64,000 bases of DNA, from assembly GCF_006912135.1 (NCBI RefSeq), contig NZ_VIRS01000005.1, positions 62,001 through 126,000 of the forward strand. The letters are read 5' to 3'. The position numbers and the translations under genes are program-made. Positions 1 to 64,000 of the stretch are shown one piece after another (the first letter of the stretch is position 1; the number at the start of each line of letters is the position of its first letter). Origin of the DNA: Cryptosporangium phraense (GTDB lineage: Bacteria > Actinomycetota > Actinomycetes > Mycobacteriales > Cryptosporangiaceae). Under the pieces are notes generated by a model. It had not been told where the DNA came from. It saw only the letters and a program-made list of their open reading frames with translations, and searched no databases.

Positions 1-1
1 C

Positions 2-61
2 CCGGCCGCGCGTGTGATGACCCGCGGGGAGAAGCCGGGGCTGTACCGGATCAGCCGCTGA
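2..61 (+). CDS. 3' end of an unidentified CDS (partial)
   Basis: An open frame entering from the left edge reads about 19 codons, ending in the residues GLYRISR, and stops at TGA 59-61. Third positions are mostly G or C, and the stop lies 24 bp before the stop of the convergent GntR-type gene, so a real gene end is plausible. Too little remains to name a family, and it could be chance. Confidence 0.4.
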   Translation, partial: PAARVMTRGEKPGLYRISR

Positions 62-85
62 GCGATTGCGTCATAGCTCACTGGG

Positions 86-1078
86 TCATTCATGGCTCGG
101 ACTATGCCACACCTTGCTGAGCTGCAGATCGCGAACGACCTCACCGGCCATCCGGACCGAGGCCGCGTCGAGCATGTTGCCGTACTCGATGACCCTCACC
201 CGCCCGCGCAGGGCGCGGGCCAGCTCGGGCATTTCGCTCGGGACGACGACGGGATCGGCTCCGCGCAGGTCGTCGGGGCCGGCCAGCACCTGGATGTTCG
301 TGATCCCGGCCGAGGCGAGCGAGTCGCGGATCGCGGTCGCCTGGTCGGTCGTCGAGTACAGGACGCCGACCGTGCGGTCCTTCGGCACCTGGGCGATCTG
401 CACCAGCGTCTGCAGGTGCGGGGTGGCGACGATCGCGACGACCTCCGTCGGCGGGCGGCGCAGCCGGGCCCGCACCTCGGCCAGGTGGAAGAACGTGGTC
501 AGCACCAGGTCGGGCGGCTCGGCCGGTTGTGCACCCAGGAGCAGTGGTTTCACCGGGACGCCGAGCTGCCCGGTGAGCTCGTCGGCGAAGTAGCCGGCCC
601 GCTCGGCGTTGCACTCGACGAACCGCACGTCGAGGGCCTGCCCGGCCTCCCAGGTGGCCAGGCCGCCGACCAGGTCGCGGATCTCGTCCGCACCGAGCCC
701 CAGCCGCAGGCACTCGCGGGCGGCCACGGCGAGGATCTCCCGAGCTTTGATCCGCGCCGCGGACGACGACCGCACCTCCGACGACGACCGCACCTCCGAC
801 GACGACCGGGCCTCGGAGGACGACCGGGCCTCGGAGCCGCCGACCACGACCATGCCGTTGCGCCCGCGCGGCTCGATCAGCCCGAGTTCGCGCAGCTCAC
901 CGTAGGCGTGCGCGACCGTGTTGCGGTTGATGCCGAGGTTGCCGGCCAGCAGCCGCGAGCCGGGCAGACGCTCGCCGTCGGTGAGCAGACCCATCTCGAT
1001 CAGAAGCGTCACCTGGGACACGATCTGCCGGTACACGGGCACGTCGGAGTGCCGGCTGACGCTCATCGAGGAGAGCAT
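86..1078 (-). CDS. GntR-family transcriptional regulator with a long effector domain
   Basis: A 330-residue regulator. Residues ~12-75 form a GntR winged helix (VYRQIVSQVTLLIEMG, then LPGSRLLAGNLGINRNTVAHAY and LGLIEPRGRNG), which binds operator DNA. A Ser/Glu/Arg repeat linker (residues ~80-105) follows, then a C-terminal alpha/beta domain of about 220 residues resembling a ligand-sensing fold rather than an FCD or UTRA domain. YtrA-type regulators share this N-terminus but are much shorter. ATG at 1078 is preceded by ACGGAG; ATG 1066 is the alternative and has no ribosome site. It is divergent from the histidine kinase at 1150 across a 71-bp gap, so it may regulate that operon. The ligand is unknown. 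Confidence 0.85.
   Translation of the reverse strand: MLSSMSVSRHSDVPVYRQIVSQVTLLIEMGLLTDGERLPGSRLLAGNLGINRNTVAHAYGELRELGLIEPRGRNGMVVVGGSEARSSSEARSSSEVRSSSEVRSSSAARIKAREILAVAARECLRLGLGADEIRDLVGGLATWEAGQALDVRFVECNAERAGYFADELTGQLGVPVKPLLLGAQPAEPPDLVLTTFFHLAEVRARLRRPPTEVVAIVATPHLQTLVQIAQVPKDRTVGVLYSTTDQATAIRDSLASAGITNIQVLAGPDDLRGADPVVVPSEMPELARALRGRVRVIEYGNMLDAASVRMAGEVVRDLQLSKVWHSPSHE
762..835. repeat. 18-bp tandem repeat inside the GntR-type gene
   Basis: About four copies of an 18-bp unit, each encoding six residues (SSSEVR or SSSEAR), lie between the DNA-binding and C-terminal domains. The unit is a multiple of three, so copy-number change would alter linker length without breaking the frame. 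Confidence 0.8.
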
Positions 1079-1149
1079 GCGGCTCCGTTCTGTCCTAGTG
1101 CCTGCGCGAGCCTACTAGGCCACTACGGCTTCGCACTACGCTCATCGGC

Positions 1150-2226
1150 GTGGACGGCTACTCGGCTCGGTTGCCGGCGCGGTGGCGCGTCGCCCTGGCC
1201 GTCGGGTCGGTCGTCGTCACGGCTCCGGCCCTCACGTTCGGCTCGGGGATCCCGTACGCGAGCGTCCTGGCCGTCGGGTCGATTCTGGTGCAGGCGGTCG
1301 CGCTGTGGTGGCTCCCCGACCGGCCGTCGGCCGCGACCGCGGTCGTTCTGCTGGTCAGCGCCGGTCTGCAGGTGCTCTATCCGACGTTCGGCCCGGGCAT
1401 CGCGTTCGTCGTGCTCTGTACGTACGCCTGGCTGCGACCGACCCCGGAGTCACTGTGGATCGTCGCCCCGGCGGTCGCGGCGATCTGCGGGCCTGCGCTC
1501 GCCCGGGAGCGGTGGGGCTTCGCCGCGGCCTGGTTCGGCGCGGTGCTGCTGGCCTGGAGCTGGGGCGCGCTGGCCCGGGCCCGCGGCGCCCGGCGGGTGG
1601 CCGAGCAGCGCCAGGCCGTCCTGGAGGAACGGGCCCGGATCGCCCGCGAACTGCACGACGTGCTCGCCCACACGGTGTCGGTCATGGTCGTGCAGGCGGC
1701 CGCGGCCGACGACGTCTTCGAGGCGAACCCGCAGCAGGCCCGCGAGGCTCTGCGCCGCACCGAGCAGGCCGGCCGCGAAGCCCTGGCCGAGCTCCGCATC
1801 TTCCTCCGCAGCGTGCGCAGTGACGAGGACGGCGACAGCCCGCAACCCACCCTGGACGATGTGGACCGACTGGCTGCCACACTGGGCGAATCCGGCCTGC
1901 GGGTGGACGTCCGCCGGGAAGGTGGAGGAGAACCACCGCGGGCGGTGCAGCTGACCGCCTACCGGATCGTGCAGGAAGCGCTGACCAACACGCTGCGCCA
2001 CTCCGGCGCGGCCGCGGCGGACGTGCTGTTACGGATCGACGAGTCGGAGGTGTACGTGCGGGTCCGGGACGACGGCACCGCCGGCGGAGGTACCGACGGC
2101 GCCGGTCACGGCCTCCTCGGCATGCGCGAACGGGCCGGGCTGCTCGGCGGCACGGTGGCGGCCGGCCCGCGGCCGGAGGGTGGGTTCGAGGTCGCGGCCC
2201 GGCTGCCGATCCGGGAGCGCTCGTGA
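1150..2226 (+). CDS. NarL-type sensor histidine kinase
   Basis: A 358-residue membrane kinase. Residues ~12-140 hold four to five hydrophobic segments with short loops. The HisKA_3 dimerisation/phosphoacceptor motif ARELHDVLAHTVSVM follows (His near residue 169), then an HATPase domain with QEALTNTLRHSG (N box), VRDDGT and GHGLLGMRERAGLLGG. It should autophosphorylate and pass phosphate to the response regulator that overlaps its stop codon. GTG at 1150 is the start that includes the first membrane segment. The stimulus cannot be told; the short extracytoplasmic loops suggest sensing within the membrane. Confidence 0.93.
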   Translation: MDGYSARLPARWRVALAVGSVVVTAPALTFGSGIPYASVLAVGSILVQAVALWWLPDRPSAATAVVLLVSAGLQVLYPTFGPGIAFVVLCTYAWLRPTPESLWIVAPAVAAICGPALARERWGFAAAWFGAVLLAWSWGALARARGARRVAEQRQAVLEERARIARELHDVLAHTVSVMVVQAAAADDVFEANPQQAREALRRTEQAGREALAELRIFLRSVRSDEDGDSPQPTLDDVDRLAATLGESGLRVDVRREGGGEPPRAVQLTAYRIVQEALTNTLRHSGAAAADVLLRIDESEVYVRVRDDGTAGGGTDGAGHGLLGMRERAGLLGGTVAAGPRPEGGFEVAARLPIRERS

Positions 2227-2888
2227 CGATCCGGGTCCTGATCGCCGACGACCAGGCGCTGGTCCGCTCCGGCTTCCGGATGATCCTCGACGCCCGCGAC
2301 GACCTGGAGGTAGTCGGCGAGGCGGCCGACGGCGAGGAGGCGGTCCGGCTCGCCGCCGAGACCCGTCCCGACGTCGTCCTGATGGACGTCCGGATGCCCG
2401 GTACCGACGGGATCGCCGCCACCGCCCGGCTGACCGCGGCCGGGAACGCGCCCAAGGTCATCATCCTGACGACGTACGACCTGGACGAACCGCTGTACGC
2501 GGCGCTCCGGGCCGGAGCCAGCGGATTCCTGCTCAAGGACGTCCGGCCGGCCGACCTCGTCGAGGCGATCCGGGTCGTGGCCGGAGGCGAGGCGCTGCTC
2601 GCCCCGACCGCGACCCGCCGGCTGCTCGACCGGTTCGTGGCCACCGACGTGACTCCCCCGGTGCAGGCCGGCAGCCTCGACCGGCTCACCGAGCGGGAGC
2701 GGGAGGTGCTCACGCTGCTGGCCCGGGGAGCGTCCAATGCGGAGATCGGCGCCCAGCTGTTCGTCACCGAGGCGACCGTGAAGACCCACGTCTCGGCGAT
2801 CCTGCGCAAGCTCGGCGTCCGCGACCGGGTGCAGGCCGTGGTGCTGGCCTACGACCTCGGGCTGGTCCGCCCGCGGCCCTCATCCTGA
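2223..2888 (+). CDS. NarL/LuxR-type response regulator
   Basis: A 221-residue two-domain regulator. The receiver domain has the acidic pair IADDQ, phospho-acceptor Asp in VVLMDVRMPG (near residue 55), ILTTYD and the conserved Lys in FLLKDVRPADL. The C-terminal LuxR helix-turn-helix (residues ~150-215) reads LTEREREVLTLLARGASNAEIG, then FVTEATVKTHVSAILRKLGV. It is the cognate partner of the upstream kinase: GTG 2223 overlaps the kinase TGA by four bases (GTGA). The membrane protein at 2955 on the same strand may be a target or co-transcribed. Confidence 0.95.
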   Translation: MTIRVLIADDQALVRSGFRMILDARDDLEVVGEAADGEEAVRLAAETRPDVVLMDVRMPGTDGIAATARLTAAGNAPKVIILTTYDLDEPLYAALRAGASGFLLKDVRPADLVEAIRVVAGGEALLAPTATRRLLDRFVATDVTPPVQAGSLDRLTEREREVLTLLARGASNAEIGAQLFVTEATVKTHVSAILRKLGVRDRVQAVVLAYDLGLVRPRPSS

Positions 2889-2954
2889 AGTCGTAGACGG
2901 AACCCCCGTCGTCCGTCGGAGGTGCTCTGACCTGCGGATTTCTACCGTTGAGGC

Positions 2955-4385
2955 ATGACCGAACCGCAGCAGGCCGTCCGGCTCGTCGTCAGGCTGCTCG
3001 TCGCCAGCCTGACCGCGAGCGTCCTCTTCGCCGTGCTCACGCTGGTGTTCCGCCACGACGTGCTCGCGTATCAGCAGGCCCGCGACCCCGACGCCGACCC
3101 GGCGGCGCTGGCCGCGACGCTGTGGACGCGGCCGATCCCGATCCTCGTCGTCGCGGTGCTGTACGTCTGGGTGGCCCGGGGACTGCTGGCCGGGGCGGCC
3201 CGGGCGTACCGGCGGGTGCGGATCGTGTCGGTGGTCGGCTTCGTCGCGGTCGGGTGGCTGCTCCTGTCGGGCGCGTATCCGGGCTGGTTGCGTGGAGTGC
3301 AGGTGGTGCAGCTCGGCCTGCTGGCGGCGCTGATCGTCGCGGTGAACCGTCGGGTGGTGCGGGCGGCGTTTCCGGTGGTCCCGGATCCGCGGCCGCGCAA
3401 CCGGAAGGCGGCCTGGGCGCTGATCCTGCTGGCGCCGTTCGTGGCCGAGGTGAGCCTCGGGAACATCCCGCTGTCGCAGGCCTGGGCGGTGCTGGTCTTC
3501 GTGCCGATCTACGGCGGTGGCGCGCTGCTGATCCGGGAGGTGGTCCGGCGCACCGGCGGCGGGTTCGTGAGCGTGGTGATCCTGGGCGTGGCCTACGGGC
3601 TCGTGGAGGAGGGGCTGGTGCTGCAGAGCCTGACCAGCCCGCACCTGTACGGGGCGGCGGAGTGGGCGCCCCGGCTGTTCGGGGTGAACTCGGCGTACAC
3701 GCTGCTCAACCTCGTGTACCACCCGGTGTTCAGCATCGCGATCCCGATCGTGCTGGTCGAGATGCTGTTCGCGGAGCACGGCACGAAGCCGTACCTGCGG
3801 CGTGGCGGGCTGATCACGGCCGGGGTGGTGTTCGCGCTGGGGGCGGTGCTGATCCGGCTGACGGTTCCGGCGTCGGAGGATCCGGGCTACACGATGCCGC
3901 TCGCCGGGGTGGTGATCGTCGCGCTGCTCGCGGTGGCTCTGACCGTCGTCGGCGTCCGTGGGCGGTTCCCGCTGGCGACCGGGGACGGCGCGGTGCCGGG
4001 GGTCGGGGCGGTGGCCGGTCTGGCCGGGCTCGTCGCGTTCGGGTTCCTCGGGATGCTGTGGCCGCTGGCCGGGGCGAAGCACTCGCTGTTCCTGCCCGGC
4101 GGCGGGTGGCCGCTGCTGGCCGTGGCCGGGGCGGCGGCGCTGGTGGCCGCCGGTTCCTACGTCCTGCGCCGCTGGACCGGCTCGGCCGCCTGGACCCGCC
4201 GTCACACGCTCGCCGCCTGCTTCGGCGCGCTGGTCGGCCACACGCTCTTCGCGCTGGCCGGCAACGCCGACACGATCCCCGACGCGGTCTTCCTCGTCGC
4301 GATCGCGGCCGGGACCGGCGCGGTCGGCGCCCGCGCCCTCGGGTGGTCCGCACCGTGTCGATTCCGGCCGAGGCGGTTCGTGTAG
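2955..4385 (+). CDS. polytopic membrane protein, possibly CPBP-like
   Basis: A 476-residue protein with about twelve hydrophobic segments spread along its length. The centre contains GVAYGLVEEGLVLQSL, a paired-glutamate motif inside a membrane helix reminiscent of CPBP/Abi-type intramembrane proteases, with a later conserved-looking NLVYHPVFSIAIP. The usual EExxxR continuation is absent, so protease activity is not supported. It lies 66 bp downstream of the NarL-type pair on the same strand, with ATG 2955 the first good start. It may be a transporter, a sensor accessory or a protease-like protein; I do not recognise it firmly. Confidence 0.8.
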   Translation: MTEPQQAVRLVVRLLVASLTASVLFAVLTLVFRHDVLAYQQARDPDADPAALAATLWTRPIPILVVAVLYVWVARGLLAGAARAYRRVRIVSVVGFVAVGWLLLSGAYPGWLRGVQVVQLGLLAALIVAVNRRVVRAAFPVVPDPRPRNRKAAWALILLAPFVAEVSLGNIPLSQAWAVLVFVPIYGGGALLIREVVRRTGGGFVSVVILGVAYGLVEEGLVLQSLTSPHLYGAAEWAPRLFGVNSAYTLLNLVYHPVFSIAIPIVLVEMLFAEHGTKPYLRRGGLITAGVVFALGAVLIRLTVPASEDPGYTMPLAGVVIVALLAVALTVVGVRGRFPLATGDGAVPGVGAVAGLAGLVAFGFLGMLWPLAGAKHSLFLPGGGWPLLAVAGAAALVAAGSYVLRRWTGSAAWTRRHTLAACFGALVGHTLFALAGNADTIPDAVFLVAIAAGTGAVGARALGWSAPCRFRPRRFV

Positions 4386-4435
4386 GTGGTGAACCTGGGA
4401 GGCCGGGGCCTGGCCAACGCCGGCGACCTGCTGTT

Positions 4436-4465
4436 CGGCCGCCGTGCGCAGCCTGCACGCGGCCG
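4436..4465. terminator. hairpin between convergent genes
   Basis: A GC-rich stem (CGGCCGCCGTGC pairing with GCACGCGGCCG, one bulged C, 7-nt loop) sits between the stop of the membrane protein (4385) and the stop of the minus-strand gene (4469). It is placed to terminate transcription from both sides. There is no T-run, as is common in actinobacteria. Confidence 0.5.
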
Positions 4466-4468
4466 GAC

Positions 4469-5149
4469 CTACTCCTTCAGCGGCTGAGCGTCCTCGAACG
4501 TGGCCCGCATCCGCTCGATCCAGGTGCTGAGCACGACCGGCGCGCCGGGCAGCCCGAGCGCGGCCAGCTCCGCGCTGACCGGGTGCGACCCGAGGACCAC
4601 CGACACCCCCTCGCCGCCGAAGACGACCTGCGAGCCCGACCCGCCCTGGGTGAACGTCGTCCGGTGCGGGACGCCGTCGATCAGCGAGTACGTCGTCATC
4701 GGCGTCGGCGGGGTCTCGTCGGTGCCGCCGCGGGGCACTTGCAACGAGAACGCCAGCTCGCCGTCCAGATACAGGGTCCAGAGCGAGTCGTCGACGTCGA
4801 TGCGCTCGACCGTCTTCGGGAAGCCCCAGATCGTCCGGCCGGCCTCGCAGGTGAACTCCTGGTCGACCGGGAGGCGGGTGATGAACGTGCCGTCCTCGCC
4901 GCCGGACCGCGGCCGGACGAAGAACGTCAGCCCGACCTCGTGGTACGCGCCGAGGTCGTTGTCCCGGTAGTCGACGAGCACGACCGCCAGCTGCGCGACG
5001 CCCGGCCGGACCTCGATCACCTCGAAGTCCGCCGGGATCAGCGAGGCGGCGGCCGTGGCGTCCACGTCGAACAGCACGGTGCCCGCGGACGCGTCCCGGA
5101 CCTGGACCGGCATCGTCACCGGCTGTCCCGCGATCTCGTAGGTCGTCAT
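4469..5149 (-). CDS. acetoacetate-decarboxylase-family protein
   Basis: A 226-residue protein of the ADC fold. GRTIWGFPKTVERI (residues ~107-120) aligns with the family region carrying the Schiff-base lysine (GFPK). LAVVLVDYRDNDLGAYHEVGLTFFV and FITRLPVDQEFT are also typical. Family members decarboxylate beta-keto acids or act on related aldol/dehydration chemistry, so acetoacetate is not certain to be the substrate. ATG 5149 has a good ribosome site (GGAGGAG). It is the last gene of an operon with acyl-CoA dehydrogenase, MaoC-like hydratase and aldo/keto reductase genes, and a KstR-like palindrome lies directly upstream. A role in fatty-acid or steroid side-chain catabolism is inferred from context. 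Confidence 0.85.
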   Translation of the reverse strand: MTTYEIAGQPVTMPVQVRDASAGTVLFDVDATAAASLIPADFEVIEVRPGVAQLAVVLVDYRDNDLGAYHEVGLTFFVRPRSGGEDGTFITRLPVDQEFTCEAGRTIWGFPKTVERIDVDDSLWTLYLDGELAFSLQVPRGGTDETPPTPMTTYSLIDGVPHRTTFTQGGSGSQVVFGGEGVSVVLGSHPVSAELAALGLPGAPVVLSTWIERMRATFEDAQPLKE

Positions 5150-5175
5150 CTCGCTCCTCCGGGCCGGGGCTGATT

Positions 5176-5189
5176 TAGAACCTGTTCTA
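5176..5189. promoter_or_regulatory. KstR-like palindromic operator
   Basis: TAGAAC-ct-GTTCTA is a perfect 14-bp palindrome and fits the published KstR pattern TnnAACnnGTTnnA at every fixed position. It overlaps the stop codon of the acyl-CoA dehydrogenase and lies 27-40 bases upstream of the decarboxylase-like start. KstR is the TetR-family repressor of cholesterol catabolism in mycobacteria and rhodococci; that the same family acts here is inferred. No kstR gene lies in the window. Confidence 0.65.
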
Positions 5190-6341
5190 CCTCAAGCCGC
5201 CGCGAGCCACCAGTTGCGCCGCGATCACGTTCCGCTGGATCTCGTTCGTGCCCTCGCCGACGATCATCAGCGGCGCGTCCCGGAAGTACCGCTCGACGTC
5301 GAACTCGGTCGAGTACCCGTAGCCGCCGTGGATCCGCACCGCGTTCAGCGCGACCTCCATCGCGGTCTCGGACGCGAACAGCTTGGCCATCCCGGCCTCC
5401 AGGTCGCACCGCTGCCCGGTCTCGTACCGGCGGGCCGCGTACAGGATCAGCTGCTCGGCCGCGGTCAGCTTCGTCGCCATGTCGGCCAGGTAGTTGCCGA
5501 TCGACTCGTGCTGCCAGATCGGCTTCCCGAAGCTCTCCCGCTCCTGCGCGTAGCGCAGCGCGTCGTCGAAAGCCGCCCGCCCGACGCCCAGCGCCCGCGC
5601 CGCCACCTGGATCCGCCCGGTCTCCAGCCCCTTCATCATCTGCCCGAACCCGCGTCCCTCGTCCGGGCCGAGCAGCGCCGACACCGGCGCCCGGTACCCG
5701 TCGAAGACCAGCTCGCAGCTCTCGACCCCCTTGTAGCCGAGCTTGGGCAGGTCCTTCGAGACGGTCAGCCCCGGTCCGTGCTCCACCAGCAGGATCGACA
5801 TCCCCCGGTGCGCCGGCTCGGCCGCCGGGTCGGTCTTGGCCAGCAACGCGATCAGCCCCGACCGGCGCGAGTTCGTGATCCACGTCTTCGTCCCGTCGAC
5901 GACGTACCCGTCGCCGTCCCGGCGGGCCGACGTCGTCATCGCCTGCAGGTCCGAGCCCCCGCCCGGTTCGGTCAGCGCCATCGTCGCCCGCAGCTCGCCG
6001 GTCGCGAGCCGGGGCAGGTACCGGTCCTGCTGCTCCGGCGTCCCGAACGCGACGAGCAGTTTGCAGACGACGGTGTGGCCGCCCATCGCGCCGGCCAGGC
6101 TCATCCAGCCCCGGGCCAGCTCGGCCGTGACCAGCGCGTAACAGGGCATCGACACCGGCGCCTCGCCCCACGGCGACGGCACCGCGAGGCCGAAGATCCC
6201 CAGCTGCTTCATCTGCTCGATGAGCGCCTCGGGGTAGGTGTTCCCGTGCTCGAGCTCGCGAACCACCGGCTTCACCGACCGGTCGACGAACTCCCGCACG
6301 GTCGCGACGACCGCCTGCTCCTCGTCGCTGAGGTCGGTCAC
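5187..6341 (-). CDS. acyl-CoA dehydrogenase
   Basis: A 384-residue FAD enzyme of usual length that oxidises acyl-CoA at the alpha,beta bond. Visible family blocks are ATMALTEPGGGSDLQAM, KTWITNS, GYKGVESCELVFDGYRAP, MMKGLETGRIQVAARALGVG, RESFGKPIWQHESI and, at the C-terminus, HGGYGYSTEFDVERYFRDAP followed by GEGTNEIQRNVIA. The reading frame is open far upstream, but homology starts at VTDLSDEEQ. GTG 6341 overlaps the hydratase stop by four bases, which fixes the start by translational coupling. It likely feeds the MaoC-like hydratase in the same operon. Chain-length specificity is not evident. Confidence 0.95.
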   Translation of the reverse strand: MTDLSDEEQAVVATVREFVDRSVKPVVRELEHGNTYPEALIEQMKQLGIFGLAVPSPWGEAPVSMPCYALVTAELARGWMSLAGAMGGHTVVCKLLVAFGTPEQQDRYLPRLATGELRATMALTEPGGGSDLQAMTTSARRDGDGYVVDGTKTWITNSRRSGLIALLAKTDPAAEPAHRGMSILLVEHGPGLTVSKDLPKLGYKGVESCELVFDGYRAPVSALLGPDEGRGFGQMMKGLETGRIQVAARALGVGRAAFDDALRYAQERESFGKPIWQHESIGNYLADMATKLTAAEQLILYAARRYETGQRCDLEAGMAKLFASETAMEVALNAVRIHGGYGYSTEFDVERYFRDAPLMIVGEGTNEIQRNVIAAQLVARGGLR

Positions 6342-7159
6342 CGGAACGTCCCGGTGATCGACGGGGTCCCGGGCGACACCCCGCCGGCCAGGGTCGCGTC
6401 CGACACCACGACCTGGAAGGACGAGCCGGCGAAGGCCGGCCGTTCCAGCCGGTAGCTGACCTCGGAGACCGGCCGCCCGGCCCGGCGCAGCGGCTCGACC
6501 AGCGCGATCGCCTGCAACGGCCCGTGCACGACCAGGCCCGGGTAGCCCTCGACGTCCCGGGCGTAGTCGAGGTCGTAGTGGATCCGGTGCGCGTTGTAGG
6601 TCAGCGCGCTGAACTGGAACAGCGTGGCCGGGGTGGCGTCGAATTGGAAGTCCGCGCCGGGTGCGGCCTCGGCCGGGGTGGCCGCGATCGCACGCGGCGC
6701 GCCCGCGGCCTGCGACCGGTAGACCAGGTCCTGCTCCTCGGTGACCGCCACCTCGCCCCCGACGACGAACTCCGCGCGCACGGTGACGAACGCCAACTGC
6801 CCCGAGCGGCCGTCCTTCACCCGGACCGACGCGACCCGCGACCGCTTCTGCACGACGTCCCCCAGAAGGAGAGGCCGGTGCTGCCGGACGCGCGCCCCGG
6901 CGAACATCCTCCGCCGATCCGGGATCGGCGGGAGAAAGTGGCCGTCCCGCGGATGGCCGTCCTCGCCCAGCGAGGCCGGGGCCGGCGTCTCCAGCAGGTA
7001 CAGGTGGTGCCACAGCGGCGGGAGGGGTGATCCGTCGGTGAACTCCTCCGGCCGGCCGAGCAGCGTGGCCAGCGCCGTCGCCGGCCAGCCGGTCAGCCGG
7101 CCGTCGGCCGCGACCGGCTCCGGGTTCCACCCGTCGAGCGCGGAATGCAGATCGGTCAT
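6338..7159 (-). CDS. MaoC-like / mesaconyl-C4-CoA-hydratase-type acyl-CoA dehydratase
   Basis: A 273-residue double-hotdog protein. The N-terminal half is FAS1-like (RRMFAGARVRQHRPLLLGD). The C-terminal half carries FQFSALTYNAHRIHYDLDYA and GYPGLVVHGPLQAIALVEPL, the block of mesaconyl-C4-CoA and itaconyl-CoA hydratase-like proteins, with the catalytic-type Asn/His/Arg cluster in NAHRIHYD. It should add or remove water on an enoyl-CoA. It sits 12 bp after the aldo/keto reductase and overlaps the acyl-CoA dehydrogenase start, so it is inside a co-transcribed catabolic set. The exact substrate is unknown. Confidence 0.88.
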   Translation of the reverse strand: MTDLHSALDGWNPEPVAADGRLTGWPATALATLLGRPEEFTDGSPLPPLWHHLYLLETPAPASLGEDGHPRDGHFLPPIPDRRRMFAGARVRQHRPLLLGDVVQKRSRVASVRVKDGRSGQLAFVTVRAEFVVGGEVAVTEEQDLVYRSQAAGAPRAIAATPAEAAPGADFQFDATPATLFQFSALTYNAHRIHYDLDYARDVEGYPGLVVHGPLQAIALVEPLRRAGRPVSEVSYRLERPAFAGSSFQVVVSDATLAGGVSPGTPSITGTFR

Positions 7160-7171
7160 GCTGACGGTCTA

Positions 7172-8164
7172 TCAGGCCGACAGGCGCGCCAGCTGGTCGG
7201 CGGACAGCTTGACGTCCGCGGCCGGGAGGAGGTTCTCCAGCTGCTCGGGCGTGCGCGGGCCGATCAGCGGGACGACCCGCGGCGAGTCCTGCGCCATCAG
7301 GAACGCGACGACGACCTGGTTCGGGGTCGCGCCGGTCTCGCCCGCGATCGCGTCGACGGTGGCCAGCCGGGCGTCGGTGTCCGGGCCGGTGTAGTCGGTG
7401 AACTGCGACCGCTTGGCGACGTTGTCGTAAATGCCCTTGAGGATCGGCGAGTAGGCGACGAGCGCCGTGCCGGGGTTGGCCCGGAGCCAGTCGAGCTGCT
7501 CGTTGCCGACGATCGAGACGTTGTCCACCGACGGGTTCGGCCGCAGGTAGGAGTGCTGCTGCTGGACGGCCACCGGGGCGGTCCAGCCGTAGCGGTCGCA
7601 GAGCTGCTTGATCGCTTCGAGCCGCCAGGTGCGGACGTTGGACCAGCCCAGGTACCGGATCTTTCCGGCTTTCACCAGGCCGTCGAGCGCTTCGAGGGTC
7701 TCCTCGAGCGGGGTCGACCGGTCGTCGACGTGGACGTAGTAGAGGTCGACGTGGTCGGTGCCGAGCCGGCGCAGGCTGCCGTCCAGCGCCTTTCGCAGGG
7801 TGTCGGCGCCGGCTCCGGCGAACGTCCGGCGGGCCAGGTCCCAGTTCGGGGTGCCGTCGGCGGCCCAGAGGGCGTCGTCGTGGGTGGGGAGGCCGCTGCC
7901 CTTGGTGGCCAGGAAGATCCGGTCGCGGTTGCCGCGGTCGGCCATCCAGCGGCCGAGGACCTCCTCGCTCTGGCCGCCCCGGCTGCCGCGGAAGCCCCAC
8001 CACTCGTAGCAGTCCGCGGTGTCGATGAACGTGCCGCCGGCCTCGGTGAACCGGTCGAGGATCCGGATCGAGTCCGGCTCGTCGGTGGCGTTTCCCATTT
8101 GCATTGCGCCCAGCGCCAGGCTGCTGACCTGCTGTCCGGTGCGCCCTAGTTCGACCATCTCCAT
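7172..8164 (-). CDS. aldo/keto reductase
   Basis: A 330-residue NADPH-dependent TIM-barrel reductase of usual length. The tetrad is visible: Asp and Tyr in FIDTADCYEWWGFRG, Lys in IFLATKGSG and His in LYYVHVDDRSTPLEETLEAL. QVVVAFLMAQDSPRVVPLIGPRTPEQLEN is the cofactor-binding end. ATG 8164 is the first gene of the minus-strand operon that continues with the hydratase 12 bp later. The substrate is unknown; the context suggests a keto or aldehyde intermediate of lipid or terpenoid breakdown. Confidence 0.93.
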   Translation of the reverse strand: MEMVELGRTGQQVSSLALGAMQMGNATDEPDSIRILDRFTEAGGTFIDTADCYEWWGFRGSRGGQSEEVLGRWMADRGNRDRIFLATKGSGLPTHDDALWAADGTPNWDLARRTFAGAGADTLRKALDGSLRRLGTDHVDLYYVHVDDRSTPLEETLEALDGLVKAGKIRYLGWSNVRTWRLEAIKQLCDRYGWTAPVAVQQQHSYLRPNPSVDNVSIVGNEQLDWLRANPGTALVAYSPILKGIYDNVAKRSQFTDYTGPDTDARLATVDAIAGETGATPNQVVVAFLMAQDSPRVVPLIGPRTPEQLENLLPAADVKLSADQLARLSA

Positions 8165-8181
8165 GGGGACGACGCTAGGAC

Positions 8182-9185
8182 TTAGAGCGCGCTCGAAGTC
8201 AATGCCTGGATCTGGAGGTTCTCGGTGGGGAGGGTCTGGCAGGCCAGGCGCCAGCCGGCGGCCAGCTCGTCGGCCGAGAACACTCGGGCGACCTCTTCGG
8301 CGCGGTCGAGGAGGTCGGGGGTCGGGGGGCGTAGCCCGAGCGCATCGCGGGCGCCGCGGTCAGCTGAGCCTGAGCCGCCAGCACGAGCCCGGCCGCCGCC
8401 GCCCCGACCTCTGCCGCCTTCGGCCTCCGCCGCCGGGCCTCCACCGCCGGGGCCCCCGCCGCCGGGGCCCCCGCCGCTGCGGCCACCTCGGCATCGACCC
8501 CCGCCGCCACCTCGGCCGCCGCCACCTCGGCCGCCCCAGCCCCCGCGGCCGCGGGGGCGGTTGCGGTCGCCGCGGTCGGCGTCGCGGTCGCGGCGGCGGC
8601 TTCGGGCTGGGCCTTGGCGGTTGCGGGGCGACGCGGGTCGGGTTGGCGGGCTAGGGCGGCGGCCGGGCGCGCCTGGCCGCGCCGTGCGTGGCCGCGCCGC
8701 ACCTGCCGCCCGGCCCCGGCCGCGGCGACGCAGGCGTCGAAGAACTCGTCGTTGAGCGCGGCGAACACGGCGGCCGCGGTCGGCCCGTAGTTCAGCCCGT
8801 CACCGGCCGGCCCCCGCCACAGGCCGACCGACGCCGCCGGATCCTCCCGGAACGCGGCCAGATCCAACGTCCCGGAATCGGCGACGAAGAGATAGCCGTT
8901 TCCCCGTCGACGCAGGTACGACCCGGCGTCGTAGGACGGCCGCCCCGGCTCCAGCAGCCGGCGCAGAGCGCCCGCGTACTTCTGGACGACGTTGACCGCG
9001 CTGGCCGGAGCGTCGTCGTCCCAGATCAGACCGATCAGCTCGCTGGTGCTGACCGGGCGGCCGTAGTTGGCCAGCAGCAGCGCGAGCAGGAGGGCCTGCT
9101 GGCGCGGACCGGCGTCGAGTTCGACGTCGCCGCGCCAGACCCGCAACGGGCCGAGGATCTGGAACCGTAGCGCGGGCCCGGACAC
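8182..9185 (-). pseudogene. SARP/AfsR-type regulator with broken reading frame
   Basis: Residues ~1-95 from GTG 9185 form an OmpR-type winged helix of SARP regulators (FQILGPLRVWRGDVELDAG, RPVSTSELIGLIWDD, VNVVQKYAGALRRLLEPG), then the start of a BTAD domain ending near FFDACVAAA (residue ~155). From about 8725 down to 8350 the DNA becomes a low-complexity Gly/Ala/Pro-coding stretch in all frames. The starting frame runs on to a stop at 8199, but its last 40 residues look unlike protein. The frame two bases over gives sensible codons (RPPTPDLLDRAEEVARVFSA, then DELAAGWRLACQTLPTENLQ) and stops at 8182. The usual BTAD remainder is missing. This is either a decayed gene or an indel in hard-to-sequence GC-rich DNA. 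Confidence 0.6.
8350..8700. repeat. low-complexity GC-rich stretch (Gly/Ala/Pro-coding)
   Basis: Imperfect short repeats such as gccgccgggg-cccccgccgc and ccacctcggccgccg fill this interval. They read as Ala/Glu-rich, Gly-rich or Pro-rich peptides depending on frame and strand. They occupy the place where the SARP regulator's BTAD domain should be. Confidence 0.7.
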
Positions 9186-9198
9186 CCGGAAATCGTAC

Positions 9199-11268
9199 TC
9201 AGAACGCCAATTCGCTCGGTGGCGCGATGAAATTCTTGACCGGAAGGTTCGTCAGCGCCGACGCCAGCGTGTCCCGGGCGATGTCGATCGGGATCCGGGT
9301 GTTCGGCACCTCGTCCTGGTACTTGTCGGGGTTGGCGAGGAACGACGCGGCCGCCAGGTTCGGGGTGAAGCCGATGAACCAGGCCGCGTTGTCGTCGTCG
9401 GTGGTGCCGGTCTTGCCCGCCACCGGCCGGTCGATCGCCCGTCCGACGCTCTCCGCGGTGTCGGTGCCGCCCGGGTGCGTGCAGGAGATCCCGACCTCGG
9501 ACTGGTTCCCGACCGGGCACCGGGCCATGTCCGCGGCCGCGTCGGCCACCTCGGGCGAAAACGCCTGCTTGCAGGTCGGGTCGGCCACGCCCGCGACCGG
9601 CGTGCCGCTCCGGTCGCTGATCGACGTCAGCGGCAGCGTCGTGCAGGCCTTCCCGCGGGCCGCGACCGTCGCGTAGGCGTTGGCCATGTCGAGCGGCGAC
9701 ACCTGGGCGGTCCCGAGCGTGAACGAGCCCCAGGCCGCGTCGCTGGTCTGCGCGTCCTTCGCCAGGCCGAGGTCACCGGCACCGCGCAGGACGACCCCGG
9801 CCTGCTGGGCGGCCGCCACCGCGGCCTTCACCGTCACCTGCTCTTCGAGCTGGACGAAGTACGTGTTGGCGGATTCGCCGAATGCGCTCGACATCGTCTG
9901 ATCGCCGGTCATCGCCGGGGACGCGTTCTTCGGGCAGTACCGGTCGCCGCCGGTCGCGCAGTCGCCCGGGTACTGCGAGACGTACCGCTCGGGGGCGTAG
10001 ATCGTGTGACTGAGCGGGATGCCCTGCTGCAGCGCGGCCAGCGCGGTGAACATCTTGAACGTCGACCCGGCCTGGTAGCCGGGTGAGACCGCGGAACCGG
10101 ACAGCAGCGGGTTGACGGTGGCCCCGTCGCTGATCCCGTACTTCCGGTTGACCGCCATCGCCTTCACCCGTCCGGTGCCCGGTTCGACCAGCACGACGCC
10201 GGTCGCGAACCGGCTGTCCGCGCCGAGCTGGGCATCGACCTGCTGCTGGGCCGCCTTCTGCATGCCGACGTCGAGCGACGAGACGATCGAGTAGCCGCCC
10301 TTCTTCAGCTTGTCGAGGCGGTCGGCGGTGGTGGCACCGAACGCCGGGTTCGCCTGCCACCAGTCGAGGAACCAGCCGCAGAAGAACCCGTACGCGGTGT
10401 TGCCGTTCTCGCACGACTGGGCGCTGGTCTTCGGCTTCAGCCCGAGGTCACCGGCGTTGGCCGCGGCGGCCTGGGCCGCGGTGACGTACTTCAGCTTCAC
10501 CATCTGGTTGAGGACGTATTCGCGGCGGTCGAGTGCGGCCCGATGATCGTTCGCCACCGGGTTGTACTGGGTCGGGTTCTGGGCCATCCCGGCGATCATC
10601 GCCGCCTCGGCGAGCGTCAGCTGGGACGGCGGCTTGCTGAAGTAGGCCTCCGAGGCGGCGTAGATGCCGTAGCCGTTGTTCCCGAAGTACGTGATGTTCA
10701 GGTAGTTCTCGAGGATCTGGTCCTTGGACAGCTCGTGTTCGAGCGCGATCGCGTACCGGATCTCGCGGACCTTGCGCCCGGCCGTGTCCTCGGTCGCGAG
10801 CTGCTTCTCCTCGGCCGTGGTCGCCGCGTACTTCAGGCTGGCCCGGACGTACTGCTGGGTCAGCGTCGAGGCGCCCTGGGTCGCGCCGCCCTCGACCTCG
10901 TTGTTGACGAACGCCCGGACGACGCCCTTCAGGTCGACGCCCTCGTGGTCGTAGAACCGGTTGTCCTCGGCCGCGACGATGGCCTGCTGCATGACCTTCG
11001 CGATCTGGTTCAGCCCGACGTTCTTGCGGTTCTCGTCGTAGAACTCGGCGATCTCGGTCTTGCCGTCCGACGCGTACAGCGTCGAGGCCTGCGGGGCGGG
11101 CGGGAACTCGAGGTTCGTCGGCAGGTCGCTGAAGTCGTCCGAGGCCGTCTTGGCGGTGAGGCCGGCGAACGCCGTGGCCGGGAACGCCGCCGCGGCCACG
11201 ATGACGCCCGCGAGCGCGCCACACAGCAGCAGCGAAGCGAGCAGGTGTCGGTGGGGCGCCCGTTTCAT
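9199..11268 (-). CDS. class A penicillin-binding protein (transglycosylase/transpeptidase)
   Basis: A 689-residue bifunctional peptidoglycan synthase. An N-terminal membrane anchor (residues ~8-35) precedes a GT51 domain with AAEDNRFYDHEGVDLKGVVRA (catalytic Glu), GASTLTQQYVR, KVREIRYAIALEHELSKDQI and LNITYFGNNGYGIYAAS. The transpeptidase domain carries SxxK in AGSTFKMFTAL, SxN in ESANTYF and KTG in VAGKTGTTDD. It polymerises and cross-links glycan outside the membrane. The length is short of PonA-type proteins with PASTA or Pro-rich tails; it ends soon after the KTG box. ATG 11268 has only a weak ribosome site. The gene stands alone between unrelated neighbours. Confidence 0.96.
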   Translation of the reverse strand: MKRAPHRHLLASLLLCGALAGVIVAAAAFPATAFAGLTAKTASDDFSDLPTNLEFPPAPQASTLYASDGKTEIAEFYDENRKNVGLNQIAKVMQQAIVAAEDNRFYDHEGVDLKGVVRAFVNNEVEGGATQGASTLTQQYVRASLKYAATTAEEKQLATEDTAGRKVREIRYAIALEHELSKDQILENYLNITYFGNNGYGIYAASEAYFSKPPSQLTLAEAAMIAGMAQNPTQYNPVANDHRAALDRREYVLNQMVKLKYVTAAQAAAANAGDLGLKPKTSAQSCENGNTAYGFFCGWFLDWWQANPAFGATTADRLDKLKKGGYSIVSSLDVGMQKAAQQQVDAQLGADSRFATGVVLVEPGTGRVKAMAVNRKYGISDGATVNPLLSGSAVSPGYQAGSTFKMFTALAALQQGIPLSHTIYAPERYVSQYPGDCATGGDRYCPKNASPAMTGDQTMSSAFGESANTYFVQLEEQVTVKAAVAAAQQAGVVLRGAGDLGLAKDAQTSDAAWGSFTLGTAQVSPLDMANAYATVAARGKACTTLPLTSISDRSGTPVAGVADPTCKQAFSPEVADAAADMARCPVGNQSEVGISCTHPGGTDTAESVGRAIDRPVAGKTGTTDDDNAAWFIGFTPNLAAASFLANPDKYQDEVPNTRIPIDIARDTLASALTNLPVKNFIAPPSELAF

Positions 11269-11291
11269 GCCCGGACGTTAGGCAGGAGAAC

Positions 11292-12767
11292 TTAAGAATC
11301 AGCTGTTCGCGCCCAGGAAGCCGCGTGCCGGCCGCTCCGGCGGCCGAAGTACGACGCCTCCCCCATCTGCGTCCCGGACGCGTACCCCCGCCCGTCGATC
11401 GCGATGTTCGACGCGCACGCGCCGGCCGCGTACACCCCGGCCACCACCGAACCGTCGTCCCGGAGCAGCCGGCCGTCCGGATCGACCCGTAGCCCCCCGC
11501 AGCTGAACCCGGAGTAGAACGCGGTCCCCGGCGTGAGGTCGTACGCGCCCCACGGCCCCTGGTCGAGCGGGACCACGAACTTCGACGCCTTGTGGAACTC
11601 CGGGTCCTCGCCGCCGGCCGCGGCCGCGTTGTAGTCGCGCAGCGTGGCCACCAGCGCACCGGCCGGCATGCCCAGCGCCCGCTCGATCTCTTCGACCGTC
11701 TCCCACCCGTCGACCAGCGGCTGGAAGTGGTAGCTGGGCTCGGCCAGCGTCGCCGAGTCGAGGATCAGGTAGGCGGTCTGCCCGGGCTGGTCGAAGACGT
11801 AGGCCGACACCCGCGAGTGATACGCGTCCTCGTTGACGAAGCGGCGGCCGTCCCGGTTGACGACGATCCCCCGGACGTTCCCCTCCGGCGGATAGAACGG
11901 CGACGTGAAGAACGCGCTCTCCATGTGGTCGGCGACGCCACCCACCGACTCGCCGAGCCGGATGCCGAGCCCGTCGTCGTAGGTGTTCCCGAGCGCCATC
12001 CCCCGGGTGAACAGGGCCCCGAGCTGCGGCGCGTACGCCTCGACCATCTCCGGGTTGAGCACGAACCCGCCGGCCGCCAGCACCACTCCCCGCGCGGCGA
12101 TGGCCCCGGATTCGGAGTACCGGCGCCAGGTCGCCCCCACGACCGAGCCGTCCCGCACTACCAACCCCGTCGCCCCGGTGTCGTACCGGACCTCGACGCC
12201 CAGGTCGGCCAGCCGCTTGAGCGCCAGCTCGACGACGAATCCCCCGCCGCCGGTGTCGCCGACGAACGGGGGCTTGTGGCCCCGCGGCGCGGGACGGGCG
12301 ATCGTCCGGACCGGCCAGGTGAGCTCGTTGCCGGTGAACGTCAGGCCCTCGGTGCCGGGCTGGACGACGCATTTGTGCGGGTAGAACGAGCGCTCGAACT
12401 CGAAGCCCAGCGCCTCCAGCCACTCGAAGTGCTCGACGCTCTCCTCGGCGTAGAGCCGGATCTTCTCCGGGTCGCACTCCGGTGACATCTCGCGCAGGTA
12501 GGCGGCCATCTCGGCCGGGGTGTCGTCCCAGCCGCAGGCCCGCTGCACCGCGGTGCCGCCGCCGAGGTAGAAGTGGCCCCCGGACATCGCGCTGGTGCAG
12601 GTCAGCCGCCCGCCCCGGTCGATGACCAGCACCCGGGCCCCGGCGGCGGCCGCGTCGACGGCGGCGCTGACCCCGGCCATGCCCGCGCCGACCACCAGCA
12701 CGTCGACCTCGTCGGACCACCCGGTCACCGCGTCCGCCGCGATCGGCCGCACCGCCTCCACGCGCAC
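11292..12767 (-). CDS. FAD-dependent 3-ketosteroid-dehydrogenase-like oxidoreductase
   Basis: A 491-residue flavoprotein. The N-terminal FAD motif VDVLVVGAGMAGVSAAVDAA (residues ~23-42) is followed by the TSAMSGGHFYLGGGT block. A fumarate-reductase/KstD-like middle has PYVGD-like KPPFVGDTGGGGFVV and VLAAGGFVLNPEMV, and the C-terminal FAD segment is GVYAAGACASNIAIDGRGYASGTQMGEASYFGRRSG. The length and GRGYASG end favour the ketosteroid dehydrogenase group (delta1- or 5alpha-delta4-type) over fumarate reductase. GTG 12767 is 11 bases from a KstR-like box, which supports a steroid or terpenoid catabolic role. The exact bond oxidised cannot be read from sequence. Confidence 0.85.
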   Translation of the reverse strand: MRVEAVRPIAADAVTGWSDEVDVLVVGAGMAGVSAAVDAAAAGARVLVIDRGGRLTCTSAMSGGHFYLGGGTAVQRACGWDDTPAEMAAYLREMSPECDPEKIRLYAEESVEHFEWLEALGFEFERSFYPHKCVVQPGTEGLTFTGNELTWPVRTIARPAPRGHKPPFVGDTGGGGFVVELALKRLADLGVEVRYDTGATGLVVRDGSVVGATWRRYSESGAIAARGVVLAAGGFVLNPEMVEAYAPQLGALFTRGMALGNTYDDGLGIRLGESVGGVADHMESAFFTSPFYPPEGNVRGIVVNRDGRRFVNEDAYHSRVSAYVFDQPGQTAYLILDSATLAEPSYHFQPLVDGWETVEEIERALGMPAGALVATLRDYNAAAAGGEDPEFHKASKFVVPLDQGPWGAYDLTPGTAFYSGFSCGGLRVDPDGRLLRDDGSVVAGVYAAGACASNIAIDGRGYASGTQMGEASYFGRRSGRHAASWARTADS

Positions 12768-12777
12768 CTCCGGAATC

Positions 12778-12791
12778 GAGAACGTGTTCTA
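12778..12791. promoter_or_regulatory. KstR-like operator upstream of the ketosteroid-dehydrogenase-like gene
   Basis: On the minus strand this reads TAGAAC-ac-GTTCTC, matching TnnAACnnGTTnnA except for the final base. Flanking bases extend the left side to AACTAGAAC. It lies 11-24 bases upstream of the GTG start at 12767, where a repressor would block transcription. Confidence 0.65.
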
Positions 12792-12845
12792 GTTACCGTC
12801 CCAGGCCACCGGGGCGCGCGGCAAGCGTTTGACTACGATCGGCGC

Positions 12846-13598
12846 GTGCGCCACCTGAACACGCTCGTCGACTTCCTGGCCCGGCGTGACGTCGAGGCCC
12901 TGACGCCGGAGGCGCTCGGCGGCCCGGTCGACGTCCTGATCCTGTTCGGCGGCAGCATCCTGGCCGGCGGCGACGTCTTCGCGTCGGCGATCGAGGCCGG
13001 CGCGGCCCAGCGGTACCTCGTCGTCGGGGGCGCCGGGCACTCCACCGACGCGTTGCGCGATGCCGCCCGCACCGAGCTGGGCTGGGACGACGTCGACGAC
13101 CGGACCGAGGCCGACCTCTTCGACCGCTACCTCCGCGAGCGGCACGGCCTGCCCGCCGACCTGCTCGAGACCCGGTCCACGAACTGCGGCAACAACGTCC
13201 GGAACGCGCTCGCCGTGCTCGCCGCGGCCGGCGTCGCGCACCGCCGGATCGCGATCGTCCAGGACGCCTCGATGCAGCTGCGGATGCACGCCTGCTTCCG
13301 GCACGAGGCCCCGGAGGTCGAGGTCGTCAACTACGCGGCCCACCGGACGCACTTCGACGGGCTCGCGCTCGTCGATCCGCCCTTCGGCATGTGGCCGAGC
13401 GACCGCTACATCGGGTTGCTGCTCGGCGAGATCCCTCGCCTCTCCGACGATCCGGACGGCTACGGGCCGGCCGGCCGCGGCTTCATCGCCCACGTCGACA
13501 TTCCGGACGACGTCCGGCAGGCGCATTCCGCGCTGATGGACGCCGGTGTCGGCGCCACCAGGGTCGCCGATCCGCGCTTCAGCCGACCACTCCGCTGA
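12846..13598 (+). CDS. DUF218/YdcF-like protein
   Basis: A 250-residue cytoplasmic protein. VDVLILFGGSILAGGDVFASAIE (residues ~24-46), YLVVGGAGHSTDALRD and the ETRSTNCGNNVRNALAVLAA block are the DUF218 pattern, with the Asn-rich helix in place of ETxSxNTxEN. Family members such as YdcF and ElyC bind nucleotides or act in envelope metabolism, but here there is no signal peptide. GTG 12846 begins the homology. It is divergent from the flavoprotein and its last 20 bases overlap the end of the convergent PaaX-like gene. The biochemical role is unknown. Confidence 0.8.
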   Translation: MRHLNTLVDFLARRDVEALTPEALGGPVDVLILFGGSILAGGDVFASAIEAGAAQRYLVVGGAGHSTDALRDAARTELGWDDVDDRTEADLFDRYLRERHGLPADLLETRSTNCGNNVRNALAVLAAAGVAHRRIAIVQDASMQLRMHACFRHEAPEVEVVNYAAHRTHFDGLALVDPPFGMWPSDRYIGLLLGEIPRLSDDPDGYGPAGRGFIAHVDIPDDVRQAHSALMDAGVGATRVADPRFSRPLR

Positions 13599-14391
13599 CG
13601 TAGGCGTGCGCCCGCGGTAGCACCTGGTCGCGGAGCTGCAGGAAGAGTGCGGTGGAGCGGTGGCCGGGCCAGTCGGCGGGGAGTAAGGAGGCCGGGAGGC
13701 CGGGGTCGAGGTAGGGGATGATCCGCCAGCGGTCGAGGCCGCGGATCCAGGCGCGGTAGGCCTCGGCCAGGTCGTCCGGTGCGCCGGTGCCGTCCGTGCC
13801 GTCGGTGCCGGCGCCGTCGAGGAACGCGTCGTGGCGCGCCCGGATCGACGCCAGGTCCCACCACCGCTCCACCTGCGGCCCGCCGCGGATCTCGTCCGCC
13901 AGGAAGACCGTCGCGGTGAGCCCCAGCTCCGCCAGGATCTCCTCGACCTCCGTGGTCAGATACTCCGGGCAGATCCACAGCGCCGGCGACACCGCACCGC
14001 ACCCGATCCAGGTCAACCGGCGACGCAGCTGGTGACGCAGGTCGCGGTTCGACTCCGGCACCGAGTACGAGACCAGGCACCACCGGTCGGCCGGGCCCAT
14101 TGTGCGGGGGTGGTAGATCCGCCGGTCACCGCGCTCGAGCATCGGCACCGCGTCCGGGGCCAACGCGTAGCCGGCCACGCCCCGGCGGGCCTCGGCCACC
14201 AGCAGGCCCTTGGCCTTGAGGCGGGCCAGCGCGGTCCGGGTCCGGGGTTCGGGCAGGCCGGCCGCACCGGCCAGCGCGACCAGGTGCGCGACCGCGATCC
14301 AGCCGCCGATCCGGCGCAGCGACGTCCCGACGATCGTGCGCAGCAGCGACGTCGTGCTCCCGGGCGACGAGTCCCAGTCGTCGTGGATCAT
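13579..14391 (-). CDS. PaaX-family transcriptional regulator
   Basis: A 270-residue regulator. An N-terminal winged helix (SLLRTIVGTSLRRIGGWIAVAHLVALAGAAGL..TRTALARLKAKGLLV) leads to the PaaX central and C-terminal domains (DRRIYHPRTMGPADRWCLVSYSVPE; LRRRLTWIGCGAVSPALWICP; ALFLQLRDQVLPRAHAYV). PaaX proteins repress phenylacetyl-CoA or other aromatic catabolic genes in response to CoA thioesters. The ATG overlaps the stop of tryptophan 2,3-dioxygenase (ATGA), so the two proteins are made together; this suggests feedback on tryptophan breakdown. No paa genes are in the window. Confidence 0.9.
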   Translation of the reverse strand: MIHDDWDSSPGSTTSLLRTIVGTSLRRIGGWIAVAHLVALAGAAGLPEPRTRTALARLKAKGLLVAEARRGVAGYALAPDAVPMLERGDRRIYHPRTMGPADRWCLVSYSVPESNRDLRHQLRRRLTWIGCGAVSPALWICPEYLTTEVEEILAELGLTATVFLADEIRGGPQVERWWDLASIRARHDAFLDGAGTDGTDGTGAPDDLAEAYRAWIRGLDRWRIIPYLDPGLPASLLPADWPGHRSTALFLQLRDQVLPRAHAYVSGVVG

Positions 14392-15230
14392 CCGCCGATG
14401 CGCGCGCGGACGCTGTACAGCTCGGGGAAGAACGTCAGGTCGAGGGCCCGGCGCAGGAACGGGACGCCGGACGAGCCGCCGGTGCCGGGCTGCGTCCCAA
14501 TCATCCGCTGCACCGTGCGCAGGTGCCGGAACCGCCAGAACTGGAACGCGTCCTCCAGATCGACGAGGTCTTCGCAGGTCTCGTAGACGTCCCAGGCCGC
14601 GGCCGGGTCGTCGTAGACGCCCTCGAAGACCGGGATCAGGTCCGGGTGCTCGACCCAGGCCTCGCGCACGTCCCGGCCGAGCACCGGCGCCGGGATCGGG
14701 TAGCCCCGGCGGGCCAGCAGCCGGAGGAACGCGTCGTAGAGGCTCGGCTCGGCCAGCAGCGTGGCGAGCGTGTCGAACGCCGGGAGGTCGGACTCGAACA
14801 CCGTCAGCATGTCGGGGTTCTTGTTGCCGAGCAGGAACTCGACCGCGCGGTACTGGTACGACTGGAATCCCGACGACGGCCCGAGGATCGTGCGGAACTC
14901 GGCGTACTCGCTCGGCGTCATCGTGGCCAGCACGGCCCACTGCTCGGTCATCGTCTCGAGGATCCGTTTGACCCGGGCGATCCGCTTCAGCGACCACGAC
15001 AGCTGGTCGGCGTCGAGCAGGTCACGGGCCGAGCGGAGCTCGTGCAGCATCAGCTTGAGCCACAGCTCGGACGTCTGGTGCTGGACGATGAACAGCATCT
15101 CGTCGTGGTGGGTGGAGAGCGGCTGCTGAGCACCCAGGACCAGGTCGAGCCGGAGGTAGTCCCCGTAGCTCATCGCGTCCCGGAAGTCCGTGCGCACGCC
15201 GCTCTCGAGCGGCCGTTTCCCGTTGTCCAC
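14388..15230 (-). CDS. kynA: tryptophan 2,3-dioxygenase
   Basis: A 280-residue heme enzyme opening the indole ring of L-tryptophan to N-formylkynurenine. Diagnostic segments: SYGDYLRLDLVLGAQQPLS, MLFIVQHQTSELWLKLMLHE (the active-site His block), FRTILGPSSGFQSYQYR, FRHLRTVQRMIG (heme-ligand region) and GTGGSSGVPFLR (substrate carboxylate binding). GTG 15230 is chosen as close to the usual N-terminus; GTG 15239 is equally possible. It is coupled to the PaaX-like regulator. No kynurenine formamidase or kynureninase gene follows, so the rest of the pathway must be elsewhere. Confidence 0.95.
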   Translation of the reverse strand: MDNGKRPLESGVRTDFRDAMSYGDYLRLDLVLGAQQPLSTHHDEMLFIVQHQTSELWLKLMLHELRSARDLLDADQLSWSLKRIARVKRILETMTEQWAVLATMTPSEYAEFRTILGPSSGFQSYQYRAVEFLLGNKNPDMLTVFESDLPAFDTLATLLAEPSLYDAFLRLLARRGYPIPAPVLGRDVREAWVEHPDLIPVFEGVYDDPAAAWDVYETCEDLVDLEDAFQFWRFRHLRTVQRMIGTQPGTGGSSGVPFLRRALDLTFFPELYSVRARIGG

Positions 15231-15323
15231 GGCCCGCACCGTATCTCGCCGGCGTGACGACCGTCGAACATCTGAGAGAACGTCGAGATGCGCGCTCCGC
15301 GTGCGTCCGCATAATCGAGGGGG

Positions 15324-15352
15324 TGCATCCGAACGACGCCGACCGGCCGTAG
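15324..15352 (+). promoter_or_regulatory. ECF sigma-factor promoter of the sigma gene (TGCATCC-N17-CGTAG)
   Basis: TGCATCC at 15324-15330 and CGTAG at 15348-15352, 17 bases apart, lie 22 bases before the sigma-factor ATG. The same two boxes with the same 17-base spacing occur upstream of the fasciclin gene on the opposite strand. That identity, in otherwise different sequence, supports a promoter read by the encoded sigma factor. It resembles the CCATCC-type -35 known for mycobacterial SigK. Confidence 0.75.
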
Positions 15353-15374
15353 GAACGGTCGAGGAGGCCGGCTG

Positions 15375-15953
15375 ATGACACCAGGCGGGGATCCGCCGTC
15401 CGACCCGGACGCCCTGCTCGCGGCGCGCTTCGCGGCCGGGGACGAGCACGCGCTGCGCGCGATGTACGACCGGTGGGGCGGGCTCGTGTACCGGCTGGGC
15501 CGGCAGACGCTGCCGAGCCCGAGCGACGCCGAGGACCTCACCCAGGCGACGTTCGTCGCGGCCTGGCGGGGCCGGGCCACGTTCGACCCCGAGCGCGGAC
15601 GCCTGGCCGGCTGGCTGATCGCGATCGCCAAGCGCCAGCTCGTCGACCGGCTGCGGACGCTGCAGCGCGAGGAACGGGTCGCCCGGGTGGTCGAGGCGGT
15701 CGGGCCGGCCGAACCGGCCCCACCCAACCCGGACCGGGTGCTCGACCGGCTGGTCGTCGCCGATCAGCTGGCTCAGCTCACCCCCGAGCAGCGCCGGGTC
15801 GTCCAGCTGGCATTCTTCGACGACCTCACGCATACGCAGATCGCGGCCCTGACCGGCTTACCGCTCGGCACGGTGAAATCGCACCTGCGACGCGGGGTCA
15901 GCCAGTTACGCCGGACGTGGGAGGAGGTGGACGATGCGGCACGTCGACCCTGA
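15375..15953 (+). CDS. ECF RNA polymerase sigma factor (SigK-like, ECF19 type)
   Basis: A 192-residue sigma factor. Region 2 (residues ~18-85) includes YDRWGGLVYRLG, SDAEDLTQATFVAAWRG and GWLIAIAKRQLVDRLR. Region 4 (~125-180) includes LTPEQRRVVQLAFFDDLTHTQIAALTGLPLGTVKSHLRRGVSQLR. It directs core polymerase to alternative promoters, probably TGCATCC-N17-CGTAG. GAGGAGG lies seven bases before ATG 15375. The anti-sigma gene overlaps its end by 20 bases. The neighbouring fasciclin gene recalls mycobacterial SigK, whose regulon includes the fasciclin proteins MPT70 and MPT83. Confidence 0.93.
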   Translation: MTPGGDPPSDPDALLAARFAAGDEHALRAMYDRWGGLVYRLGRQTLPSPSDAEDLTQATFVAAWRGRATFDPERGRLAGWLIAIAKRQLVDRLRTLQREERVARVVEAVGPAEPAPPNPDRVLDRLVVADQLAQLTPEQRRVVQLAFFDDLTHTQIAALTGLPLGTVKSHLRRGVSQLRRTWEEVDDAARRP

Positions 15954-16647
15954 ACGTTTGACCATGCTGGCGCTCGACGACGACGTGCCGCTGCCCGGCG
16001 TCGACACCGAGTGGGAACGCGCGCACCTGGCCGAGTGCCCGGTGTGCCGGCACGAGCTGACGACGCTGCGGCACGTGGTCGGGCTGGGCCGGGAAGCCGA
16101 GGCCGACGACCTCGAGCCGCCCCCGCCGCCGGCTCGCGTCTGGGACGCGATCAGCGCCGAGATTCCGGCCACCCCCGGGTTTCCCGCCCACGGTGTTCCG
16201 CCGCGTCGCGTAAAAAAGAAAGGCCTGGTGGCAGTGGCCGCAGCCGCCCTCGGGGTCGTGATCGGCATCGGAGCGACGCTGGGGTGGCAGCACCTGCGGG
16301 AGCCGGAGGCGCCGCGCGTAGTCGCGGCGACGGCGCTGACGCCGATCGGAGCGGCGGGCGGAACCGGGGACGCGCGGCTGGTCCGCACGGGCGGACGGCT
16401 GGCGCTGGAGGTCGACGTGCACGACCTGCCGCTGACCAACGGGTACTACGAGGCCTGGATGTTCGTGCCGGGCACCACCCGGATGCAGGCGATGGGCACC
16501 GTGCGTCCGGGCGAGGTGGCGCGGTTCCCGGTTCCGGCCGGGCTGGACCCGGCCGGGTGGCGCGGGATCGACATCTCGGCCGAGGCCTTCGACGGGGATC
16601 CGACGCACTCGGCGGTCAGCGTCCTGCGTGGGGAACTGCGTCGGTAG
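15934..16647 (+). CDS. anti-sigma factor, RskA-like
   Basis: A 237-residue single-pass membrane protein. The cytosolic N-terminus has the zinc anti-sigma motif HLAECPVCRHE (residues ~29-40, H-x3-C-x2-C). RRVKKKG precedes the membrane helix (~93-112, LVAVAAAALGVVIGIGATLGW). The outer domain reads as RskA-type (VDVHDLPLTNGYYEAWMFV, FPVPAGLDPAGWRGIDISAE). It should hold the overlapping sigma factor inactive until regulated proteolysis frees it. The 20-base gene overlap implies coupled translation and fixed stoichiometry. Confidence 0.92.
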   Translation: MRHVDPERLTMLALDDDVPLPGVDTEWERAHLAECPVCRHELTTLRHVVGLGREAEADDLEPPPPPARVWDAISAEIPATPGFPAHGVPPRRVKKKGLVAVAAAALGVVIGIGATLGWQHLREPEAPRVVAATALTPIGAAGGTGDARLVRTGGRLALEVDVHDLPLTNGYYEAWMFVPGTTRMQAMGTVRPGEVARFPVPAGLDPAGWRGIDISAEAFDGDPTHSAVSVLRGELRR

Positions 16648-16670
16648 CCCGGCCAGGCCGGGCTACCGAC
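16640..16670. terminator. perfect 15-bp stem terminator
   Basis: GTCGGTAGCCCGGCC pairs perfectly with GGCCGGGCTACCGAC around a single A. The hairpin starts inside the anti-sigma stop region and ends six bases before the fasciclin stop, so it can terminate both convergent transcripts. Confidence 0.8.
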
Positions 16671-16675
16671 TCAGA

Positions 16676-17323
16676 TCACGGCAGGTCGCTCGGGCGCAGG
16701 ACCCGGTCGATCGCGTGCGCGATCTGCTTGTTGCCCTTGTTGACGTCGAACACGACGACGCGCGGGTCGCGGTCGTTGCGGTCGGCGTCGATCAGGCGGA
16801 CACCCTTCTTGTGGTGCCAGTAGCGGTACACATCGACGGTGATGGTCTTGCCGGTGGCGGTCTTGAGCTTGGCCCCGTCCGACTTCAGCGCGGCGGCCTT
16901 GTCGATCGTCGCGCCCGGGATCACGTGGTAGAGCAGAACGGCCTCCACCGTGTTGATGCCCAGCCCGGCGACCGCGGTGAACGCCTGCTTCTCGGTCGGC
17001 CACTTGCCGGTGAGCTCGCAGACGAGCTTCTCGAACGCCCCGTCGGTCGGGATGAACGCGGTGACCGGCGTCTTACCGTCGGCCAGCACCTTGACCGGGC
17101 TGTTGGGCTTGGCCTTCAGCACGGCCAGGACGGCCGCGGTGAGGATGTCGAAGTCCTTGCTGTTGTGGTCGAATCCGCTCTTGTCACTGGTCAGGACCGC
17201 GGCCAGAGACTTGGTGCCCTTCGGCGTTCCGGTCGCCGAGGCCGGGCTGGCCGCGACGCCGCAGAGCAGCAGAGCAGCCGCCGCGGTCGCGACCGCCCGG
17301 GTGCCGAGTCGGACGAGGTTCAT
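16676..17323 (-). CDS. secreted fasciclin-domain protein
   Basis: A 215-residue protein. A signal peptide (residues ~1-31, hydrophobic core AVATAAAALLLCGVAAS, cleavage near ASA) is followed by one FAS1 domain (residues ~45-205): VTAFIPTDGAFEKLVCEL, the conserved helix/strand AVLLYHVIPGATIDKAAAL with its YH motif, and VVFDVNKGNKQIAHAIDRVL. FAS1 domains mediate adhesion or protein contacts at the cell surface. It lacks a lipobox, so release or loose association is expected. It carries the same promoter boxes as the adjacent sigma gene, so it is the likely direct target of that sigma factor, as for MPT70/MPT83 in mycobacteria. Confidence 0.92.
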   Translation of the reverse strand: MNLVRLGTRAVATAAAALLLCGVAASPASATGTPKGTKSLAAVLTSDKSGFDHNSKDFDILTAAVLAVLKAKPNSPVKVLADGKTPVTAFIPTDGAFEKLVCELTGKWPTEKQAFTAVAGLGINTVEAVLLYHVIPGATIDKAAALKSDGAKLKTATGKTITVDVYRYWHHKKGVRLIDADRNDRDPRVVVFDVNKGNKQIAHAIDRVLRPSDLP

Positions 17324-17335
17324 CGATGAGTCCTC

Positions 17336-17374
17336 CCGTAGACACGTGGCTGGTTGCCACGCCTACGTCTACGG
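17336..17374. promoter_or_regulatory. large interrupted inverted repeat in the fasciclin leader
   Basis: CCGTAGAC (17336-17343) pairs with GTCTACGG (17367-17374), and inside it GTGGC (17346-17350) pairs with GCCAC (17356-17360) around TGGTT. The outer right arm contains the -10 box of the fasciclin promoter, so it could be an operator, or part of it could fold at the mRNA 5' end. Confidence 0.6.
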
Positions 17375-17397
17375 CCGGGACCGGGGGAACGGATGCA
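17369..17397 (-). promoter_or_regulatory. ECF promoter of the fasciclin gene (TGCATCC-N17-CGTAG)
   Basis: On the minus strand TGCATCC (17397-17391) is followed after 17 bases by CGTAG (17373-17369), 46 bases from the fasciclin ATG. The boxes and spacing are identical to those before the sigma gene. Confidence 0.75.
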
Positions 17398-17412
17398 GGT
17401 GCGGGCGTTGGG

Positions 17413-18645
17413 TCACCAGTGCAGGTCGAGGGCCAGTGGGCCGCGGACGTTGATCGACCGGCGCACCCGGACGTCCTGGTCCGGCGCCATCCGCAGGCCG
17501 GGCAGCCGCTCGATCAGCGTCTGCAGCGCGATCCGCATCTGCAGCCGGGCCATCGCCGCGCCGACGCACGTGTGGATGCCGGCCCCGAACGCGAAGTGAC
17601 GGCTCGGTTTGCGGGTGACGTCGAAGCGGTCGGCGTCGGGGAAGCGGTCCTCGTCGCGGTTGGCCGAGGCGAACGCGAGGAGCACGTCGGCGCCCGCGGG
17701 CAGGTCCACGCCCGCGACCGTGACCGGCCGGGTCGTGCGCCGGAACATCGCCGGGATCGGCGACTCGAACCGCAGGACCTCCTCGACCGCGTACGGCACC
17801 AGCTCGGGCTGCCGGACCAGCCGGTCCCACTGCTCGGCGTCGCCCAGCAGCAGCCAGAGCGCGCTGCCGATGCCGTCGGCGGTCGTGATGTGGGCGGCGC
17901 CGAACGTGCTGCCGAACGTGCCGACCAGCTCGGCCTCCTGGTCGAACGTCAGCGGCTCGTCGCCGGGGGCCAGGGCCGTGGCCACCGCGGTGATCAGGTC
18001 GTCGGCCGGCTCGGCGCGGCGACGGCGGGCGTAGCCGGCGAGCAGCTGCTGGAACGCGAGGACGGTGTGCGCAGCCTGCTCTTCCTGCTCCTTGGTGACG
18101 TCGATGCTGCCCAGCGAGAACATCACCTCGCTGCCGGCCTTGGCCAGCTCGACGTCGTCCGGGGCGAAGCCGAAGAGCTCGGCGGCGGTCTCGACCGGTA
18201 GCCGGGTCGAATAGCGTGCGATCAGGTCGCCGCTCCGGTCGTCGGCGAACCCGTCGATCAACCGGTCGGCCCGCGCGCGGATCTCGGCCTCCCGGGCCTT
18301 GAGCTGCCCGGGCCGGGTCAGGTGCTTGGTGTAGGGCACGCGCAGCCGGCGGTGGACGTCGCCGTCGGACGTCACGTGGTCGGGCGTCTGCGGGTACCCG
18401 TTCAGAAGCACGGCGACCGTGCCCGGGTAGGGCTCCCGGATCGGGCGGAGGCTGTTGACCGAGGAGAACGCCTCGGGATCCTTGAGGACGGCGTCGACGT
18501 CGGCGAACCGGGTGACGACCCAGGCGTCCAGGCGCGGCGAGTAGAACACCGGCTCGTCGCGGCGGGCCCGGGCGTACAGCGGGTACGGGTCGTCGTAGTG
18601 CGCCCCTAGTGGATCGAAGCTCTCCGCGAGCTCGGTGACGGTCAC
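17413..18645 (-). CDS. cytochrome P450
   Basis: A 410-residue soluble bacterial P450. The heme-Cys loop is FAFGAGIHTCVGAAMARLQM (residues ~347-366); the ExxR is EEVLRFES; the PERF-equivalent is DADRFDVTR. The I-helix reads GSTFGAAHITTADG: the usual acid-threonine pair for oxygen activation appears as His-Ile-Thr, so the acid is missing. That can mark unusual chemistry or a shifted alignment. GTG 18645 gives full length. No ferredoxin partner is adjacent, so electrons come from elsewhere. The substrate is unknown. Confidence 0.93.
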   Translation of the reverse strand: MTVTELAESFDPLGAHYDDPYPLYARARRDEPVFYSPRLDAWVVTRFADVDAVLKDPEAFSSVNSLRPIREPYPGTVAVLLNGYPQTPDHVTSDGDVHRRLRVPYTKHLTRPGQLKAREAEIRARADRLIDGFADDRSGDLIARYSTRLPVETAAELFGFAPDDVELAKAGSEVMFSLGSIDVTKEQEEQAAHTVLAFQQLLAGYARRRRAEPADDLITAVATALAPGDEPLTFDQEAELVGTFGSTFGAAHITTADGIGSALWLLLGDAEQWDRLVRQPELVPYAVEEVLRFESPIPAMFRRTTRPVTVAGVDLPAGADVLLAFASANRDEDRFPDADRFDVTRKPSRHFAFGAGIHTCVGAAMARLQMRIALQTLIERLPGLRMAPDQDVRVRRSINVRGPLALDLHW

Positions 18646-18690
18646 GCGACTCCTCTGGCCGGATGTGTCTTCCCGACCAGAATGGACTAC

Positions 18691-19452
18691 CTACTCCACA
18701 GTGGGCAAAGCCGTGAGGCTGCGGTGGACCTCGGGGCGGCGGCGGTTCCAGGAGCCGACGATGTGGGTGCGCATCAACACGGCGACGCCGTCGGCGTCGC
18801 CGGCCCGGATCAGCGCCTCGATCTGACGGTGCTCGGCCATCGACTGTTCCTGGTCGGCCCGGGTCGGCGTGCCGTTGTAGCGGCTGGACAGGCGGGCCTT
18901 GCTGTGGATGCTGTGAATGATCGCGTGCCCGAGGCGGTTCCCGGACGCGACCATGATCAGCTCGTGGAAGGCCACGTCCTCGGCGGCGTAGGCCCCGGCG
19001 TCGTCGAGGAGGTCGGCGAGGACGTCGAGTTGGTCGGCCAGTTCCTGCTGCTGGGGGGCTTTGATGGTTCGGGCCGTCGCGGCGGCCATGTCGCTCTCCA
19101 GGGCCGCTCGGACGCTGATCAGATCGTCGAGGATCTTGAGTTCGCGGTCGTGGCGGATCTGGGCCTCGAGGACGATCGGGTCGAGCAGGTTCCAGCCCGG
19201 GGGTTCGAGGACCCGGGTGCCGCGGCCGGGGGTCGCGCGGACGAGTCCTTTTTCTTCGAGGAGCTTGATCGACTCGCGGACGACGGTGCGGGAGACGCCG
19301 AATTCTTCGCAGAGTTCGGGTTCGGTGGGGAGGGCGCTGTCGACGGGGTAGTCGGCGGAGACGATGCGGTCGACGAGGTACGTGACCACGGTGTCGCCGA
19401 GCCGGCCGGATCGACGGGGGCGTATCGGCCCGAGCGAGCTACCGAAGTCCAT
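18691..19452 (-). CDS. FadR-subfamily (FCD) GntR transcriptional regulator
   Basis: A 253-residue regulator. The GntR winged helix at residues ~20-85 includes LPTEPELCEEFGVSRTVVRESIKLLEEKGLV and PGRGTRV. The all-helical FCD ligand domain follows (ILDDLISVRAALESDMAAATA; DVAFHELIMVASGN; EHRQIEALIRAGDADGVAVLM, with the metal-binding His/Asp pattern). It typically senses small organic acids and controls a neighbouring catabolic gene. It could control the P450 45 bases downstream on the same strand. A short palindrome upstream of its ATG may be autoregulatory. Confidence 0.9.
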   Translation of the reverse strand: MDFGSSLGPIRPRRSGRLGDTVVTYLVDRIVSADYPVDSALPTEPELCEEFGVSRTVVRESIKLLEEKGLVRATPGRGTRVLEPPGWNLLDPIVLEAQIRHDRELKILDDLISVRAALESDMAAATARTIKAPQQQELADQLDVLADLLDDAGAYAAEDVAFHELIMVASGNRLGHAIIHSIHSKARLSSRYNGTPTRADQEQSMAEHRQIEALIRAGDADGVAVLMRTHIVGSWNRRRPEVHRSLTALPTVE

Positions 19453-19469
19453 TGCGGCAGCTTACGTTA

Positions 19470-19482
19470 TTCATATGATGAA
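19470..19482. promoter_or_regulatory. candidate operator upstream of the FadR-type gene
   Basis: TTCAT-atg-ATGAA, an AT-rich palindrome in very GC-rich DNA, lies 18-30 bases upstream of the regulator's ATG. GntR-family operators are often such short palindromes. Confidence 0.35.
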
Positions 19483-20007
19483 GTGGGGTGCTGGGCTTGA
19501 GGGGTGTGGCCTGGCAGTGGCGCTCGTGGGGTCGTCTGTCAGTAGGTGAGGGTGCGCGGGCTTGAGGGCGTCCTCAGCCGCCACGGTTGGGCCATGAGAA
19601 GCACATGGCGGCTTCGGGGCGCATCGTCTCCGCGGCCGACCGCCGCCGGCGCCGAGCGCCCCGGCAGCATTCCGGCGCTGGGTTCACCGGTCGCGGGTCG
19701 GCGCGGGTGGCCCTATTCGGCGGGGTCGCGTTTCCTCGTATGCGGGTCGCGCGTCGGGCTCGGCCGCCGCGGCCTCGCGGTGATGTACGACTCGGACGAT
19801 CGTTGCGGCCGAGGAAACGCGATCCCGAATTGGCGAGAGAGGCAGGCCGGCCGCGGCGATCGGCCCGGCATCGCGGACGCGGACGCGGAGGCGGACGCGG
19901 AGGCGCTGGCCGCGGCCGCGATCCGGCGGATTACGAAAGGGGCGTACGCGTCGCTCGGCCGTGGAGCGGAGCGAATACGCTGCTGCTGGCCGCGGAGGGC
20001 GGGGCGC

Positions 20008-20095
20008 CGGCCACACACCCGCGCAGAAGCGGGCCACACACCGCGGAAGCGGGCCACACACCCGCGCGGAAGCGGGCCACACGCCTGCGCGGGAG
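20008..20095. repeat. four-copy tandem repeat of 20-23 bp
   Basis: Four successive units share the core CGGGCCACACACCCGCG and end in GGAAG or GGGAG. Lengths vary between 20 and 23 bases, so no reading frame is kept. Confidence 0.75.
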
Positions 20096-20214
20096 CGGGT
20101 TCCTAGCGGTGTGCGCTCGTCATGAGATGAGCTGATGGCGATCGCGGTGTGGCGCGCGCGCCGCTGACCGACAGGGGCTCACGGCCGCACCTGCCGTTGG
20201 GCGCCGCCGAAACC

Positions 20215-20975
20215 AGCGGCGGGCGCGGCCGTAGCCGACGGTGGGGCGACCGCCGTCGACGGCGGGGCGGCCCCAGTCGAGTGTTCGGGCGGCCCGTATC
20301 CGGCAGTGGGCGCGGCCTCAGTCGACCGCGGGCGCGGGCCCCAGCCGGCGGTAGGCGCGGCGGTAGCCGACCGCGGGCCTGGGCCCAGTCGGCTGCGCGG
20401 TCCTAGCCGACGGTGAGCGCGGCCCTAGCGGGCGGTGGGGCGACCGCAGTCGACGGCGGGGCGGGCCCTAGCCGGGGCCCGTAGCCGACGGCGGGCGCAG
20501 CCGTAGCCGACAGCGGGCGCAGCCGTAGCAGACGGCGGGCGCAGCCGTAGCAGACGGCGGGCGCAGCCGTAGTCGACGGTGGGTTCCGCCCCAGCCGGCG
20601 CTGGGCGCGGCCGCAGCCGACAGCGGGGCGACCCCTAGCCAGGGCCCGTAGCCGACGGCGGGCACAGCCGTAGCCGGGGCCCGTATTCGACGGCGGGCGC
20701 GGCCGTAGCCGATGGCGGGCGCGGCCGTAGCCGACGGTGGGTTCGGCCCAGCCGGCGCTGGGCGCGGCCGCAGCCGACGGCGGGGCCACCGCAGCCGACA
20801 GCGGGGCGACCCCTAGCCAGGGTCCGTAGCCGACGGCGGGCGCGACCGCAGCCGACAGCGGGGCGGGCCCTAGCCGGGGCCCGTAGCCGACGGCGGGCGC
20901 GGCCGTGGCCGACGGTGGGTTCGGCCCAGTCGGCGGCGGGCGCGACCGTAGCCGGCGGCTGGGGCGACGGCAGCC
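20215..20975. repeat. degenerate 22-bp minisatellite-like array
   Basis: About 35 tandem units. The consensus unit begins GACGGCGGGCG and ends CGGCCGTAGCC (22 bases). Most copies are 21-23 bases. Several 13-base partial units ending in CCCGTAGCC are interspersed, always after a unit ending CCTAGCC. A higher-order block of about 160 bases is duplicated near 20574-20690 and 20733-20890. As 22 is not a multiple of three, the reading frame rotates with each unit, so this is best read as non-coding. There are no unique spacers, so it is not a CRISPR array. Confidence 0.85.
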
Positions 20976-21073
20976 GGCGGCGGGGGCCGGGCTCGGTGGA
21001 TGGAGCGGCCGGGGGTCGGGAACGCCGGGTGGGGCGGGCCGGCCCCCGAGGCTCCCGAGGCTCCGGGGCGGGC

Positions 21074-22012
21074 TCAGGTCGTCTTGGCGGACTTCTTCGC
21101 GTTGAGCTTGTCTCGGCGCTCGGAGAACCGGGTCGCCTGCCGGTCGAGCTCAGCCAGAAACTCGACCAGCTCATCCCGAGCCTTCTCGCCGTCCGCAGAC
21201 AATCCCGCCGTCTCCAGCACCTTCAAATTACGCAACACCGGCACCACCACCTCGTCGTGGTGGATCCGCAGGTCGTAGATGCCGGCCATCGCGATCTGGA
21301 CCGACTTCCGGCCGAAGTTCTCGATCGTGTGCCCGGGCATCTGGAACGTCCGGACCACATCGGTGACCGCACGCATCGCCAGGTCGGGGGCCAGCTCGAA
21401 CGCGGCCCCGAGCAGGTTGCGGTAGAAGATCATGTGCAGGTTCTCGTCGGCGGCGACGCGGGCCAGCAGCTGGTCACAGATCGGGTCGTCGCTGATCCGG
21501 CCGGTGTTGCGGTGCGACACCCGGGTCGCCAGCTCCTGGAACGACACGTAAGCGATCCCGTGCAGCGCGGTGTCGTCGAGGTAGGCGTTCTCGAAGCCGG
21601 TGCCCATGTGCACCATCCGGGCCCGCTCCAGCGCGATCGGGTCGACCGCCCTGGTCGTCAGCAGGTAGTCGCGGATCGCGATGCCGTGCCGGCCCTCCTC
21701 GGCGGTCCAGCGGTGGACCCAGGTGCCCCAGGCCCCGTCGCGGCCGAACAGCGTCGCGATCTCGTGGTGGTAGCTGGGGAGGTTGTCCTCGGTCAGCAGG
21801 TTCACGATCAGCGACGTCCGCGCGACGTCGGAGAGCGTGGACTGCTCCTCGGCCCACGCCTGGCCGCCGAGGACGCCGTCAAAGTCGGTGCCCTGGCTCC
21901 ACGGGACGTACTCGTGCGGGAACCACTCCTTGGCCGTGGCGAGATGCCGGTTCAGGTTCGTTTCCACGACCGGTTCGAGCTCGCGGAGTAAATCGGTCGT
22001 CGACAGGGTCAT
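21074..22012 (-). CDS. acyl-[ACP] desaturase (diiron, DesA type)
   Basis: A 312-residue soluble desaturase inserting a double bond into acyl-ACP. Diiron ligands: Glu in LLTEDNLPSYH, the EExxH motif in TAEEGRHGIAIRDYLL and the second ExxH in RVAADENLHMIFYRNL. Length fits the mycobacterial DesA1/DesA2 family. ATG 22012 is preferred because GGAG lies six bases before it; ATG 22030 is possible but touches the operator palindrome. The C-terminal tail is Lys-rich. No partner ferredoxin is nearby. Control is probably by a TetR-type repressor at the palindrome. Confidence 0.92.
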   Translation of the reverse strand: MTLSTTDLLRELEPVVETNLNRHLATAKEWFPHEYVPWSQGTDFDGVLGGQAWAEEQSTLSDVARTSLIVNLLTEDNLPSYHHEIATLFGRDGAWGTWVHRWTAEEGRHGIAIRDYLLTTRAVDPIALERARMVHMGTGFENAYLDDTALHGIAYVSFQELATRVSHRNTGRISDDPICDQLLARVAADENLHMIFYRNLLGAAFELAPDLAMRAVTDVVRTFQMPGHTIENFGRKSVQIAMAGIYDLRIHHDEVVVPVLRNLKVLETAGLSADGEKARDELVEFLAELDRQATRFSERRDKLNAKKSAKTT

Positions 22013-22026
22013 CCCGTACTCCAGCA

Positions 22027-22054
22027 GCATAGGTTACGTCTCCGTAACCTACGC
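22027..22054. promoter_or_regulatory. palindromic operator at the desaturase start
   Basis: AGGTTACG (22031-22038) and CGTAACCT (22043-22050) pair perfectly around TCTC. The arms extend to 12 bases (GCATAGGTTACG against CGTAACCTACGC) with one mismatch. The site lies directly upstream of the desaturase start region, where a repressor dimer would block transcription. Confidence 0.6.
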
Positions 22055-22091
22055 TACCGTAGAATTGCCCGTCCGGCTCGGCCGGACGGAG

Positions 22092-22610
22092 TCAGGTCAG
22101 GGTCTTGAACGTCCACACCTGGTTCTGGCCGCCGTTGCAGGTGAACTGAAGCAGCGCGGCCCCGTTGTCCGTGCTGGCGTTCTTCACCGTCAGGCAGAGC
22201 TTGCTCTTCTCGTTGATGATCCGGTAGTTGTCGAAGCGCCACAGCTCGTTGGCACCGAGCGTGCAGTCGTACTGAATGACGGGCGCGTTGGATTTCAGGG
22301 ACGCGTTCAGCACGGTCAGGCACTTGCCGTTGAAGTTGCTCCAGAGTTCCCAATCCTCGGTGCCGTGCTTCTCGGCCCAGAACTCCTGCTCGGACGTGGG
22401 CGGATTGTGGCAGGGCCAGATGATCATCTGGACGCCGTTGTCGGGTGACGCGTTGGGATCGGCGATGCACTTGCCGGACGGCGAGCCGATGATCTGATAG
22501 AGGCCGTAGACGAGCCCCGGGGCGGCCACGGCCGGCGACGGCACCAGGAACACCGCCGTGGCCAGCAGGACCGCCAGGGCGACGGCGGATCGAAAGGACG
22601 ACTTTCGCAT
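22092..22610 (-). CDS. secreted ricin-type beta-trefoil lectin
   Basis: A 172-residue exported protein. The signal peptide spans residues ~1-30 (VALAVLLATAVFLVPSPAVAA). The rest is one beta-trefoil with three repeats, each with a Cys pair and a QxW-like end: GKCIADPNAS..EQEFW, GKCLTVLNAS..NELWRF, KLCLTVKNAS..NQVWTF. Such domains bind galactose or other sugars. There is no catalytic domain, so it acts as a stand-alone lectin. GGAGGGCTCG precedes ATG 22610; the frame is open further upstream but has no start there with a signal peptide. Confidence 0.9.
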   Translation of the reverse strand: MRKSSFRSAVALAVLLATAVFLVPSPAVAAPGLVYGLYQIIGSPSGKCIADPNASPDNGVQMIIWPCHNPPTSEQEFWAEKHGTEDWELWSNFNGKCLTVLNASLKSNAPVIQYDCTLGANELWRFDNYRIINEKSKLCLTVKNASTDNGAALLQFTCNGGQNQVWTFKTLT

Positions 22611-22686
22611 CGAGCCCTCCTCAGTGGAGTGGTCGCCGCCCATCATCGGGGCGCGGACGACCGCCGTCCAGAGTGGAGAGTCGAGG

Positions 22687-23436
22687 CTAGGACCGGGGAC
22701 GTAGACGGAGGCCCTGCATGCCGCCGTCGACCGCCAGTTCGGTGCCGGTCGTCGACCCGGCTCGTGGGGACGCCAGGTACACGACGGCCTGGGCCACCTC
22801 GTCCGCGGAGACCAGGCGCCCGTGCGGCTGGCGGGCCTCCAGCGCGGCCCGCTCGGCCGCCGGATCGGGCGCGCTGTCGAGCAGACGCCCGACCCAGGGT
22901 GTGTCTGCCGTACCCGGATTGACCGCGTTGACACGGATCCCGTCGGGCATTCCGTCGGCCGCCATCGCCCGGGTCAGCGCCGAGATCGCGCCCTTGCTGG
23001 CCGAGTAGATCGCGCGCTGCGGCAGGCCGGCCGTCGACGCCACCGAGGCCGTGTTCACGATCGCCGGATGCTCGGACTTCCGCAGGTGCGGCCAGGCCGC
23101 CCGGGAGACCCGCGCGGTGCCGACGACGTTGACGTCGAGCACGCGGTGCCACTCGTCGTCGGTGCTGTCTTCGACCGAGCCCTGGGCGCCCACGCCCGCG
23201 TTGTTGACCAGGACGTCCAGGCCTCCGAGCGCGTGCACCGCCTCGTCGACCGCGGCCCGTACGGCGTCGTCGTCGGACAGATCGGCGCGGACGTAGACGA
23301 CGTCGGCCGGGCCGGCGTCGGACCGATCGAGGACGGCCACCTGGGCACCTTCGTTCCGGAAGGCGGTGGCGATCGCCAGACCGATGCCCGACGCACCGCC
23401 GGTGACCAGCGCCTTCAGGCCGGACAGGGCCGCCAC
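22687..23436 (-). CDS. short-chain dehydrogenase/reductase
   Basis: A 249-residue SDR. Cofactor motif TGGASGIGLA (residues ~12-21), acidic residue VLDRSD for NAD preference, LVNNAGVG, Ser in VNTASVAS, and catalytic YSASK (residues ~150-154). GTG 23436 is one base past the hydrolase stop, so the genes form one operon (IclR, FAH-type hydrolase, SDR). A sugar-acid or hydroxy-acid substrate is plausible, since FAH-type hydrolase plus SDR pairs occur in fucose/arabinose-type oxidative pathways; this is inference. Confidence 0.92.
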   Translation of the reverse strand: MAALSGLKALVTGGASGIGLAIATAFRNEGAQVAVLDRSDAGPADVVYVRADLSDDDAVRAAVDEAVHALGGLDVLVNNAGVGAQGSVEDSTDDEWHRVLDVNVVGTARVSRAAWPHLRKSEHPAIVNTASVASTAGLPQRAIYSASKGAISALTRAMAADGMPDGIRVNAVNPGTADTPWVGRLLDSAPDPAAERAALEARQPHGRLVSADEVAQAVVYLASPRAGSTTGTELAVDGGMQGLRLRPRS

Positions 23437-23437
23437 C

Positions 23438-24271
23438 TCAGGCCTGCCGGAACGTCTGGCGCTGCCGGCCGAGGCCAGTGATCTCGAGTTCGACGACGTC
23501 GCCGTCGCGGAGGAACGCGCCGTCGGCGCGGCCCAGCGCCACCCCGGCCGGGGTGCCGGTGTTGATGACGTCGCCGGGGTACAGGGTCATGAACTGACTC
23601 AGGTACCAGACGACGTGCGCGACGCCGAAGATCTGGTTCTTGGTGTTGCCGTTCTGCCGGAGGTCGCCGTTGACCCAGAGGCGCAGCTCCAGGTCCTGCG
23701 GGTCGGAGACGTCGTCGGACGTGGTGATCCAGGGCCCGAACGGGTTGAACGTCTCGCAGTTCTTGCCCTTGTCCCACTGGCCGCCGCGCTCGGTCTGGAA
23801 CGCGCGCTCGCTGACGTCGTTGCTGATCGCGTAGCCGGCCACGTGCTCCAGCGCGTCGTCCGGGGACGCCAGGTAGCGGGCCGTGGAGCCGATGACGATC
23901 GCCAGCTCGACCTCGTAGTCGGTCTTCACCGAGGTGCGCGGAATGAGCACGTCGTCGTTCGGGGCGTTGACCGTGTCGGGCGCCTTCATGAACAGGATCG
24001 GCTCGGCCGGCGGCGTCGCGCCGGTCTCCTCGGCGTGATCGGTGTAGTTCAGCCCGATGCAGAGGATCTTGCCGATTCCGGCCAGCGGCGGGGCGAACGT
24101 CTCCGGGGCGTCCACCGCCGGGAGGTCGGCGGTCCGGATCGCGGCCAGCGCCTCGGGCGCCAGCACCGCGGGCGTCACGGCCGCATGCAGCGGACGCAGG
24201 TCGTACCACTGGTCGTCGCGGTGGACGAGCGGCAGGTCGCCGTCGGCGGTGCGGGCGTGAGCGAGGCGCAT
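23438..24271 (-). CDS. fumarylacetoacetate-hydrolase-family protein
   Basis: A 277-residue FAH-fold enzyme. ILCIGLNYTDHAEETG (residues ~69-84) and LFMKAPDTVNAPND are the family entry. Metal ligands lie in KTDYEVELAIVIG, and VAGYAISNDVSERAFQ, KGKNCETFNPFGPWI and FMTLYPGDVINTGTPAGV complete it. Members hydrolyse C-C bonds of 2,4-diketo acids or dehydrate/decarboxylate related compounds; 2,4-diketo-3-deoxy-sugar acids are a common substrate. ATG 24271 has GAGGG upstream; a TTG at 24286 is less likely. It lies 23 bp downstream of the IclR regulator. Confidence 0.9.
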   Translation of the reverse strand: MRLAHARTADGDLPLVHRDDQWYDLRPLHAAVTPAVLAPEALAAIRTADLPAVDAPETFAPPLAGIGKILCIGLNYTDHAEETGATPPAEPILFMKAPDTVNAPNDDVLIPRTSVKTDYEVELAIVIGSTARYLASPDDALEHVAGYAISNDVSERAFQTERGGQWDKGKNCETFNPFGPWITTSDDVSDPQDLELRLWVNGDLRQNGNTKNQIFGVAHVVWYLSQFMTLYPGDVINTGTPAGVALGRADGAFLRDGDVVELEITGLGRQRQTFRQA

Positions 24272-24294
24272 GCGGACGTCCCTCAAATTCTCAT

Positions 24295-25044
24295 TCAGTG
24301 AGACTTGATCTCACTGGCTTGGATCGACCCTAGCCCGGCGAAGCCGAGGCTGGCAGAAATTCGGGCGGCCGCGTCGCGGACGCGGGGACCGATCTGGTCG
24401 ATCACCGGGTCCATCCGCTCGGCCACCCCGGCGACGCTGAGTGCGCCGACCGGCTCACCGGTGTGGTCGCGGATCGCCGCGCCGCAGCAACAGCTCGACG
24501 GGTCGTATTCCCGCCGGTCGTCGGACCAGCCCCGGACCCGCACGACGTCGAGCTTCTCCCGCAGGCCGGGGGCTTCGAGGCCGGCGAGCAGGTCGTCGAG
24601 CCGGGCGGCCGGAAGCGCGGCCAGGTAGGCACGGCCGACCGACGTGTTGTGGAACGGGCGGGTCGAGCCGGGATGGGCCGCCACGCTGACCGTGCGCAGC
24701 GGCTGCTCACGGGCCAGGAACACCATCTCGGTGCCGTTCGGCACCGCGAGGTTGGCGGTCTCCCCGGTCTCGGCGACCAGCTCGCGCAGCACCGGGATCG
24801 CGACGTCACGGAGGTTGACCGACTCGATCGCGGCCGCGGCGAGCTGGGCCGCGGTGGGGCCCAGCCGCACCGGGCCGCCGTGGCCCTCGCTGATCAGCCA
24901 GCCCTCGTCGCGGAGCCGGTCGACCAGGCGGTAGGCGGTGGCCCGGCTGAGGCCGAGCGCGTCGGCGATCTCGGGGACGCTCAAGCGCCGGTGCTGAGCG
25001 AGCAGGCGCAGGATGCCGAGGCCACGGTCGAGCGCACCGATCAT
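24295..25044 (-). CDS. IclR-family transcriptional regulator
   Basis: A 249-residue regulator. The N-terminal winged helix (residues ~1-60) reads ALDRGLGILRLLAQHRRLSVPEIADALGLSRATAYRLVDRL. The C-terminal IclR effector domain includes ETGETANLAVPNGTEMVFLA, STRPFHNTSVGRAYLAAL, SCCCGAAIRDHTGEPVGALSVAG. The Cys triplet in that last block is typical of the ligand pocket. It heads an operon with the FAH-type hydrolase and SDR, and probably senses their substrate. Confidence 0.93.
   Translation of the reverse strand: MIGALDRGLGILRLLAQHRRLSVPEIADALGLSRATAYRLVDRLRDEGWLISEGHGGPVRLGPTAAQLAAAAIESVNLRDVAIPVLRELVAETGETANLAVPNGTEMVFLAREQPLRTVSVAAHPGSTRPFHNTSVGRAYLAALPAARLDDLLAGLEAPGLREKLDVVRVRGWSDDRREYDPSSCCCGAAIRDHTGEPVGALSVAGVAERMDPVIDQIGPRVRDAAARISASLGFAGLGSIQASEIKSH
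24296..24316. promoter_or_regulatory. inverted repeat at the IclR/FAH boundary
   Basis: CAGTGAGA (24296-24303) pairs perfectly with TCTCACTG (24309-24316) around CTTGA. It overlaps the IclR stop and lies 25-45 bases before the hydrolase start. It could be an operator for a second promoter or an mRNA hairpin tuning expression between the two genes. Confidence 0.5.
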
Positions 25045-25100
25045 CGGCCCAGTCTGGCACGAGTGTTCAGGTCGCCGTTTCCGCAGCCGAACGGGGGTAG

Positions 25101-26087
25101 ATGAGCGACTTGCTCGCGGCCGTGCTGATCGTCCGGAACGAGGCCGCGGCGCTGCCGGGGTGCCTCGCGTCGCTGCGGGGCGTGGCCGACCGCGTGCTGG
25201 TGCACGACACCGGTTCGGTCGACGGCACGCCGGTGCTGGCCGAGCGGCTCGGCGCGACCGTCACCCGGGGGCTCTGGGACGACGACTTCGCGGCCGCCCG
25301 GAACGAGGCCCACCGCGGCTGCCCGGCCACCTGGGTGCTGACGATCGACGCCGACCAGCGGTACACCGGCGATCCGGACGCCCTGCGCGCGCTGCTGCGG
25401 GCGGCCGACGCCGACGTGTTCCGGGTGGAGATCGACAACGCGCACGACGAGTCGCCGTACACCCACGCCGAGGGGCGCCTGTACCGGTCGGGGACCGTGC
25501 GCTGGCAGGGGCGGGTGCACGAGCGGCTGGTGGGTTCGGCGCGGATCGCGGCCGCACCGCGTCCGGCGATCGTGCTGACCCACGAGGGTTACGCGTCGGC
25601 CGAACTCCGCCGGGCCAAGTCGGCCCGGAACGTCGGCCTGGCCCACCGGGCGCTCGACGAGTTGCTGCGGGACGGCGACCCGGCCGACCGGGACCGGCTG
25701 GCGACCACGCTGCTGGACCTGGGACGCAGCCTGATCGGGGCCGGGCGCAGGCAGGACGCCGTGGACACGTTCGAGGTGCTCCGGGAGGAGTTCCCGGGCA
25801 CGCCGCAGTGGCTCGAGGGCACCGACTTCCTGGCCCGGCTGGTGCTGGCCGGCGGTCTGGACGAGGTGTGCCTGGTGCTCGTCGGGCAGCTCCGGGACGC
25901 CGGGGCGCCGGCGGAGTACTGCGCGTGGCTGGAGGCCCAGGCGCTGGCCCAGCTCGGGGACGCGGCCGGGGCGGCCCGGCTGCTCGACGGCGTCACCGAG
26001 GTGGTCGACACCGCCGGGCGCCGCTACTCCCCCGCCGCGCTGAACGAACTGCGCAAGCTGGTCGGCCGGCTGCGAGCTAGGGGTTGA
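25101..26087 (+). CDS. family 2 glycosyltransferase with TPR-like tail
   Basis: A 328-residue cytoplasmic protein. The GT2 core has LIVRNEAAALPGCLASL (residues ~9-25), VHDTGSVDGT, DDFAAARNEAHR and the metal-binding TIDADQRYTG. The segment GRLYRSGTVRWQGRVHERLV is typical of the SunS/YcdA-like GT2 subgroup. Residues ~185-320 are helical with repeat-like alternation (LATTLLDLGRSLIGAGRRQDAVDTFEVL). It transfers a sugar to an unknown protein or small molecule. The last 11 bases overlap the convergent SnoaL-type gene. Confidence 0.9.
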   Translation: MSDLLAAVLIVRNEAAALPGCLASLRGVADRVLVHDTGSVDGTPVLAERLGATVTRGLWDDDFAAARNEAHRGCPATWVLTIDADQRYTGDPDALRALLRAADADVFRVEIDNAHDESPYTHAEGRLYRSGTVRWQGRVHERLVGSARIAAAPRPAIVLTHEGYASAELRRAKSARNVGLAHRALDELLRDGDPADRDRLATTLLDLGRSLIGAGRRQDAVDTFEVLREEFPGTPQWLEGTDFLARLVLAGGLDEVCLVLVGQLRDAGAPAEYCAWLEAQALAQLGDAAGAARLLDGVTEVVDTAGRRYSPAALNELRKLVGRLRARG

Positions 26088-26427
26088 GCAGCGTGTAGAC
26101 GTTCGCGATCAGGCCGTCGCGGACCAGCGCGATGTCCACTCCCCGCACCACCGGCTCCTGACCCTCGGGCCCGAAGTTCCAGGCCAGGTAGCCCAGGTCG
26201 TGGTTGACCAGGATCGGGCCGGCCGGGCTGAACACGAAATCCGGAGCGCCGTCGAGGATGTGCTGGGCCTTGGCGTCCAGCGCGTCCCGGCCGGCGACCT
26301 GCTCGTCGGGGTCGGAGAACACCACGTCCTCGTGGTAGGTGCGGGTGATCGCGGCCCGGCGGCGCTCGCCGTCCCGCTCGTTGAACACGTCGAGCAGGTT
26401 GGCCTGCAGAAGTTCTTCGATCGTCAT
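26077..26427 (-). CDS. SnoaL-like / nuclear transport factor 2-type protein
   Basis: A 116-residue single-domain protein of the NTF2-like fold. It begins with an alpha helix (MTIEELLQANLLDVFNERDGERRRAAITRTY), then HEDVVFSDPDEQVAGRDALDAKAQHILDG and beta strands with LGYLAWNFGPEGQEPVVRGVD. These small proteins act as isomerases, cyclases or hydrolases, or as binding proteins; no catalytic pair is certain here. The gene is monocistronic. Confidence 0.85.
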   Translation of the reverse strand: MTIEELLQANLLDVFNERDGERRRAAITRTYHEDVVFSDPDEQVAGRDALDAKAQHILDGAPDFVFSPAGPILVNHDLGYLAWNFGPEGQEPVVRGVDIALVRDGLIANVYTLLNP

Positions 26428-26496
26428 GGCGCGGAGCCTAGGAAACCCGACCCCGGGAGACGAATGACGTATTAGGCCGGGTCAGTCATCGCACGG

Positions 26497-27489
26497 ATGC
26501 CCATCTCGAAATCGGCCTACAGGCTCCCACTCATGACCGAACCCGTCCTGGAAGCCGCCGCACAGGCGTTCGCCGACGCCAACTCGAAGCCGCCATTCCT
26601 CTACCAGCTCCCGCCGGCCGAGGGTCGCAAGATCGCCGAGACCGTGCAGACCGACCCGCCGCCGACCCTGCTCGACGCCGACCTCACCGACCTGACGATC
26701 CCCGGCGGCCCGACCGGCGAGGTCCGCGTCCGGATCGTGCGTCCGGCCGGCGCGACCGGCGTCCTGCCGGTCGTCCTCTACGTCCACGGCCTCGGCTGGG
26801 TCTTCGGCAGCCCGACGACCCACGACCGGCTGGTCCGCGAGATCGCGGTCGGCACCGGCGCCGCGGTGGTCTTCCCCGACTACGACCTGGCCCCGGAGGC
26901 CAGGTACCCGACCCAGATCGAGCAGATCTGGGCCGTCGCCCAGTGGATCGCGACCAACGGCGCCGACGAACACCTCGATCCGAACCGGCTGGCCATCGCC
27001 GGTGACTCGGTCGGCGGGAACATGAGCGCGGTGACGACGATCCTGGCCAAGCAGCGCGGCGGCGTGACCTTCCAGGCCCAGGTCCTGTTCTACCCGGTCA
27101 CCGACGCCGCGTTCGACACCGGCTCGTACCAGCAGTTCGCCGAGGGCTACTTCCTCGCCCGCGAGGGCATGAAGTGGTTCTGGGACCAGTACACGACCGA
27201 CCCGGCCGAGCGCGCCGAGATCACCGCGTCGCCGTTGCGGGCCTCGCTGGACGAGCTGGCCGGGCTGCCGCAGGCCCTGGTCATCGTGGCCGAGGCCGAC
27301 GTGCTGCGCGACGAGGGCGAGGCCTACGCGGCCAAGCTCCGCCGGGCCGGCGTCCCGGTGACCGCCGTGCGCGAACTCGGCGTCATCCACGACTTCGTCG
27401 GGCTCGAGCCGCTGCGGCGCACGTTCGCCGCCGAGTCGGCGATCAACCAGGCGACCGCTTTCCTCCGCGGGGTCCTGGGCACAGACTGA
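26497..27489 (+). CDS. alpha/beta hydrolase, hormone-sensitive-lipase type
   Basis: A 330-residue (or 318 from ATG 26533) hydrolase. The oxyanion motif VLYVHGLGWVFGS replaces the usual HGGG with HGLG. The nucleophile elbow is IAGDSVGGNMSAV (Ser near residue 173), the Asp is in IVAEADVLRDEGEAYA and the His in GVIHDFVGLEPL. It should cleave short acyl esters. Neither start has a clear ribosome site; the longer frame is reported. It is followed five bases later by the DNA glycosylase, so they are probably co-transcribed without a shared function. Confidence 0.88.
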   Translation: MPISKSAYRLPLMTEPVLEAAAQAFADANSKPPFLYQLPPAEGRKIAETVQTDPPPTLLDADLTDLTIPGGPTGEVRVRIVRPAGATGVLPVVLYVHGLGWVFGSPTTHDRLVREIAVGTGAAVVFPDYDLAPEARYPTQIEQIWAVAQWIATNGADEHLDPNRLAIAGDSVGGNMSAVTTILAKQRGGVTFQAQVLFYPVTDAAFDTGSYQQFAEGYFLAREGMKWFWDQYTTDPAERAEITASPLRASLDELAGLPQALVIVAEADVLRDEGEAYAAKLRRAGVPVTAVRELGVIHDFVGLEPLRRTFAAESAINQATAFLRGVLGTD

Positions 27490-27493
27490 CGTC

Positions 27494-28111
27494 GTGACTC
27501 CGACGGCCGACGCGTTCCTCTCGAGCGCCGACCCGATCCTGAAGGACCTGATCACCCGGTTCGGCCCGCTGCCGGACCGGGTGACGGGCCTCGGCGACGA
27601 CCCCTTCGACATGCTCGTGCTGACGATCAGCAGCCAGCAGCTCTCGACGCGCTCGGCCCGGGCGATCTACGAGCGGATCCGGGCCCGGTACGGGGGCCGG
27701 GCCCCGACCCCGGACGAGATCTGGGCCGACGATCCGGAGCTCCTGCGCACGTCGACCGGGTTGTCCCACGCCAAGGTCCGGGCCCTGCGGTCGCTGTCGG
27801 AGCACCTGTTGACCGGTCTCCTCGACTTCGACCGGCTCCGGGCACTCGACGACGACGCGATGCGGGCGCTCGTCTGCGTCACCGGCATCGGGGAGTGGAC
27901 CGCGTCGATCTTCCTGATGTTCGCGCTCGGGCGGCCGGACGTCCTGGTCCGCGGTGACCTGGCGATCCGGCAGGCGATCCGGCGGGCCTACGGGCTCGAA
28001 TCGCTCCCCAGCCTGGCCGCGGTCACCGCGCTCGGGGAGGCCTGGCGCCCGTACCGCTCACGGGCCTGCCTTTATTTGTGGCGCAGCGTCGAGATCTCAC
28101 CGGTCGGCTAG
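27494..28111 (+). CDS. DNA-3-methyladenine glycosylase (AlkA/HhH-GPD type)
   Basis: A 205-residue base-excision repair glycosylase. The HhH-GPD core shows MLVLTISSQQLSTRSARAIY, the hairpin LVCVTGIGEWTASIFLMFALGR and the catalytic Asp in VLVRGDLAIRQAIRRAYG. It removes alkylated purines. There is no N-terminal AlkA domain and no Fe-S Cys cluster, matching the short 3-methyladenine glycosylase II subfamily. GTG 27494 starts the homology. The 3' end overlaps the convergent LuxR-type gene by 15 bases. Confidence 0.92.
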   Translation: MTPTADAFLSSADPILKDLITRFGPLPDRVTGLGDDPFDMLVLTISSQQLSTRSARAIYERIRARYGGRAPTPDEIWADDPELLRTSTGLSHAKVRALRSLSEHLLTGLLDFDRLRALDDDAMRALVCVTGIGEWTASIFLMFALGRPDVLVRGDLAIRQAIRRAYGLESLPSLAAVTALGEAWRPYRSRACLYLWRSVEISPVG

Positions 28112-30760
28112 CGCCGCGGCGAGCTGGGCCCGGCCGGCGATGCCGAGCTTCGGGTAGGCCCGATACAGGTGCGTGCTCACGGTCCGGTGCGAGAGATACA
28201 CCCGGTCGGCGATCTCCTTGTTGGACAGCCCCTGGGCGGCCAGCTGCGCCACCTGCAACTCCTGCGGCGTCAGGCTCTTGCGCCCGGCCGAGCCGGCCGC
28301 GTCAGCCCGCACCGGCGCCTCGCCGGCCGCCCGGAGCTCGGCCGCGGCCCGCTCGGCGAACGTCCGCGCGCCGATCACGTCGAAGCGCCGGAGGGCCTCC
28401 CCCAGGTGCGAGCGCGCGTCGACCGGCCGCCGTTTCCGGCGCAGCCACTCGCCGTAGAGCAGGTGCGTCCGGGCCAGCTCGATCGTCGAGTCGCTGGCCT
28501 CGGCGGCCTCGACGGCCGTCCGGAAGCCGGACTCGTCGTCCGCGAGCAGCGCCCGGCTGCGGGCGGTCAGCGCGGTCAGGTACGACGACGTGCTCGCGGC
28601 CGTCTCGGCGCGCCGGAGGTCGTCCAGCACCATGTCGGGCCGACCGGCCCGGACCGCGGCCTCGGTGCGGTCGGCGATCGCCCAGAGCGCCCGGGCCGGG
28701 TGCACGGTGACGTACGTGAGCTCGACCAGCGCGTCCCGGTACCGGTGTTCCCCCAGCGCGATCAGGCCGGCCGCCCAGCGGGCGTCGGCGCTCGCGACGG
28801 CCAGCGGCCCGACCCCGGCCAGCTCGTGGAACTCGTCCAGCGCCCGCTGCGCCTCGCCGACGTCCCCGAGCAGCGCGTTGGCCCTGGCCACGGTCGCGTG
28901 GGCCATCGCCGCCATCATCGGCTGGCCGGTGTCGCGGGCCATCCGGACCGCGTACTCGGCGTCGGTCAGGCCCTCGCGGAGGCGGCCCAGCAGGAGCTGC
29001 ATCCCGGCCCGGCCGCGCAGCGACTGGGTCTGGTCGGCGGTCTCGCCCTGCTCGTGGAAGCGCTCGTAGCTCCGGGTCCAGGCCGCGAGCGCGGTGTCGA
29101 GGTCGTGCCTGGCCTCGGCCGCGACGGCCAGCGTGACCAGCCCGTGCGGGTCGGAGGCCAGGGCCGGCATCAGGGCGGGCAGCTGCGCGCGCAACTCGTC
29201 GGCCCGGTCCGGTGGGTGCAGCAGCGCGAGCCCGACGGTCTTCAGCGGGTTGGACGTCGGGATGCTGTCGAGCTCGGCGGCCAGTTCCCGCTGGTCGGCG
29301 GCTGACGCCATCCGTCCGCGGGCCGCGATCGCCGCGCCCCAGAGGATCTTCACCCGCCGGTCGCTGTCTTCCGGACGCCGGGACAGCACCGCACTCAGCG
29401 CGGCCAGCTCCACCCGGCTGTGCCCGGGGATCCCGACCTGCAGGCTGAGGTTCAGCCGGGTCGCGGCGACGTCGGCGACCGTCTCCGGCTCGGTCGCGAT
29501 CGCCTCGGCGTGTTCGAGCAGCGCGACCGCCTCGGTGCTCATCCCGGTGGAGCGGGCCGTCTCGGCCGCGAGCGCCAGACGACGGGCGCGCCGGTCCACG
29601 TCGGTCGAGAGCGCGGCCGCCCGCTGGTACGCGCGCACCGCCTCGGGTTGCGCGCCGCGCCGCCGGGCCCGGTCGGCCGCCTCGTCGAGCTCGGCGGCGA
29701 CCGACTCGTCCCGCTCCAGCGTCGCCGACGCCCGGTGCCAGGCGGCCCGGCCCCGGTCGGGTACGACCCCGGCCAGCGCCAGGTGCGCGTTCGTCCACTC
29801 GGACGCCGTAGCCGCGCCCTCGACGGCCGAGCGCACCAGCGGGTGGCGGAACCGCACCGACGTGCCGGACACGCTGATCAGGCCGGTCGACTCGAGCGGC
29901 TCGAGGTCGCCGACGCCGATGTCCAGAGTGCGGGCCGCGGCCATGACGTCCTGCAGGTCGGCGTCGTCGGACGCGGCGGCCAGGAGAAGCAGCCGCCGGC
30001 TGCGCTCGGGCAGGTCGGCGACCCGGTCGAGGAACGCGCGCTCCAGCCGCTTGGTGGTCGGCAGCCGCGACTCCAGGCCGATCCGGTCGGGTCCGTGCTC
30101 TCGCAGGGCCGCGGCGAGTTCGCGCAGCGCCAGCGGGTTGCCGCCGGCCTCGCTCAGGATCCGGCTCCGGGCGACGGCGGGCAGGTCGCCGGCCACGTCG
30201 TCGAGGATCGCCTCGGCGGCGTCCGCGTCGACCGGGCCGAGGACCAGGCGCGGCACCACCAGGATCTCGTCGGGCGCCCGCGAGGTCGCGACCAGCACGA
30301 GATGAGCCTGCGACAGCCGCTTGGCGACGAAACCCAGCACGGCGACGCTCGACGGGTCGACCCACTGGGCGTCCTCGACCGCGACGAACACCGGGCGCTC
30401 GCCGGCCGCCTCCTCGAGCAGGCCCAGCGCGGCCAGGCTGACGACGAGCCGGTCGGGCGCCGGGCCGTCCTCCATCGCGAACGCCACCAGCAGGGCCGAC
30501 CGCTGCTTCGGCGGCAGGGCGTCGACCAGCGGCAGCACCGGGTGCAGCAGCTCGTGCAGCGCCTCGAACCCGGCCGGTGACGCGTTCTGCAGCCCGGAAC
30601 ACCGCAGCACCCGGAACCCCTCGCGCCGGGCGTCGTCCACGGCGGCGTCCAGAAGGGCGGTCTTACCGATCCCCGGGTCACCCTCGATCACCAGCGCACC
30701 ACCGGACGTGATCAGGTCGGCGAGCGCGGCGCGCTCGGCGTCGCGTCCGACTGTCTGCAC
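28097..30760 (-). CDS. large ATP-binding LuxR-type regulator (LAL family)
   Basis: An 887-residue regulator. The N-terminal AAA/NACHT-like ATPase has Walker A VIEGDPGIGKTALLDAA (residues ~24-40) and Walker B VFVAVEDAQWVDPSSVAVLGFV. A TPR-like helical middle (residues ~330-800) precedes the C-terminal LuxR helix-turn-helix (LTPQELQVAQLAAQGLSNKEIADRVYLSHRTVSTHLYRAYPKLGI, residues ~825-870). MalT-like activators of this size respond to an inducer in an ATP-dependent way. GTG 30760 is the first start matching the family (VQTVGRDAERAAL). It is 17 bases after the ABC permease on the same strand, so transporter and regulator probably form one operon. Confidence 0.93.
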   Translation of the reverse strand: MQTVGRDAERAALADLITSGGALVIEGDPGIGKTALLDAAVDDARREGFRVLRCSGLQNASPAGFEALHELLHPVLPLVDALPPKQRSALLVAFAMEDGPAPDRLVVSLAALGLLEEAAGERPVFVAVEDAQWVDPSSVAVLGFVAKRLSQAHLVLVATSRAPDEILVVPRLVLGPVDADAAEAILDDVAGDLPAVARSRILSEAGGNPLALRELAAALREHGPDRIGLESRLPTTKRLERAFLDRVADLPERSRRLLLLAAASDDADLQDVMAAARTLDIGVGDLEPLESTGLISVSGTSVRFRHPLVRSAVEGAATASEWTNAHLALAGVVPDRGRAAWHRASATLERDESVAAELDEAADRARRRGAQPEAVRAYQRAAALSTDVDRRARRLALAAETARSTGMSTEAVALLEHAEAIATEPETVADVAATRLNLSLQVGIPGHSRVELAALSAVLSRRPEDSDRRVKILWGAAIAARGRMASAADQRELAAELDSIPTSNPLKTVGLALLHPPDRADELRAQLPALMPALASDPHGLVTLAVAAEARHDLDTALAAWTRSYERFHEQGETADQTQSLRGRAGMQLLLGRLREGLTDAEYAVRMARDTGQPMMAAMAHATVARANALLGDVGEAQRALDEFHELAGVGPLAVASADARWAAGLIALGEHRYRDALVELTYVTVHPARALWAIADRTEAAVRAGRPDMVLDDLRRAETAASTSSYLTALTARSRALLADDESGFRTAVEAAEASDSTIELARTHLLYGEWLRRKRRPVDARSHLGEALRRFDVIGARTFAERAAAELRAAGEAPVRADAAGSAGRKSLTPQELQVAQLAAQGLSNKEIADRVYLSHRTVSTHLYRAYPKLGIAGRAQLAAALADR

Positions 30761-30777
30761 TCCGAAACCGTAAGCGA

Positions 30778-32061
30778 TTACTCCGCGGCCAGGACGGCGG
30801 GCACGGCCCGCCGGGACGCCAGTGCGGTCGGGATCACGGTCGCGACCAGCATCAGGACCAGCCCGGCCAGCGCGGTGACCAGAACCGGCCCCAGCCCCCA
30901 GCGCGGGGCCGCCGACGCCGCCCAGGCGCCGATCAGCGCGGTGCCGACGACGACCGCGACGCCCAGCAACGACGCGGTCACCACGTAGACGACGGCCTCC
31001 CAGACCGCGGCCACCACCAGCGTCTCCTCGGTGCCGCCGGCCGCCCGGATCAGCGCGCCCTCGCGTTCCCGGGTCCGGCTCGACATCGCGACCGCCACCG
31101 CCGCGCCCAGCAGCGAGAGCAGCAGCGGGCCGCCGAGGATCAGCACGACCGTGCCGCTCGAGGCCGCGTCCGTGCTGCTGTAGAACGTCCCGACCAGCGC
31201 GATCGCGACGGTGAGCGAGCTGATCACGGCCGAGCTCCGGCTCAGGTTGTGCCGGGCCGAGTTGCGCGCCAGGTACCAGGAGATCGACTGCGGCACCAGA
31301 CCGGTCCACCCGGCCAGCACCCGCGGGAACACGATCGGGCCGAACGCCGAGACCACCGCGGCCAGCAGCGCGCCGATCAGCATCAGCGGCACCGACAGCC
31401 GATCGACCGCGGTCCCCGGCAGGCTGCTCGCCACCGCCAGCGCCACCAGCGCGAACCCGATCCCGGAAACCCACCGCCAGGCGCTCATCCGCAGGCCGGG
31501 CAGCTCCGGCTCGCGCAGCGACTCCAGCGGGGAGACCCGGCCCGCGCGCCCGGCGGCCCGCCGGCCCCCGAGCACCACCAGCACCGTGACCAGGACGATC
31601 ACCGACGCGATGCTCACCGGCCCGAAGCTGACCCGGGGCCGGCCGAGGCCAGAGCTGTCCTTCAGCGAGAAGTCGAAGAACGCCTGCAGGAACGGCGCCG
31701 TCGCCAGGCAGCCGAGGACCGCGCCGACCACCGCGACCAGGAACAACTGAGCCGACACGACCCGCCCCACCCGCGTCGGCAGCACCCCGACCAGCTGCCA
31801 GAGCGCGTAGTCGCGCCGCTGCAGCGCGACGGTCAGGTTCGCCACCGTCCCCAGTACGATCACGGCCGCGACCACGCTGAACACCAGCACCGAGCCGCTG
31901 ACCGCCCCGAGCGCCAGCCCGACGTCCCCGCCGATCCGGACGCCGGTCTCGACCAGGCTCGCCGCCACCGCGACCGTCGTCGCGGTCGCGGCCGAGACCA
32001 CCAGCGTGCCCAGCCAGATGCGCCGGTTCGTGAGCAGGTCGCTGAGGATCAGGCGGAGCAC
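30778..32061 (-). CDS. FtsX/MacB-type ABC transporter permease
   Basis: A 427-residue permease with about ten membrane segments in two blocks, each related to the FtsX domain (VANLTVALQRRDYALWQLVGVLPTRVGRVVSAQLFLV near residues 70-110, and SSRTREREGALIRAAGGTEETLVVAAVWEAVVYVV near 320-355). Such permeases pair with a MacB-type ATPase to export or extrude peptides, lipids or antibiotics. Its start overlaps the ATPase gene by 13 bases. The substrate is unknown. Confidence 0.92.
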   Translation of the reverse strand: MLRLILSDLLTNRRIWLGTLVVSAATATTVAVAASLVETGVRIGGDVGLALGAVSGSVLVFSVVAAVIVLGTVANLTVALQRRDYALWQLVGVLPTRVGRVVSAQLFLVAVVGAVLGCLATAPFLQAFFDFSLKDSSGLGRPRVSFGPVSIASVIVLVTVLVVLGGRRAAGRAGRVSPLESLREPELPGLRMSAWRWVSGIGFALVALAVASSLPGTAVDRLSVPLMLIGALLAAVVSAFGPIVFPRVLAGWTGLVPQSISWYLARNSARHNLSRSSAVISSLTVAIALVGTFYSSTDAASSGTVVLILGGPLLLSLLGAAVAVAMSSRTREREGALIRAAGGTEETLVVAAVWEAVVYVVTASLLGVAVVVGTALIGAWAASAAPRWGLGPVLVTALAGLVLMLVATVIPTALASRRAVPAVLAAE

Positions 32062-32771
32062 GTGACCGCCTCGAAGACCTGCTCGGCGCTGGGCTTGACC
32101 AGTTCCCGGTGGATGACGCCGTCACGCAGCACGAGCACCCGGTCGCCCCGGGCGGCGGCCTGCAGGTCGTGGGTGACCAGCACGACCGACCGGTCGCCGT
32201 CGGCGGCCTCCCGGAGCAGGCCCAGCACCTGCTCCCCGGCCGCCGTGTCGAGCGCGCCGGTCGGCTCGTCGGCGAACACGATGTCCGGCCGGGCGGCCAG
32301 CACCCGGGCCACCGCCACGCGTTGCTGCTGGCCGCCGGAGAGCGCGGACGGCTTGTGCCGGGCCCGCTCGGCCAGCCCGACGCGGGCCAGCGCCGCGTCC
32401 ACCTCGTCGTCGGAGATCCGGCGCCCGGCCAGCCGGCCGGGCAACGCGACGTTGTCCCAGGCGCTCAGCGACGGGATCAGGTTGTAGGACTGGAACACGA
32501 AGCCGACGTGATCCCGGCGCAGCCGGGCCAGTGCCGTCCGGCGCAGCGACGACACCGGGGTGCCGGCCAGGACGACCTCGCCGGACGTGATCGGTTCCAG
32601 GCCGGAGAGGCAGTACAGCAGCGTCGACTTGCCCGACCCGCTCGGCCCGACGATCGAGACGAACTCCCCCGGCCGGATCGACAGCGAGATCCCGCGCAGC
32701 ACCGGGGTAGCGTCTCTCCCGTCGGCGGCCGGGAAGCTCTTGGTCAGGTTGATGGCTTCTGCTGACGACAC
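32049..32771 (-). CDS. MacB/LolD-type ABC transporter ATP-binding protein
   Basis: A 240-residue ATPase. Walker A VGPSGSGKSTLLYCLSG (residues ~42-58), Q-loop VFQSYNLIPSLSAWDNV, signature ALSGGQQQRVAVARVLA, Walker B IVFADEPTGALDT and switch His VTHDL. All residues for ATP hydrolysis are present. GTG 32771 follows AGGGTGG and excludes a longer non-homologous N-terminal extension. It forms an operon with the permease and the LuxR-type regulator, and is divergent from the helicase at 32839. Confidence 0.95.
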   Translation of the reverse strand: MSSAEAINLTKSFPAADGRDATPVLRGISLSIRPGEFVSIVGPSGSGKSTLLYCLSGLEPITSGEVVLAGTPVSSLRRTALARLRRDHVGFVFQSYNLIPSLSAWDNVALPGRLAGRRISDDEVDAALARVGLAERARHKPSALSGGQQQRVAVARVLAARPDIVFADEPTGALDTAAGEQVLGLLREAADGDRSVVLVTHDLQAAARGDRVLVLRDGVIHRELVKPSAEQVFEAVTCSA

Positions 32772-32838
32772 GCGGCCACCCTGCCGGGCCGTCCGCGGGC
32801 AGGCATCCGTCAAATCACTGACGAACCCGGGAGGATCG

Positions 32839-34440
32839 GTGCTCGACGTCGACGCGGTGGCGCGGGCGCGCCTCGGTTTCGCGCTGCGGCCGCCGCAGCA
32901 CGAGGCCGCGACCTCGGTCGTCAGCGGCCGGGACACGCTCGCGGTGCTGCCGACCGGCAGCGGCAAGAGCGCGATCTACCAGGCCGCCGGTCTGGCGCTC
33001 GAGGGGCTGACCGTCGTCGTCTCGCCGCTGATCGCGCTCCAGCGCGACCAGGTGCGGTCGCTCACCGACCGGCAGATCCCGGCGACCGTGCTGAACTCGA
33101 CCCTGCACCACGCCGAGCGCGCGGCGGCGTTAGCGGCGATCCGCGACGGTGCGATCAGCTTCGTGCTGCTCGGCCCGGAGCAGCTGGCCAACCCCGAGTC
33201 GCTCGCGGCGATCACCTCGCGGAAGGTCACGCTCTTCGTCGTCGACGAGGCGCACCTGATCAGCCAGTGGGGCCACGACTTCCGGCCCGACTACCTGCGC
33301 CTGGCCGACGTGATCGACGCGCTCGGGCGTCCGCCGGTGCTCGCGCTGACCGCGACCGCCGCGCCGCCGGTGCAGTCCGACATCACCCGCCGGCTCCGCA
33401 TGACGACGCCGCAGGTGCTGGTCACCGGCTTCGACCGGCCCAACCTGCGGCTCTCGGTGCGGCGCACCCGGCGGGACGTCCCCGAGGACCAGGCGCTCGA
33501 CGACCGCACGGTCGACGTGATGCTCGCGCACGAGACCCCGGCGCTCGTCTACACGCTGACCCGGGCCCGCGCGACCGCCCTGGCCGAGCGGCTGAACCTC
33601 GATTCGTACCGCGCAGAGGCCTACCACGCCGGCCTGTCCGCGGCCGAGCGCACCCGCGTCCAGGACGCGTTCTTCGCCGGCGAGCTCGACGTCGTCGTCG
33701 CCACCAGTGCGTTCGGGATGGGGATCGACAAGCCGGACGTCCGCACCGTCGTGCACGCCGGGATGCCCGGCAGCCTGGACGAGTACTACCAGGAGATCGG
33801 CCGGGCCGGCCGGGACGGCCGACCGGCCGCGGCCGTGCTCGTCTACGACGAGCGGTCGATCCGGATCCCGCGGCTGCTGGCCGCGCGGTCGCAGCTGCAC
33901 CCGGAGACGGTCGACGCGGTGATCGACCATCTGGTGGACGCCCGGGGGCGGGTCGGCGTGGCCGAGGTGGCCAAGTCGGCGGGCGTCGGCCGGGGCCAGG
34001 TGGAGCGGGTGATCGCGGAGCTCACCGACCTGGGCCTGCTGACCGCGGACGGCGAGGTGCGGCCGGGAGGTGCCGGGCTTCCGGCCGACGCGGCGGCCGA
34101 GGTGCTGGCCGAGGGCGACCGGCGGAAGACGATCCTGGCCAGCCAGATCGACACCGCCCGGCACTACGCCGAGACCACCCGATGCCGCCGGGCCGAACTG
34201 CTGGCCTACTTCGGCGAGCACTACCCGCCCCCGTGCGGGTCCTGCGACAACGACGCCCACCCGGTCGCGCACCCCCGGTCGACGTTCGACCGCGAGGGCG
34301 TGAAGGTGCACCACAAGCTGTGGGGTCCCGGCGTCCTGCTCTCCCGCGACGACCACGAGCTGACCGCGCTGTTCGACGCCGTCGGCTACCGCCACCTCAC
34401 CCCGGCGGTGCTCACCAACGGCCTGCTGACGATCGACTGA
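32839..34440 (+). CDS. RecQ-family DNA helicase
   Basis: A 533-residue helicase. Motif I VLPTGSGKSAIYQ, motif II VVDEAHLISQWGHDFRPDY (DEAH plus aromatic loop), motif III LALTATAAPPV, motif V VVVATSAFGMGIDKPDVR and motif VI YYQEIGRAGRDGR are all present. A RecQ-Ct zinc region reads CRRAELLAYFGEHYPPPCGSCDND: three of the four usual cysteines, the last being Asp. No HRDC domain follows; a small C-terminal domain (VKVHHKLWGPGVLLSRDDHE) ends the protein. It unwinds 3'-tailed or forked DNA in repair. GTG 32839 has GGGAGGA upstream. Confidence 0.93.
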   Translation: MLDVDAVARARLGFALRPPQHEAATSVVSGRDTLAVLPTGSGKSAIYQAAGLALEGLTVVVSPLIALQRDQVRSLTDRQIPATVLNSTLHHAERAAALAAIRDGAISFVLLGPEQLANPESLAAITSRKVTLFVVDEAHLISQWGHDFRPDYLRLADVIDALGRPPVLALTATAAPPVQSDITRRLRMTTPQVLVTGFDRPNLRLSVRRTRRDVPEDQALDDRTVDVMLAHETPALVYTLTRARATALAERLNLDSYRAEAYHAGLSAAERTRVQDAFFAGELDVVVATSAFGMGIDKPDVRTVVHAGMPGSLDEYYQEIGRAGRDGRPAAAVLVYDERSIRIPRLLAARSQLHPETVDAVIDHLVDARGRVGVAEVAKSAGVGRGQVERVIAELTDLGLLTADGEVRPGGAGLPADAAAEVLAEGDRRKTILASQIDTARHYAETTRCRRAELLAYFGEHYPPPCGSCDNDAHPVAHPRSTFDREGVKVHHKLWGPGVLLSRDDHELTALFDAVGYRHLTPAVLTNGLLTID

Positions 34441-34489
34441 GCCGGGCCGGCCGGAGCAGTTCCCGGGTGTGCGCCTCTAGCATCGAGCC

Positions 34490-35341
34490 ATGGTTGACGC
34501 GCTCGTGCTGGCCGGCGGCGGAGTAGCCGGCATCGCCTGGGAACTCGGCGTCCTGCGGGGCCTCGCCGACGAGGATCCCGCGCTGGCCGACCGGCTGATC
34601 GGGGCCGACATCGTGGTCGGCACGTCGGCCGGCTCGGCGGTCGCGGCCCAGATCACCAGCGGCACGCCGCTGGCCGACCTGTACGACGCCCAGCTCGCGC
34701 CGTCGTCGGCCGAGCTGGAGGTCGAGCTCGATCTCGACGAATTCGTCGCGCGGATGGGCGAGGCGACCCAGGGGGTGACGGACGCCGGAGCCCTGCGCCG
34801 CCGGATCGGGGCGATGGCGCTCGCCACCCCGACCCTCGACGAGCAGACCCGGCTGGCGTCGGTCGCCGCCCGGCTGCCGCGCCCGGAGTGGCCGCTCCGG
34901 ACCGTGCTGATCCCCGCGGTCGACGCCACCACCGGCGAGGTCGTGGTGTTCGACCGCGACAGCGGGGTCGCGCTGGTCGACGCGGTCGCCGCCAGCTGCG
35001 CGGTGCCCGGCGTCTGGCCTCCGGTGACGATCGGCGACCGGCGGTTCGTCGACGGCGGCGTCCGGTCCGCCTCCAACGCCGACCTGGCGGCGGGCGCCGA
35101 CCGGATCGTCGTACTGACGCCGACGATGGAGAACACGCCGATCCCGCTCGGCGGCGACCTGAACGACGAGATCGACGCCCTGCGCCCTGGGACGACCCAC
35201 GTCGTCTGGGCCGACGAGGCGTCGGCGGCGGCGTTCGGCACCAACCCGCTCTCACCGGCCACCCGCGGGCCGGCGGCCCGGGCCGGTCGGGCGATCGGGC
35301 GCAGCCGGGCCGCCGCGGTGCGCGGCTTCCTCGGCGCGTGA
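34490..35341 (+). CDS. patatin-like phospholipase
   Basis: A 283-residue lipid acyl hydrolase. The Gly-rich oxyanion loop LVLAGGGVAGIAWELGVLRG (residues ~5-24), nucleophile VVGTSAGSAVA (Ser near residue 47) and catalytic Asp in RFVDGGVRSASNADLA form the Ser-Asp dyad. There is no signal peptide, so it acts in the cytosol or on the inner membrane face. Its TGA overlaps the GTG of the TetR-type gene by four bases, suggesting coupled expression. Confidence 0.93.
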   Translation: MVDALVLAGGGVAGIAWELGVLRGLADEDPALADRLIGADIVVGTSAGSAVAAQITSGTPLADLYDAQLAPSSAELEVELDLDEFVARMGEATQGVTDAGALRRRIGAMALATPTLDEQTRLASVAARLPRPEWPLRTVLIPAVDATTGEVVVFDRDSGVALVDAVAASCAVPGVWPPVTIGDRRFVDGGVRSASNADLAAGADRIVVLTPTMENTPIPLGGDLNDEIDALRPGTTHVVWADEASAAAFGTNPLSPATRGPAARAGRAIGRSRAAAVRGFLGA

Positions 35342-35901
35342 CGACCCGGGCGCCCTCGGCCCGGCGGGACGAACTGCTCGAGCGGGCCTACCGGTACGTG
35401 ACCGCGCACGGCCTGGCCGAGCTCTCGCTGCGTCCGCTGGCCGCGGCCGTCGAGTCCAGTCCCCGGGTGCTGCTGTTCCTGTTCGACTCGAAGGAAGGGC
35501 TGGTCCGGGCGCTGCTGGCCCGGGCCCGCCAGGACGAGCTGGCCTTCCTCGAGCGCGGCCGGGCCGAGCACGACGGTCAGGGGCTCTCCGTCGGGGTGCG
35601 GGTCATGTGGCGGTGGCTCTCGGCCGAGGAGCACCGGCCGCTGCTCGGCCTCTGGGCCGAGGCCTACGCGCTGTCGCTCGTCCAGCCGGACGGCCCGTGG
35701 GCCGGCTTCGGACGGCAGACCGTCGACGACTGGCTCGACGTCCTGGCCGCGACGCAACCGGCGGACCGTCGCGACACCGAGGCCGGCAGCGCGGAGCGGA
35801 CGCTGGCGCTGGCCGTGCTCCGGGGCGCGTTGCTCGACCTGCTGGCGACCGGCGACGTGGACCGCACGACCGCGGCCGTGGAGCGGTACGCTGCTCACTG
35901 A
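35338..35901 (+). CDS. TetR-family transcriptional regulator
   Basis: A 187-residue regulator. The N-terminal helix-turn-helix (residues ~8-55) reads RRDELLERAYRYVTAHGLAELSLRPLAAAVESSPRVLLFLFDSKEGLV. The remaining helices form a ligand/dimer domain with no clear family. GTG 35338 overlaps the patatin stop (GTGA). Its own stop lies inside a 26-bp perfect palindrome that precedes the acetyltransferase gene, so that palindrome is a natural candidate operator. Confidence 0.9.
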   Translation: MTTRAPSARRDELLERAYRYVTAHGLAELSLRPLAAAVESSPRVLLFLFDSKEGLVRALLARARQDELAFLERGRAEHDGQGLSVGVRVMWRWLSAEEHRPLLGLWAEAYALSLVQPDGPWAGFGRQTVDDWLDVLAATQPADRRDTEAGSAERTLALAVLRGALLDLLATGDVDRTTAAVERYAAH

Positions 35902-35919
35902 AACGATCGTTTCAGTGAG
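35894..35919. promoter_or_regulatory. 26-bp perfect palindrome (operator)
   Basis: The left arm CTCACTGAAACGA (35894-35906) is exactly mirrored by TCGTTTCAGTGAG (35907-35919). It overlaps the TetR stop codon and ends 10 bases before the acetyltransferase ATG, overlapping its ribosome site. The core TGAAACGATCGTTTCA is of TetR-operator type. Confidence 0.75.
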
Positions 35920-35929
35920 GGGAGTCGCG

Positions 35930-36430
35930 ATGAACATCCGGCCACTGGGCGAACCGGGCGACCTCGGCTGGGTCGTCGGCGAGCACGGCCGCGTCTACGC
36001 CGAGGAGTTCGGCTGGGACGTCAGCTTCGAGGCGCTGGTCGCGCAGATCGTCGCCGACTACGCGAACAAGCACGACCCGCGGCGCGAGGCGGCCTGGATC
36101 GCCGAGGTCGACGGCGAGCGGGCCGGGTGCGTGTTCTGCGTCGCGGCCGACGACACGACCGCCCAACTACGGATCCTGCTGGTCCACCCGCGGGCCCGCG
36201 GGCTCGGCCTGGGCGACCGGCTGGTCTCCGGCTGCCTCGACTTCGCGACCGCGGCCGGCTACCGCCGGATGGTCCTGTGGACGAACGACGTGCTGGCCGC
36301 GGCCCGTCGCATCTACCAGCGCCACGGCTTCGCCCTGGTGGACGAGGAGGCCCACCACAGCTTCGGCCGGGATCTGACCGGCCAGCACTGGGCCCGGGAC
36401 CTCGGGCAATACGCCGACGATATGGCCTGA
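35930..36430 (+). CDS. GNAT-family N-acetyltransferase
   Basis: A 166-residue acetyltransferase. The acetyl-CoA pyrophosphate loop is LLVHPRARGLGLGDRLVSGCLDFA (residues ~83-106), followed by YRRMVLWTNDVLAAARRIYQRHGFALVDEE. The opening block IRPLGEPGDLGWVVGEHGRVYAEEFGW is like the C-terminal half of MarR-GNAT fusion proteins, here free-standing. It transfers an acetyl group to an amine of unknown identity. ATG 35930 is taken because GAGGGGAG lies just before it. Expression is probably governed by the palindrome at its start. Confidence 0.9.
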   Translation: MNIRPLGEPGDLGWVVGEHGRVYAEEFGWDVSFEALVAQIVADYANKHDPRREAAWIAEVDGERAGCVFCVAADDTTAQLRILLVHPRARGLGLGDRLVSGCLDFATAAGYRRMVLWTNDVLAAARRIYQRHGFALVDEEAHHSFGRDLTGQHWARDLGQYADDMA

Positions 36431-36446
36431 CTCGTAGCCTGGATTC

Positions 36447-37121
36447 GTGCGTGTCTTGATCGTCGAGGACGAGCTGTACCTGGCCGAGGCCATCCGCGAC
36501 GGGCTGCGCCTGGAGGCGATCGCGGCCGACATCGCCGGCGACGGCGACACCGCGCTCGGCCTGCTGAGCGTCAACGCCTACGACATCGCGGTGCTCGACC
36601 GGGACATCCCCGGCCCGTCCGGCGACGAGATCGCCAGGAGCATCGTCGCGTCGGGCAGCGGCCTGCCGATCCTGCTGCTCACCGCGGCCGTCCGGCTCGA
36701 CGACAAGGCGTCCGGGTTCGAGCTCGGCGCCGACGACTACCTCACCAAGCCGTTCGAGCTGCAGGAACTCGTGCTCCGGCTCCGGGCGCTCGACCGCCGG
36801 CGGGCCCGGCACCGCCCGCCGGTGCGCGAGATCGCCGGCCTGCGCCTGGACCCGTTCCGCCGCGAGGTCTACCGCGACGGCCGGTACGTCGCGCTGACCC
36901 GGAAGCAGTTCGCGGTGCTCGAGGTGCTGGTCGGCGCCGACGGCGGGGTGATCAGCGCCGAGGAACTGCTGGAGCGGGCCTGGGACGAGAACGCCGACCC
37001 GTTCACGAACGCGGTGCGGATCACGGTCTCGTCGCTGCGCAAGCGGCTCGGCGAGCCCGGCCTGATCGCCACCGTGCCCGGCGTCGGCTACCGCATCGAC
37101 ACCGGCGACGCGCGTGGATAG
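36447..37121 (+). CDS. vanR: VanR-like OmpR-family response regulator
   Basis: A 224-residue regulator. The receiver domain has VEDELYLAEAIRDGL (acidic pair), phospho-acceptor Asp in AVLDRDIPGPSGDEI, LLLTAA and the conserved Lys in DDYLTKPFELQEL. The OmpR winged helix follows (LTRKQFAVLEVLVGADGGVISAEELLERAWDENADPFTNAVRITVSSLRKRL). The DRDIPG block matches actinomycete VanR proteins. It overlaps the kinase gene by eight bases. Its position beside vanHAX supports control of that operon, but the pair is transcribed toward vanX, not with it. Confidence 0.88.
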   Translation: MRVLIVEDELYLAEAIRDGLRLEAIAADIAGDGDTALGLLSVNAYDIAVLDRDIPGPSGDEIARSIVASGSGLPILLLTAAVRLDDKASGFELGADDYLTKPFELQELVLRLRALDRRRARHRPPVREIAGLRLDPFRREVYRDGRYVALTRKQFAVLEVLVGADGGVISAEELLERAWDENADPFTNAVRITVSSLRKRLGEPGLIATVPGVGYRIDTGDARG

Positions 37122-38190
37122 GCCGCCCGGGTTGAGCGTCCGGCTCAAGCTGACGCTCAGCTACGCGGGGTTCCTGCTGATCACCGGGGCACTGCTGCTC
37201 GCGACCGTCTGGGTGTTCCTCCTCCGTTACGTCCCGGACCCGCCGCCCGGGCGGCGCATCCCGATGGGCCCGACCCAGCGCGACCTCCTCGACGCGTTTC
37301 TCCCCCGGGCCGCCCAGGCGATGACGTTCCTGCTGATCTTCGGCCTGATCGGGGGCTGGGTGCTGGCCGGCCGGATGCTCGCGCCGCTGAGCCGGATCAC
37401 CGACGCCACCCGGCGGGCCGCCGACGGTTCGCTCGCCCACCGCATCTGGCTCCCGGGCCGGCGGGACGAGTTCCGCGAGCTGGCCGACGCCTTCGACGCG
37501 ATGCTGGCGCGGCTGGAAGCCAACATGGCCGAGCAGCAGCGGTTCGCGGCCAACGCGTCGCACGAGCTCCGGACTCCGCTGGCCATCACCCAGACCCTCC
37601 TCGACGTCGCCCACAGCGACCCCGAGCGGGCCACCAGCGAGCTCGACCGACGCCTGCGCGCGGTCAACGCCCGGGCGATCGAGCTCACCGAGGCGCTACT
37701 GCTGCTCAGCCGGGCCGACCAGCGTTCGTTCGTCCGCGAACCCGTCGATCTGTCGCTCGTCGCCGAGGAGGCCACCGAGACGCTCCTGCCGCTGGCCGAG
37801 AAGCACGGCGTCACGATGCAGACGTCCGGGGACGTCGCCCCGGCCCTCGGATCACCCGCGCTCCTGCTCCAGATGACGACGAACCTGCTGCACAACGCGA
37901 TCGTCCACAACCGACCCGGGAACGGGACGGTGCAGGTCACGACCGCGGTCCGGGCCGGGTCGGTGGTCCTGACCGTCGAGAACACCGGCGAGGAGCTGCG
38001 GCCCGAGCTGATCGCGACGCTCACCGAGCCGTTCCAGCGCGGCACCCAGCGGATCCGGAGTGACCAGGCCGGCGTCGGCCTCGGGCTGGCGATCGTGCAG
38101 AGCATCGCCCGGGCGCACGACGGAACCCTCACCCTCCGCCCGGGCCCGGCCGGAGGCCTCCGCATCACCGTCGAACTCCCGGTCACGTGA
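37114..38190 (+). CDS. vanS: VanS-like sensor histidine kinase
   Basis: A 358-residue kinase. Two membrane helices (residues ~12-35 and ~67-90) enclose a short outer loop of about 30 residues rich in Pro and Arg. A HAMP domain (LAPLSRITDATRRAADG), HisKA box FAANASHELRTPLAITQTLLDV (His near residue 150), N box TNLLHNAIVHNRPG and G boxes ENTGEEL / GVGLGLAIVQSIARAHDG follow. It should phosphorylate VanR on sensing glycopeptide or cell-wall stress. GTG 37114 overlaps vanR. Its last eight bases overlap the convergent vanX stop. Confidence 0.88.
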   Translation: MDRPPGLSVRLKLTLSYAGFLLITGALLLATVWVFLLRYVPDPPPGRRIPMGPTQRDLLDAFLPRAAQAMTFLLIFGLIGGWVLAGRMLAPLSRITDATRRAADGSLAHRIWLPGRRDEFRELADAFDAMLARLEANMAEQQRFAANASHELRTPLAITQTLLDVAHSDPERATSELDRRLRAVNARAIELTEALLLLSRADQRSFVREPVDLSLVAEEATETLLPLAEKHGVTMQTSGDVAPALGSPALLLQMTTNLLHNAIVHNRPGNGTVQVTTAVRAGSVVLTVENTGEELRPELIATLTEPFQRGTQRIRSDQAGVGLGLAIVQSIARAHDGTLTLRPGPAGGLRITVELPVT

Positions 38191-38791
38191 TCGGGAAGTC
38201 GAAGTACGTCTCGGGGTAGGGCTCGTTCTCGAGCGTGTAGTGCCACCACTCGAAGAAGTACGACCGGAACCCGCACTCCTCCATGATCGAGCACAGGTAA
38301 CGCCGGTTCTGGGCCTCGGCCGCGGTGATCTCGGCCGACCCGTGGTGCGAGACCGAGTCCATCAGGTCGTGGCCACCGCCCATCGGCAGGAGGTCGTCGG
38401 TCGAGAGCCGGTAGAGCGTCAGGTCCACCGTGCTGCCGCGGGTGTGACCGGACTTCGCCGCGACGTAGCCCTTCGCGAACATGTCGGCCCGCGCGATGCG
38501 CGGATAGTGCCGGGACTTCGTGGCACCGTCCTCGGGCTGCGTCGACCAGGTCAGGAAACGGTCGACGGCCCGCTGGGGGCGGTAGCCGTCCCAGAGCAGC
38601 AGGCCGAAGCCGAGCGAGGCGGCCTTCTCCCGGGCCTTGTCCAGGCCGATGCACAACGCGCGGGTGCCGACGATCCGGTTGGCGACGTACCCGTCCACCG
38701 GCTTGCCGGTGAAGTTGTCCCAGGTGGCGTACTTGGCGTCCCAGCGAATGCCGGGCACGGCCTCGTCGACGAAGACGAAGTCCTCGTTCAT
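38183..38791 (-). CDS. vanX: D-alanyl-D-alanine dipeptidase VanX
   Basis: A 202-residue zinc peptidase, the family's usual length, which hydrolyses D-Ala-D-Ala so that only D-Ala-D-Lac enters the wall. Zinc ligands: His and Asp seven apart in SGHTRGSTVDLTL, and His in FEWWHY, which also carries the catalytic Glu; these correspond to VanX His116, Asp123, His184 and Glu181. DGYRPQRAVDRFLTW supplies the Arg. The ATG overlaps the vanA stop (ATGA), so translation is coupled. Confidence 0.96.
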   Translation of the reverse strand: MNEDFVFVDEAVPGIRWDAKYATWDNFTGKPVDGYVANRIVGTRALCIGLDKAREKAASLGFGLLLWDGYRPQRAVDRFLTWSTQPEDGATKSRHYPRIARADMFAKGYVAAKSGHTRGSTVDLTLYRLSTDDLLPMGGGHDLMDSVSHHGSAEITAAEAQNRRYLCSIMEECGFRSYFFEWWHYTLENEPYPETYFDFPIT

Positions 38792-39804
38792 CGGGCGGCC
38801 AGCGCCAGTGACACGAGCCGGTCGATCACGTCGGCGAGCGACCACCCGGCCGCGGCCATCATCCGCGGATAGCGGCTGTACGAGGTCAGGCCGGGCAGCG
38901 TGTTGACCTCGTTGAGCACGACGGTCCCGTCGTCGGTCAGGAACAGGTCGACCCGGGCCAGCCCCCGGCAGCCGAGCGCCCGGTAGATCGCCGTGGCCGT
39001 CTCCCGCACCAGCGCGCGCGACTCGGCCGGGATGTCGGCCGGCACGATCGGCGTCGCGTTCTCCGAGCCGCTCTCCGGTTCGTCCTCCTGGTGAATCCGG
39101 AAGAACCCGTGCGAGAGCGCGATCCGGTCCACCTCGCCGACGACGAGGTCGTCGCCGTTGCCGAGGACGTCGGCGTTGCCGAGGACGGCGCAGCCGACCT
39201 CGGCGCCCTCGACCGCCTGCTCGATCAGCACCTTCGCGTCGTACTGCCGGGCGGTCTCCAGAGCCGCGGCCAGGTCGTCCGGCCCGGAGACCTTGCTGAC
39301 GCCGAACGACGAGCCGGACCGGGCCGGCTTCACGAACACCGGGTAGGTGAGATCGCCGGGGTCGACGTCGCCGGTCCAGAACGTCGGCGTCGCGATCCCG
39401 GCGCTGCGCACGACGACGTAGGTCAGGGACTTGTCCATGGCCAGCGCCGAACTCTGGACGTCGCACCCGACGTACGGCAGACCGGCCGTCTCCAGCAGCC
39501 CCTGGATGGCCCCGTCCTCGCCGAACCGGCCGTGCAGCACCGGGAACGCCAGGTCGAGCGCGATCGCGTCGTATTTCCCGTCGTCCAGCACGAGCAGGTG
39601 ACGGCCCGACAACACGGCCGGGCGGCCGGTGTCGTCGTCCGGGCCCTCGCCCAGCGTCCAGGCGCCGCTCGGCGAGATCCTGATCCAGTACGGCTCGTAC
39701 CTGGTGCCGTCGAGGTGCCGGGCGACCTCGCGGGCCGACTTGACCGAGACGGGATGTTCCTCCGACCGGCCACCGAACAGAATGCCGATCCTCAACCTAT
39801 CCAT
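38788..39804 (-). CDS. vanA: D-alanine:D-lactate ligase (VanA type)
   Basis: A 338-residue ATP-grasp ligase. GILFGGRSEEHPVSVKSAREV opens the family. FVKPARSGSSFGVSKV binds ATP, and LARVDLFLTDDGTVVLNEVNTLPGLT carries the Mg ligands. The omega-loop SHGFFRIHQEDEPESGSENATPIVPA has the RIHQE block of D-Ala-D-Lac ligases, where His (VanA His244) replaces the Tyr of ordinary Ddl enzymes. It thus builds the depsipeptide end that glycopeptides bind poorly. Its start overlaps vanH by eight bases. Confidence 0.96.
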   Translation of the reverse strand: MDRLRIGILFGGRSEEHPVSVKSAREVARHLDGTRYEPYWIRISPSGAWTLGEGPDDDTGRPAVLSGRHLLVLDDGKYDAIALDLAFPVLHGRFGEDGAIQGLLETAGLPYVGCDVQSSALAMDKSLTYVVVRSAGIATPTFWTGDVDPGDLTYPVFVKPARSGSSFGVSKVSGPDDLAAALETARQYDAKVLIEQAVEGAEVGCAVLGNADVLGNGDDLVVGEVDRIALSHGFFRIHQEDEPESGSENATPIVPADIPAESRALVRETATAIYRALGCRGLARVDLFLTDDGTVVLNEVNTLPGLTSYSRYPRMMAAAGWSLADVIDRLVSLALAAR

Positions 39805-40756
39805 CGTGCTCCCCGCTTCCGAACTTCCGGCAATTGATGAGGCTGTTCTCGACGGTGTCGCGCAGCGCGTGATCCGTGTAATAGGCGGTGTGCGGGCTCA
39901 GCAGCACGTTCGGCATTTCCTGCAGCCGCAGCAGTGGCTTGTGGTCGATGACCCGGTTCCGGCGGTCGGCGTAGAAAATGCCTTCTTCCCCTTCGACGAC
40001 GTCCAGCGCCGCACCGCCGAGATGCCCGCTCTCCAGCACGGAGATCAGCGCGTCGGTATCGACCAGCGGCCCGCGCCCGGTATTGACGAGGAATGCGCCG
40101 GGCCTCAGCTGCTGTAGTCGGGCGCGGTCGACGAGATGATGCGTCGACGCGTCCAGTGGCGTGTGGAGCGTGACGATGTCGCTCTGCCGGAACAGCACGT
40201 CCAGCGGAACGTGCCCGGCCGCGGGACGGCTGTCGTGGGTCAGGATCCGGCTCCCGAAACCACGCAGCCGCGCGACGACCGCGGAGCCGATTCGCCCGGT
40301 TCCGACTACTCCGACGGTGAGATCGCGCAGCTCGCGGCCGCGGAACTCGGGCAGCCGGTAGTCGTGCTCGTCCGCGCGGCGGATCGTCGGCTTCGCCTGC
40401 CGGATCGCCATGAGCATGAGCATCACCGTGTAATCGGCGACGCTGTCCGGCGAATAGGCGACGTTTCCCACCCGGAGGCCGACGCTTTCCGCGTGGCTCA
40501 CGTTGAGATGGTCGAATCCGATGCTGCGCGTGGAGACGTAATTGACGCCGGCGCGGGCGAGCGCGTCGAGCGTCGCATTCGTGATCGGCGTCTTGTGCCC
40601 GACGCTGACGCATCGGCTCCCGCGGGCCAATTCGCTGGTGGTTTCGGAAACCGGCGCGTCGGTGATCGTGAGATCGGCTCCGTAGTGGGGCGCCAATTCC
40701 CGGAACAGGAGCGACTCGTCCGGCTCGCATCCGTAGATCGTGATCCGCTCGGGCAT
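39797..40756 (-). CDS. vanH: D-lactate dehydrogenase VanH
   Basis: A 319-residue D-2-hydroxyacid dehydrogenase reducing pyruvate to D-lactate for VanA. The N-terminal ISTRSIGFDHLNV-like segment (YVSTRSIGFDHLNVSHAE), the NAD fold VGVVGTGRIGSAVVARLRGFG, the Arg in LVNTGRGPLVDTDAL, the Glu in DVVEGEEGIF and His in LLSPHTAYYTD fit VanH closely. ATG 40756 begins the homology; the frame is open upstream into AT-richer DNA that looks like promoter. It is first in the vanHAX order. Confidence 0.96.
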   Translation of the reverse strand: MPERITIYGCEPDESLLFRELAPHYGADLTITDAPVSETTSELARGSRCVSVGHKTPITNATLDALARAGVNYVSTRSIGFDHLNVSHAESVGLRVGNVAYSPDSVADYTVMLMLMAIRQAKPTIRRADEHDYRLPEFRGRELRDLTVGVVGTGRIGSAVVARLRGFGSRILTHDSRPAAGHVPLDVLFRQSDIVTLHTPLDASTHHLVDRARLQQLRPGAFLVNTGRGPLVDTDALISVLESGHLGGAALDVVEGEEGIFYADRRNRVIDHKPLLRLQEMPNVLLSPHTAYYTDHALRDTVENSLINCRKFGSGEHDG

Positions 40757-40792
40757 GGCCCCAGTGAACGCGGCTCCCGGTTGCCGACCCGT

Positions 40793-40817
40793 ATTCGTTT
40801 TTCGATAAGCGAACGAT
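40793..40817 (-). promoter_or_regulatory. candidate vanH promoter / VanR-binding region
   Basis: An AT-rich patch in GC-rich surroundings, 37-61 bases upstream of vanH ATG. TTCG (40794-40797) and CGAA (40810-40813) are inverted around TTTTTCGATAAG. The exact -10/-35 cannot be assigned. Confidence 0.4.
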
Positions 40818-41036
40818 AGGGGCCCTCGGTTCTCGTAGTCGCCCACGAGGGTCAGCGTCGGGCTGCCGCCGACGGCCGGGCACCGCGATGGTCGGCCTGT
40901 CGCCGCGGAACAGGATCATCACCCGGTCGGCGTACCTCCCGGCGGTGCGGCCGACTCCACTGGCGACGGCGGCTGTCCGGGCCGCTCTGGGGATCCGCTG
41001 ATCGTCGCGTATCGCAGAACAGCGTCACGCATGTTG

Positions 41037-41065
41037 TTGACACGATCGCGCGTCGGGCCTTAACG
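41037..41065 (+). promoter_or_regulatory. sigma-70-type promoter for the dehydrogenase operon
   Basis: A perfect -35 TTGACA (41037-41042), a 17-base spacer and a weak -10 TTAACG (41060-41065) lie about 107 bases before the ATG at 41172. Confidence 0.45.
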
Positions 41066-41171
41066 TCGCCGCCACGCGGGTAGGCAACAGACTCGCGAAG
41101 CACCTCCCCCCGTTGCATGCCGATCCGGCGTGCAGCCGCTCGGCCCAGAACCCGAGCGAGCGGAGCGGATG

Positions 41172-42191
41172 ATGCGAGCGGTTCGCCACCACGCCCACGG
41201 CGGCCTCGACACCCTGGTCGTCGACGACGTCCCCATTCCCGAGCCCGGCCCCGGCGAGGCGCTGATCCGCGTCGAGGCCTGCTCGGTGAACTTCCTCGAC
41301 ATCCAGCAGCGACGCGGGCCGGCGCTGATCCCGGGCTTCCAGCTGCCGCACACCGCCGGCATGGACGTCGCCGGCGTGGTCGAGTCCGGCGACGGGATCG
41401 CGGCCGGCACGCGGGTCGTCGTCAACCCGGCCGTGCCCTGCGACGACTGCGAGACCTGCCGGTCGGGGCGGGACGGTCACTGCCCGGCCACGAAGGTCAT
41501 CGGCGGCACGATCCCCGGCGGCTACGCCGAGTACGTCGTCGTGCCGACCGCGAACCTGTACCCGGTGCCGGAGGGCCGGTCGCTGGTGGAGGCGGCCGTG
41601 GTCCCGACGGTCTGGATGACCGCCCACCACGCCCTGCACGTCACCGGCCGGGCCGCGTCCGGTGAGACCGTGCTGATCCACGCCGGCGGCAGCGGCGTCA
41701 GCACCGCGGCGATCCAGCTCGCCCGCGCGGCCGGCCTGCGCGTGATCTCGACGGTCAGCCGGCCGGAGAAGGCGGACTACGTCCGGACCATCGGGGCCGA
41801 CGTCGTCATCGACACGTCGAGCCAGGACATCGTGGGCACGGTCCGCGAGGCGACCGGCGGCCGGGGCGTCGACCTGGTGCTCGATCACGTCGGGCCGGCG
41901 ACCTGGGCGGCCGGCATCTTCAGCCTGGCCGCGCGCGGGCGGCTGGTGTTCTTCGGCAACACCACGGGTGACGTCGCCGAGACGAACCTCGTCTACGCGT
42001 ACCACTTCGGGCTGCAGCTGCTGGGCTCCGACCCGTACGACCGGTCCGAGTTCGCCCCGGTGCTCGACACGTACTGGAACGGCGACTTCGTCACGCCGAT
42101 CGACAGCGAGTTCCCGCTGGCCGACGCCCGGGCCGCCCAGGAACACCTGGAACTGCGGCGCGCCACCGGAAAGGTGGTGCTCCGCCCGTGA
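41172..42191 (+). CDS. zinc-type medium-chain dehydrogenase/reductase
   Basis: A 339-residue MDR enzyme. The N-terminal GroES-like domain has PGPGEALIRVEACSVNFLDIQ and HTAGMDVAGVVESG. A structural-zinc lobe CDDCETCRSGRDGHC (residues ~92-106) has all four cysteines. The nucleotide fold includes VLIHAGGSGVSTAAIQLARAAG and LVLDHVGPATWAAG. It oxidises an alcohol or reduces an enone/quinone with NADP. GGAG lies six bases before ATG 41172 (ATG 41169 is the alternative). The stop overlaps the methyltransferase GTG, the first join of a four-gene operon. Confidence 0.9.
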   Translation: MRAVRHHAHGGLDTLVVDDVPIPEPGPGEALIRVEACSVNFLDIQQRRGPALIPGFQLPHTAGMDVAGVVESGDGIAAGTRVVVNPAVPCDDCETCRSGRDGHCPATKVIGGTIPGGYAEYVVVPTANLYPVPEGRSLVEAAVVPTVWMTAHHALHVTGRAASGETVLIHAGGSGVSTAAIQLARAAGLRVISTVSRPEKADYVRTIGADVVIDTSSQDIVGTVREATGGRGVDLVLDHVGPATWAAGIFSLAARGRLVFFGNTTGDVAETNLVYAYHFGLQLLGSDPYDRSEFAPVLDTYWNGDFVTPIDSEFPLADARAAQEHLELRRATGKVVLRP

Positions 42192-43222
42192 CGAGCCCGG
42201 CCCCGGTGTGGGATCTGATCAACGGCTACGCCGCCTACTGGGCCTTACACGCGGCGATCGACCTCGGAGTGTTCGAGCGGCTGGCGGCCGGCCCCGCGAC
42301 CGCGGCGGAACTGGCCGAGTCGGCCGGCGTGCCCGACCCGGCCGACCTCGAGCTGCTGGCCCAGCTGCTGGCGGCCAAGGGCCTGCTCGAAACCGACGGC
42401 TCGCAGTGGACCAACACCGCGGCGGCGCAGCGGTTCCTGGTGCCCTCGTCGCCGGCCTCGATGGTCGGGCTGGTCCGGCACTCCCCCGGTCCGAAGGCGG
42501 GCTGGCCCGCGCTGGCCCACACCCTGCGCGCCGGCCGGCCGGCCGAGCCGATCCGCGAGGCGCTCGACGACCTCTATCCGGAGCTGGTCGCGGCCACCGC
42601 GGCCACCCAGGGCGCGGTCGCCCGGGGTGTCGCGGCCGAGCTCCGCGACCGGGGCCTCTGGGACGGCACCGGCCTGGTCGTCGACCTCGGCTGCGGCTCC
42701 GGCGCCTGGCTCGAGGGCTTGCTCGCCGCGGGCGCGCCCGCGGGCGCGCGGGTGCCCGCAGCCCGGGCGATCGGGGTCGATCTGCCGCACGTCGTGCCCG
42801 CGGCGCGCGACCGGCTCCCCGGCGACCGCGTCACGCTCCTCGGTGGCGACTACCTGCAGGTCGAGCTGCCGGCCGGGAAGGCGTCCGTCGTCGTGCTCGC
42901 GCACGTGTTGCGGGCCGAGGCGGCCCCGCGGGCCGAGGAACTCGTCCATCGCGCGCTGGACCTGCTCGCCGACGACGGCGTCCTGCTCGTCGCCGACTAC
43001 TTCCGTCCGCCGGACGGCGCCCCCACCCAGACCTATGTGGACGCCCCCCACGACCTGACGCTCGCGCTGACGATGCGGGCGTCGACGCTCGGCCGTGGCC
43101 TGACCGAACCGACGCTCGCCGCCTGGTGCGCGGCCCGCGGAGCTCACACCGTCGCCGTCGTCGAGCCCGTACCGCGCCAGCGCGTGCACCTCATCACCCG
43201 CTCCGGAGGCACCCATGGATAA
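42188..43222 (+). CDS. SAM-dependent O-methyltransferase (plant COMT-like class)
   Basis: A 344-residue two-domain methyltransferase. The N-terminal winged-helix dimerisation domain (residues ~1-95) includes WALHAAIDLGVFERLAAGPATAAELAESAG and LLAAKGLLETDGSQWTNT. The C-terminal Rossmann domain has the SAM loop LVVDLGCGSGAWLEGLLAAG, an AIGVDLPHVVPAAR acidic block and DDGVLLVADYFRPPDGAP. Members methylate hydroxyl groups of small aromatic or polyketide molecules. GTG 42188 overlaps the dehydrogenase stop by four bases; the end overlaps the amidohydrolase start by eight. Confidence 0.88.
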   Translation: MTSPAPVWDLINGYAAYWALHAAIDLGVFERLAAGPATAAELAESAGVPDPADLELLAQLLAAKGLLETDGSQWTNTAAAQRFLVPSSPASMVGLVRHSPGPKAGWPALAHTLRAGRPAEPIREALDDLYPELVAATAATQGAVARGVAAELRDRGLWDGTGLVVDLGCGSGAWLEGLLAAGAPAGARVPAARAIGVDLPHVVPAARDRLPGDRVTLLGGDYLQVELPAGKASVVVLAHVLRAEAAPRAEELVHRALDLLADDGVLLVADYFRPPDGAPTQTYVDAPHDLTLALTMRASTLGRGLTEPTLAAWCAARGAHTVAVVEPVPRQRVHLITRSGGTHG

Positions 43223-44600
43223 CGCCGACACGCTCATCGTCCACACGACCGTCGTCAGCATGAACGACGACCGGCAGGTGATCACCGACGCGGCGGTAGC
43301 GATCAAGGACGGCCTGATCGCCGCCGTCGGGAAGACGGCCGACGTCGAGGAGGCGTGGTCGGCGGGCGACGTGCTCGACGGACGCCGGTTCGTCGTGACG
43401 CCGGGCCTGATCAACACCCACGTGCACGCGACCGGCGAGCCGCTGACCCGCGGTTTCGTCCCGGACGACACCCCGTTCATCGAGAACGTGTTCGAGTGGC
43501 TGACGCCGATCCACACGTTCTACACCGAGGAGGACGAGCACATCTCGGCCCAGCTCGCGGCGCTCGAGATGCTCAAGTCGGGCACGACGACGTTCCTCGA
43601 GGCCGGCACGGTCCGCTTCATCGACCCGGTCGTCGAGGCCCTGGGCGAGATCGGTATCCGGGCCCGGGTCGGGCCCTGGGCCTGGGACCAGGTGCAGGAC
43701 TACGACGCGCTGAAAATGGACACCGACACCGCGATCGCCACGCTCGAGGACTCGATGAGCAGGCACGCGTCGAGCTACGACGGCCGCATCCAGGCCTGGC
43801 CGATCATCATCGGCCACACCTGCTGCAGCGACGAGCTGTGGAAGGCGGCCAAGGAGCTCTCGGTGCGGTACGACACCGGGTTGAGCTTCCACATGTCGCC
43901 GGCCGCGATGGACCCGGAGGGGTTCCTGGCGGCGTTCGGGCAGCGGCCGATGGTGCACCTGGCCGAGCTGGGCGTGCTGGGGCCGAACGTCATCCTCACC
44001 CACGCGGTGCACGTGGACGACGAGGAGATCGCGCTGCTGGCGTCGACCGGGACGAGCGTCTCGCACTGCCCGACGACCGCGCTGAAGGTCTCCTACGGCG
44101 TGACGCAGATCGGCAAGTTCCCGGAGATGGCCGCGGCCGGGGTGAACGTCGCGATCGGCACCGACGGCAACAACGCGTCGAACTACCACGACCTGATGCG
44201 GGCCACCTACCTGGTCGCGGGCCTGTTCAAGGACGCCAGGCGGGACGCGACGATGTTCCCGGCCGAGACCGCGTTCGCGATGGCCACCCGGAACGGCGCC
44301 CGGGGGCTGCAGGAGGCCGACCGGCTCGGCTCGATCGAGGTCGGCAAGCAGGCCGACCTGGTACTGCACGACACCGACCGGCCGGAGTGGCGTCCGCTGC
44401 ACAACGTCGCCAACCAGCTCGTGTGGTCCGCCGACGGGCGCGGCGTCCACACGGTCTTCGTCGGCGGACGACGCGTCGTCGAGAACTACCGCTGCACCAC
44501 GCTCGACGAGTTCGACCTGCTCGAGCGCGCGCAGCGCGCCGGTGACGGGATCCGTCGCCGGAGTGGGCTCCCCGACCGGGCCAAGTGGCCCACCATCTGA
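43215..44600 (+). CDS. TRZ/ATZ-type metal-dependent amidohydrolase
   Basis: A 461-residue TIM-barrel hydrolase. Metal ligands: GLINTHVHATGEPLTRGF (HxH), His in LSFHMSPAAM and in VILTHAVHVDDEEIALLA, and Asp in NVAIGTDGNNASNYHDLM. The N- and C-terminal beta-sandwich parts (TLIVHTTVVSMNDDRQVITD; IEVGKQADLVLHDTDRPEW) complete it. Relatives deaminate or dechlorinate N-heterocycles (atrazine chlorohydrolase, guanine or S-adenosylhomocysteine deaminases). It is the third gene of the operon; the substrate is unknown but probably a ring nitrogen compound. Confidence 0.92.
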   Translation: MDNADTLIVHTTVVSMNDDRQVITDAAVAIKDGLIAAVGKTADVEEAWSAGDVLDGRRFVVTPGLINTHVHATGEPLTRGFVPDDTPFIENVFEWLTPIHTFYTEEDEHISAQLAALEMLKSGTTTFLEAGTVRFIDPVVEALGEIGIRARVGPWAWDQVQDYDALKMDTDTAIATLEDSMSRHASSYDGRIQAWPIIIGHTCCSDELWKAAKELSVRYDTGLSFHMSPAAMDPEGFLAAFGQRPMVHLAELGVLGPNVILTHAVHVDDEEIALLASTGTSVSHCPTTALKVSYGVTQIGKFPEMAAAGVNVAIGTDGNNASNYHDLMRATYLVAGLFKDARRDATMFPAETAFAMATRNGARGLQEADRLGSIEVGKQADLVLHDTDRPEWRPLHNVANQLVWSADGRGVHTVFVGGRRVVENYRCTTLDEFDLLERAQRAGDGIRRRSGLPDRAKWPTI

Positions 44601-44618
44601 TTCGCGAAAGGATTCGTC

Positions 44619-45086
44619 ATGGCTGAACTGACCGAACCCCGCTGGACGCACGTCGCGCTGCCGGTGACCGACCTCGACCGGTCGATCGAGTTCTACACCA
44701 CGGTGACGCCGTTGGTGCTGGTCACCCGCAACGTCGACGACAACGGGCAGGGCGCCTGGCTGTCGAACAAGAACCAGGTCGACTCGCCGTTCGTGCTCGT
44801 GCTGGCCGAGTTCAAGCCCGAGATCGGGAAGAACTTCGGCATCGAGCCGGGGCAGAAGGCGACGACGCTGGCGCCGTTCGCGCACCTCGGCATCGAGCTG
44901 CCCCGGCGCGAGGACGTGGACGCGGTGGCCGAGAAGGCCCGCGCGGTCGGCGCGCTGGAGTGGGAGCCGCGGGACATGGCCGCGCACATCGGCTACATCT
45001 GCGCGGTGAAGGACCCGGACGGCAACACCGTCGAGTTCTCACACAACCAGAAGGTGTTCTCGACGATCACCGAGCTCTGGGGCTGA
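44619..45086 (+). CDS. VOC-family (glyoxalase/dioxygenase-fold) protein
   Basis: A 155-residue protein of two beta-alpha-beta-beta-beta units. Likely metal ligands are His in WTHVALPVTDLDRSIEFYTT, His in FAHLGIELP and Glu in PDGNTVEFSHNQ. Members include glyoxalase I, extradiol dioxygenases and resistance proteins; nothing here separates them. GAAAGGA precedes ATG 44619. It ends the operon of dehydrogenase, methyltransferase and amidohydrolase, and overlaps the convergent MarR remnant by 20 bases. Confidence 0.88.
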   Translation: MAELTEPRWTHVALPVTDLDRSIEFYTTVTPLVLVTRNVDDNGQGAWLSNKNQVDSPFVLVLAEFKPEIGKNFGIEPGQKATTLAPFAHLGIELPRREDVDAVAEKARAVGALEWEPRDMAAHIGYICAVKDPDGNTVEFSHNQKVFSTITELWG

Positions 45087-45474
45087 GCCCGGACGGGTCG
45101 AGGTCGGCGATCTCCTGCAGGAGGCTGCGCGCGACCTCGACCCGGGCGGGGTCGAACTGCGCGAAGGCACGGCGGCTGATGTCATCGACACGGTGGCGGA
45201 GGTGCTGGTAGCGGTCGGTTCCGGCCGGGGTCAGTTCGGCGGCGCCGTCGCTCAGGACGATCAGGCCGGCGCCGGCCAAGCCGGCGAACAACGCCTCGGC
45301 AGCCGGGGCGTCGAGGCCGTTGGTCGACAGCAGGTCGGTGAGGACGGTGAGCGGGAGGCGACCGCGCAGGCCCAGCGCGTTGAGCGTGAGCCACTCGGTC
45401 ATCCCGATGTTCTCGTCGGCCAGCAGGGTCTCGAGCGGTGCGGTGAGCGTGCGCTGGGCCAGCGCGAGCGCGCA
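45067..45474 (-). pseudogene. MarR-like regulator lacking its 5' end
   Basis: Coding similarity runs from ALAQRTLTAPLETLLADENIG through MTEWLTLNALGLRGRLPLTVL, LIVLSDGAAELTPAGTDRY and RRAFAQFDPARVEVARSLLQ to a stop at 45067. The conserved-looking N-terminal part begins at about 45470, where no in-frame start exists; the first ATG (45402) is roughly 24 residues inside the homology. The gene faces head to head with another MarR gene that also lacks its start, only ~20 bases away, with no room for promoters. It may still be translated as a shorter 111-residue protein. Confidence 0.6.
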
Positions 45475-45494
45475 TCGCGCCGGCGCACGCGCAC

Positions 45495-45797
45495 GTGATT
45501 CCGTTCGTGCCGGCGGAGGGGATCCAGATCGGACAGCTGGCCAAGCTCGCGAAGGTGCGCAAGCAGACGATGGCGCAGTCGGTAGAGCAGCTCGTCGCGT
45601 CGGGGTACGTGCGCCGGGGGCCGGACCCGAGCGACCGGCGGGCCAGCCTGATCTTCCTGACCGAGGCAGGGCGCGCGCTCGGGCCGACGTCTCTGGTGGC
45701 CGGGCGGAAGGTCGAGGAGGGCTGGGCGGAGGTGGTCGGGACGGAGGAGCTCGAGCAGGTCCGGCGGGCGCTGATTCGGCTGCTCGGCCTTACGTGA
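45495..45797 (+). pseudogene. MarR-family regulator lacking its N-terminal helices
   Basis: From GTG 45495 the frame gives 100 residues that begin directly in the winged helix: EGIQIGQLAKLAKVRKQTMAQSVEQLV, SGYVRRGPDPSDRRASLIFLTEAGR. The 35-45 residues of dimerisation helices that normally precede this are missing; the frame upstream is closed by TGA about 50 bases earlier. AHAHVIPFVP at the junction looks like the tail of the missing helix. Read with the opposing truncated gene, this suggests a deletion through a divergent promoter region. Confidence 0.6.
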
Positions 45798-46278
45798 GGG
45801 AGCGCTCCGGGGCGGGAGCCCGCCGGAGCAGGGCGCCGGCCGCCGCGATAGCGGCGCCGAGGACAAAGCCCTCGGCGCTCACCAGGCCGTGACCGTTGGC
45901 TTGGACGAACCAGAGCGTCAGGCCGGCGAGAGGCACCGCCAGCGCGAGCAGGCGCCGCCGGGTGGTCGTCGGGGTGAGCAGCAGGGCGCCGGCCAGCGCG
46001 AGCACGATCGCGGCCGTGACCAGGTTGAACGCAACGCCGACGAACCCGCCGTTCTGCAGGAACACGGCGGTGAACGGACGCCACCACCCCACCTTCGCCG
46101 GATCGTCGGCCAGCGCCGCGAACGCGCCGTCCCAGCTCGCCTGCAACACCAGGCCGGCCACCAGCGCCATGGTGCCGACGATGGCCAGCCAGGGCACCCG
46201 CCGAGGCCCGGTGACGAGCAGGTTCCCGGCTCTGACCAGCAGGATCAGCAGGGCCGCGGTGGTCAGGTCGTAAACGAT
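45790..46278 (-). pseudogene. small integral membrane protein, start codon missing
   Basis: A hydrophobic protein with about five membrane segments. From GTG 46197 it is 135 residues (VPWLAIVGTMALVAGLVLQA; GGFVGVAFNLVTAAIVLALAGALL; VSAEGFVLGAAIAAAGALL). The same frame continues upstream as VYDLTTAALLILLVRAGNLL, an evident first membrane helix, back to ~46278, but there is no start codon there. The 5' end abuts the TetR fragment head to head. It may work from GTG 46197 without the first helix. Family unknown. Confidence 0.55.
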
Positions 46279-46726
46279 CGCAGCCGGAACCGCCGCGCTG
46301 GCCGCACTCCTGCCGGACGCGCCCTGGGAACAGCGGGTCGGCGCGCAGCTCGAGGCACTGCGTCAGAGCCTCCGCGCCCGGACCGGCGCCCCGGCGCTGC
46401 TGGCGGCCAGCCCGGCGCTGCTCAGCCCGGCCGCGCTGGCGCTGATGGAGCGACTCCAGCGGACGCTGGACGCGGCCGGAGTAGCGCCGGCCGAGCGCGC
46501 GGTCGCCGCCGACACGCTGCTGAGCTACGTCACCGGGTTCGTCCTGCAGGAGCAGAGCGACTCGGCCACACCCGTCGACGCCGAGCGCGCGGCCGACCTG
46601 GCGGCCCGCTACCCGCTGACCGTCGCCGGAGATCCCGACCCGGACGCGATGTTCGGTACCAGCCTCCGCCTGCTCTACGCCGGCATCGCCACGTTGATCC
46701 GAGCCCCGGACCCCACCCGACGCTGA
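46274..46726 (+). pseudogene. C-terminal fragment of a TetR regulator
   Basis: The frame opens after TAA 46271-46273 and reads TAALAALLPDAPWEQRVGAQ, LEALRQSLRARTGAPALLAASPALLSPAALAL, AADTLLSYVTGFVLQEQ, typical of the tetracycline-repressor-class C-terminal domain (TetR_C_1). The DNA-binding N-terminal half is absent and the first ATG (46445) is deep in the domain. The lost sequence would lie where the membrane protein's missing start also should be. Confidence 0.65.
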
Positions 46727-46761
46727 CCCGTCGCCCCTCCCGCTCGACGTCCCCCGGCGGT

Positions 46762-46777
46762 GCCCCGACGACGGGGC
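46762..46777. terminator. hairpin between the TetR fragment and the aldolase
   Basis: GCCCCG pairs with CGGGGC around ACGA, located between the convergent stops at 46726 and 46793. Confidence 0.5.
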
Positions 46778-46792
46778 GGCGTGGCGCGTCGG

Positions 46793-47800
46793 TCAGTTCG
46801 TTGCCGTGAGGTCCAGGGCGATGTCGACGATCATGTCCTCCTGGCCTCCGACCAACCCGCGCCGCCCCGCTTCGACCAGGACCTGGCGCGTATCGAGCCC
46901 GTACTCCACCGCGGCCCGTTCGGCGTGCCGGAGGAAGCTGGAGTACACCCCCGCGTACCCCAGCGTCAGCGTCTCGCGGTCGACGCGCACCGGGCGGTCC
47001 TGCAGCGGTCGCACGATGTCGTCGGCCGCGTCCTGGAGCGCGAACAGGTCGCAGCGATGCTCCCAGCCCTGCAGGTCCGCGACCGCCACGAACGCCTCGA
47101 TCGGGCAGTTGCCCGCCCCGGCGCCCTGGCCGGCCAGCGACGCGTCGACCCGGTACGCGCCCTCCTCGACGGCGACGACCGAGTTCGCGACCGACAGCGA
47201 CAGGTTCTCGTGCGCGTGGATGCCGATCTGGGTCTCGGGACGCAGCACGGCCCGGTACGCGCGCACCCGGTCGCGCACGTCGTTCATCGTCAACCGGCCG
47301 CCGGAGTCGGTGACGTAGACGCAGTGCGCCCCGGCCTTCTCCATGATCAGCGCCTGCTGGGCGAGCTCGGCCGGCGGGGCCAGATGCGACATCATCAGGA
47401 ACCCGGACACGTCCAGACCCAGCTCGCGCGCGGTCTCGATGTGCTGGTTCGCGATGTCGGCCTCGGTCGCGTGGGTGGCGATCCGCACCGAGCGGACGCC
47501 CAGGTCGTAGGCCCTGCGCAGGTCGTCGATCGTGCCGATGCCGGGGAGCAGCAGGGTCGTCAGCACCGCATCGCGAACCACCGACGCGGCCGCGGCGATC
47601 CACTCCCAGTCGGTGTTGCTGCCCGGCCCGTAGGTGAGGCTGGCCCCGGACAGGCCGTCGCCGTGCGCGACCTCGATCGCGTCGACACCGGCCGCGTCGA
47701 GGGCGGCCGCCACCGACGCCACGCGGGCCGGGTCCAGCCGGTGCCGGATGGCGTGCATCCCGTCCCGGAGCGTGACGTCCTGGAGGTAGAGCCCGGTCAT
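46793..47800 (-). CDS. 4-hydroxy-2-oxovalerate aldolase
   Basis: A 335-residue class II aldolase splitting 4-hydroxy-2-oxovalerate into pyruvate and acetaldehyde. [18 protein letters not shown] (metal Asp and catalytic His), [35 protein letters not shown] and [16 protein letters not shown] (two metal His) are the DmpG/BphI/HsaF motifs. ATG 47800 overlaps the dehydrogenase stop (ATGA), and the two proteins form a channelled complex in known systems. Third gene of the lower meta-cleavage operon. Confidence 0.96.
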
Positions 47801-48696
47801 CGGATCGTCTCCGCGGTCCGGAGCGCGGCCGAGGTCATGATGTCGAGGTTCCCGGCGTACGCCGGCAGGTAGTGCGCGGCCCCCTCGACCTCGAGGAACG
47901 TCGACACCTGCCAGGCCGGCTCGGCGTCGCCGACCAGCGTCTCGAGGCCGGAGTCGGCCGGCCTGATCTGTACCGCCTGCTTCAGCCGGTATCCCGGCAC
48001 GTACTGGGCGACCTCGGCCACCATCGCCTCGATCGAGGCCCGGATCTGGTCCGGGTCCGCGTCCGCGGTCAGGCAGAGGACCGTGTCGCGCATGATCATC
48101 GGCGGCTCGGCCGGGTTGAGGACGATGATGGCCTTCCCCCGGTCGGCTCCGCCGACCTGTTCGATGGCGTGCGACGTCGTCCCGGTGAACTCGTCGATGT
48201 TCGCCCGCGTCCCCGGTCCGGCCGACTTGGACGCCATGGACGCCACGATCTCGGCGTAGTGGACGTGGGCGACCCGGGACACCGCGGCGACGATCGGGAT
48301 CGTGGCCTGCCCGCCACACGTCACCATGTTGACGTTGCGCGCGCCGGCGTGCTGGTCGAGGTTGACCGCGGGCACGACGAACGGGCCGATCGCGGCCGGC
48401 GTCAGATCGATGAGGACCTTGCCGTACGGGGCCAGCGCCGCCGCGTTCGCGGTGTGCGCCCGGGCCGAGGTGGCGTCGAAGACGACGTCGATCTCGTCGA
48501 AGTTCGGCAGGCCGATGAGCCCGTCGACGCCGTCGGCGGTCCAGGGGATCCCCAGCCGGCGCGCGCGGGCCAGGCCGTCGGACTCCGGGTCGATGCCGAC
48601 GAGCGCACCCATCTCCAGCTTCTCGGAGACCCGGAGGACCTTGAGCATGAGGTCGGAGCCGATGTTGCCCGAGCCGATGATCGCGACCGTGGTCAT
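47797..48696 (-). CDS. acetaldehyde dehydrogenase (acylating)
   Basis: A 299-residue enzyme converting acetaldehyde, NAD and CoA to acetyl-CoA. NAD loop [19 protein letters not shown] (residues ~4-22), [11 protein letters not shown], the catalytic Cys in [14 protein letters not shown], and [19 protein letters not shown] match DmpF/BphJ/HsaG. It is translationally coupled to both neighbours (ATGA on each side), in the order hydratase, dehydrogenase, aldolase. Confidence 0.97.
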
Positions 48697-49499
48697 CGCG
48701 CCGTCCCTCCGGAGAAGCGGGCCTCGACGGTGCCGAGCCCGGTGAGCGAGGCGGTGAAGTGCGCGCCCGGCGTGACCGGCACCATCGGGCCGAGCGCGCC
48801 GGAGAGGATCACCTCGCCGGCCCGCAGCGGCGCGCCGTACTCGCGGGCCGTGCGGGCGAGCCAGACCAGCGCGGTCACCGGGTCGCCGAGGCAGGCGGCG
48901 CCCGAGCCGGTGCTGACGATCTGGCCGTCGCGTTCCAGCGTCATCGTCACGTCGCGGAGGTCCCGGTTCCCCAGCCGCCCGGTCGACGCGCCGAGCACGT
49001 ACAGGCCGCTGGACGCGTTGTCGGCCACCGTGTCGACGATCGTGATGTCCCACCCGGCGATCCGGCTGTCCACGATCTCCAGCGCCGGCACCACGTCGCT
49101 GACCGCCGCTCGGGCGACGTCGGGCCGGACGTCGTCGGTATCGAGATCGGCGCCGAGGATGAACGCGACCTCGGCCTCGATCCGCGGTTGCAGGAGCCGG
49201 TCGATCTCGACCGGACGGTCGGGAGGGCAGGACAGGTCGTCGAAGAGGACGCCGAAGTCCGGCTGGTCGACGCCGAGCTGGGCCTGGACCGCGGGCGAGG
49301 TCAGGCCGATCTTGCGGCCGACGATCCGCCGGCCCTGGGCGAGGCGGCCCTCGGTGAGCAGCGTCTGCACCGCGTAGCCGGTGGCGATCGACGAGTCCGG
49401 CAGCAGATCCCGGACCGGGGCGCACGGAGTTCGGGTTTCCTGGCTGTGTCGCAGCAGGTCAGCCGCCTGGTGGATCGCTGTCGACAACGTCGAGGTCAT
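48693..49499 (-). CDS. 2-keto-4-pentenoate hydratase
   Basis: A 268-residue member of the MhpD/HsaE branch of the FAH superfamily, adding water to 2-hydroxypenta-2,4-dienoate. [47 protein letters not shown] (metal Glu pair), [14 protein letters not shown] and [10 protein letters not shown] are characteristic. ATG 49499 starts the operon; the IclR regulator reads the other way 49 bases later. No ring-cleavage dioxygenase or C-C hydrolase is present, so the aromatic or steroid source is not encoded here. Confidence 0.95.
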
Positions 49500-49543
49500 G
49501 ACCTGGACTGTGGCACCCGTAGGCGCCGACGGTGCAACACTTC

Positions 49544-49560
49544 GTTCCGTGGGACGGAAC
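49544..49560. promoter_or_regulatory. IclR-type operator palindrome
   Basis: GTTCCGT-ggg-ACGGAAC, perfect seven-base arms, lies in the divergent gap between the hydratase and the IclR regulator. It overlaps the GTG (49549) proposed for the regulator; if it is the operator, ATG 49561 directly after it may be the true start. Confidence 0.6.
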
Positions 49561-50274
49561 ATGCTGGAGCGGAGTTTCGCGATCCTCGGCGCGTTCCAGG
49601 CCGGCGACGGCGAGCTCACGCTGGCCGAGCTGAGCCGCCGGACCGGGCTGCCGAAGGCCACCGCGCACCGGCTGCTGGGCGAGTTGGAGACGCTCGGCGC
49701 GGTGGAGCGCACGCCCGGCGGGGTGCGGCTGGGGCTGCGGTTGTTCGAGCTCGGTCAGCTCGTCCCCCGGCCGCGCGACCTGCTGGACGTGGCCGCGCCG
49801 TTCCTGTCGGACCTGCGGGAGGCGACGCACCAGACCGTGCACCTGGCCGTGCTCGACGGGGTCGAGGTCGTGTACGTGCAGAAGCTCGGCGGGCACCGGG
49901 GGCCGGAGATTCCGTCGCGGCTGGGCGGGCGGATGCCGGCGTACTGCACGGCGGTGGGCAAGGCGTTGCTCGCCTTTGCGGTTCCGGGCGTGGTGGACGT
50001 CGTGCTGGGCGGCTCGCTGCCCCGCCGGACACCGCGGACCGTGGTGGCGCCGGGGCTGATCCGGGCCGAGCTGGCGTCGGTGCGGCGGCGCGGGGTCGCC
50101 GAGGAGCACGAGGAGTCGGCGGCCGGGATCGCGTGCGTGGCCGCGCCGGTGCTGTCCCCGGGCGGGACGGCCGTGGCCGCGGTGTCGATCACCGGCTGGG
50201 CCGGGCGGCTGGACGTCCGGCGGCTGGCGCCGACCGTGCGAGCGGCCGCGCTCGGCGTCGGCCGCCTGCTCTAA
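49549..50274 (+). CDS. IclR-family transcriptional regulator
   Basis: A 241-residue regulator. The winged helix covers residues ~4-60 (MLERSFAILGAFQAGDGELTLAELSRRTGLPKATAHRLLGEL). The ligand domain has HLAVLDGVEVVYVQKLGGHRGP, LGGRMPAYCTAVGKALLAFA and ESAAGIACVAAPVLSPGGTAVAAVSITG. It is divergent from the hydratase-dehydrogenase-aldolase operon and probably controls it in response to an aromatic intermediate. GTG 49549 and ATG 49561 are both possible starts. The stop overlaps the end of the convergent TetR gene by four bases. Confidence 0.92.
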   Translation: MGRNMLERSFAILGAFQAGDGELTLAELSRRTGLPKATAHRLLGELETLGAVERTPGGVRLGLRLFELGQLVPRPRDLLDVAAPFLSDLREATHQTVHLAVLDGVEVVYVQKLGGHRGPEIPSRLGGRMPAYCTAVGKALLAFAVPGVVDVVLGGSLPRRTPRTVVAPGLIRAELASVRRRGVAEEHEESAAGIACVAAPVLSPGGTAVAAVSITGWAGRLDVRRLAPTVRAAALGVGRLL

Positions 50275-50924
50275 GTGCTACCCAGCGCGCGCCGGATGGC
50301 CGACTCGGCCTGGGACATCGAGAGGCCGGGCGGGACGACGAGTACCGCGACCGGCTCGTCGCGGGCCGCGGGGTCGAAGATCCCGCGGACGTCGGTCAGC
50401 GCGGCCTCGATCTCGCCCTGCGGGTCGGTGCACTCGCCGCGCAGCCAGCGCCGGAGCACCCGGTTGTGGGCCGCCACGACCGCCGCCGAGGTCAGCTCGG
50501 CGCGCCGCTCGGCCGACTCCGAGCCGTCGCCCCACTTGCTGAGGTAGTGGCGGAACAGCCGCTGGTACCGGGCCCCGCTGACCAGCTCGCGCTCCCGCAG
50601 GGCCGGAACCGCCGACGTCAGGCGGTACCGCTCGCGGGCCCGCTCGCCCTCGGCGACGTAGTGGAACAGCACGATCTTGACCGCCTCGGTGACGGCCTTC
50701 AGCGCGGAGTCGGTGTGGGTGGAGCGCAGCCGCTCCTCGACCCGGTGCAGGAGCTGGTCGTGGTCGGGGAAGATCACCGCTTCCTTCGACCCGTAGGCGC
50801 GGAAGAACGTGCTCCGGCTGACCCCGGCCGCGGCCGCGATGTCGTCGACCGACGTCTCCTCGTAGCCGCGAGTCGCGAACAGCCCGAACGCCGCCTCGGC
50901 GATCGCGTCCCGCCCTGCCGCCAT
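50271..50924 (-). CDS. TetR-family transcriptional regulator
   Basis: A 217-residue regulator. The helix-turn-helix (residues ~3-50) is GRDAIAEAAFGLFATRGYEETSVDDIAAAAGVSRSTFFRAYGSKEAVI. The C-terminal part is helical (HYVAEGERARERYRLTSAVPALRERELV). GGAGGCTCG precedes ATG 50924. It is divergent from the biotin carboxylase across 60 bases that contain a TetR-type palindrome, so it most likely represses the carboxylase and possibly itself. Confidence 0.92.
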   Translation of the reverse strand: MAAGRDAIAEAAFGLFATRGYEETSVDDIAAAAGVSRSTFFRAYGSKEAVIFPDHDQLLHRVEERLRSTHTDSALKAVTEAVKIVLFHYVAEGERARERYRLTSAVPALRERELVSGARYQRLFRHYLSKWGDGSESAERRAELTSAAVVAAHNRVLRRWLRGECTDPQGEIEAALTDVRGIFDPAARDEPVAVLVVPPGLSMSQAESAIRRALGST

Positions 50925-50965
50925 CGAGCCTCCTTCCGGTGGGAACCGGTAGACATTCTGCCCGG

Positions 50966-50980
50966 TGAAACTTAGTCTCA
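50966..50980. promoter_or_regulatory. TetR-type operator before the biotin carboxylase
   Basis: TGAAACT-t-AGTCTCA, seven-base arms with one mismatch, lies five bases before the carboxylase ATG at 50985 in an AT-richer patch. Confidence 0.55.
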
Positions 50981-50984
50981 ATTT

Positions 50985-52751
50985 ATGACACCGAGGGTCA
51001 GGACTTTGACGAAGGTACTGGTCGCCAACCGCGGGGAGATCGCCGTCCGCGTCATCCGGGCCGCTCGGGACGCGGGGATCGCCAGCGTCGCGGTCTACGC
51101 CGAGCCCGACCGCGACGCGCTGTTCGTCCGGCTGGCCGACGAGGCCTACTCCCTCGACGGCGCGGCCCCGGCCGACTCGTACCTGTCGATCCCGAAGATC
51201 ATCGACGTCGCCGAGCGCGCGGGCGCCGACTCGGTGCACCCGGGCTACGGATTCCTGTCGGAGAACGCGGAGTTCGCCCGGGCCGTGCTGGACGCCGGGC
51301 TGATCTGGATCGGGCCGCCGCCGGCCGCGATCGACGCGCTCGGCGACAAGGTCAAGGCCCGTCACATCGCCGAGAAGGTCGGCGCGCCGCTGGCCCCCGG
51401 GACGCCGGACCCGGTGGCCGACGCCGACGAGGTGATCCGGTTCGCCGAGGAGAACGGGCTGCCGATCGCGATCAAGGCCGCGTTCGGGGGCGGCGGCCGG
51501 GGCCTCAAGGTCGCGCGCACGATGGAGGAGATCGCCGACCAGTACGAGTCGGCGGTGCGCGAGGCCGTCGCCGCGTTCGGGCGGGGCGAGTGCTTCGTGG
51601 AGAAGTTCCTGGACCAGCCGCGGCACGTCGAGACCCAGTGCCTGGCCGACTCGCACGGGAACGTCGTGGTCGTGTCCACCCGGGACTGCTCGCTGCAGCG
51701 GCGTCATCAGAAGCTGGTGGAGGAGGCGCCGGCGCCGTTCCTCTCCGCCGACCAGGTCGCGCGGCTCTACTCGGCGTCGAAGGCCATCCTGGCCGAGGCC
51801 GGGTACGTCGGGGCCGGGACCTGCGAGTTCCTGGTCGCCCGGGACGGGACGATCTCGTTCCTCGAGGTGAACACCCGGCTGCAGGTCGAGCACTGCGTGT
51901 CCGAGGAGGTCACCGGGCTCGACCTGGTCCGGGAGATGTTCCGGATCGCGGCCGGCGAGGAGCTCGGGTACTCCGACCCGGAGGTGCGCGGGCACTCGAT
52001 CGAGTTCCGGATCAACGCCGAGGACCCCGGGCGCAACTTCCTGCCCGCGCCGGGGACGCTCACCGAGTGGGCGCCGCCGCAGGGGCCGGGCGTCCGGCTG
52101 GACGGCGGGTACGAGAAGGGCCAGACCGTGCCCGGCGCGTTCGACTCGCTGATCGCGAAGCTCGTGATCACCGGGCGCGACCGCACCCAGGCGCTGGAGC
52201 GCTCCCGGCGGGCGCTGGCCGAGTTCCGGGTGGACGGGATGCCGACCGTGATCCCGTTCCACCAGGCGGTCGTGGAGGATGCGGCGTTCGTCGGGCCGCC
52301 GTTCGCCGTCTACACGACGTGGATCGAGACCGAGTTCGACAACCGGATCGCGCCCTACGACGGCTCGTCGGCGGAGGGCGCGGCCGATTCCGACGAGCGG
52401 CAGCGGGTCGTCGTCGAGGTGGGTGGGAAGCGGCTCGAGGTCGTGCTTCCCGCGGTCCTCGGGGCTGTTGCGGCTCCCCCGTCGGCCAAGAAGCCCCGCG
52501 GCGGAGGGCGGAGGAACGTCGCCACCGCGGTTTCGGGGGATGCCGTCACGTCGCCCATGCAGGGAACGGTGGTGAAGGTCGTCGCCGAGGACGGGCAGCA
52601 GGTCGCCGAAGGCGACACGATCGTCGTCATCGAGGCGATGAAGATGGAGCAGGCCCTCAAGGCGCACAAGGCCGGGCACGTCGTCGGGCTGTCGGTCGCC
52701 GTCGGCGAGACCGTGAGCAACGGCGCGGTCGTGTGCGAGATCAAGGAATGA
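50985..52751 (+). CDS. biotin carboxylase / biotin carboxyl carrier fusion (acyl-CoA carboxylase alpha subunit)
   Basis: A 588-residue fusion. The biotin-carboxylase part (residues ~9-460) has [40 protein letters not shown]-grasp [27 protein letters not shown] and [17 protein letters not shown] linker precedes the BCCP domain, whose biotinylation motif VIEAMKMEQ lies near residue 550. It carboxylates biotin for a partner carboxyltransferase that makes malonyl-, methylmalonyl- or longer acyl-CoA; no such beta subunit is in the window. It is followed three bases later by the Crp gene. An upstream palindrome and divergent TetR indicate regulation. Confidence 0.96.
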
Positions 52752-52754
52752 CCG

Positions 52755-53425
52755 ATGGAAGAGACCCTCGCTCGGTCCGGGCTGTTCCAGAACGTCGAGC
52801 CGGCCGCCGCTGAGGCCCTGGCCTCCCACCTGAAGTACCTCGACGTCTTCCGGCGCGACGTCGTCTTCTCCGAGGGCGACGCCGGGGAGTCGCTCTACAT
52901 CGTGCTGGAGGGCAAGATCAAGCTGCTGCGCCGGTCGCCGGACGGGCGGGAGGGCGTGCTGGCGCTGATGGGGCCGTCCGATCTGCTGGGTGAGCTGGCG
53001 GTGTTCGACCCCGGCCCGCGCACGGCGACCGCGGTGGTCGTGTCCGACGCCCGGCTGGCCCAGATGCACCGCGACCAGCTGCGGCCGTGGATCGCCGAGC
53101 ACCCGGCGGTGGGTCGGCAGCTCCTGCAGGTGCTGGCCCGGCGGCTACGCCGCACCGGCGATCACCAGGCCGATCTGATCTTCACCGACGTGTCGGGCCG
53201 GCTGGCGAAGACGCTGCTGGAGCTGGCCCGCCGTTTCGGTGTGCCGGAGCGCGATTCGGTGCGGGTCTACCACGATCTGACCCAGGACGAGCTCGCGCAG
53301 CTGGTCGGGGCGTCGCGGGAGACCGTGAACAAGTCGCTGTCGGACTTCGCGACGAGGGGGTGGATCCGCCTGGAGAGCAAGCAGGTGGTCATCCTCAACC
53401 GGGAGCGTCTCGTCCAGCGCGCGCA

Positions 53426-53429
<4 letters not shown>
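52755..53429 (+). CDS. crp: Crp-type cAMP-responsive regulator
   Basis: A 224-residue Crp/Fnr protein. The cyclic-nucleotide domain includes VFSEGDAGESLYIVLEGKIKLLRRSPDGRE and the cAMP pocket LGELAVFDPGPRTATAVV. The C-terminal winged helix includes DLTQDELAQLVGASRETVNKSLSDFATRGWIRLESKQVVI. From memory the sequence follows mycobacterial Crp (Rv3676) and GlxR along its whole length, so it is likely the global cAMP regulator. It begins three bases after the carboxylase stop, and its end overlaps the convergent ATPase by four bases. Confidence 0.94.
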
Positions 53430-54610
<1,181 letters not shown>

Positions 54611-54614
54611 GCTA

Positions 54615-55439
54615 TCAACGCCGGTCAGCGGTCAGTTTCGCGGTGATCGGTTCCAGGACGGCGATCAGCTCGTCGAGCTCGGCCGGGGTGAGGCCGTCGT
54701 AGGGCGGTGCGGCGAGTTCGTCGGTGACGGCCTCGATGCGTCGCTTGGTCTCGCGGCCGGCGTCGGTGAACCGCCCGTCGGCGTCGATCAGGCCGCGCTC
54801 GCGCAGGCCGTCCATCACCGCCCGCAGCCGGGCCTTCGGCAGGTGGTGGATGCGGCCGAAGGACTCGGCCGGATAGATCTCCATGTCGAGCGCGGCGAGC
54901 ACGTGCGATTCGGTGCCGCCGATGCCCGCGGCGAGCAGGGCGGCGATGTGCCCGTCGCCGCGGTGCTCGCGGAGCACGGTCGCGGAGTGCCAGAGCCGGG
55001 CGACCGGGTCGCTGGGGATCGGGAGCGTGCGCATCCCGGCGTACATCATCCGGCCGTTCGTGGGCGCGCTCGTGGCCGCCTTGGTGGTCAGGTCGGCCGC
55101 CCGGACCAGGCCCGGGGAGCCGGCCAGCTCCGGGCCGAGGATCCGCCGGACCGAGGCCGCACTGCCCCGCTCGCGCGCGGCGACCGACGCCTCGGCCGGG
55201 ATCGTCTCCCAGGCGCTCGGGATGTGCCGGGCGGCCTCCCCCTCGGCGAAGTTGTAGAACGCCGCGTGGACGACCTCGGCCGGGACCCGTCCCAGCGGCG
55301 CGGCCCGGCTCGCGAAGTAGCCGTCCCAGTAGGTGCGGTGGCCGAGCGCGGCCATTTCCTCGTTGCACTCGTCGGCGAAGAACGTGACGAGGCAGATCGG
55401 CTCGAGCAACTCGAACATTCGGCGAGGGGTGGTGGTCAT
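54615..55439 (-). CDS. SCO6745-family helix-turn-helix protein
   Basis: A 274-residue soluble protein. It begins MFELLEPICLVTFFADECNEEMAALGHRTYWDGYFASRAAPLGRV. NRM-type and LEPI/YFAxRxAPLG blocks identify the actinobacterial SCO6745 group, which ends in a MarR-like winged helix (LRAVMDGLRERGLIDADGRFTDAGRETKRRIEA). Its DNA-binding or other activity is not established. ATG 55439 is the first start that keeps the motif. It is followed downstream by the ATPase on the same strand. Confidence 0.82.
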   Translation of the reverse strand: MTTTPRRMFELLEPICLVTFFADECNEEMAALGHRTYWDGYFASRAAPLGRVPAEVVHAAFYNFAEGEAARHIPSAWETIPAEASVAARERGSAASVRRILGPELAGSPGLVRAADLTTKAATSAPTNGRMMYAGMRTLPIPSDPVARLWHSATVLREHRGDGHIAALLAAGIGGTESHVLAALDMEIYPAESFGRIHHLPKARLRAVMDGLRERGLIDADGRFTDAGRETKRRIEAVTDELAAPPYDGLTPAELDELIAVLEPITAKLTADRR

Positions 55440-55498
55440 CGTGCGGCTCCTTGTCTGTGCTGCTTCACCCCTGCTACGAACGCGATCGACGAATCCGA

Positions 55499-56419
55499 CT
55501 ATGGAATCAGGACGAGTTTTCCGCGCGGGTTGCCGGAGAGGCTGAGATCGACGGCTTCGCGCCAATCGTCCAGCGGGAACGTCCTGGCGACGGGGAGGCG
55601 GAACTCGTTCCGGGCGGCGAGTTCGGCGTACTCCGGCAGGAAATCCGCGGGCGGGGTGAGGCCGGGGCGGAGCTCGTCGACGTTGACGCGGGCGCCGAGT
55701 TCGCGGGCCTCGTCGTGGTTGCTGATCGTCATGACCCGGGTGGGGTCGCCGCCGGCCAGCGCGATGAGGTCGGGGAGCGTCCCGGGGCTCGGGCGGGGGG
55801 TGTCGAGGACGAGGTCGACGTCTTTCGTCAGTTCGCGGACGCGGTCGGGCATCCCTGGGCCGTACCCGGTGACCTGGGCGCCGAAGTTCTCGAGGTGCTG
55901 GGCGAACGTCGGGCCGGCGGTGGCGATCACGCGTGCGCCCCGGCGCAGCGCGATCTGGACGGCGGCGTAGCCGACCATTCCGCCGGCGCCGTGGACGAGC
56001 AGCGTGCTGCCCTCGTCGACCCCCATGAGCTCGAGGGTCCAGACGGCGGTCTGCACGACCATCGGTAACGTCGCCGCCTCGGTCGGGGCCAGGCCGTCGG
56101 GGATCGGGTACCAGGAGTTCAGGATCGCGACGTCGGCCGCGCCGGCGCTCGGCTGCCCGACGAAGTCGGCGGTGCCGAAGAGTCGTTCTCCGGTCGTGTC
56201 GTCGACGCCGGCCACGTCGTAACCGATTCCCCGGGGCAGGGGGCCGGGCATAAAGCCGCGACAGAGCTCCCAGTCGGCCGGGTTGAGGCCGGTGGCCAGC
56301 ACCCGGACGCGGACGTGGTCCGGCGACGGATCCGGGATCTCGACCTGCTCCAACCGCAGGACGTCGGTGGGCTCGCCGAGTTCGTGGAATCGGAGGACGC
56401 GGGATTGTCGGGCCGCCAT
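55499..56419 (-). CDS. NADP-dependent quinone-oxidoreductase-like MDR enzyme
   Basis: A 306-residue zinc-less medium-chain reductase. PTDVLRLEQVEIPDPSPDHVRVRVLATGLNPADWELCRG, IGYDVAGVVD-like IGYDVAGVDDTTGE, the nucleotide fold LLVHGAGGMVGYAAVQIALRRGARVIATA, and DLVLDTPRPSPGTLPDL are typical. No cysteines for zinc are present. It reduces quinones or alkenals with NADPH. GGAGAG precedes ATG 56419. The divergent TetR and twin operator repeats suggest inducible detoxification. Confidence 0.9.
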   Translation of the reverse strand: MAARQSRVLRFHELGEPTDVLRLEQVEIPDPSPDHVRVRVLATGLNPADWELCRGFMPGPLPRGIGYDVAGVDDTTGERLFGTADFVGQPSAGAADVAILNSWYPIPDGLAPTEAATLPMVVQTAVWTLELMGVDEGSTLLVHGAGGMVGYAAVQIALRRGARVIATAGPTFAQHLENFGAQVTGYGPGMPDRVRELTKDVDLVLDTPRPSPGTLPDLIALAGGDPTRVMTISNHDEARELGARVNVDELRPGLTPPADFLPEYAELAARNEFRLPVARTFPLDDWREAVDLSLSGNPRGKLVLIP

Positions 56420-56439
56420 GGGCTCTCCTCGGTCGTAGT

Positions 56440-56480
56440 GACAGTCACTGACGCTACCACGGAAGCGACAGTCACTGACG
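56440..56480. promoter_or_regulatory. twin operator repeats between oxidoreductase and TetR genes
   Basis: GACAGTCACTGACG occurs twice as direct repeats (56440-56453 and 56467-56480), 27 bases apart, each containing the palindromic core GTCA-c-TGAC. They fill the 78-base divergent gap, so one TetR dimer per repeat could repress both genes. Confidence 0.7.
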
Positions 56481-56497
56481 TAACCTAGGATGGAGTG

Positions 56498-57052
56498 ATG
56501 CCGAGGAGTGGCGCCGAAGCGCGCGCGAGACTGCGCGAGGCCGCCCTGCAGCTGTACGCCGAGCGCGGCTACGAGGCCACGACCACCGCGGAGATCGCCG
56601 CCCGGGCCGGCGTGACCGAGCGGACGTACTTCCGGCACTTCGCCGACAAGCGCGAGGTCCTCTTCGACGGCGAGTCCGAGTTGCGGTCCGTCCTGGTGGG
56701 AGCGATCGAGTCGGCACCGGATCTGGCGTCGTTGTCGCTGGTCCTGCGGGCCTACGAGGCCGCGGTGCCGCTGTTCGTCGCCGGCCGTCCGATCGCCGAG
56801 CGGCGGGCCGCGATCATCGCGACGGCTCCGGCGCTGCAGGAGCGGGCCTACGCGAAGGGGGCCGCGCTGACCGAGGCGATCGTCGGGGCGCTGGTGGCGC
56901 GAGGCGTGGCGGAGCCGACGGCCCGGCTGGCCGCGCGCACGGGGGCGGCGGTGTTCGAGCGCGGGAGCCGGGCCTGGAACGGACAGACGGCCGAGGACCT
57001 CACGGCCCGAATCGCCCAGGCCGCAGCCGAGCTGCGGACCTTGACCACGTGA
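56498..57052 (+). CDS. TetR-family transcriptional regulator
   Basis: A 184-residue regulator. The helix-turn-helix (residues ~7-55) is ARLREAALQLYAERGYEATTTAEIAARAGVTERTYFRHFADKREVLF. The C-terminal domain is of the TetR_C class common beside oxidoreductases (APALQERAYAKGAALTEAIVGALVARG). GGATGGAG precedes ATG 56498. It is divergent from the MDR reductase and probably binds the twin repeats between them. Confidence 0.92.
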   Translation: MPRSGAEARARLREAALQLYAERGYEATTTAEIAARAGVTERTYFRHFADKREVLFDGESELRSVLVGAIESAPDLASLSLVLRAYEAAVPLFVAGRPIAERRAAIIATAPALQERAYAKGAALTEAIVGALVARGVAEPTARLAARTGAAVFERGSRAWNGQTAEDLTARIAQAAAELRTLTT

Positions 57053-57057
57053 CCCGG

Positions 57058-57075
57058 CCGCGCGCCGGCGCGCGG
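57058..57075 (+). terminator. GC-rich hairpin followed by T-run
   Basis: CCGCGCGC-cg-GCGCGCGG (57058-57075) is followed by AGCTTTTCG, five bases after the TetR stop. It is one of the few terminators here with a T-run. Confidence 0.6.
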
Positions 57076-57210
57076 AGCTTTTCGCCCCGGAATGCCCCGA
57101 CAGCACCATCGTCGGAAATACGAATACCGTGCCACCACTGATGCCGTACCTGAATTCCCCTTCGTAGCTTGTCGCTCAGAGCTCCGACCTCCGAGCGACA
57201 GGGGAACGAC

Positions 57211-59166
57211 GTGACCGGTGCCCAGTACCCCAGCGACGCCCAGAAGGCCGCCCACGACCTGTCCGGCGACGTCGAACAGGTCCGCTACGACCTGAACTTC
57301 ACCGACTTCGACGCGGCCTTCACCCAGTTCAAGAACGACTACCGCGTCGTCGACCTGCACGGGTATCTCGACGGAGGCGTCGACCGCTTCTCGGTCGTGT
57401 ACGCGCGGGAGAAGGGGCCGCTCGGCGGCATCGTCACGGTCGGCCTCACCAAGGAGGACGTCGACAAGGGACGGGTGGACCACGCGGCCGCCGGGCAACG
57501 CCCGGTGCTGTTCTCCGGCTACCGCAGCTCGGCCGGGCGCAGCTTCGCCTGGGTCTGGGAGCCGATGCCCGGCTCGAAACGCACGGTCCACCGCGACATG
57601 CCGATCGGCGACCTGCAGCAGCGCATCGACCAGGCCCGGAGCCGCGGCCGCCGGATCGTCGACGTGTCGGTGTACGAGAACCCGTTCGCCACCAACCCGA
57701 TCCAGTTCACGACGATCGAGGACCACGACGACGGCCTCACCGAGTGGGCGATCACCGGCCCGTCCGACTCCGACCGCACCCAGGCCGAGTTCGAGTCGAT
57801 GACCGCCGACGGCTGGCGTCTGCTCCGGACGGCCGGGACCGGAACGCAGTACGTCCGGCTCTGGGAACAGACGCCGTCGGCCTTCCAGGCCCGCCGCGCG
57901 ATCTCGTCGGCCGACCTCGGCACCGCGCTGAGCGACCGCGACGCCGACGGGCTGCGCCCGGACCAGCTCGACTCGTTCTCCCGGGGCACCCCGCCCGTCG
58001 CCAAGCACTGCCCGGTCTGGCGCCGCCGCGACGCGGCCGACGTCGTTCCGGCGCTGGTCGCGGACTTCGCGTCGGCCTACGGGATGCCGGCCGTCTCGCT
58101 CGCGGTGGCCCGCCGCGGCCGGCTGGCCTACACGTTCGGTTTCGGGGGGCTGGTCGTTCCGGACACCGTGTCGGTTCCCGGCGTCATCGTCGTCGACACC
58201 GGCGGCGAGACGTTCCCGATCCCGGAACCCACCGTGGTGCGTCCCCATCCGGTCCAGCCGGACCGGACCCTCTTCCGCATCGCCAGCCTGACCAAGCCGA
58301 TCACCGCGGCCGCGGTGCTCCGCCTGGTGGAGGACGGCCATCTGCGGCTCGACGACCGGATCCTGGCCCCCGGTGGTGCGCTGGCCTCGTTCGTGACGAC
58401 GCCGGCCGACGCGCGGATCAGCGACATCACCGTGCGGAACCTCCTCCAGCACGGGGCCGGCGGCTGGTCGAACGAGAACGACGATCCGATGTACACCCGC
58501 CTCGCTCTGTCCACCGACGACCTCGTCCGCACGGTGCTCGCCGAGCGCGCGCTCGACAACGCGCCCGGCACCGCCTACGCGTACTCGAACTTCGGCTACT
58601 GCCTGCTCGGACGGCTGGTCGAGGCGGTCACCGGCCAGACCTACGAGAAGCACGTCCAGGACGACCTGCTCGCCCGGTGCGGCGTCACCGGCATGTCGAT
58701 CGCGAACGACGGCCGGCCGGCGGGCGACGTCATCCGCTGCTACCCGGCCGCCGACGACACGGTCGACCCCTACGGGCACCGCATCGACCGGATGGACTCC
58801 CACGGCGGGTGGCAGGCCACCGCGCTCGACGTGCTCCGGTTCGCCGTCCACGTCTCCGACGTCGTCTCCCCCACGTCGATGACCACGATGACGACGCCCA
58901 GCGGGCTGCCGGGCAGCGAGGGGTACGCGGCCGGCTGGGCGATCGGCCCGTCGACCAGCCGGGACCCGGGGACCTGGAGTCACGACGGCGTGCTACCGGG
59001 CGCGACCGGGCTGCTGCAGCGCACTCCCGACGGCCTGTGCCTGGTCGCGCTCACGAACTACAACGAGCGCAAGGACGAGTCGAGCCGGACCGCGGACGGC
59101 CTCTACCGGCTGATGATGCGAATCCGCAGCGAGGTCGACTACTGGCCCCTCGACGCCCAGCTATGA
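57211..59166 (+). CDS. serine hydrolase (beta-lactamase-like) with N-terminal repeat domain, polyglycine-hydrolase-like
   Basis: A 651-residue two-domain protein without an evident signal peptide. Residues ~20-235 hold four degenerate repeats ending in aromatic/acidic strands: VVDLHGYLDGGVDRFSVVYA, PVLFSGYRSSAGRSFAWVWE, IVDVSVYENPF..FTTIED and LLRTAGTGTQYVRLWEQ. Residues ~275-640 are a class C beta-lactamase-type domain: SxxK in FRIASLTKPITAAAVLRLV, YxN in YAYSNFGYCLLGRLV, and HDGVLPGATG near the third motif. The pairing recalls fungal polyglycine hydrolases, which have a repeat N-terminal domain on a beta-lactamase fold. GTG 57211 follows AGGGGA. Substrate unknown; peptide, ester or lactam are possible. 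Confidence 0.85.
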   Translation: MTGAQYPSDAQKAAHDLSGDVEQVRYDLNFTDFDAAFTQFKNDYRVVDLHGYLDGGVDRFSVVYAREKGPLGGIVTVGLTKEDVDKGRVDHAAAGQRPVLFSGYRSSAGRSFAWVWEPMPGSKRTVHRDMPIGDLQQRIDQARSRGRRIVDVSVYENPFATNPIQFTTIEDHDDGLTEWAITGPSDSDRTQAEFESMTADGWRLLRTAGTGTQYVRLWEQTPSAFQARRAISSADLGTALSDRDADGLRPDQLDSFSRGTPPVAKHCPVWRRRDAADVVPALVADFASAYGMPAVSLAVARRGRLAYTFGFGGLVVPDTVSVPGVIVVDTGGETFPIPEPTVVRPHPVQPDRTLFRIASLTKPITAAAVLRLVEDGHLRLDDRILAPGGALASFVTTPADARISDITVRNLLQHGAGGWSNENDDPMYTRLALSTDDLVRTVLAERALDNAPGTAYAYSNFGYCLLGRLVEAVTGQTYEKHVQDDLLARCGVTGMSIANDGRPAGDVIRCYPAADDTVDPYGHRIDRMDSHGGWQATALDVLRFAVHVSDVVSPTSMTTMTTPSGLPGSEGYAAGWAIGPSTSRDPGTWSHDGVLPGATGLLQRTPDGLCLVALTNYNERKDESSRTADGLYRLMMRIRSEVDYWPLDAQL

Positions 59167-59751
59167 CGCGGAACGGACCGCGAACCGGAGGTGCAACACC
59201 CGATCACCCTGGATCACGACGTGTGGATCCTCCAGGAGGTGCTGCCCGTCGATCCGGCCGAAGTACCGCTTGCCCGATCCGAACACGACCGGCACCACGT
59301 CCATCGCCACCTCGTCGACGAGGCCGGCGGCGAGGAGCTGGCTGCCGACGTCGCCGGCGTTGACGCTGACGATCCGGTTCCCGGCGAGCTCCTGGGCGGT
59401 ATCGATCGCCGTCGCGATGTCGTCGACGAAGTGGTACGACGCCTCCGGGTGCCAGCCCGGGGGCTTCGGCCGGTGCGACACCACGACGACGTGGTCGCCG
59501 GCCGGCGGGTCGCCCTCCCAGCCGTTCACCAGGTCGAACAGTGTCCGGCCCAGAACGATCACGCCGATCGACTCCCACATCGGACGGACGTACCCGGCCG
59601 AGACGCGGGAGACCCGGAAGCCGGACTGGTCCTCGTCGGTCAGCGGGGTGTCGCCGCTGAAGTACCACTCGTGCAAAGGCCCTACGTCGTCGTTGTCATC
59701 GGCGATGAAGCCGTCGACCGACACCACATCGTGCATGATCACTGTGCCCAT
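59161..59751 (-). CDS. RibD/dihydrofolate-reductase-fold protein
   Basis: A 196-residue protein: VIMHDVVSVDGFIADDNDDVGPLHEW at the N-terminus, GVIVLGRTLFDLVNGWEGDPPAGDHVVVVSHRP (NADPH-binding strand and loop), VSVNAGDVGSQLLAAGLVDEVAMDVVPVVFGSG. This is the widespread YyaP/YwjB-type RibD_C group, an NADPH-binding reductase fold without a proven substrate. ATG 59751 is used. The AraC-type regulator lies 17 bases upstream on the same strand, forming a two-gene operon. It overlaps the end of the convergent serine hydrolase by six bases. Confidence 0.88.
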   Translation of the reverse strand: MGTVIMHDVVSVDGFIADDNDDVGPLHEWYFSGDTPLTDEDQSGFRVSRVSAGYVRPMWESIGVIVLGRTLFDLVNGWEGDPPAGDHVVVVSHRPKPPGWHPEASYHFVDDIATAIDTAQELAGNRIVSVNAGDVGSQLLAAGLVDEVAMDVVPVVFGSGKRYFGRIDGQHLLEDPHVVIQGDRVLHLRFAVRSAS

Positions 59752-59768
59752 GGGGGCTGATCCTGTCG

Positions 59769-60629
59769 TCAGGACGTGCGGTCGTCTTGTAGGAAATCCC
59801 CCGCCGGCATCGGCCCGTTGTCCGGCGGAAACCCTTCGCGGGCCGGAAACCGACGCCGCAGCGAGAGGTACCCGGTCGGGGTGTGACCGGTGAACTCCTT
59901 GAACTCCCGGCTGAAATGGGCCTGGTCGAAGAACCCGCTCGACTGGGCCAGCGCCGACCAGTCGACCGGCCCCCGGGCGTCCACCGACAGGATCAGACGC
60001 GCGAACCGGTAGATCCGCGCCACCCGCTTCGGGGTGACTCCCACATGGGTCTTGAACTGCGCAGCCAGGTGGTTGCGGCCCACGCCGGCGGCGTCGGTCA
60101 GCGCGCCGACCGGGTGCGTGCCGCCGGTCGTCTCCAGCCGCCGACCGGCGTACCGGACCAGGTCGAGACCGCGCGGCGAGACCATCCTCGACCGGAGTTC
60201 CTCCTCGACGAGCCGCAGGGCGACGCGATCCGGCTCGGCCGCGATCCGGTCGCGGATCCGGTCCAGCGACCGGGGCCAGACCGCGTCGACCGGGATCCAT
60301 CGATCCCGCAGTTCGCTCGCCGGAAGGCCGGCGAACGGGGAGATCCCCCACGGCTTGAAGTGCACCCCGACGAGCCGGACCCGCGCCGGGTATTCGACCA
60401 CGAAGCGCCTGGTCCACACGCCCACGAACCAGCCGTCCGTGAACAGCGCGGGCGAGGCGGACGGGTCGGAGTCGACCAACCGGACCGGGTCGCCCAGGTT
60501 GAGGAACAGGTGCGCCGACGGCATCGGCGGCACGGTCACGCGCCGGTGGCGTGGCTCGCCGCTCAGACAGTAGATGTCGTCGACGAACCCGTCGAGCGGT
60601 GGCTCGGGCACCCGGCTGAGATACTCCAC
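59769..60629 (-). CDS. AraC-family transcriptional regulator
   Basis: A 286-residue regulator. The N-terminal part (PPLDGFVDDIYCLSGEP; VVEYPARVRLVGVHFKPWGISPFAGLPASELRDRW) is the DUF6597-type sensor found in AraC proteins. The C-terminal double helix-turn-helix (residues ~165-265) has GALTDAAGVGRNHLAAQFKTHVGVTPKRVARIYRF and WSALAQSSGFFDQAHFSREFKEFTGHTPTGYL. GTG 60629 starts it. It is co-transcribed with the RibD-fold gene, probably its target. Confidence 0.92.
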   Translation of the reverse strand: MEYLSRVPEPPLDGFVDDIYCLSGEPRHRRVTVPPMPSAHLFLNLGDPVRLVDSDPSASPALFTDGWFVGVWTRRFVVEYPARVRLVGVHFKPWGISPFAGLPASELRDRWIPVDAVWPRSLDRIRDRIAAEPDRVALRLVEEELRSRMVSPRGLDLVRYAGRRLETTGGTHPVGALTDAAGVGRNHLAAQFKTHVGVTPKRVARIYRFARLILSVDARGPVDWSALAQSSGFFDQAHFSREFKEFTGHTPTGYLSLRRRFPAREGFPPDNGPMPAGDFLQDDRTS

Positions 60630-60649
60630 CGACCCAGTTTCCTACCGGG

Positions 60650-61561
60650 TCAGGCCGGGAGGCGCCTTCGGCGGGAGAGGAGCATCTCCCGGGCCAGGCG
60701 GGCGATCTCCCGGGTCGCCGGGGACAGCACGGTCGACTCGCGGTGGATCAGCGCGATCGTGTCGTACAGCGGCTCGGCGAACGGCACCGTCCCCACCCCG
60801 GCCGGGAAGTTCAACCCCTGCGACACGGCCCGGCAGATGAACGTGTCCCCGATCCCCCGCGCCACCAGCCCCAGCGCCGCCTCGACGTGCTCCACCTCGA
60901 TCCGCGCCTCGAGCTTCACACCCTCGAGCTGGGCCCGATCGGACAGCTGCCGCCGGGTCGGGTCCTTCCAGCCGTAGTGGGCGTCGTACAGGATCAACTC
61001 CGCCTCGGCCAGCTGCCGGGTCGTGATCGGCGACGTCAGATGCGCGGGATCGGCGCTGGCGTACACCACCTCGTCGCGAAGCAGCGGACGGACGGTCAGC
61101 CCGGCGTCGTCGATCGGCAGCACGACCAGGCCGGCCTCCAGGTCACCGGCCGCGACCGACGCGGCGACCTCGACCGAGTTCTGGCCGACCAGCCGGACGC
61201 GGACGTTCGGGTAGGCGTCGTAGAACTGCTCGACGAGGTTCGTCAGCAGGTAGTAGTCGGCGTTGCGGAGGACGCCGAACGTGGCCACCCCACCGCCCAA
61301 CGACCGCAGCGAACGCAGGGCCTGCTCGCCGCTCTCGGCCGCCGCCACCGCCTGCTCGGCGTAGGGCAGCAGCTCCTCGCCGGCCGTCGCCAGGATCAGC
61401 CGCCGCGGCCCGCGGGTGAACAGCGGCAGGCCGTGTTCCTCCTCCAGCCGACGGATCAACTCGGAGACCGAGGCCTGGGACATCTGTAACGACGCCGCGG
61501 CGGCGGTGAACGAACCGGTCCGGACCGCCGCAAGGAAGGCACGCAGCTGGTTGAGCGTCAC
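60650..61561 (-). CDS. LysR-family transcriptional regulator
   Basis: A 303-residue regulator. The winged helix (residues ~1-60) is VTLNQLRAFLAAVRTGSFTAAAASLQMSQASVSELIRRLEEEHGLPLFTRG. The substrate-binding domain follows (VATFGVLRNADYYLLTNLVEQFYDAYPNVRVRLVG; LEAGLVVLPIDDAGLTVRPLLRDEVVYAS). It is divergent from the HisD-like dehydrogenase across 91 bases, the classic LysR arrangement for activating the neighbour. GTG 61561 is taken; a longer frame to 61603 adds residues not seen in the family. Confidence 0.93.
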   Translation of the reverse strand: MTLNQLRAFLAAVRTGSFTAAAASLQMSQASVSELIRRLEEEHGLPLFTRGPRRLILATAGEELLPYAEQAVAAAESGEQALRSLRSLGGGVATFGVLRNADYYLLTNLVEQFYDAYPNVRVRLVGQNSVEVAASVAAGDLEAGLVVLPIDDAGLTVRPLLRDEVVYASADPAHLTSPITTRQLAEAELILYDAHYGWKDPTRRQLSDRAQLEGVKLEARIEVEHVEAALGLVARGIGDTFICRAVSQGLNFPAGVGTVPFAEPLYDTIALIHRESTVLSPATREIARLAREMLLSRRRRLPA

Positions 61562-61652
61562 GCCCGGGAGGTTAGCTACAGGGAAACCCGATGGGAAGTA
61601 CAAGAGACATCAGGCTAGACCAGCGGCCCCGCGCTTTCTACGCTTCCGGTCC

Positions 61653-62966
61653 ATGCAGCTGATTCCTTCTCGCGTCGCCCATCTGGCCAGCGCTTACAAG
61701 GTGCTGAAGGCCCCCGCGGTCGCCGGACCCGAGGCGCAGCGCGACCCCGCGGTCATCGCCCGGGTCAGCGAGATGTTGTCCACGATCGAGCGCGACGGCA
61801 TGGACGCCGTCCTGCGGTACGCCCGGGAGCTGGACGGCTGGGACAGAGACGATGTCGAGATCGATCCGGCCACCCCGGCCGGTGACGCGCTCACCCCAGA
61901 ACTCCGGGCCGCGCTGGAACTCGGCCAGCAGCGCACCGAGGCGTTCGCCCGGCTGTCCCGCGAGAAGCTCGTCGACTTCGAGGCCGAGCTCGTGCCCGGC
62001 CTGACCGTCGGGCACCGGTACATCCCGATCGCCCGGGTCGGCGCGTACCTGCCTGCCGGCCGGTTCCCGTTGCTGGCCAGCGCGTTCATGACGGTCAACG
62101 TGGCCAAGGTGGCCGGCGTCCCGACCGTCGTCGCCTGCACTCCGCCGCAGCCGGACGGCCGGCCGAACCCCGCGGTCCTCTACGCGGCGCAGATCTCGAA
62201 GGCCGACCGGATCTTCTGCCTCGGCGGCGTCCAGGCGCTGGCCGCGATGGCGTTCGGGCTGCTCGGCGAGCTCCCCGTCGACATGCTCGTCGGCGCAGGC
62301 AACGCCTACGTGGCGGAAGCGAAGCGTCAGCTGTTCGGGACGGTCGCGATCGACCTGCTGGCCGGCCCGTCCGAGGTCGCGGTGATCGCCGACGAGACCG
62401 CCGACGTCGAACTGGTGGCGGCCGACCTGCTGGGCCAGGCCGAGCACGGACCGGACAGCCCGGCCGCGCTCGTCACGACGTCGGAGGAGCTGGCCACCGC
62501 GGTCATCGCCGAGGTCGACCGGCAGCTGGAGACGCTGGCCACCAACGGCATCGCGGGCCCGGCCTGGCGCGACCACGGCAGCGTCGTCTGGGCCGAGGAC
62601 CGGGAGACCGCGGTCGCGCTGATGGACGAGTTCGCGCCGGAGCACCTCGAGGTGCACACCGCCGACGACGACTGGTACTGGGGCGCGCTGCGCAACTACG
62701 GCTCCCTGTTCCTGGGGCACGCGAGCACGGTTGCATACTCGGACAAAGGAATGGCGGGCACGAACCACGTATTACCGACCGCTGGCGGCGCCCGGCACAG
62801 TGCCGGACTCTCGGTCTCCCGCTTCCTCAAGCCGCTGACGTACCAGCGGGTGACGCCCGGCGCCACCCCCGACCTCGCGGTCGCGGTCGACGAGATGTCG
62901 GCCTACGAGGGCATGGCGGCCCACCGGGCGACGGCGACGCTCCGCCTCGACCGCTGGCCGGCCTGA
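61653..62966 (+). CDS. histidinol-dehydrogenase-like dehydrogenase (catabolic paralogue)
   Basis: A 437-residue enzyme of the HisD fold. Blocks: VGAYLPAGRFPLLASAFMTVNVAKVAGVP, LGGVQALAAMAFG, VDMLVGAGNAYVAEAKRQLFG, zinc/catalytic AEHGPDSPAALVT, EFAPEHLEVHT, YSDKGMAGTNHVLPTAGGARHSAG and YEGMAAHRATATLRL. Catalytic Glu-His (PEHLEVH) and zinc-site residues are kept. No other his genes are nearby; a divergent LysR and a following ABC importer point to a catabolic alcohol dehydrogenase, as for HpsN (sulfopropanediol dehydrogenase). The natural substrate is unknown. Confidence 0.88.
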   Translation: MQLIPSRVAHLASAYKVLKAPAVAGPEAQRDPAVIARVSEMLSTIERDGMDAVLRYARELDGWDRDDVEIDPATPAGDALTPELRAALELGQQRTEAFARLSREKLVDFEAELVPGLTVGHRYIPIARVGAYLPAGRFPLLASAFMTVNVAKVAGVPTVVACTPPQPDGRPNPAVLYAAQISKADRIFCLGGVQALAAMAFGLLGELPVDMLVGAGNAYVAEAKRQLFGTVAIDLLAGPSEVAVIADETADVELVAADLLGQAEHGPDSPAALVTTSEELATAVIAEVDRQLETLATNGIAGPAWRDHGSVVWAEDRETAVALMDEFAPEHLEVHTADDDWYWGALRNYGSLFLGHASTVAYSDKGMAGTNHVLPTAGGARHSAGLSVSRFLKPLTYQRVTPGATPDLAVAVDEMSAYEGMAAHRATATLRLDRWPA

Positions 62967-62993
62967 TCGAAGCACCTCCAGAGAGGACGGAAC

Positions 62994-63749
62994 ATGACGG
63001 TCTTGTTCGAGGCGCGCGGGATCACGAAACGGTACGGGCACGTCCAAGCCCTCAGCGGCGCCGATTTCAGCGTCGACGCCGGCGAGGTCGTCGCGCTGAT
63101 CGGTGACAACGGAGCAGGCAAGAGCACGCTGGTGAAGTGCCTCTCCGGCGTGCAGGCGCCGGACGAGGGCGAGATCCTGCTCCGCGGCGAGCCGGTGACC
63201 ATGCAGTCGCCGCTGCACGCCCGCAACCTGGGCATCGAGACCGTCTACCAGGACCTCGCGCTGGCGCCCGAACTCGGCCCGGCCGAGAACGCGTACATCG
63301 GGCGCGAGCTGCTCAAGCCCGGCTTCCTGGGCAAGCTCGGCGTCCTCGACCGCAAGACCATGCGCACGAAGGCGGCCGAGTCGTTCCGCTCTCTCGGCAC
63401 CGACGTGAAGGACCTGGACGCCCCGGTCGCCGCCCTCTCCGGCGGTCAGCGGCAGAGCGTCGCGATCTGCCGGGCGGTGATGTGGGCCAAGGGCATCATC
63501 TTCATGGACGAGCCGACCGCGGCGCTCGGCGTCCGGCAGACCCGCAACGTGCTCAAACTGGTCCGGCGGGTCGCCGACTCCGGCGTCGCGGTGGTGCTGA
63601 TCAGCCACAACATGACCGAGGTCCTCGAGGTCGCCGACCGGATCGAGGTGCTCCGGCTCGGCAAGCGGGTGGCTCAGCTCAAAGCCGAGGACTGCGACGT
63701 CGAACAGCTGGTCGGCGCGATGACCGGCGCTCTGGACGGGGTGGCGTGA
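62994..63749 (+). CDS. sugar-type ABC importer ATP-binding protein
   Basis: A 251-residue single-domain ATPase of the CUT2/FrcA kind. Walker A IGDNGAGKSTLVKCLSG (residues ~36-52), Q-loop ETVYQDLALAPELGPAENAYIGREL, signature ALSGGQRQSVAICRAVMWA, Walker B IIFMDEPTAALG and switch His ISHNM. Unlike RbsA it has one, not two, ATPase domains, as in FrcA. Its TGA shares a base with the permease ATG (TGATG). It follows the HisD-like gene by 27 bases and so belongs to the same operon. Confidence 0.94.
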   Translation: MTVLFEARGITKRYGHVQALSGADFSVDAGEVVALIGDNGAGKSTLVKCLSGVQAPDEGEILLRGEPVTMQSPLHARNLGIETVYQDLALAPELGPAENAYIGRELLKPGFLGKLGVLDRKTMRTKAAESFRSLGTDVKDLDAPVAALSGGQRQSVAICRAVMWAKGIIFMDEPTAALGVRQTRNVLKLVRRVADSGVAVVLISHNMTEVLEVADRIEVLRLGKRVAQLKAEDCDVEQLVGAMTGALDGVA

Positions 63750-64000
63750 TGAGCCTGGACACCGCACCCTCCCTGGACGCCGTCGGCGAGTCGGTCTCCC
63801 CGCGCAGGCGGGCGATGACCAAGCTGTTCTCCGCGACCCCGTTCTACCTGGCGGGCGTGCTGCTGCTGATGGCGATCGCGTTCTCGGTCCTGCGCCCGGA
63901 CGCGTTCCCGACACCGGCGAACTTCCGCAACATCCTCACCGACGTCAGCGTCCTGCTGGTGATGGCCGTCGGCATGACGTACGTGATGGTCGCCGGCGGG
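63749..64000 (+). CDS. sugar-type ABC importer permease (partial, runs off the window)
   Basis: The first 84 codons of an RbsC/FrcB-type permease: a charged cytosolic N-terminus, then the first membrane helix FYLAGVLLLMAIAFSVL, FPTPANFRNILTDVSVLLVMAVGMTYVMVAGG, the hallmark start of the family (NxxNIL..VGMTxVxxxGG). A periplasmic binding protein gene is expected to the right or elsewhere. Confidence 0.92.
   Translation, partial: MSLDTAPSLDAVGESVSPRRRAMTKLFSATPFYLAGVLLLMAIAFSVLRPDAFPTPANFRNILTDVSVLLVMAVGMTYVMVAGG

Follow-up and report, generated by a model that had tools for sequence, protein, structure and literature searches.

The window, the 64-kb stretch of DNA analysed here, covers positions 62001–126000 of a 321-kb contig (contig 5), has a GC content of 72.4% and belongs to a draft assembly of 87 contigs totalling 8.46 Mb; the genomes of the three congeners measure 9.2–9.6 Mb. 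Gene calling by codon usage leaves an intergenic gap of 1,621 bp at 19453–21073, between two ordinary genes on the minus strand. These are a GntR/FCD-family transcriptional regulator at 18691–19452 (Pfam FCD, 8.4e-22; GntR, 3.8e-19) and a fatty-acid desaturase at 21074–22030 (FA_desaturase_2, 4.1e-75). The gap holds a tandem array at 20215–20975, which spans about 770 bases and has the desaturase as its upstream neighbour, on the same strand. The original prediction had placed the array in the largest gene-free stretch, and the gap is indeed the longest in the region of the window; of the 582 gaps counted over the sampled 1.26 Mb, one alone is longer.

The gap contains a few other elements. 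Tandem Repeats Finder (TRF) reports an unrelated 23-bp array at 20009–20099 (unit GGCCACACACCCGCGCGGAAGCG, 4.1 copies) and a small 12-bp array at 19872–19905 (unit CGCGGAGGCGGA, 2.8 copies). An inverted repeat, CGGGGTCGCGTTTCCTCG / CGAGGAAACGCGATCCCG, lies at 19721–19738 and 19810–19827, with 17 of 18 positions paired and the arms 71 nt apart; no further occurrence of this close pair was found in the genome, and no role was found for it. Within the gap, tblastn detected no remnants of congener genes. At the array itself there was no match to Rfam, to intrinsic terminators or to sigma-70 promoters.

The array consists of 37 units with the consensus GACGGCGGGCGCGGCCGTAGCC (TRF, self-match and unit splitting), close to the 35 or so first estimated. 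By splitting, 23 units are of 22 bp, six of 21, two of 23, five of 13 and one of 18 bp. The units abut directly, as expected from the earlier description of an array lacking unique spacers; a CRISPR array was rejected, as the repeats are not parted by such spacers. TRF reports overlapping arrays at 20217–20985 with periods of 22, 44, 57 and 178 bp, the base period being 22. The self-match at lag 22 is 0.555, a level that 200 Markov shuffles, scanned over lags 1 to 60, do not reach (0.430 at the highest), and no other 771-bp stretch of the 64-kb window comes near the array's self-match. Head-to-tail copies of a unit within the 10–100 bp range, repeated beyond chance, are what is expected of a minisatellite.

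The 13-bp units, which start at 20474, 20641, 20676, 20819 and 20876, correspond to 22-bp units minus the first nine bases. They had been described as recurring at regular places after units ending in CCTAGCC; this holds for four of the five, the exception being the unit at 20676, which is preceded by GTAGCC. Conservation is uneven along the unit, with AG at columns 21–22 and GGG at columns 8–10 almost invariant. This pattern could reflect selection; shared descent of the units can also produce it.

The repeats are organized at more than one level. A higher-order period of 178 bp (2.7 copies, 80% matches, score 571 in TRF) corresponds to a block that occurs first at 20575–20732 (158 bp), again at 20733–20910 (178 bp), and a third time, as its first units only, at 20911–20975. 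The second copy repeats the unit order of the first, with further units inserted, and contains an internal duplication of 57 bp (22+13+22) at 20797–20853 and 20854–20910, recovered by TRF as a 57-bp period with 88% matches. Just before the first block, at 20487–20574, four near-identical units, GACGGCGGGCGCAGCCGTAGCC, stand in a run that is the most homogeneous part of the array; a TRF call at 20479–20627 with 82% matches covers it. Within one level, units differ at about a quarter of positions or less, while divergence is smaller between homologous units of the two blocks, several of which are identical. The recurrence of units in the same order, the 57-bp duplication and the pattern of divergence together indicate that tandem duplication proceeded stepwise and on several scales. 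Two earlier observations, that a block of about 160 bases is duplicated and that the array has grown in steps, are thus borne out by the block boundaries and by the layered periods of 22, 57 and 178 bp.

To locate the unit elsewhere, a 26-mer spanning the unit junction was searched in 397 genomes of the order, including its own. The own genome gave 10 forward matches, and 10 of 11 matches there, or nearly all, fall in the array, the remainder being single strays; every other genome gave at most one scattered match per strand. No second array of the unit exists elsewhere in its own genome, and as an array the unit is absent from the three congeners and from the 396 other genomes of the order. 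Plasmid contigs and viral contigs gave no match to the array. Weak DNA matches in the own genome, where inspected, were coding or unrelated GC-rich sequence, and the best congener DNA match (G001 C23) was located among 18- and 54-bp repeats of coding type. The unit is therefore local in origin and not dispersed as a family, again as in a minisatellite.

Of the species compared, this one alone has the gap as well. A conserved promoter block of the regulator, upstream of its gene at 19465–19484 on the minus strand (plus-strand sequence TACGTTATTCATATGATGAA), is kept in all three species in which the sequences were placed side by side, namely this one and two congeners. The block contains the near-palindrome TTCATATGATGAA and is probably the regulator's own operator. 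Homology to the congener loci, as determined by blastn, ends at about 19486, just past this block. Two congeners have the regulator, and in each the gene upstream of it lies at 85–105 bp; the gene downstream of the desaturase in congeners either overlaps it or sits 21 bp off. Regulator and desaturase are more than 600 kb apart in a complete congener genome, or one of the two genes is missing. The close and different neighbours in the congeners, together with the end of homology near 19486, identify the gap as a lineage-specific breakpoint spacer.

Genes for an SDR dehydrogenase, an FAA hydrolase and an IclR regulator, which here lie beyond the desaturase, stand no more than about 7 kb from the regulator in two congeners, indicating that a former cluster has been interrupted by the desaturase and its neighbour. 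In the window (18691–25044), the desaturase and a ricin-B-type lectin domain protein sit between the regulator and the SDR/FAA/IclR set; in one congener this set also has an enolase-superfamily gene and a solute-binding gene. Recurrent arrays 3′ of other desaturase genes were not seen: of the homologous loci checked, just four carried a tandem repeat of at least 60 bp within 1.5 kb, and in none was it made of the array's unit.

Tandem arrays in other gaps were surveyed in 1.26 of the 8.46 Mb (15% of the genome), made up of 20-kb pieces and the window, and in 0.46 Mb of one congener. Genes were called by codon usage with a simple caller, and some arrays with triplet periods may thus be coding. 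Tandem repeats cover 15.9% of gaps of at least 1 kb, 10% of gaps of 600–1000 bp and 1–2% of gaps below 600 bp; in Markov shuffles the cover is about 0.1–0.2% in the two longer classes. The sampled part of the congener shows the same trend of repeat cover with gap length. Arrays with non-triplet periods (8, 16, 17, 22, 23, 26, 31, 38, 43, 53, 65, 112 and 178 bp) occur in 15 gaps, and their units are essentially unrelated, with a few marginal cross-similarities only. The gap of the 20215–20975 array holds the most repeat sequence, 948 bp, followed by gaps with 624, 610 and 508 bp. Layered arrays with unrelated units were also seen in the long gaps of L186 (G000:C5:1-20000; 11547–12534 and 13003–13715), L165 (G000:C1:380001-400000; 8669–9948) and L175 (G000:C11:180001-200000; 4102–5108), with periods of 53/81, 43/54, 22/65/34 and 16/112.

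On this evidence the array is very probably a neutral, non-coding minisatellite that grew within a new spacer through slippage and unequal exchange. A chromosomal rearrangement would have joined the GntR-family regulator, with its operator, to the fatty-acid desaturase, leaving a spacer of about 1.6 kb that neither genes nor known elements use. Within it, replication slippage or unequal exchange would have made tandem copies of a GC-rich 22-base word. The copies would then have drifted by point mutation and by small deletions, giving units of 13, 18 and 21 bp, and whole multi-unit blocks (57 bp and about 160–178 bp) would have been copied again later. Simple slippage was one of the roles listed in the original prediction, and it is favoured by the layered periods, by a unit unique to the locus and by the unrelated arrays in other long gaps. 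As a counterpoint to neutrality, the array is the largest non-coding one sampled and is atypical in size. None of the tests called for a function, though the array may have one. By all features tested, the array, known from one genome, would be classed as a minisatellite.

The alternative that each unit is one site of a protein-binding array (an iteron, partition or nucleoid-protein site) is improbable. A period of 22 bp is known from plasmid iterons (PMC3350403), and some columns of the unit are strongly conserved. The unit lengths, however, vary between 13, 18, 21, 22 and 23 bp, there is neither a second array in the genome nor one in the congeners, no plasmid matched, and the scan of neighbouring proteins, which covered a subset of the window's open reading frames, turned up no family with a role in replication or partition. 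It had been proposed that the 22-base period, as two helical turns, would place a repeated site on one face of the DNA. This does not hold: with 10.5 bp to a turn, each copy shifts the register by 34° for a 22-bp unit and by 86° for a 13-bp one, and the unit starts are incoherent at this period (R = 0.17, Rayleigh p of about 0.33). The proposed roles as a protein-binding array or chromosome-organising site likewise find no support, as neither this genome nor any relative searched has a further array of the unit, and the arrays in many of the genome's other gaps are built from unrelated units.

A structural RNA in the 3′ untranslated region of the desaturase is highly improbable. Transcription of the desaturase runs on into the array, on the same strand, and in many units the minus strand reads GGC-UACG-GCC, which makes a short stem closed by a stable tetraloop; such a hairpin could stop or protect transcripts. 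The consensus pairs are formed in 87% of cells. Against this, no pair shows compensatory change on both sides, and shuffled sequences pair equally well. The minus-strand fold is no better than that of shuffles (z −0.70) and the plus-strand fold only slightly better (z −1.82), and the searches of Rfam families and intrinsic terminators described above were negative. G-quadruplex motifs are absent from both strands of the array, which is fewer than in shuffles.

There is very little chance that the array is the remnant of a coding repeat from a low-complexity, Pro/Ala/Arg-rich protein. On the minus strand the unit is free of stops, which allows open reading frames of up to 179 aa across parts of the array, but the period of 22 is not divisible by three. 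In addition, the open reading frames of the gap have codon log-odds of −0.03 to −0.13 per codon, compared with +0.26 to +0.30 in real genes, show no GC3 excess and have no Pfam match. The array was said to lack a frame, and this agrees with the negative log-odds and with the finding that neither strand has a frame open across the whole of it. An assembly artefact, conceivable in a draft of 87 contigs, is just as remote, since the array lies deep inside the 321-kb contig and its units have diverged; no exact repeat inside it exceeds 43 bp, which is below common short-read length, and a short-read assembly could resolve it.

The neutral minisatellite favoured here has well-described counterparts. 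Prokaryotic satellites with repeats of 10–30 nt are well documented, and very often they have arisen spontaneously, with sequences that have no relative elsewhere (PMC6749651). High-GC actinomycetes can carry tens of them per genome; in Streptomyces coelicolor, 38 satellites, or 4.2 per Mb, were counted under the criteria of that survey (PMC6749651). The present array resembles bacterial minisatellites and VNTR loci in its head-to-tail unit of 10–30 nt, its non-coding position and its locus-unique sequence, while it is longer and more worn than most and has a clear second level of duplication. With plasmid iterons of the 22-bp kind it shares unit length and direct orientation. In the example of this kind, a Corynebacterium plasmid has seven 22-bp iterons downstream of repW (PMC3350403), whereas the array has 37 units of varying length on a chromosomal contig, and the neighbouring proteins that were scanned include no Rep. 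REP/BIME palindromic-unit clusters and other small dispersed repeats are similar in being short intergenic repeats; the array, in contrast, stands at one locus, is not dispersed, and its unit does not form a conserved palindrome.

The locus offers a caution: eye-catching as its 22-bp units are, and tempting as their fit to the helix is, the array belongs to a class of local, mutually unrelated arrays that is common in this genome, and is the largest of them in the sample. It is conceivable, though doubtful, that the long spacers of the genus, possibly left by recent rearrangements, are seedbeds where unrelated minisatellites form and expand unusually fast, and that such arrays mark young breakpoints; the link between array and breakpoint comes from one locus, 20215–20975. 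If the excess of arrays in long gaps is a trait of the genus, the birth and decay of bacterial minisatellites would be easy to study here. The locus could in that case also become a strain-typing marker, a use to which minisatellites with a repeat length of at least 20 bp are put (PMC2884548). A separate repeat seen in the survey, in L181 (G000:C12:100001-120000; 1140–2789), has six copies of a 276-bp unit that are 86% alike and have open frames; it is a long repeat within a probable gene and, from its sequence, may be HAMP/sensor-kinase-like.
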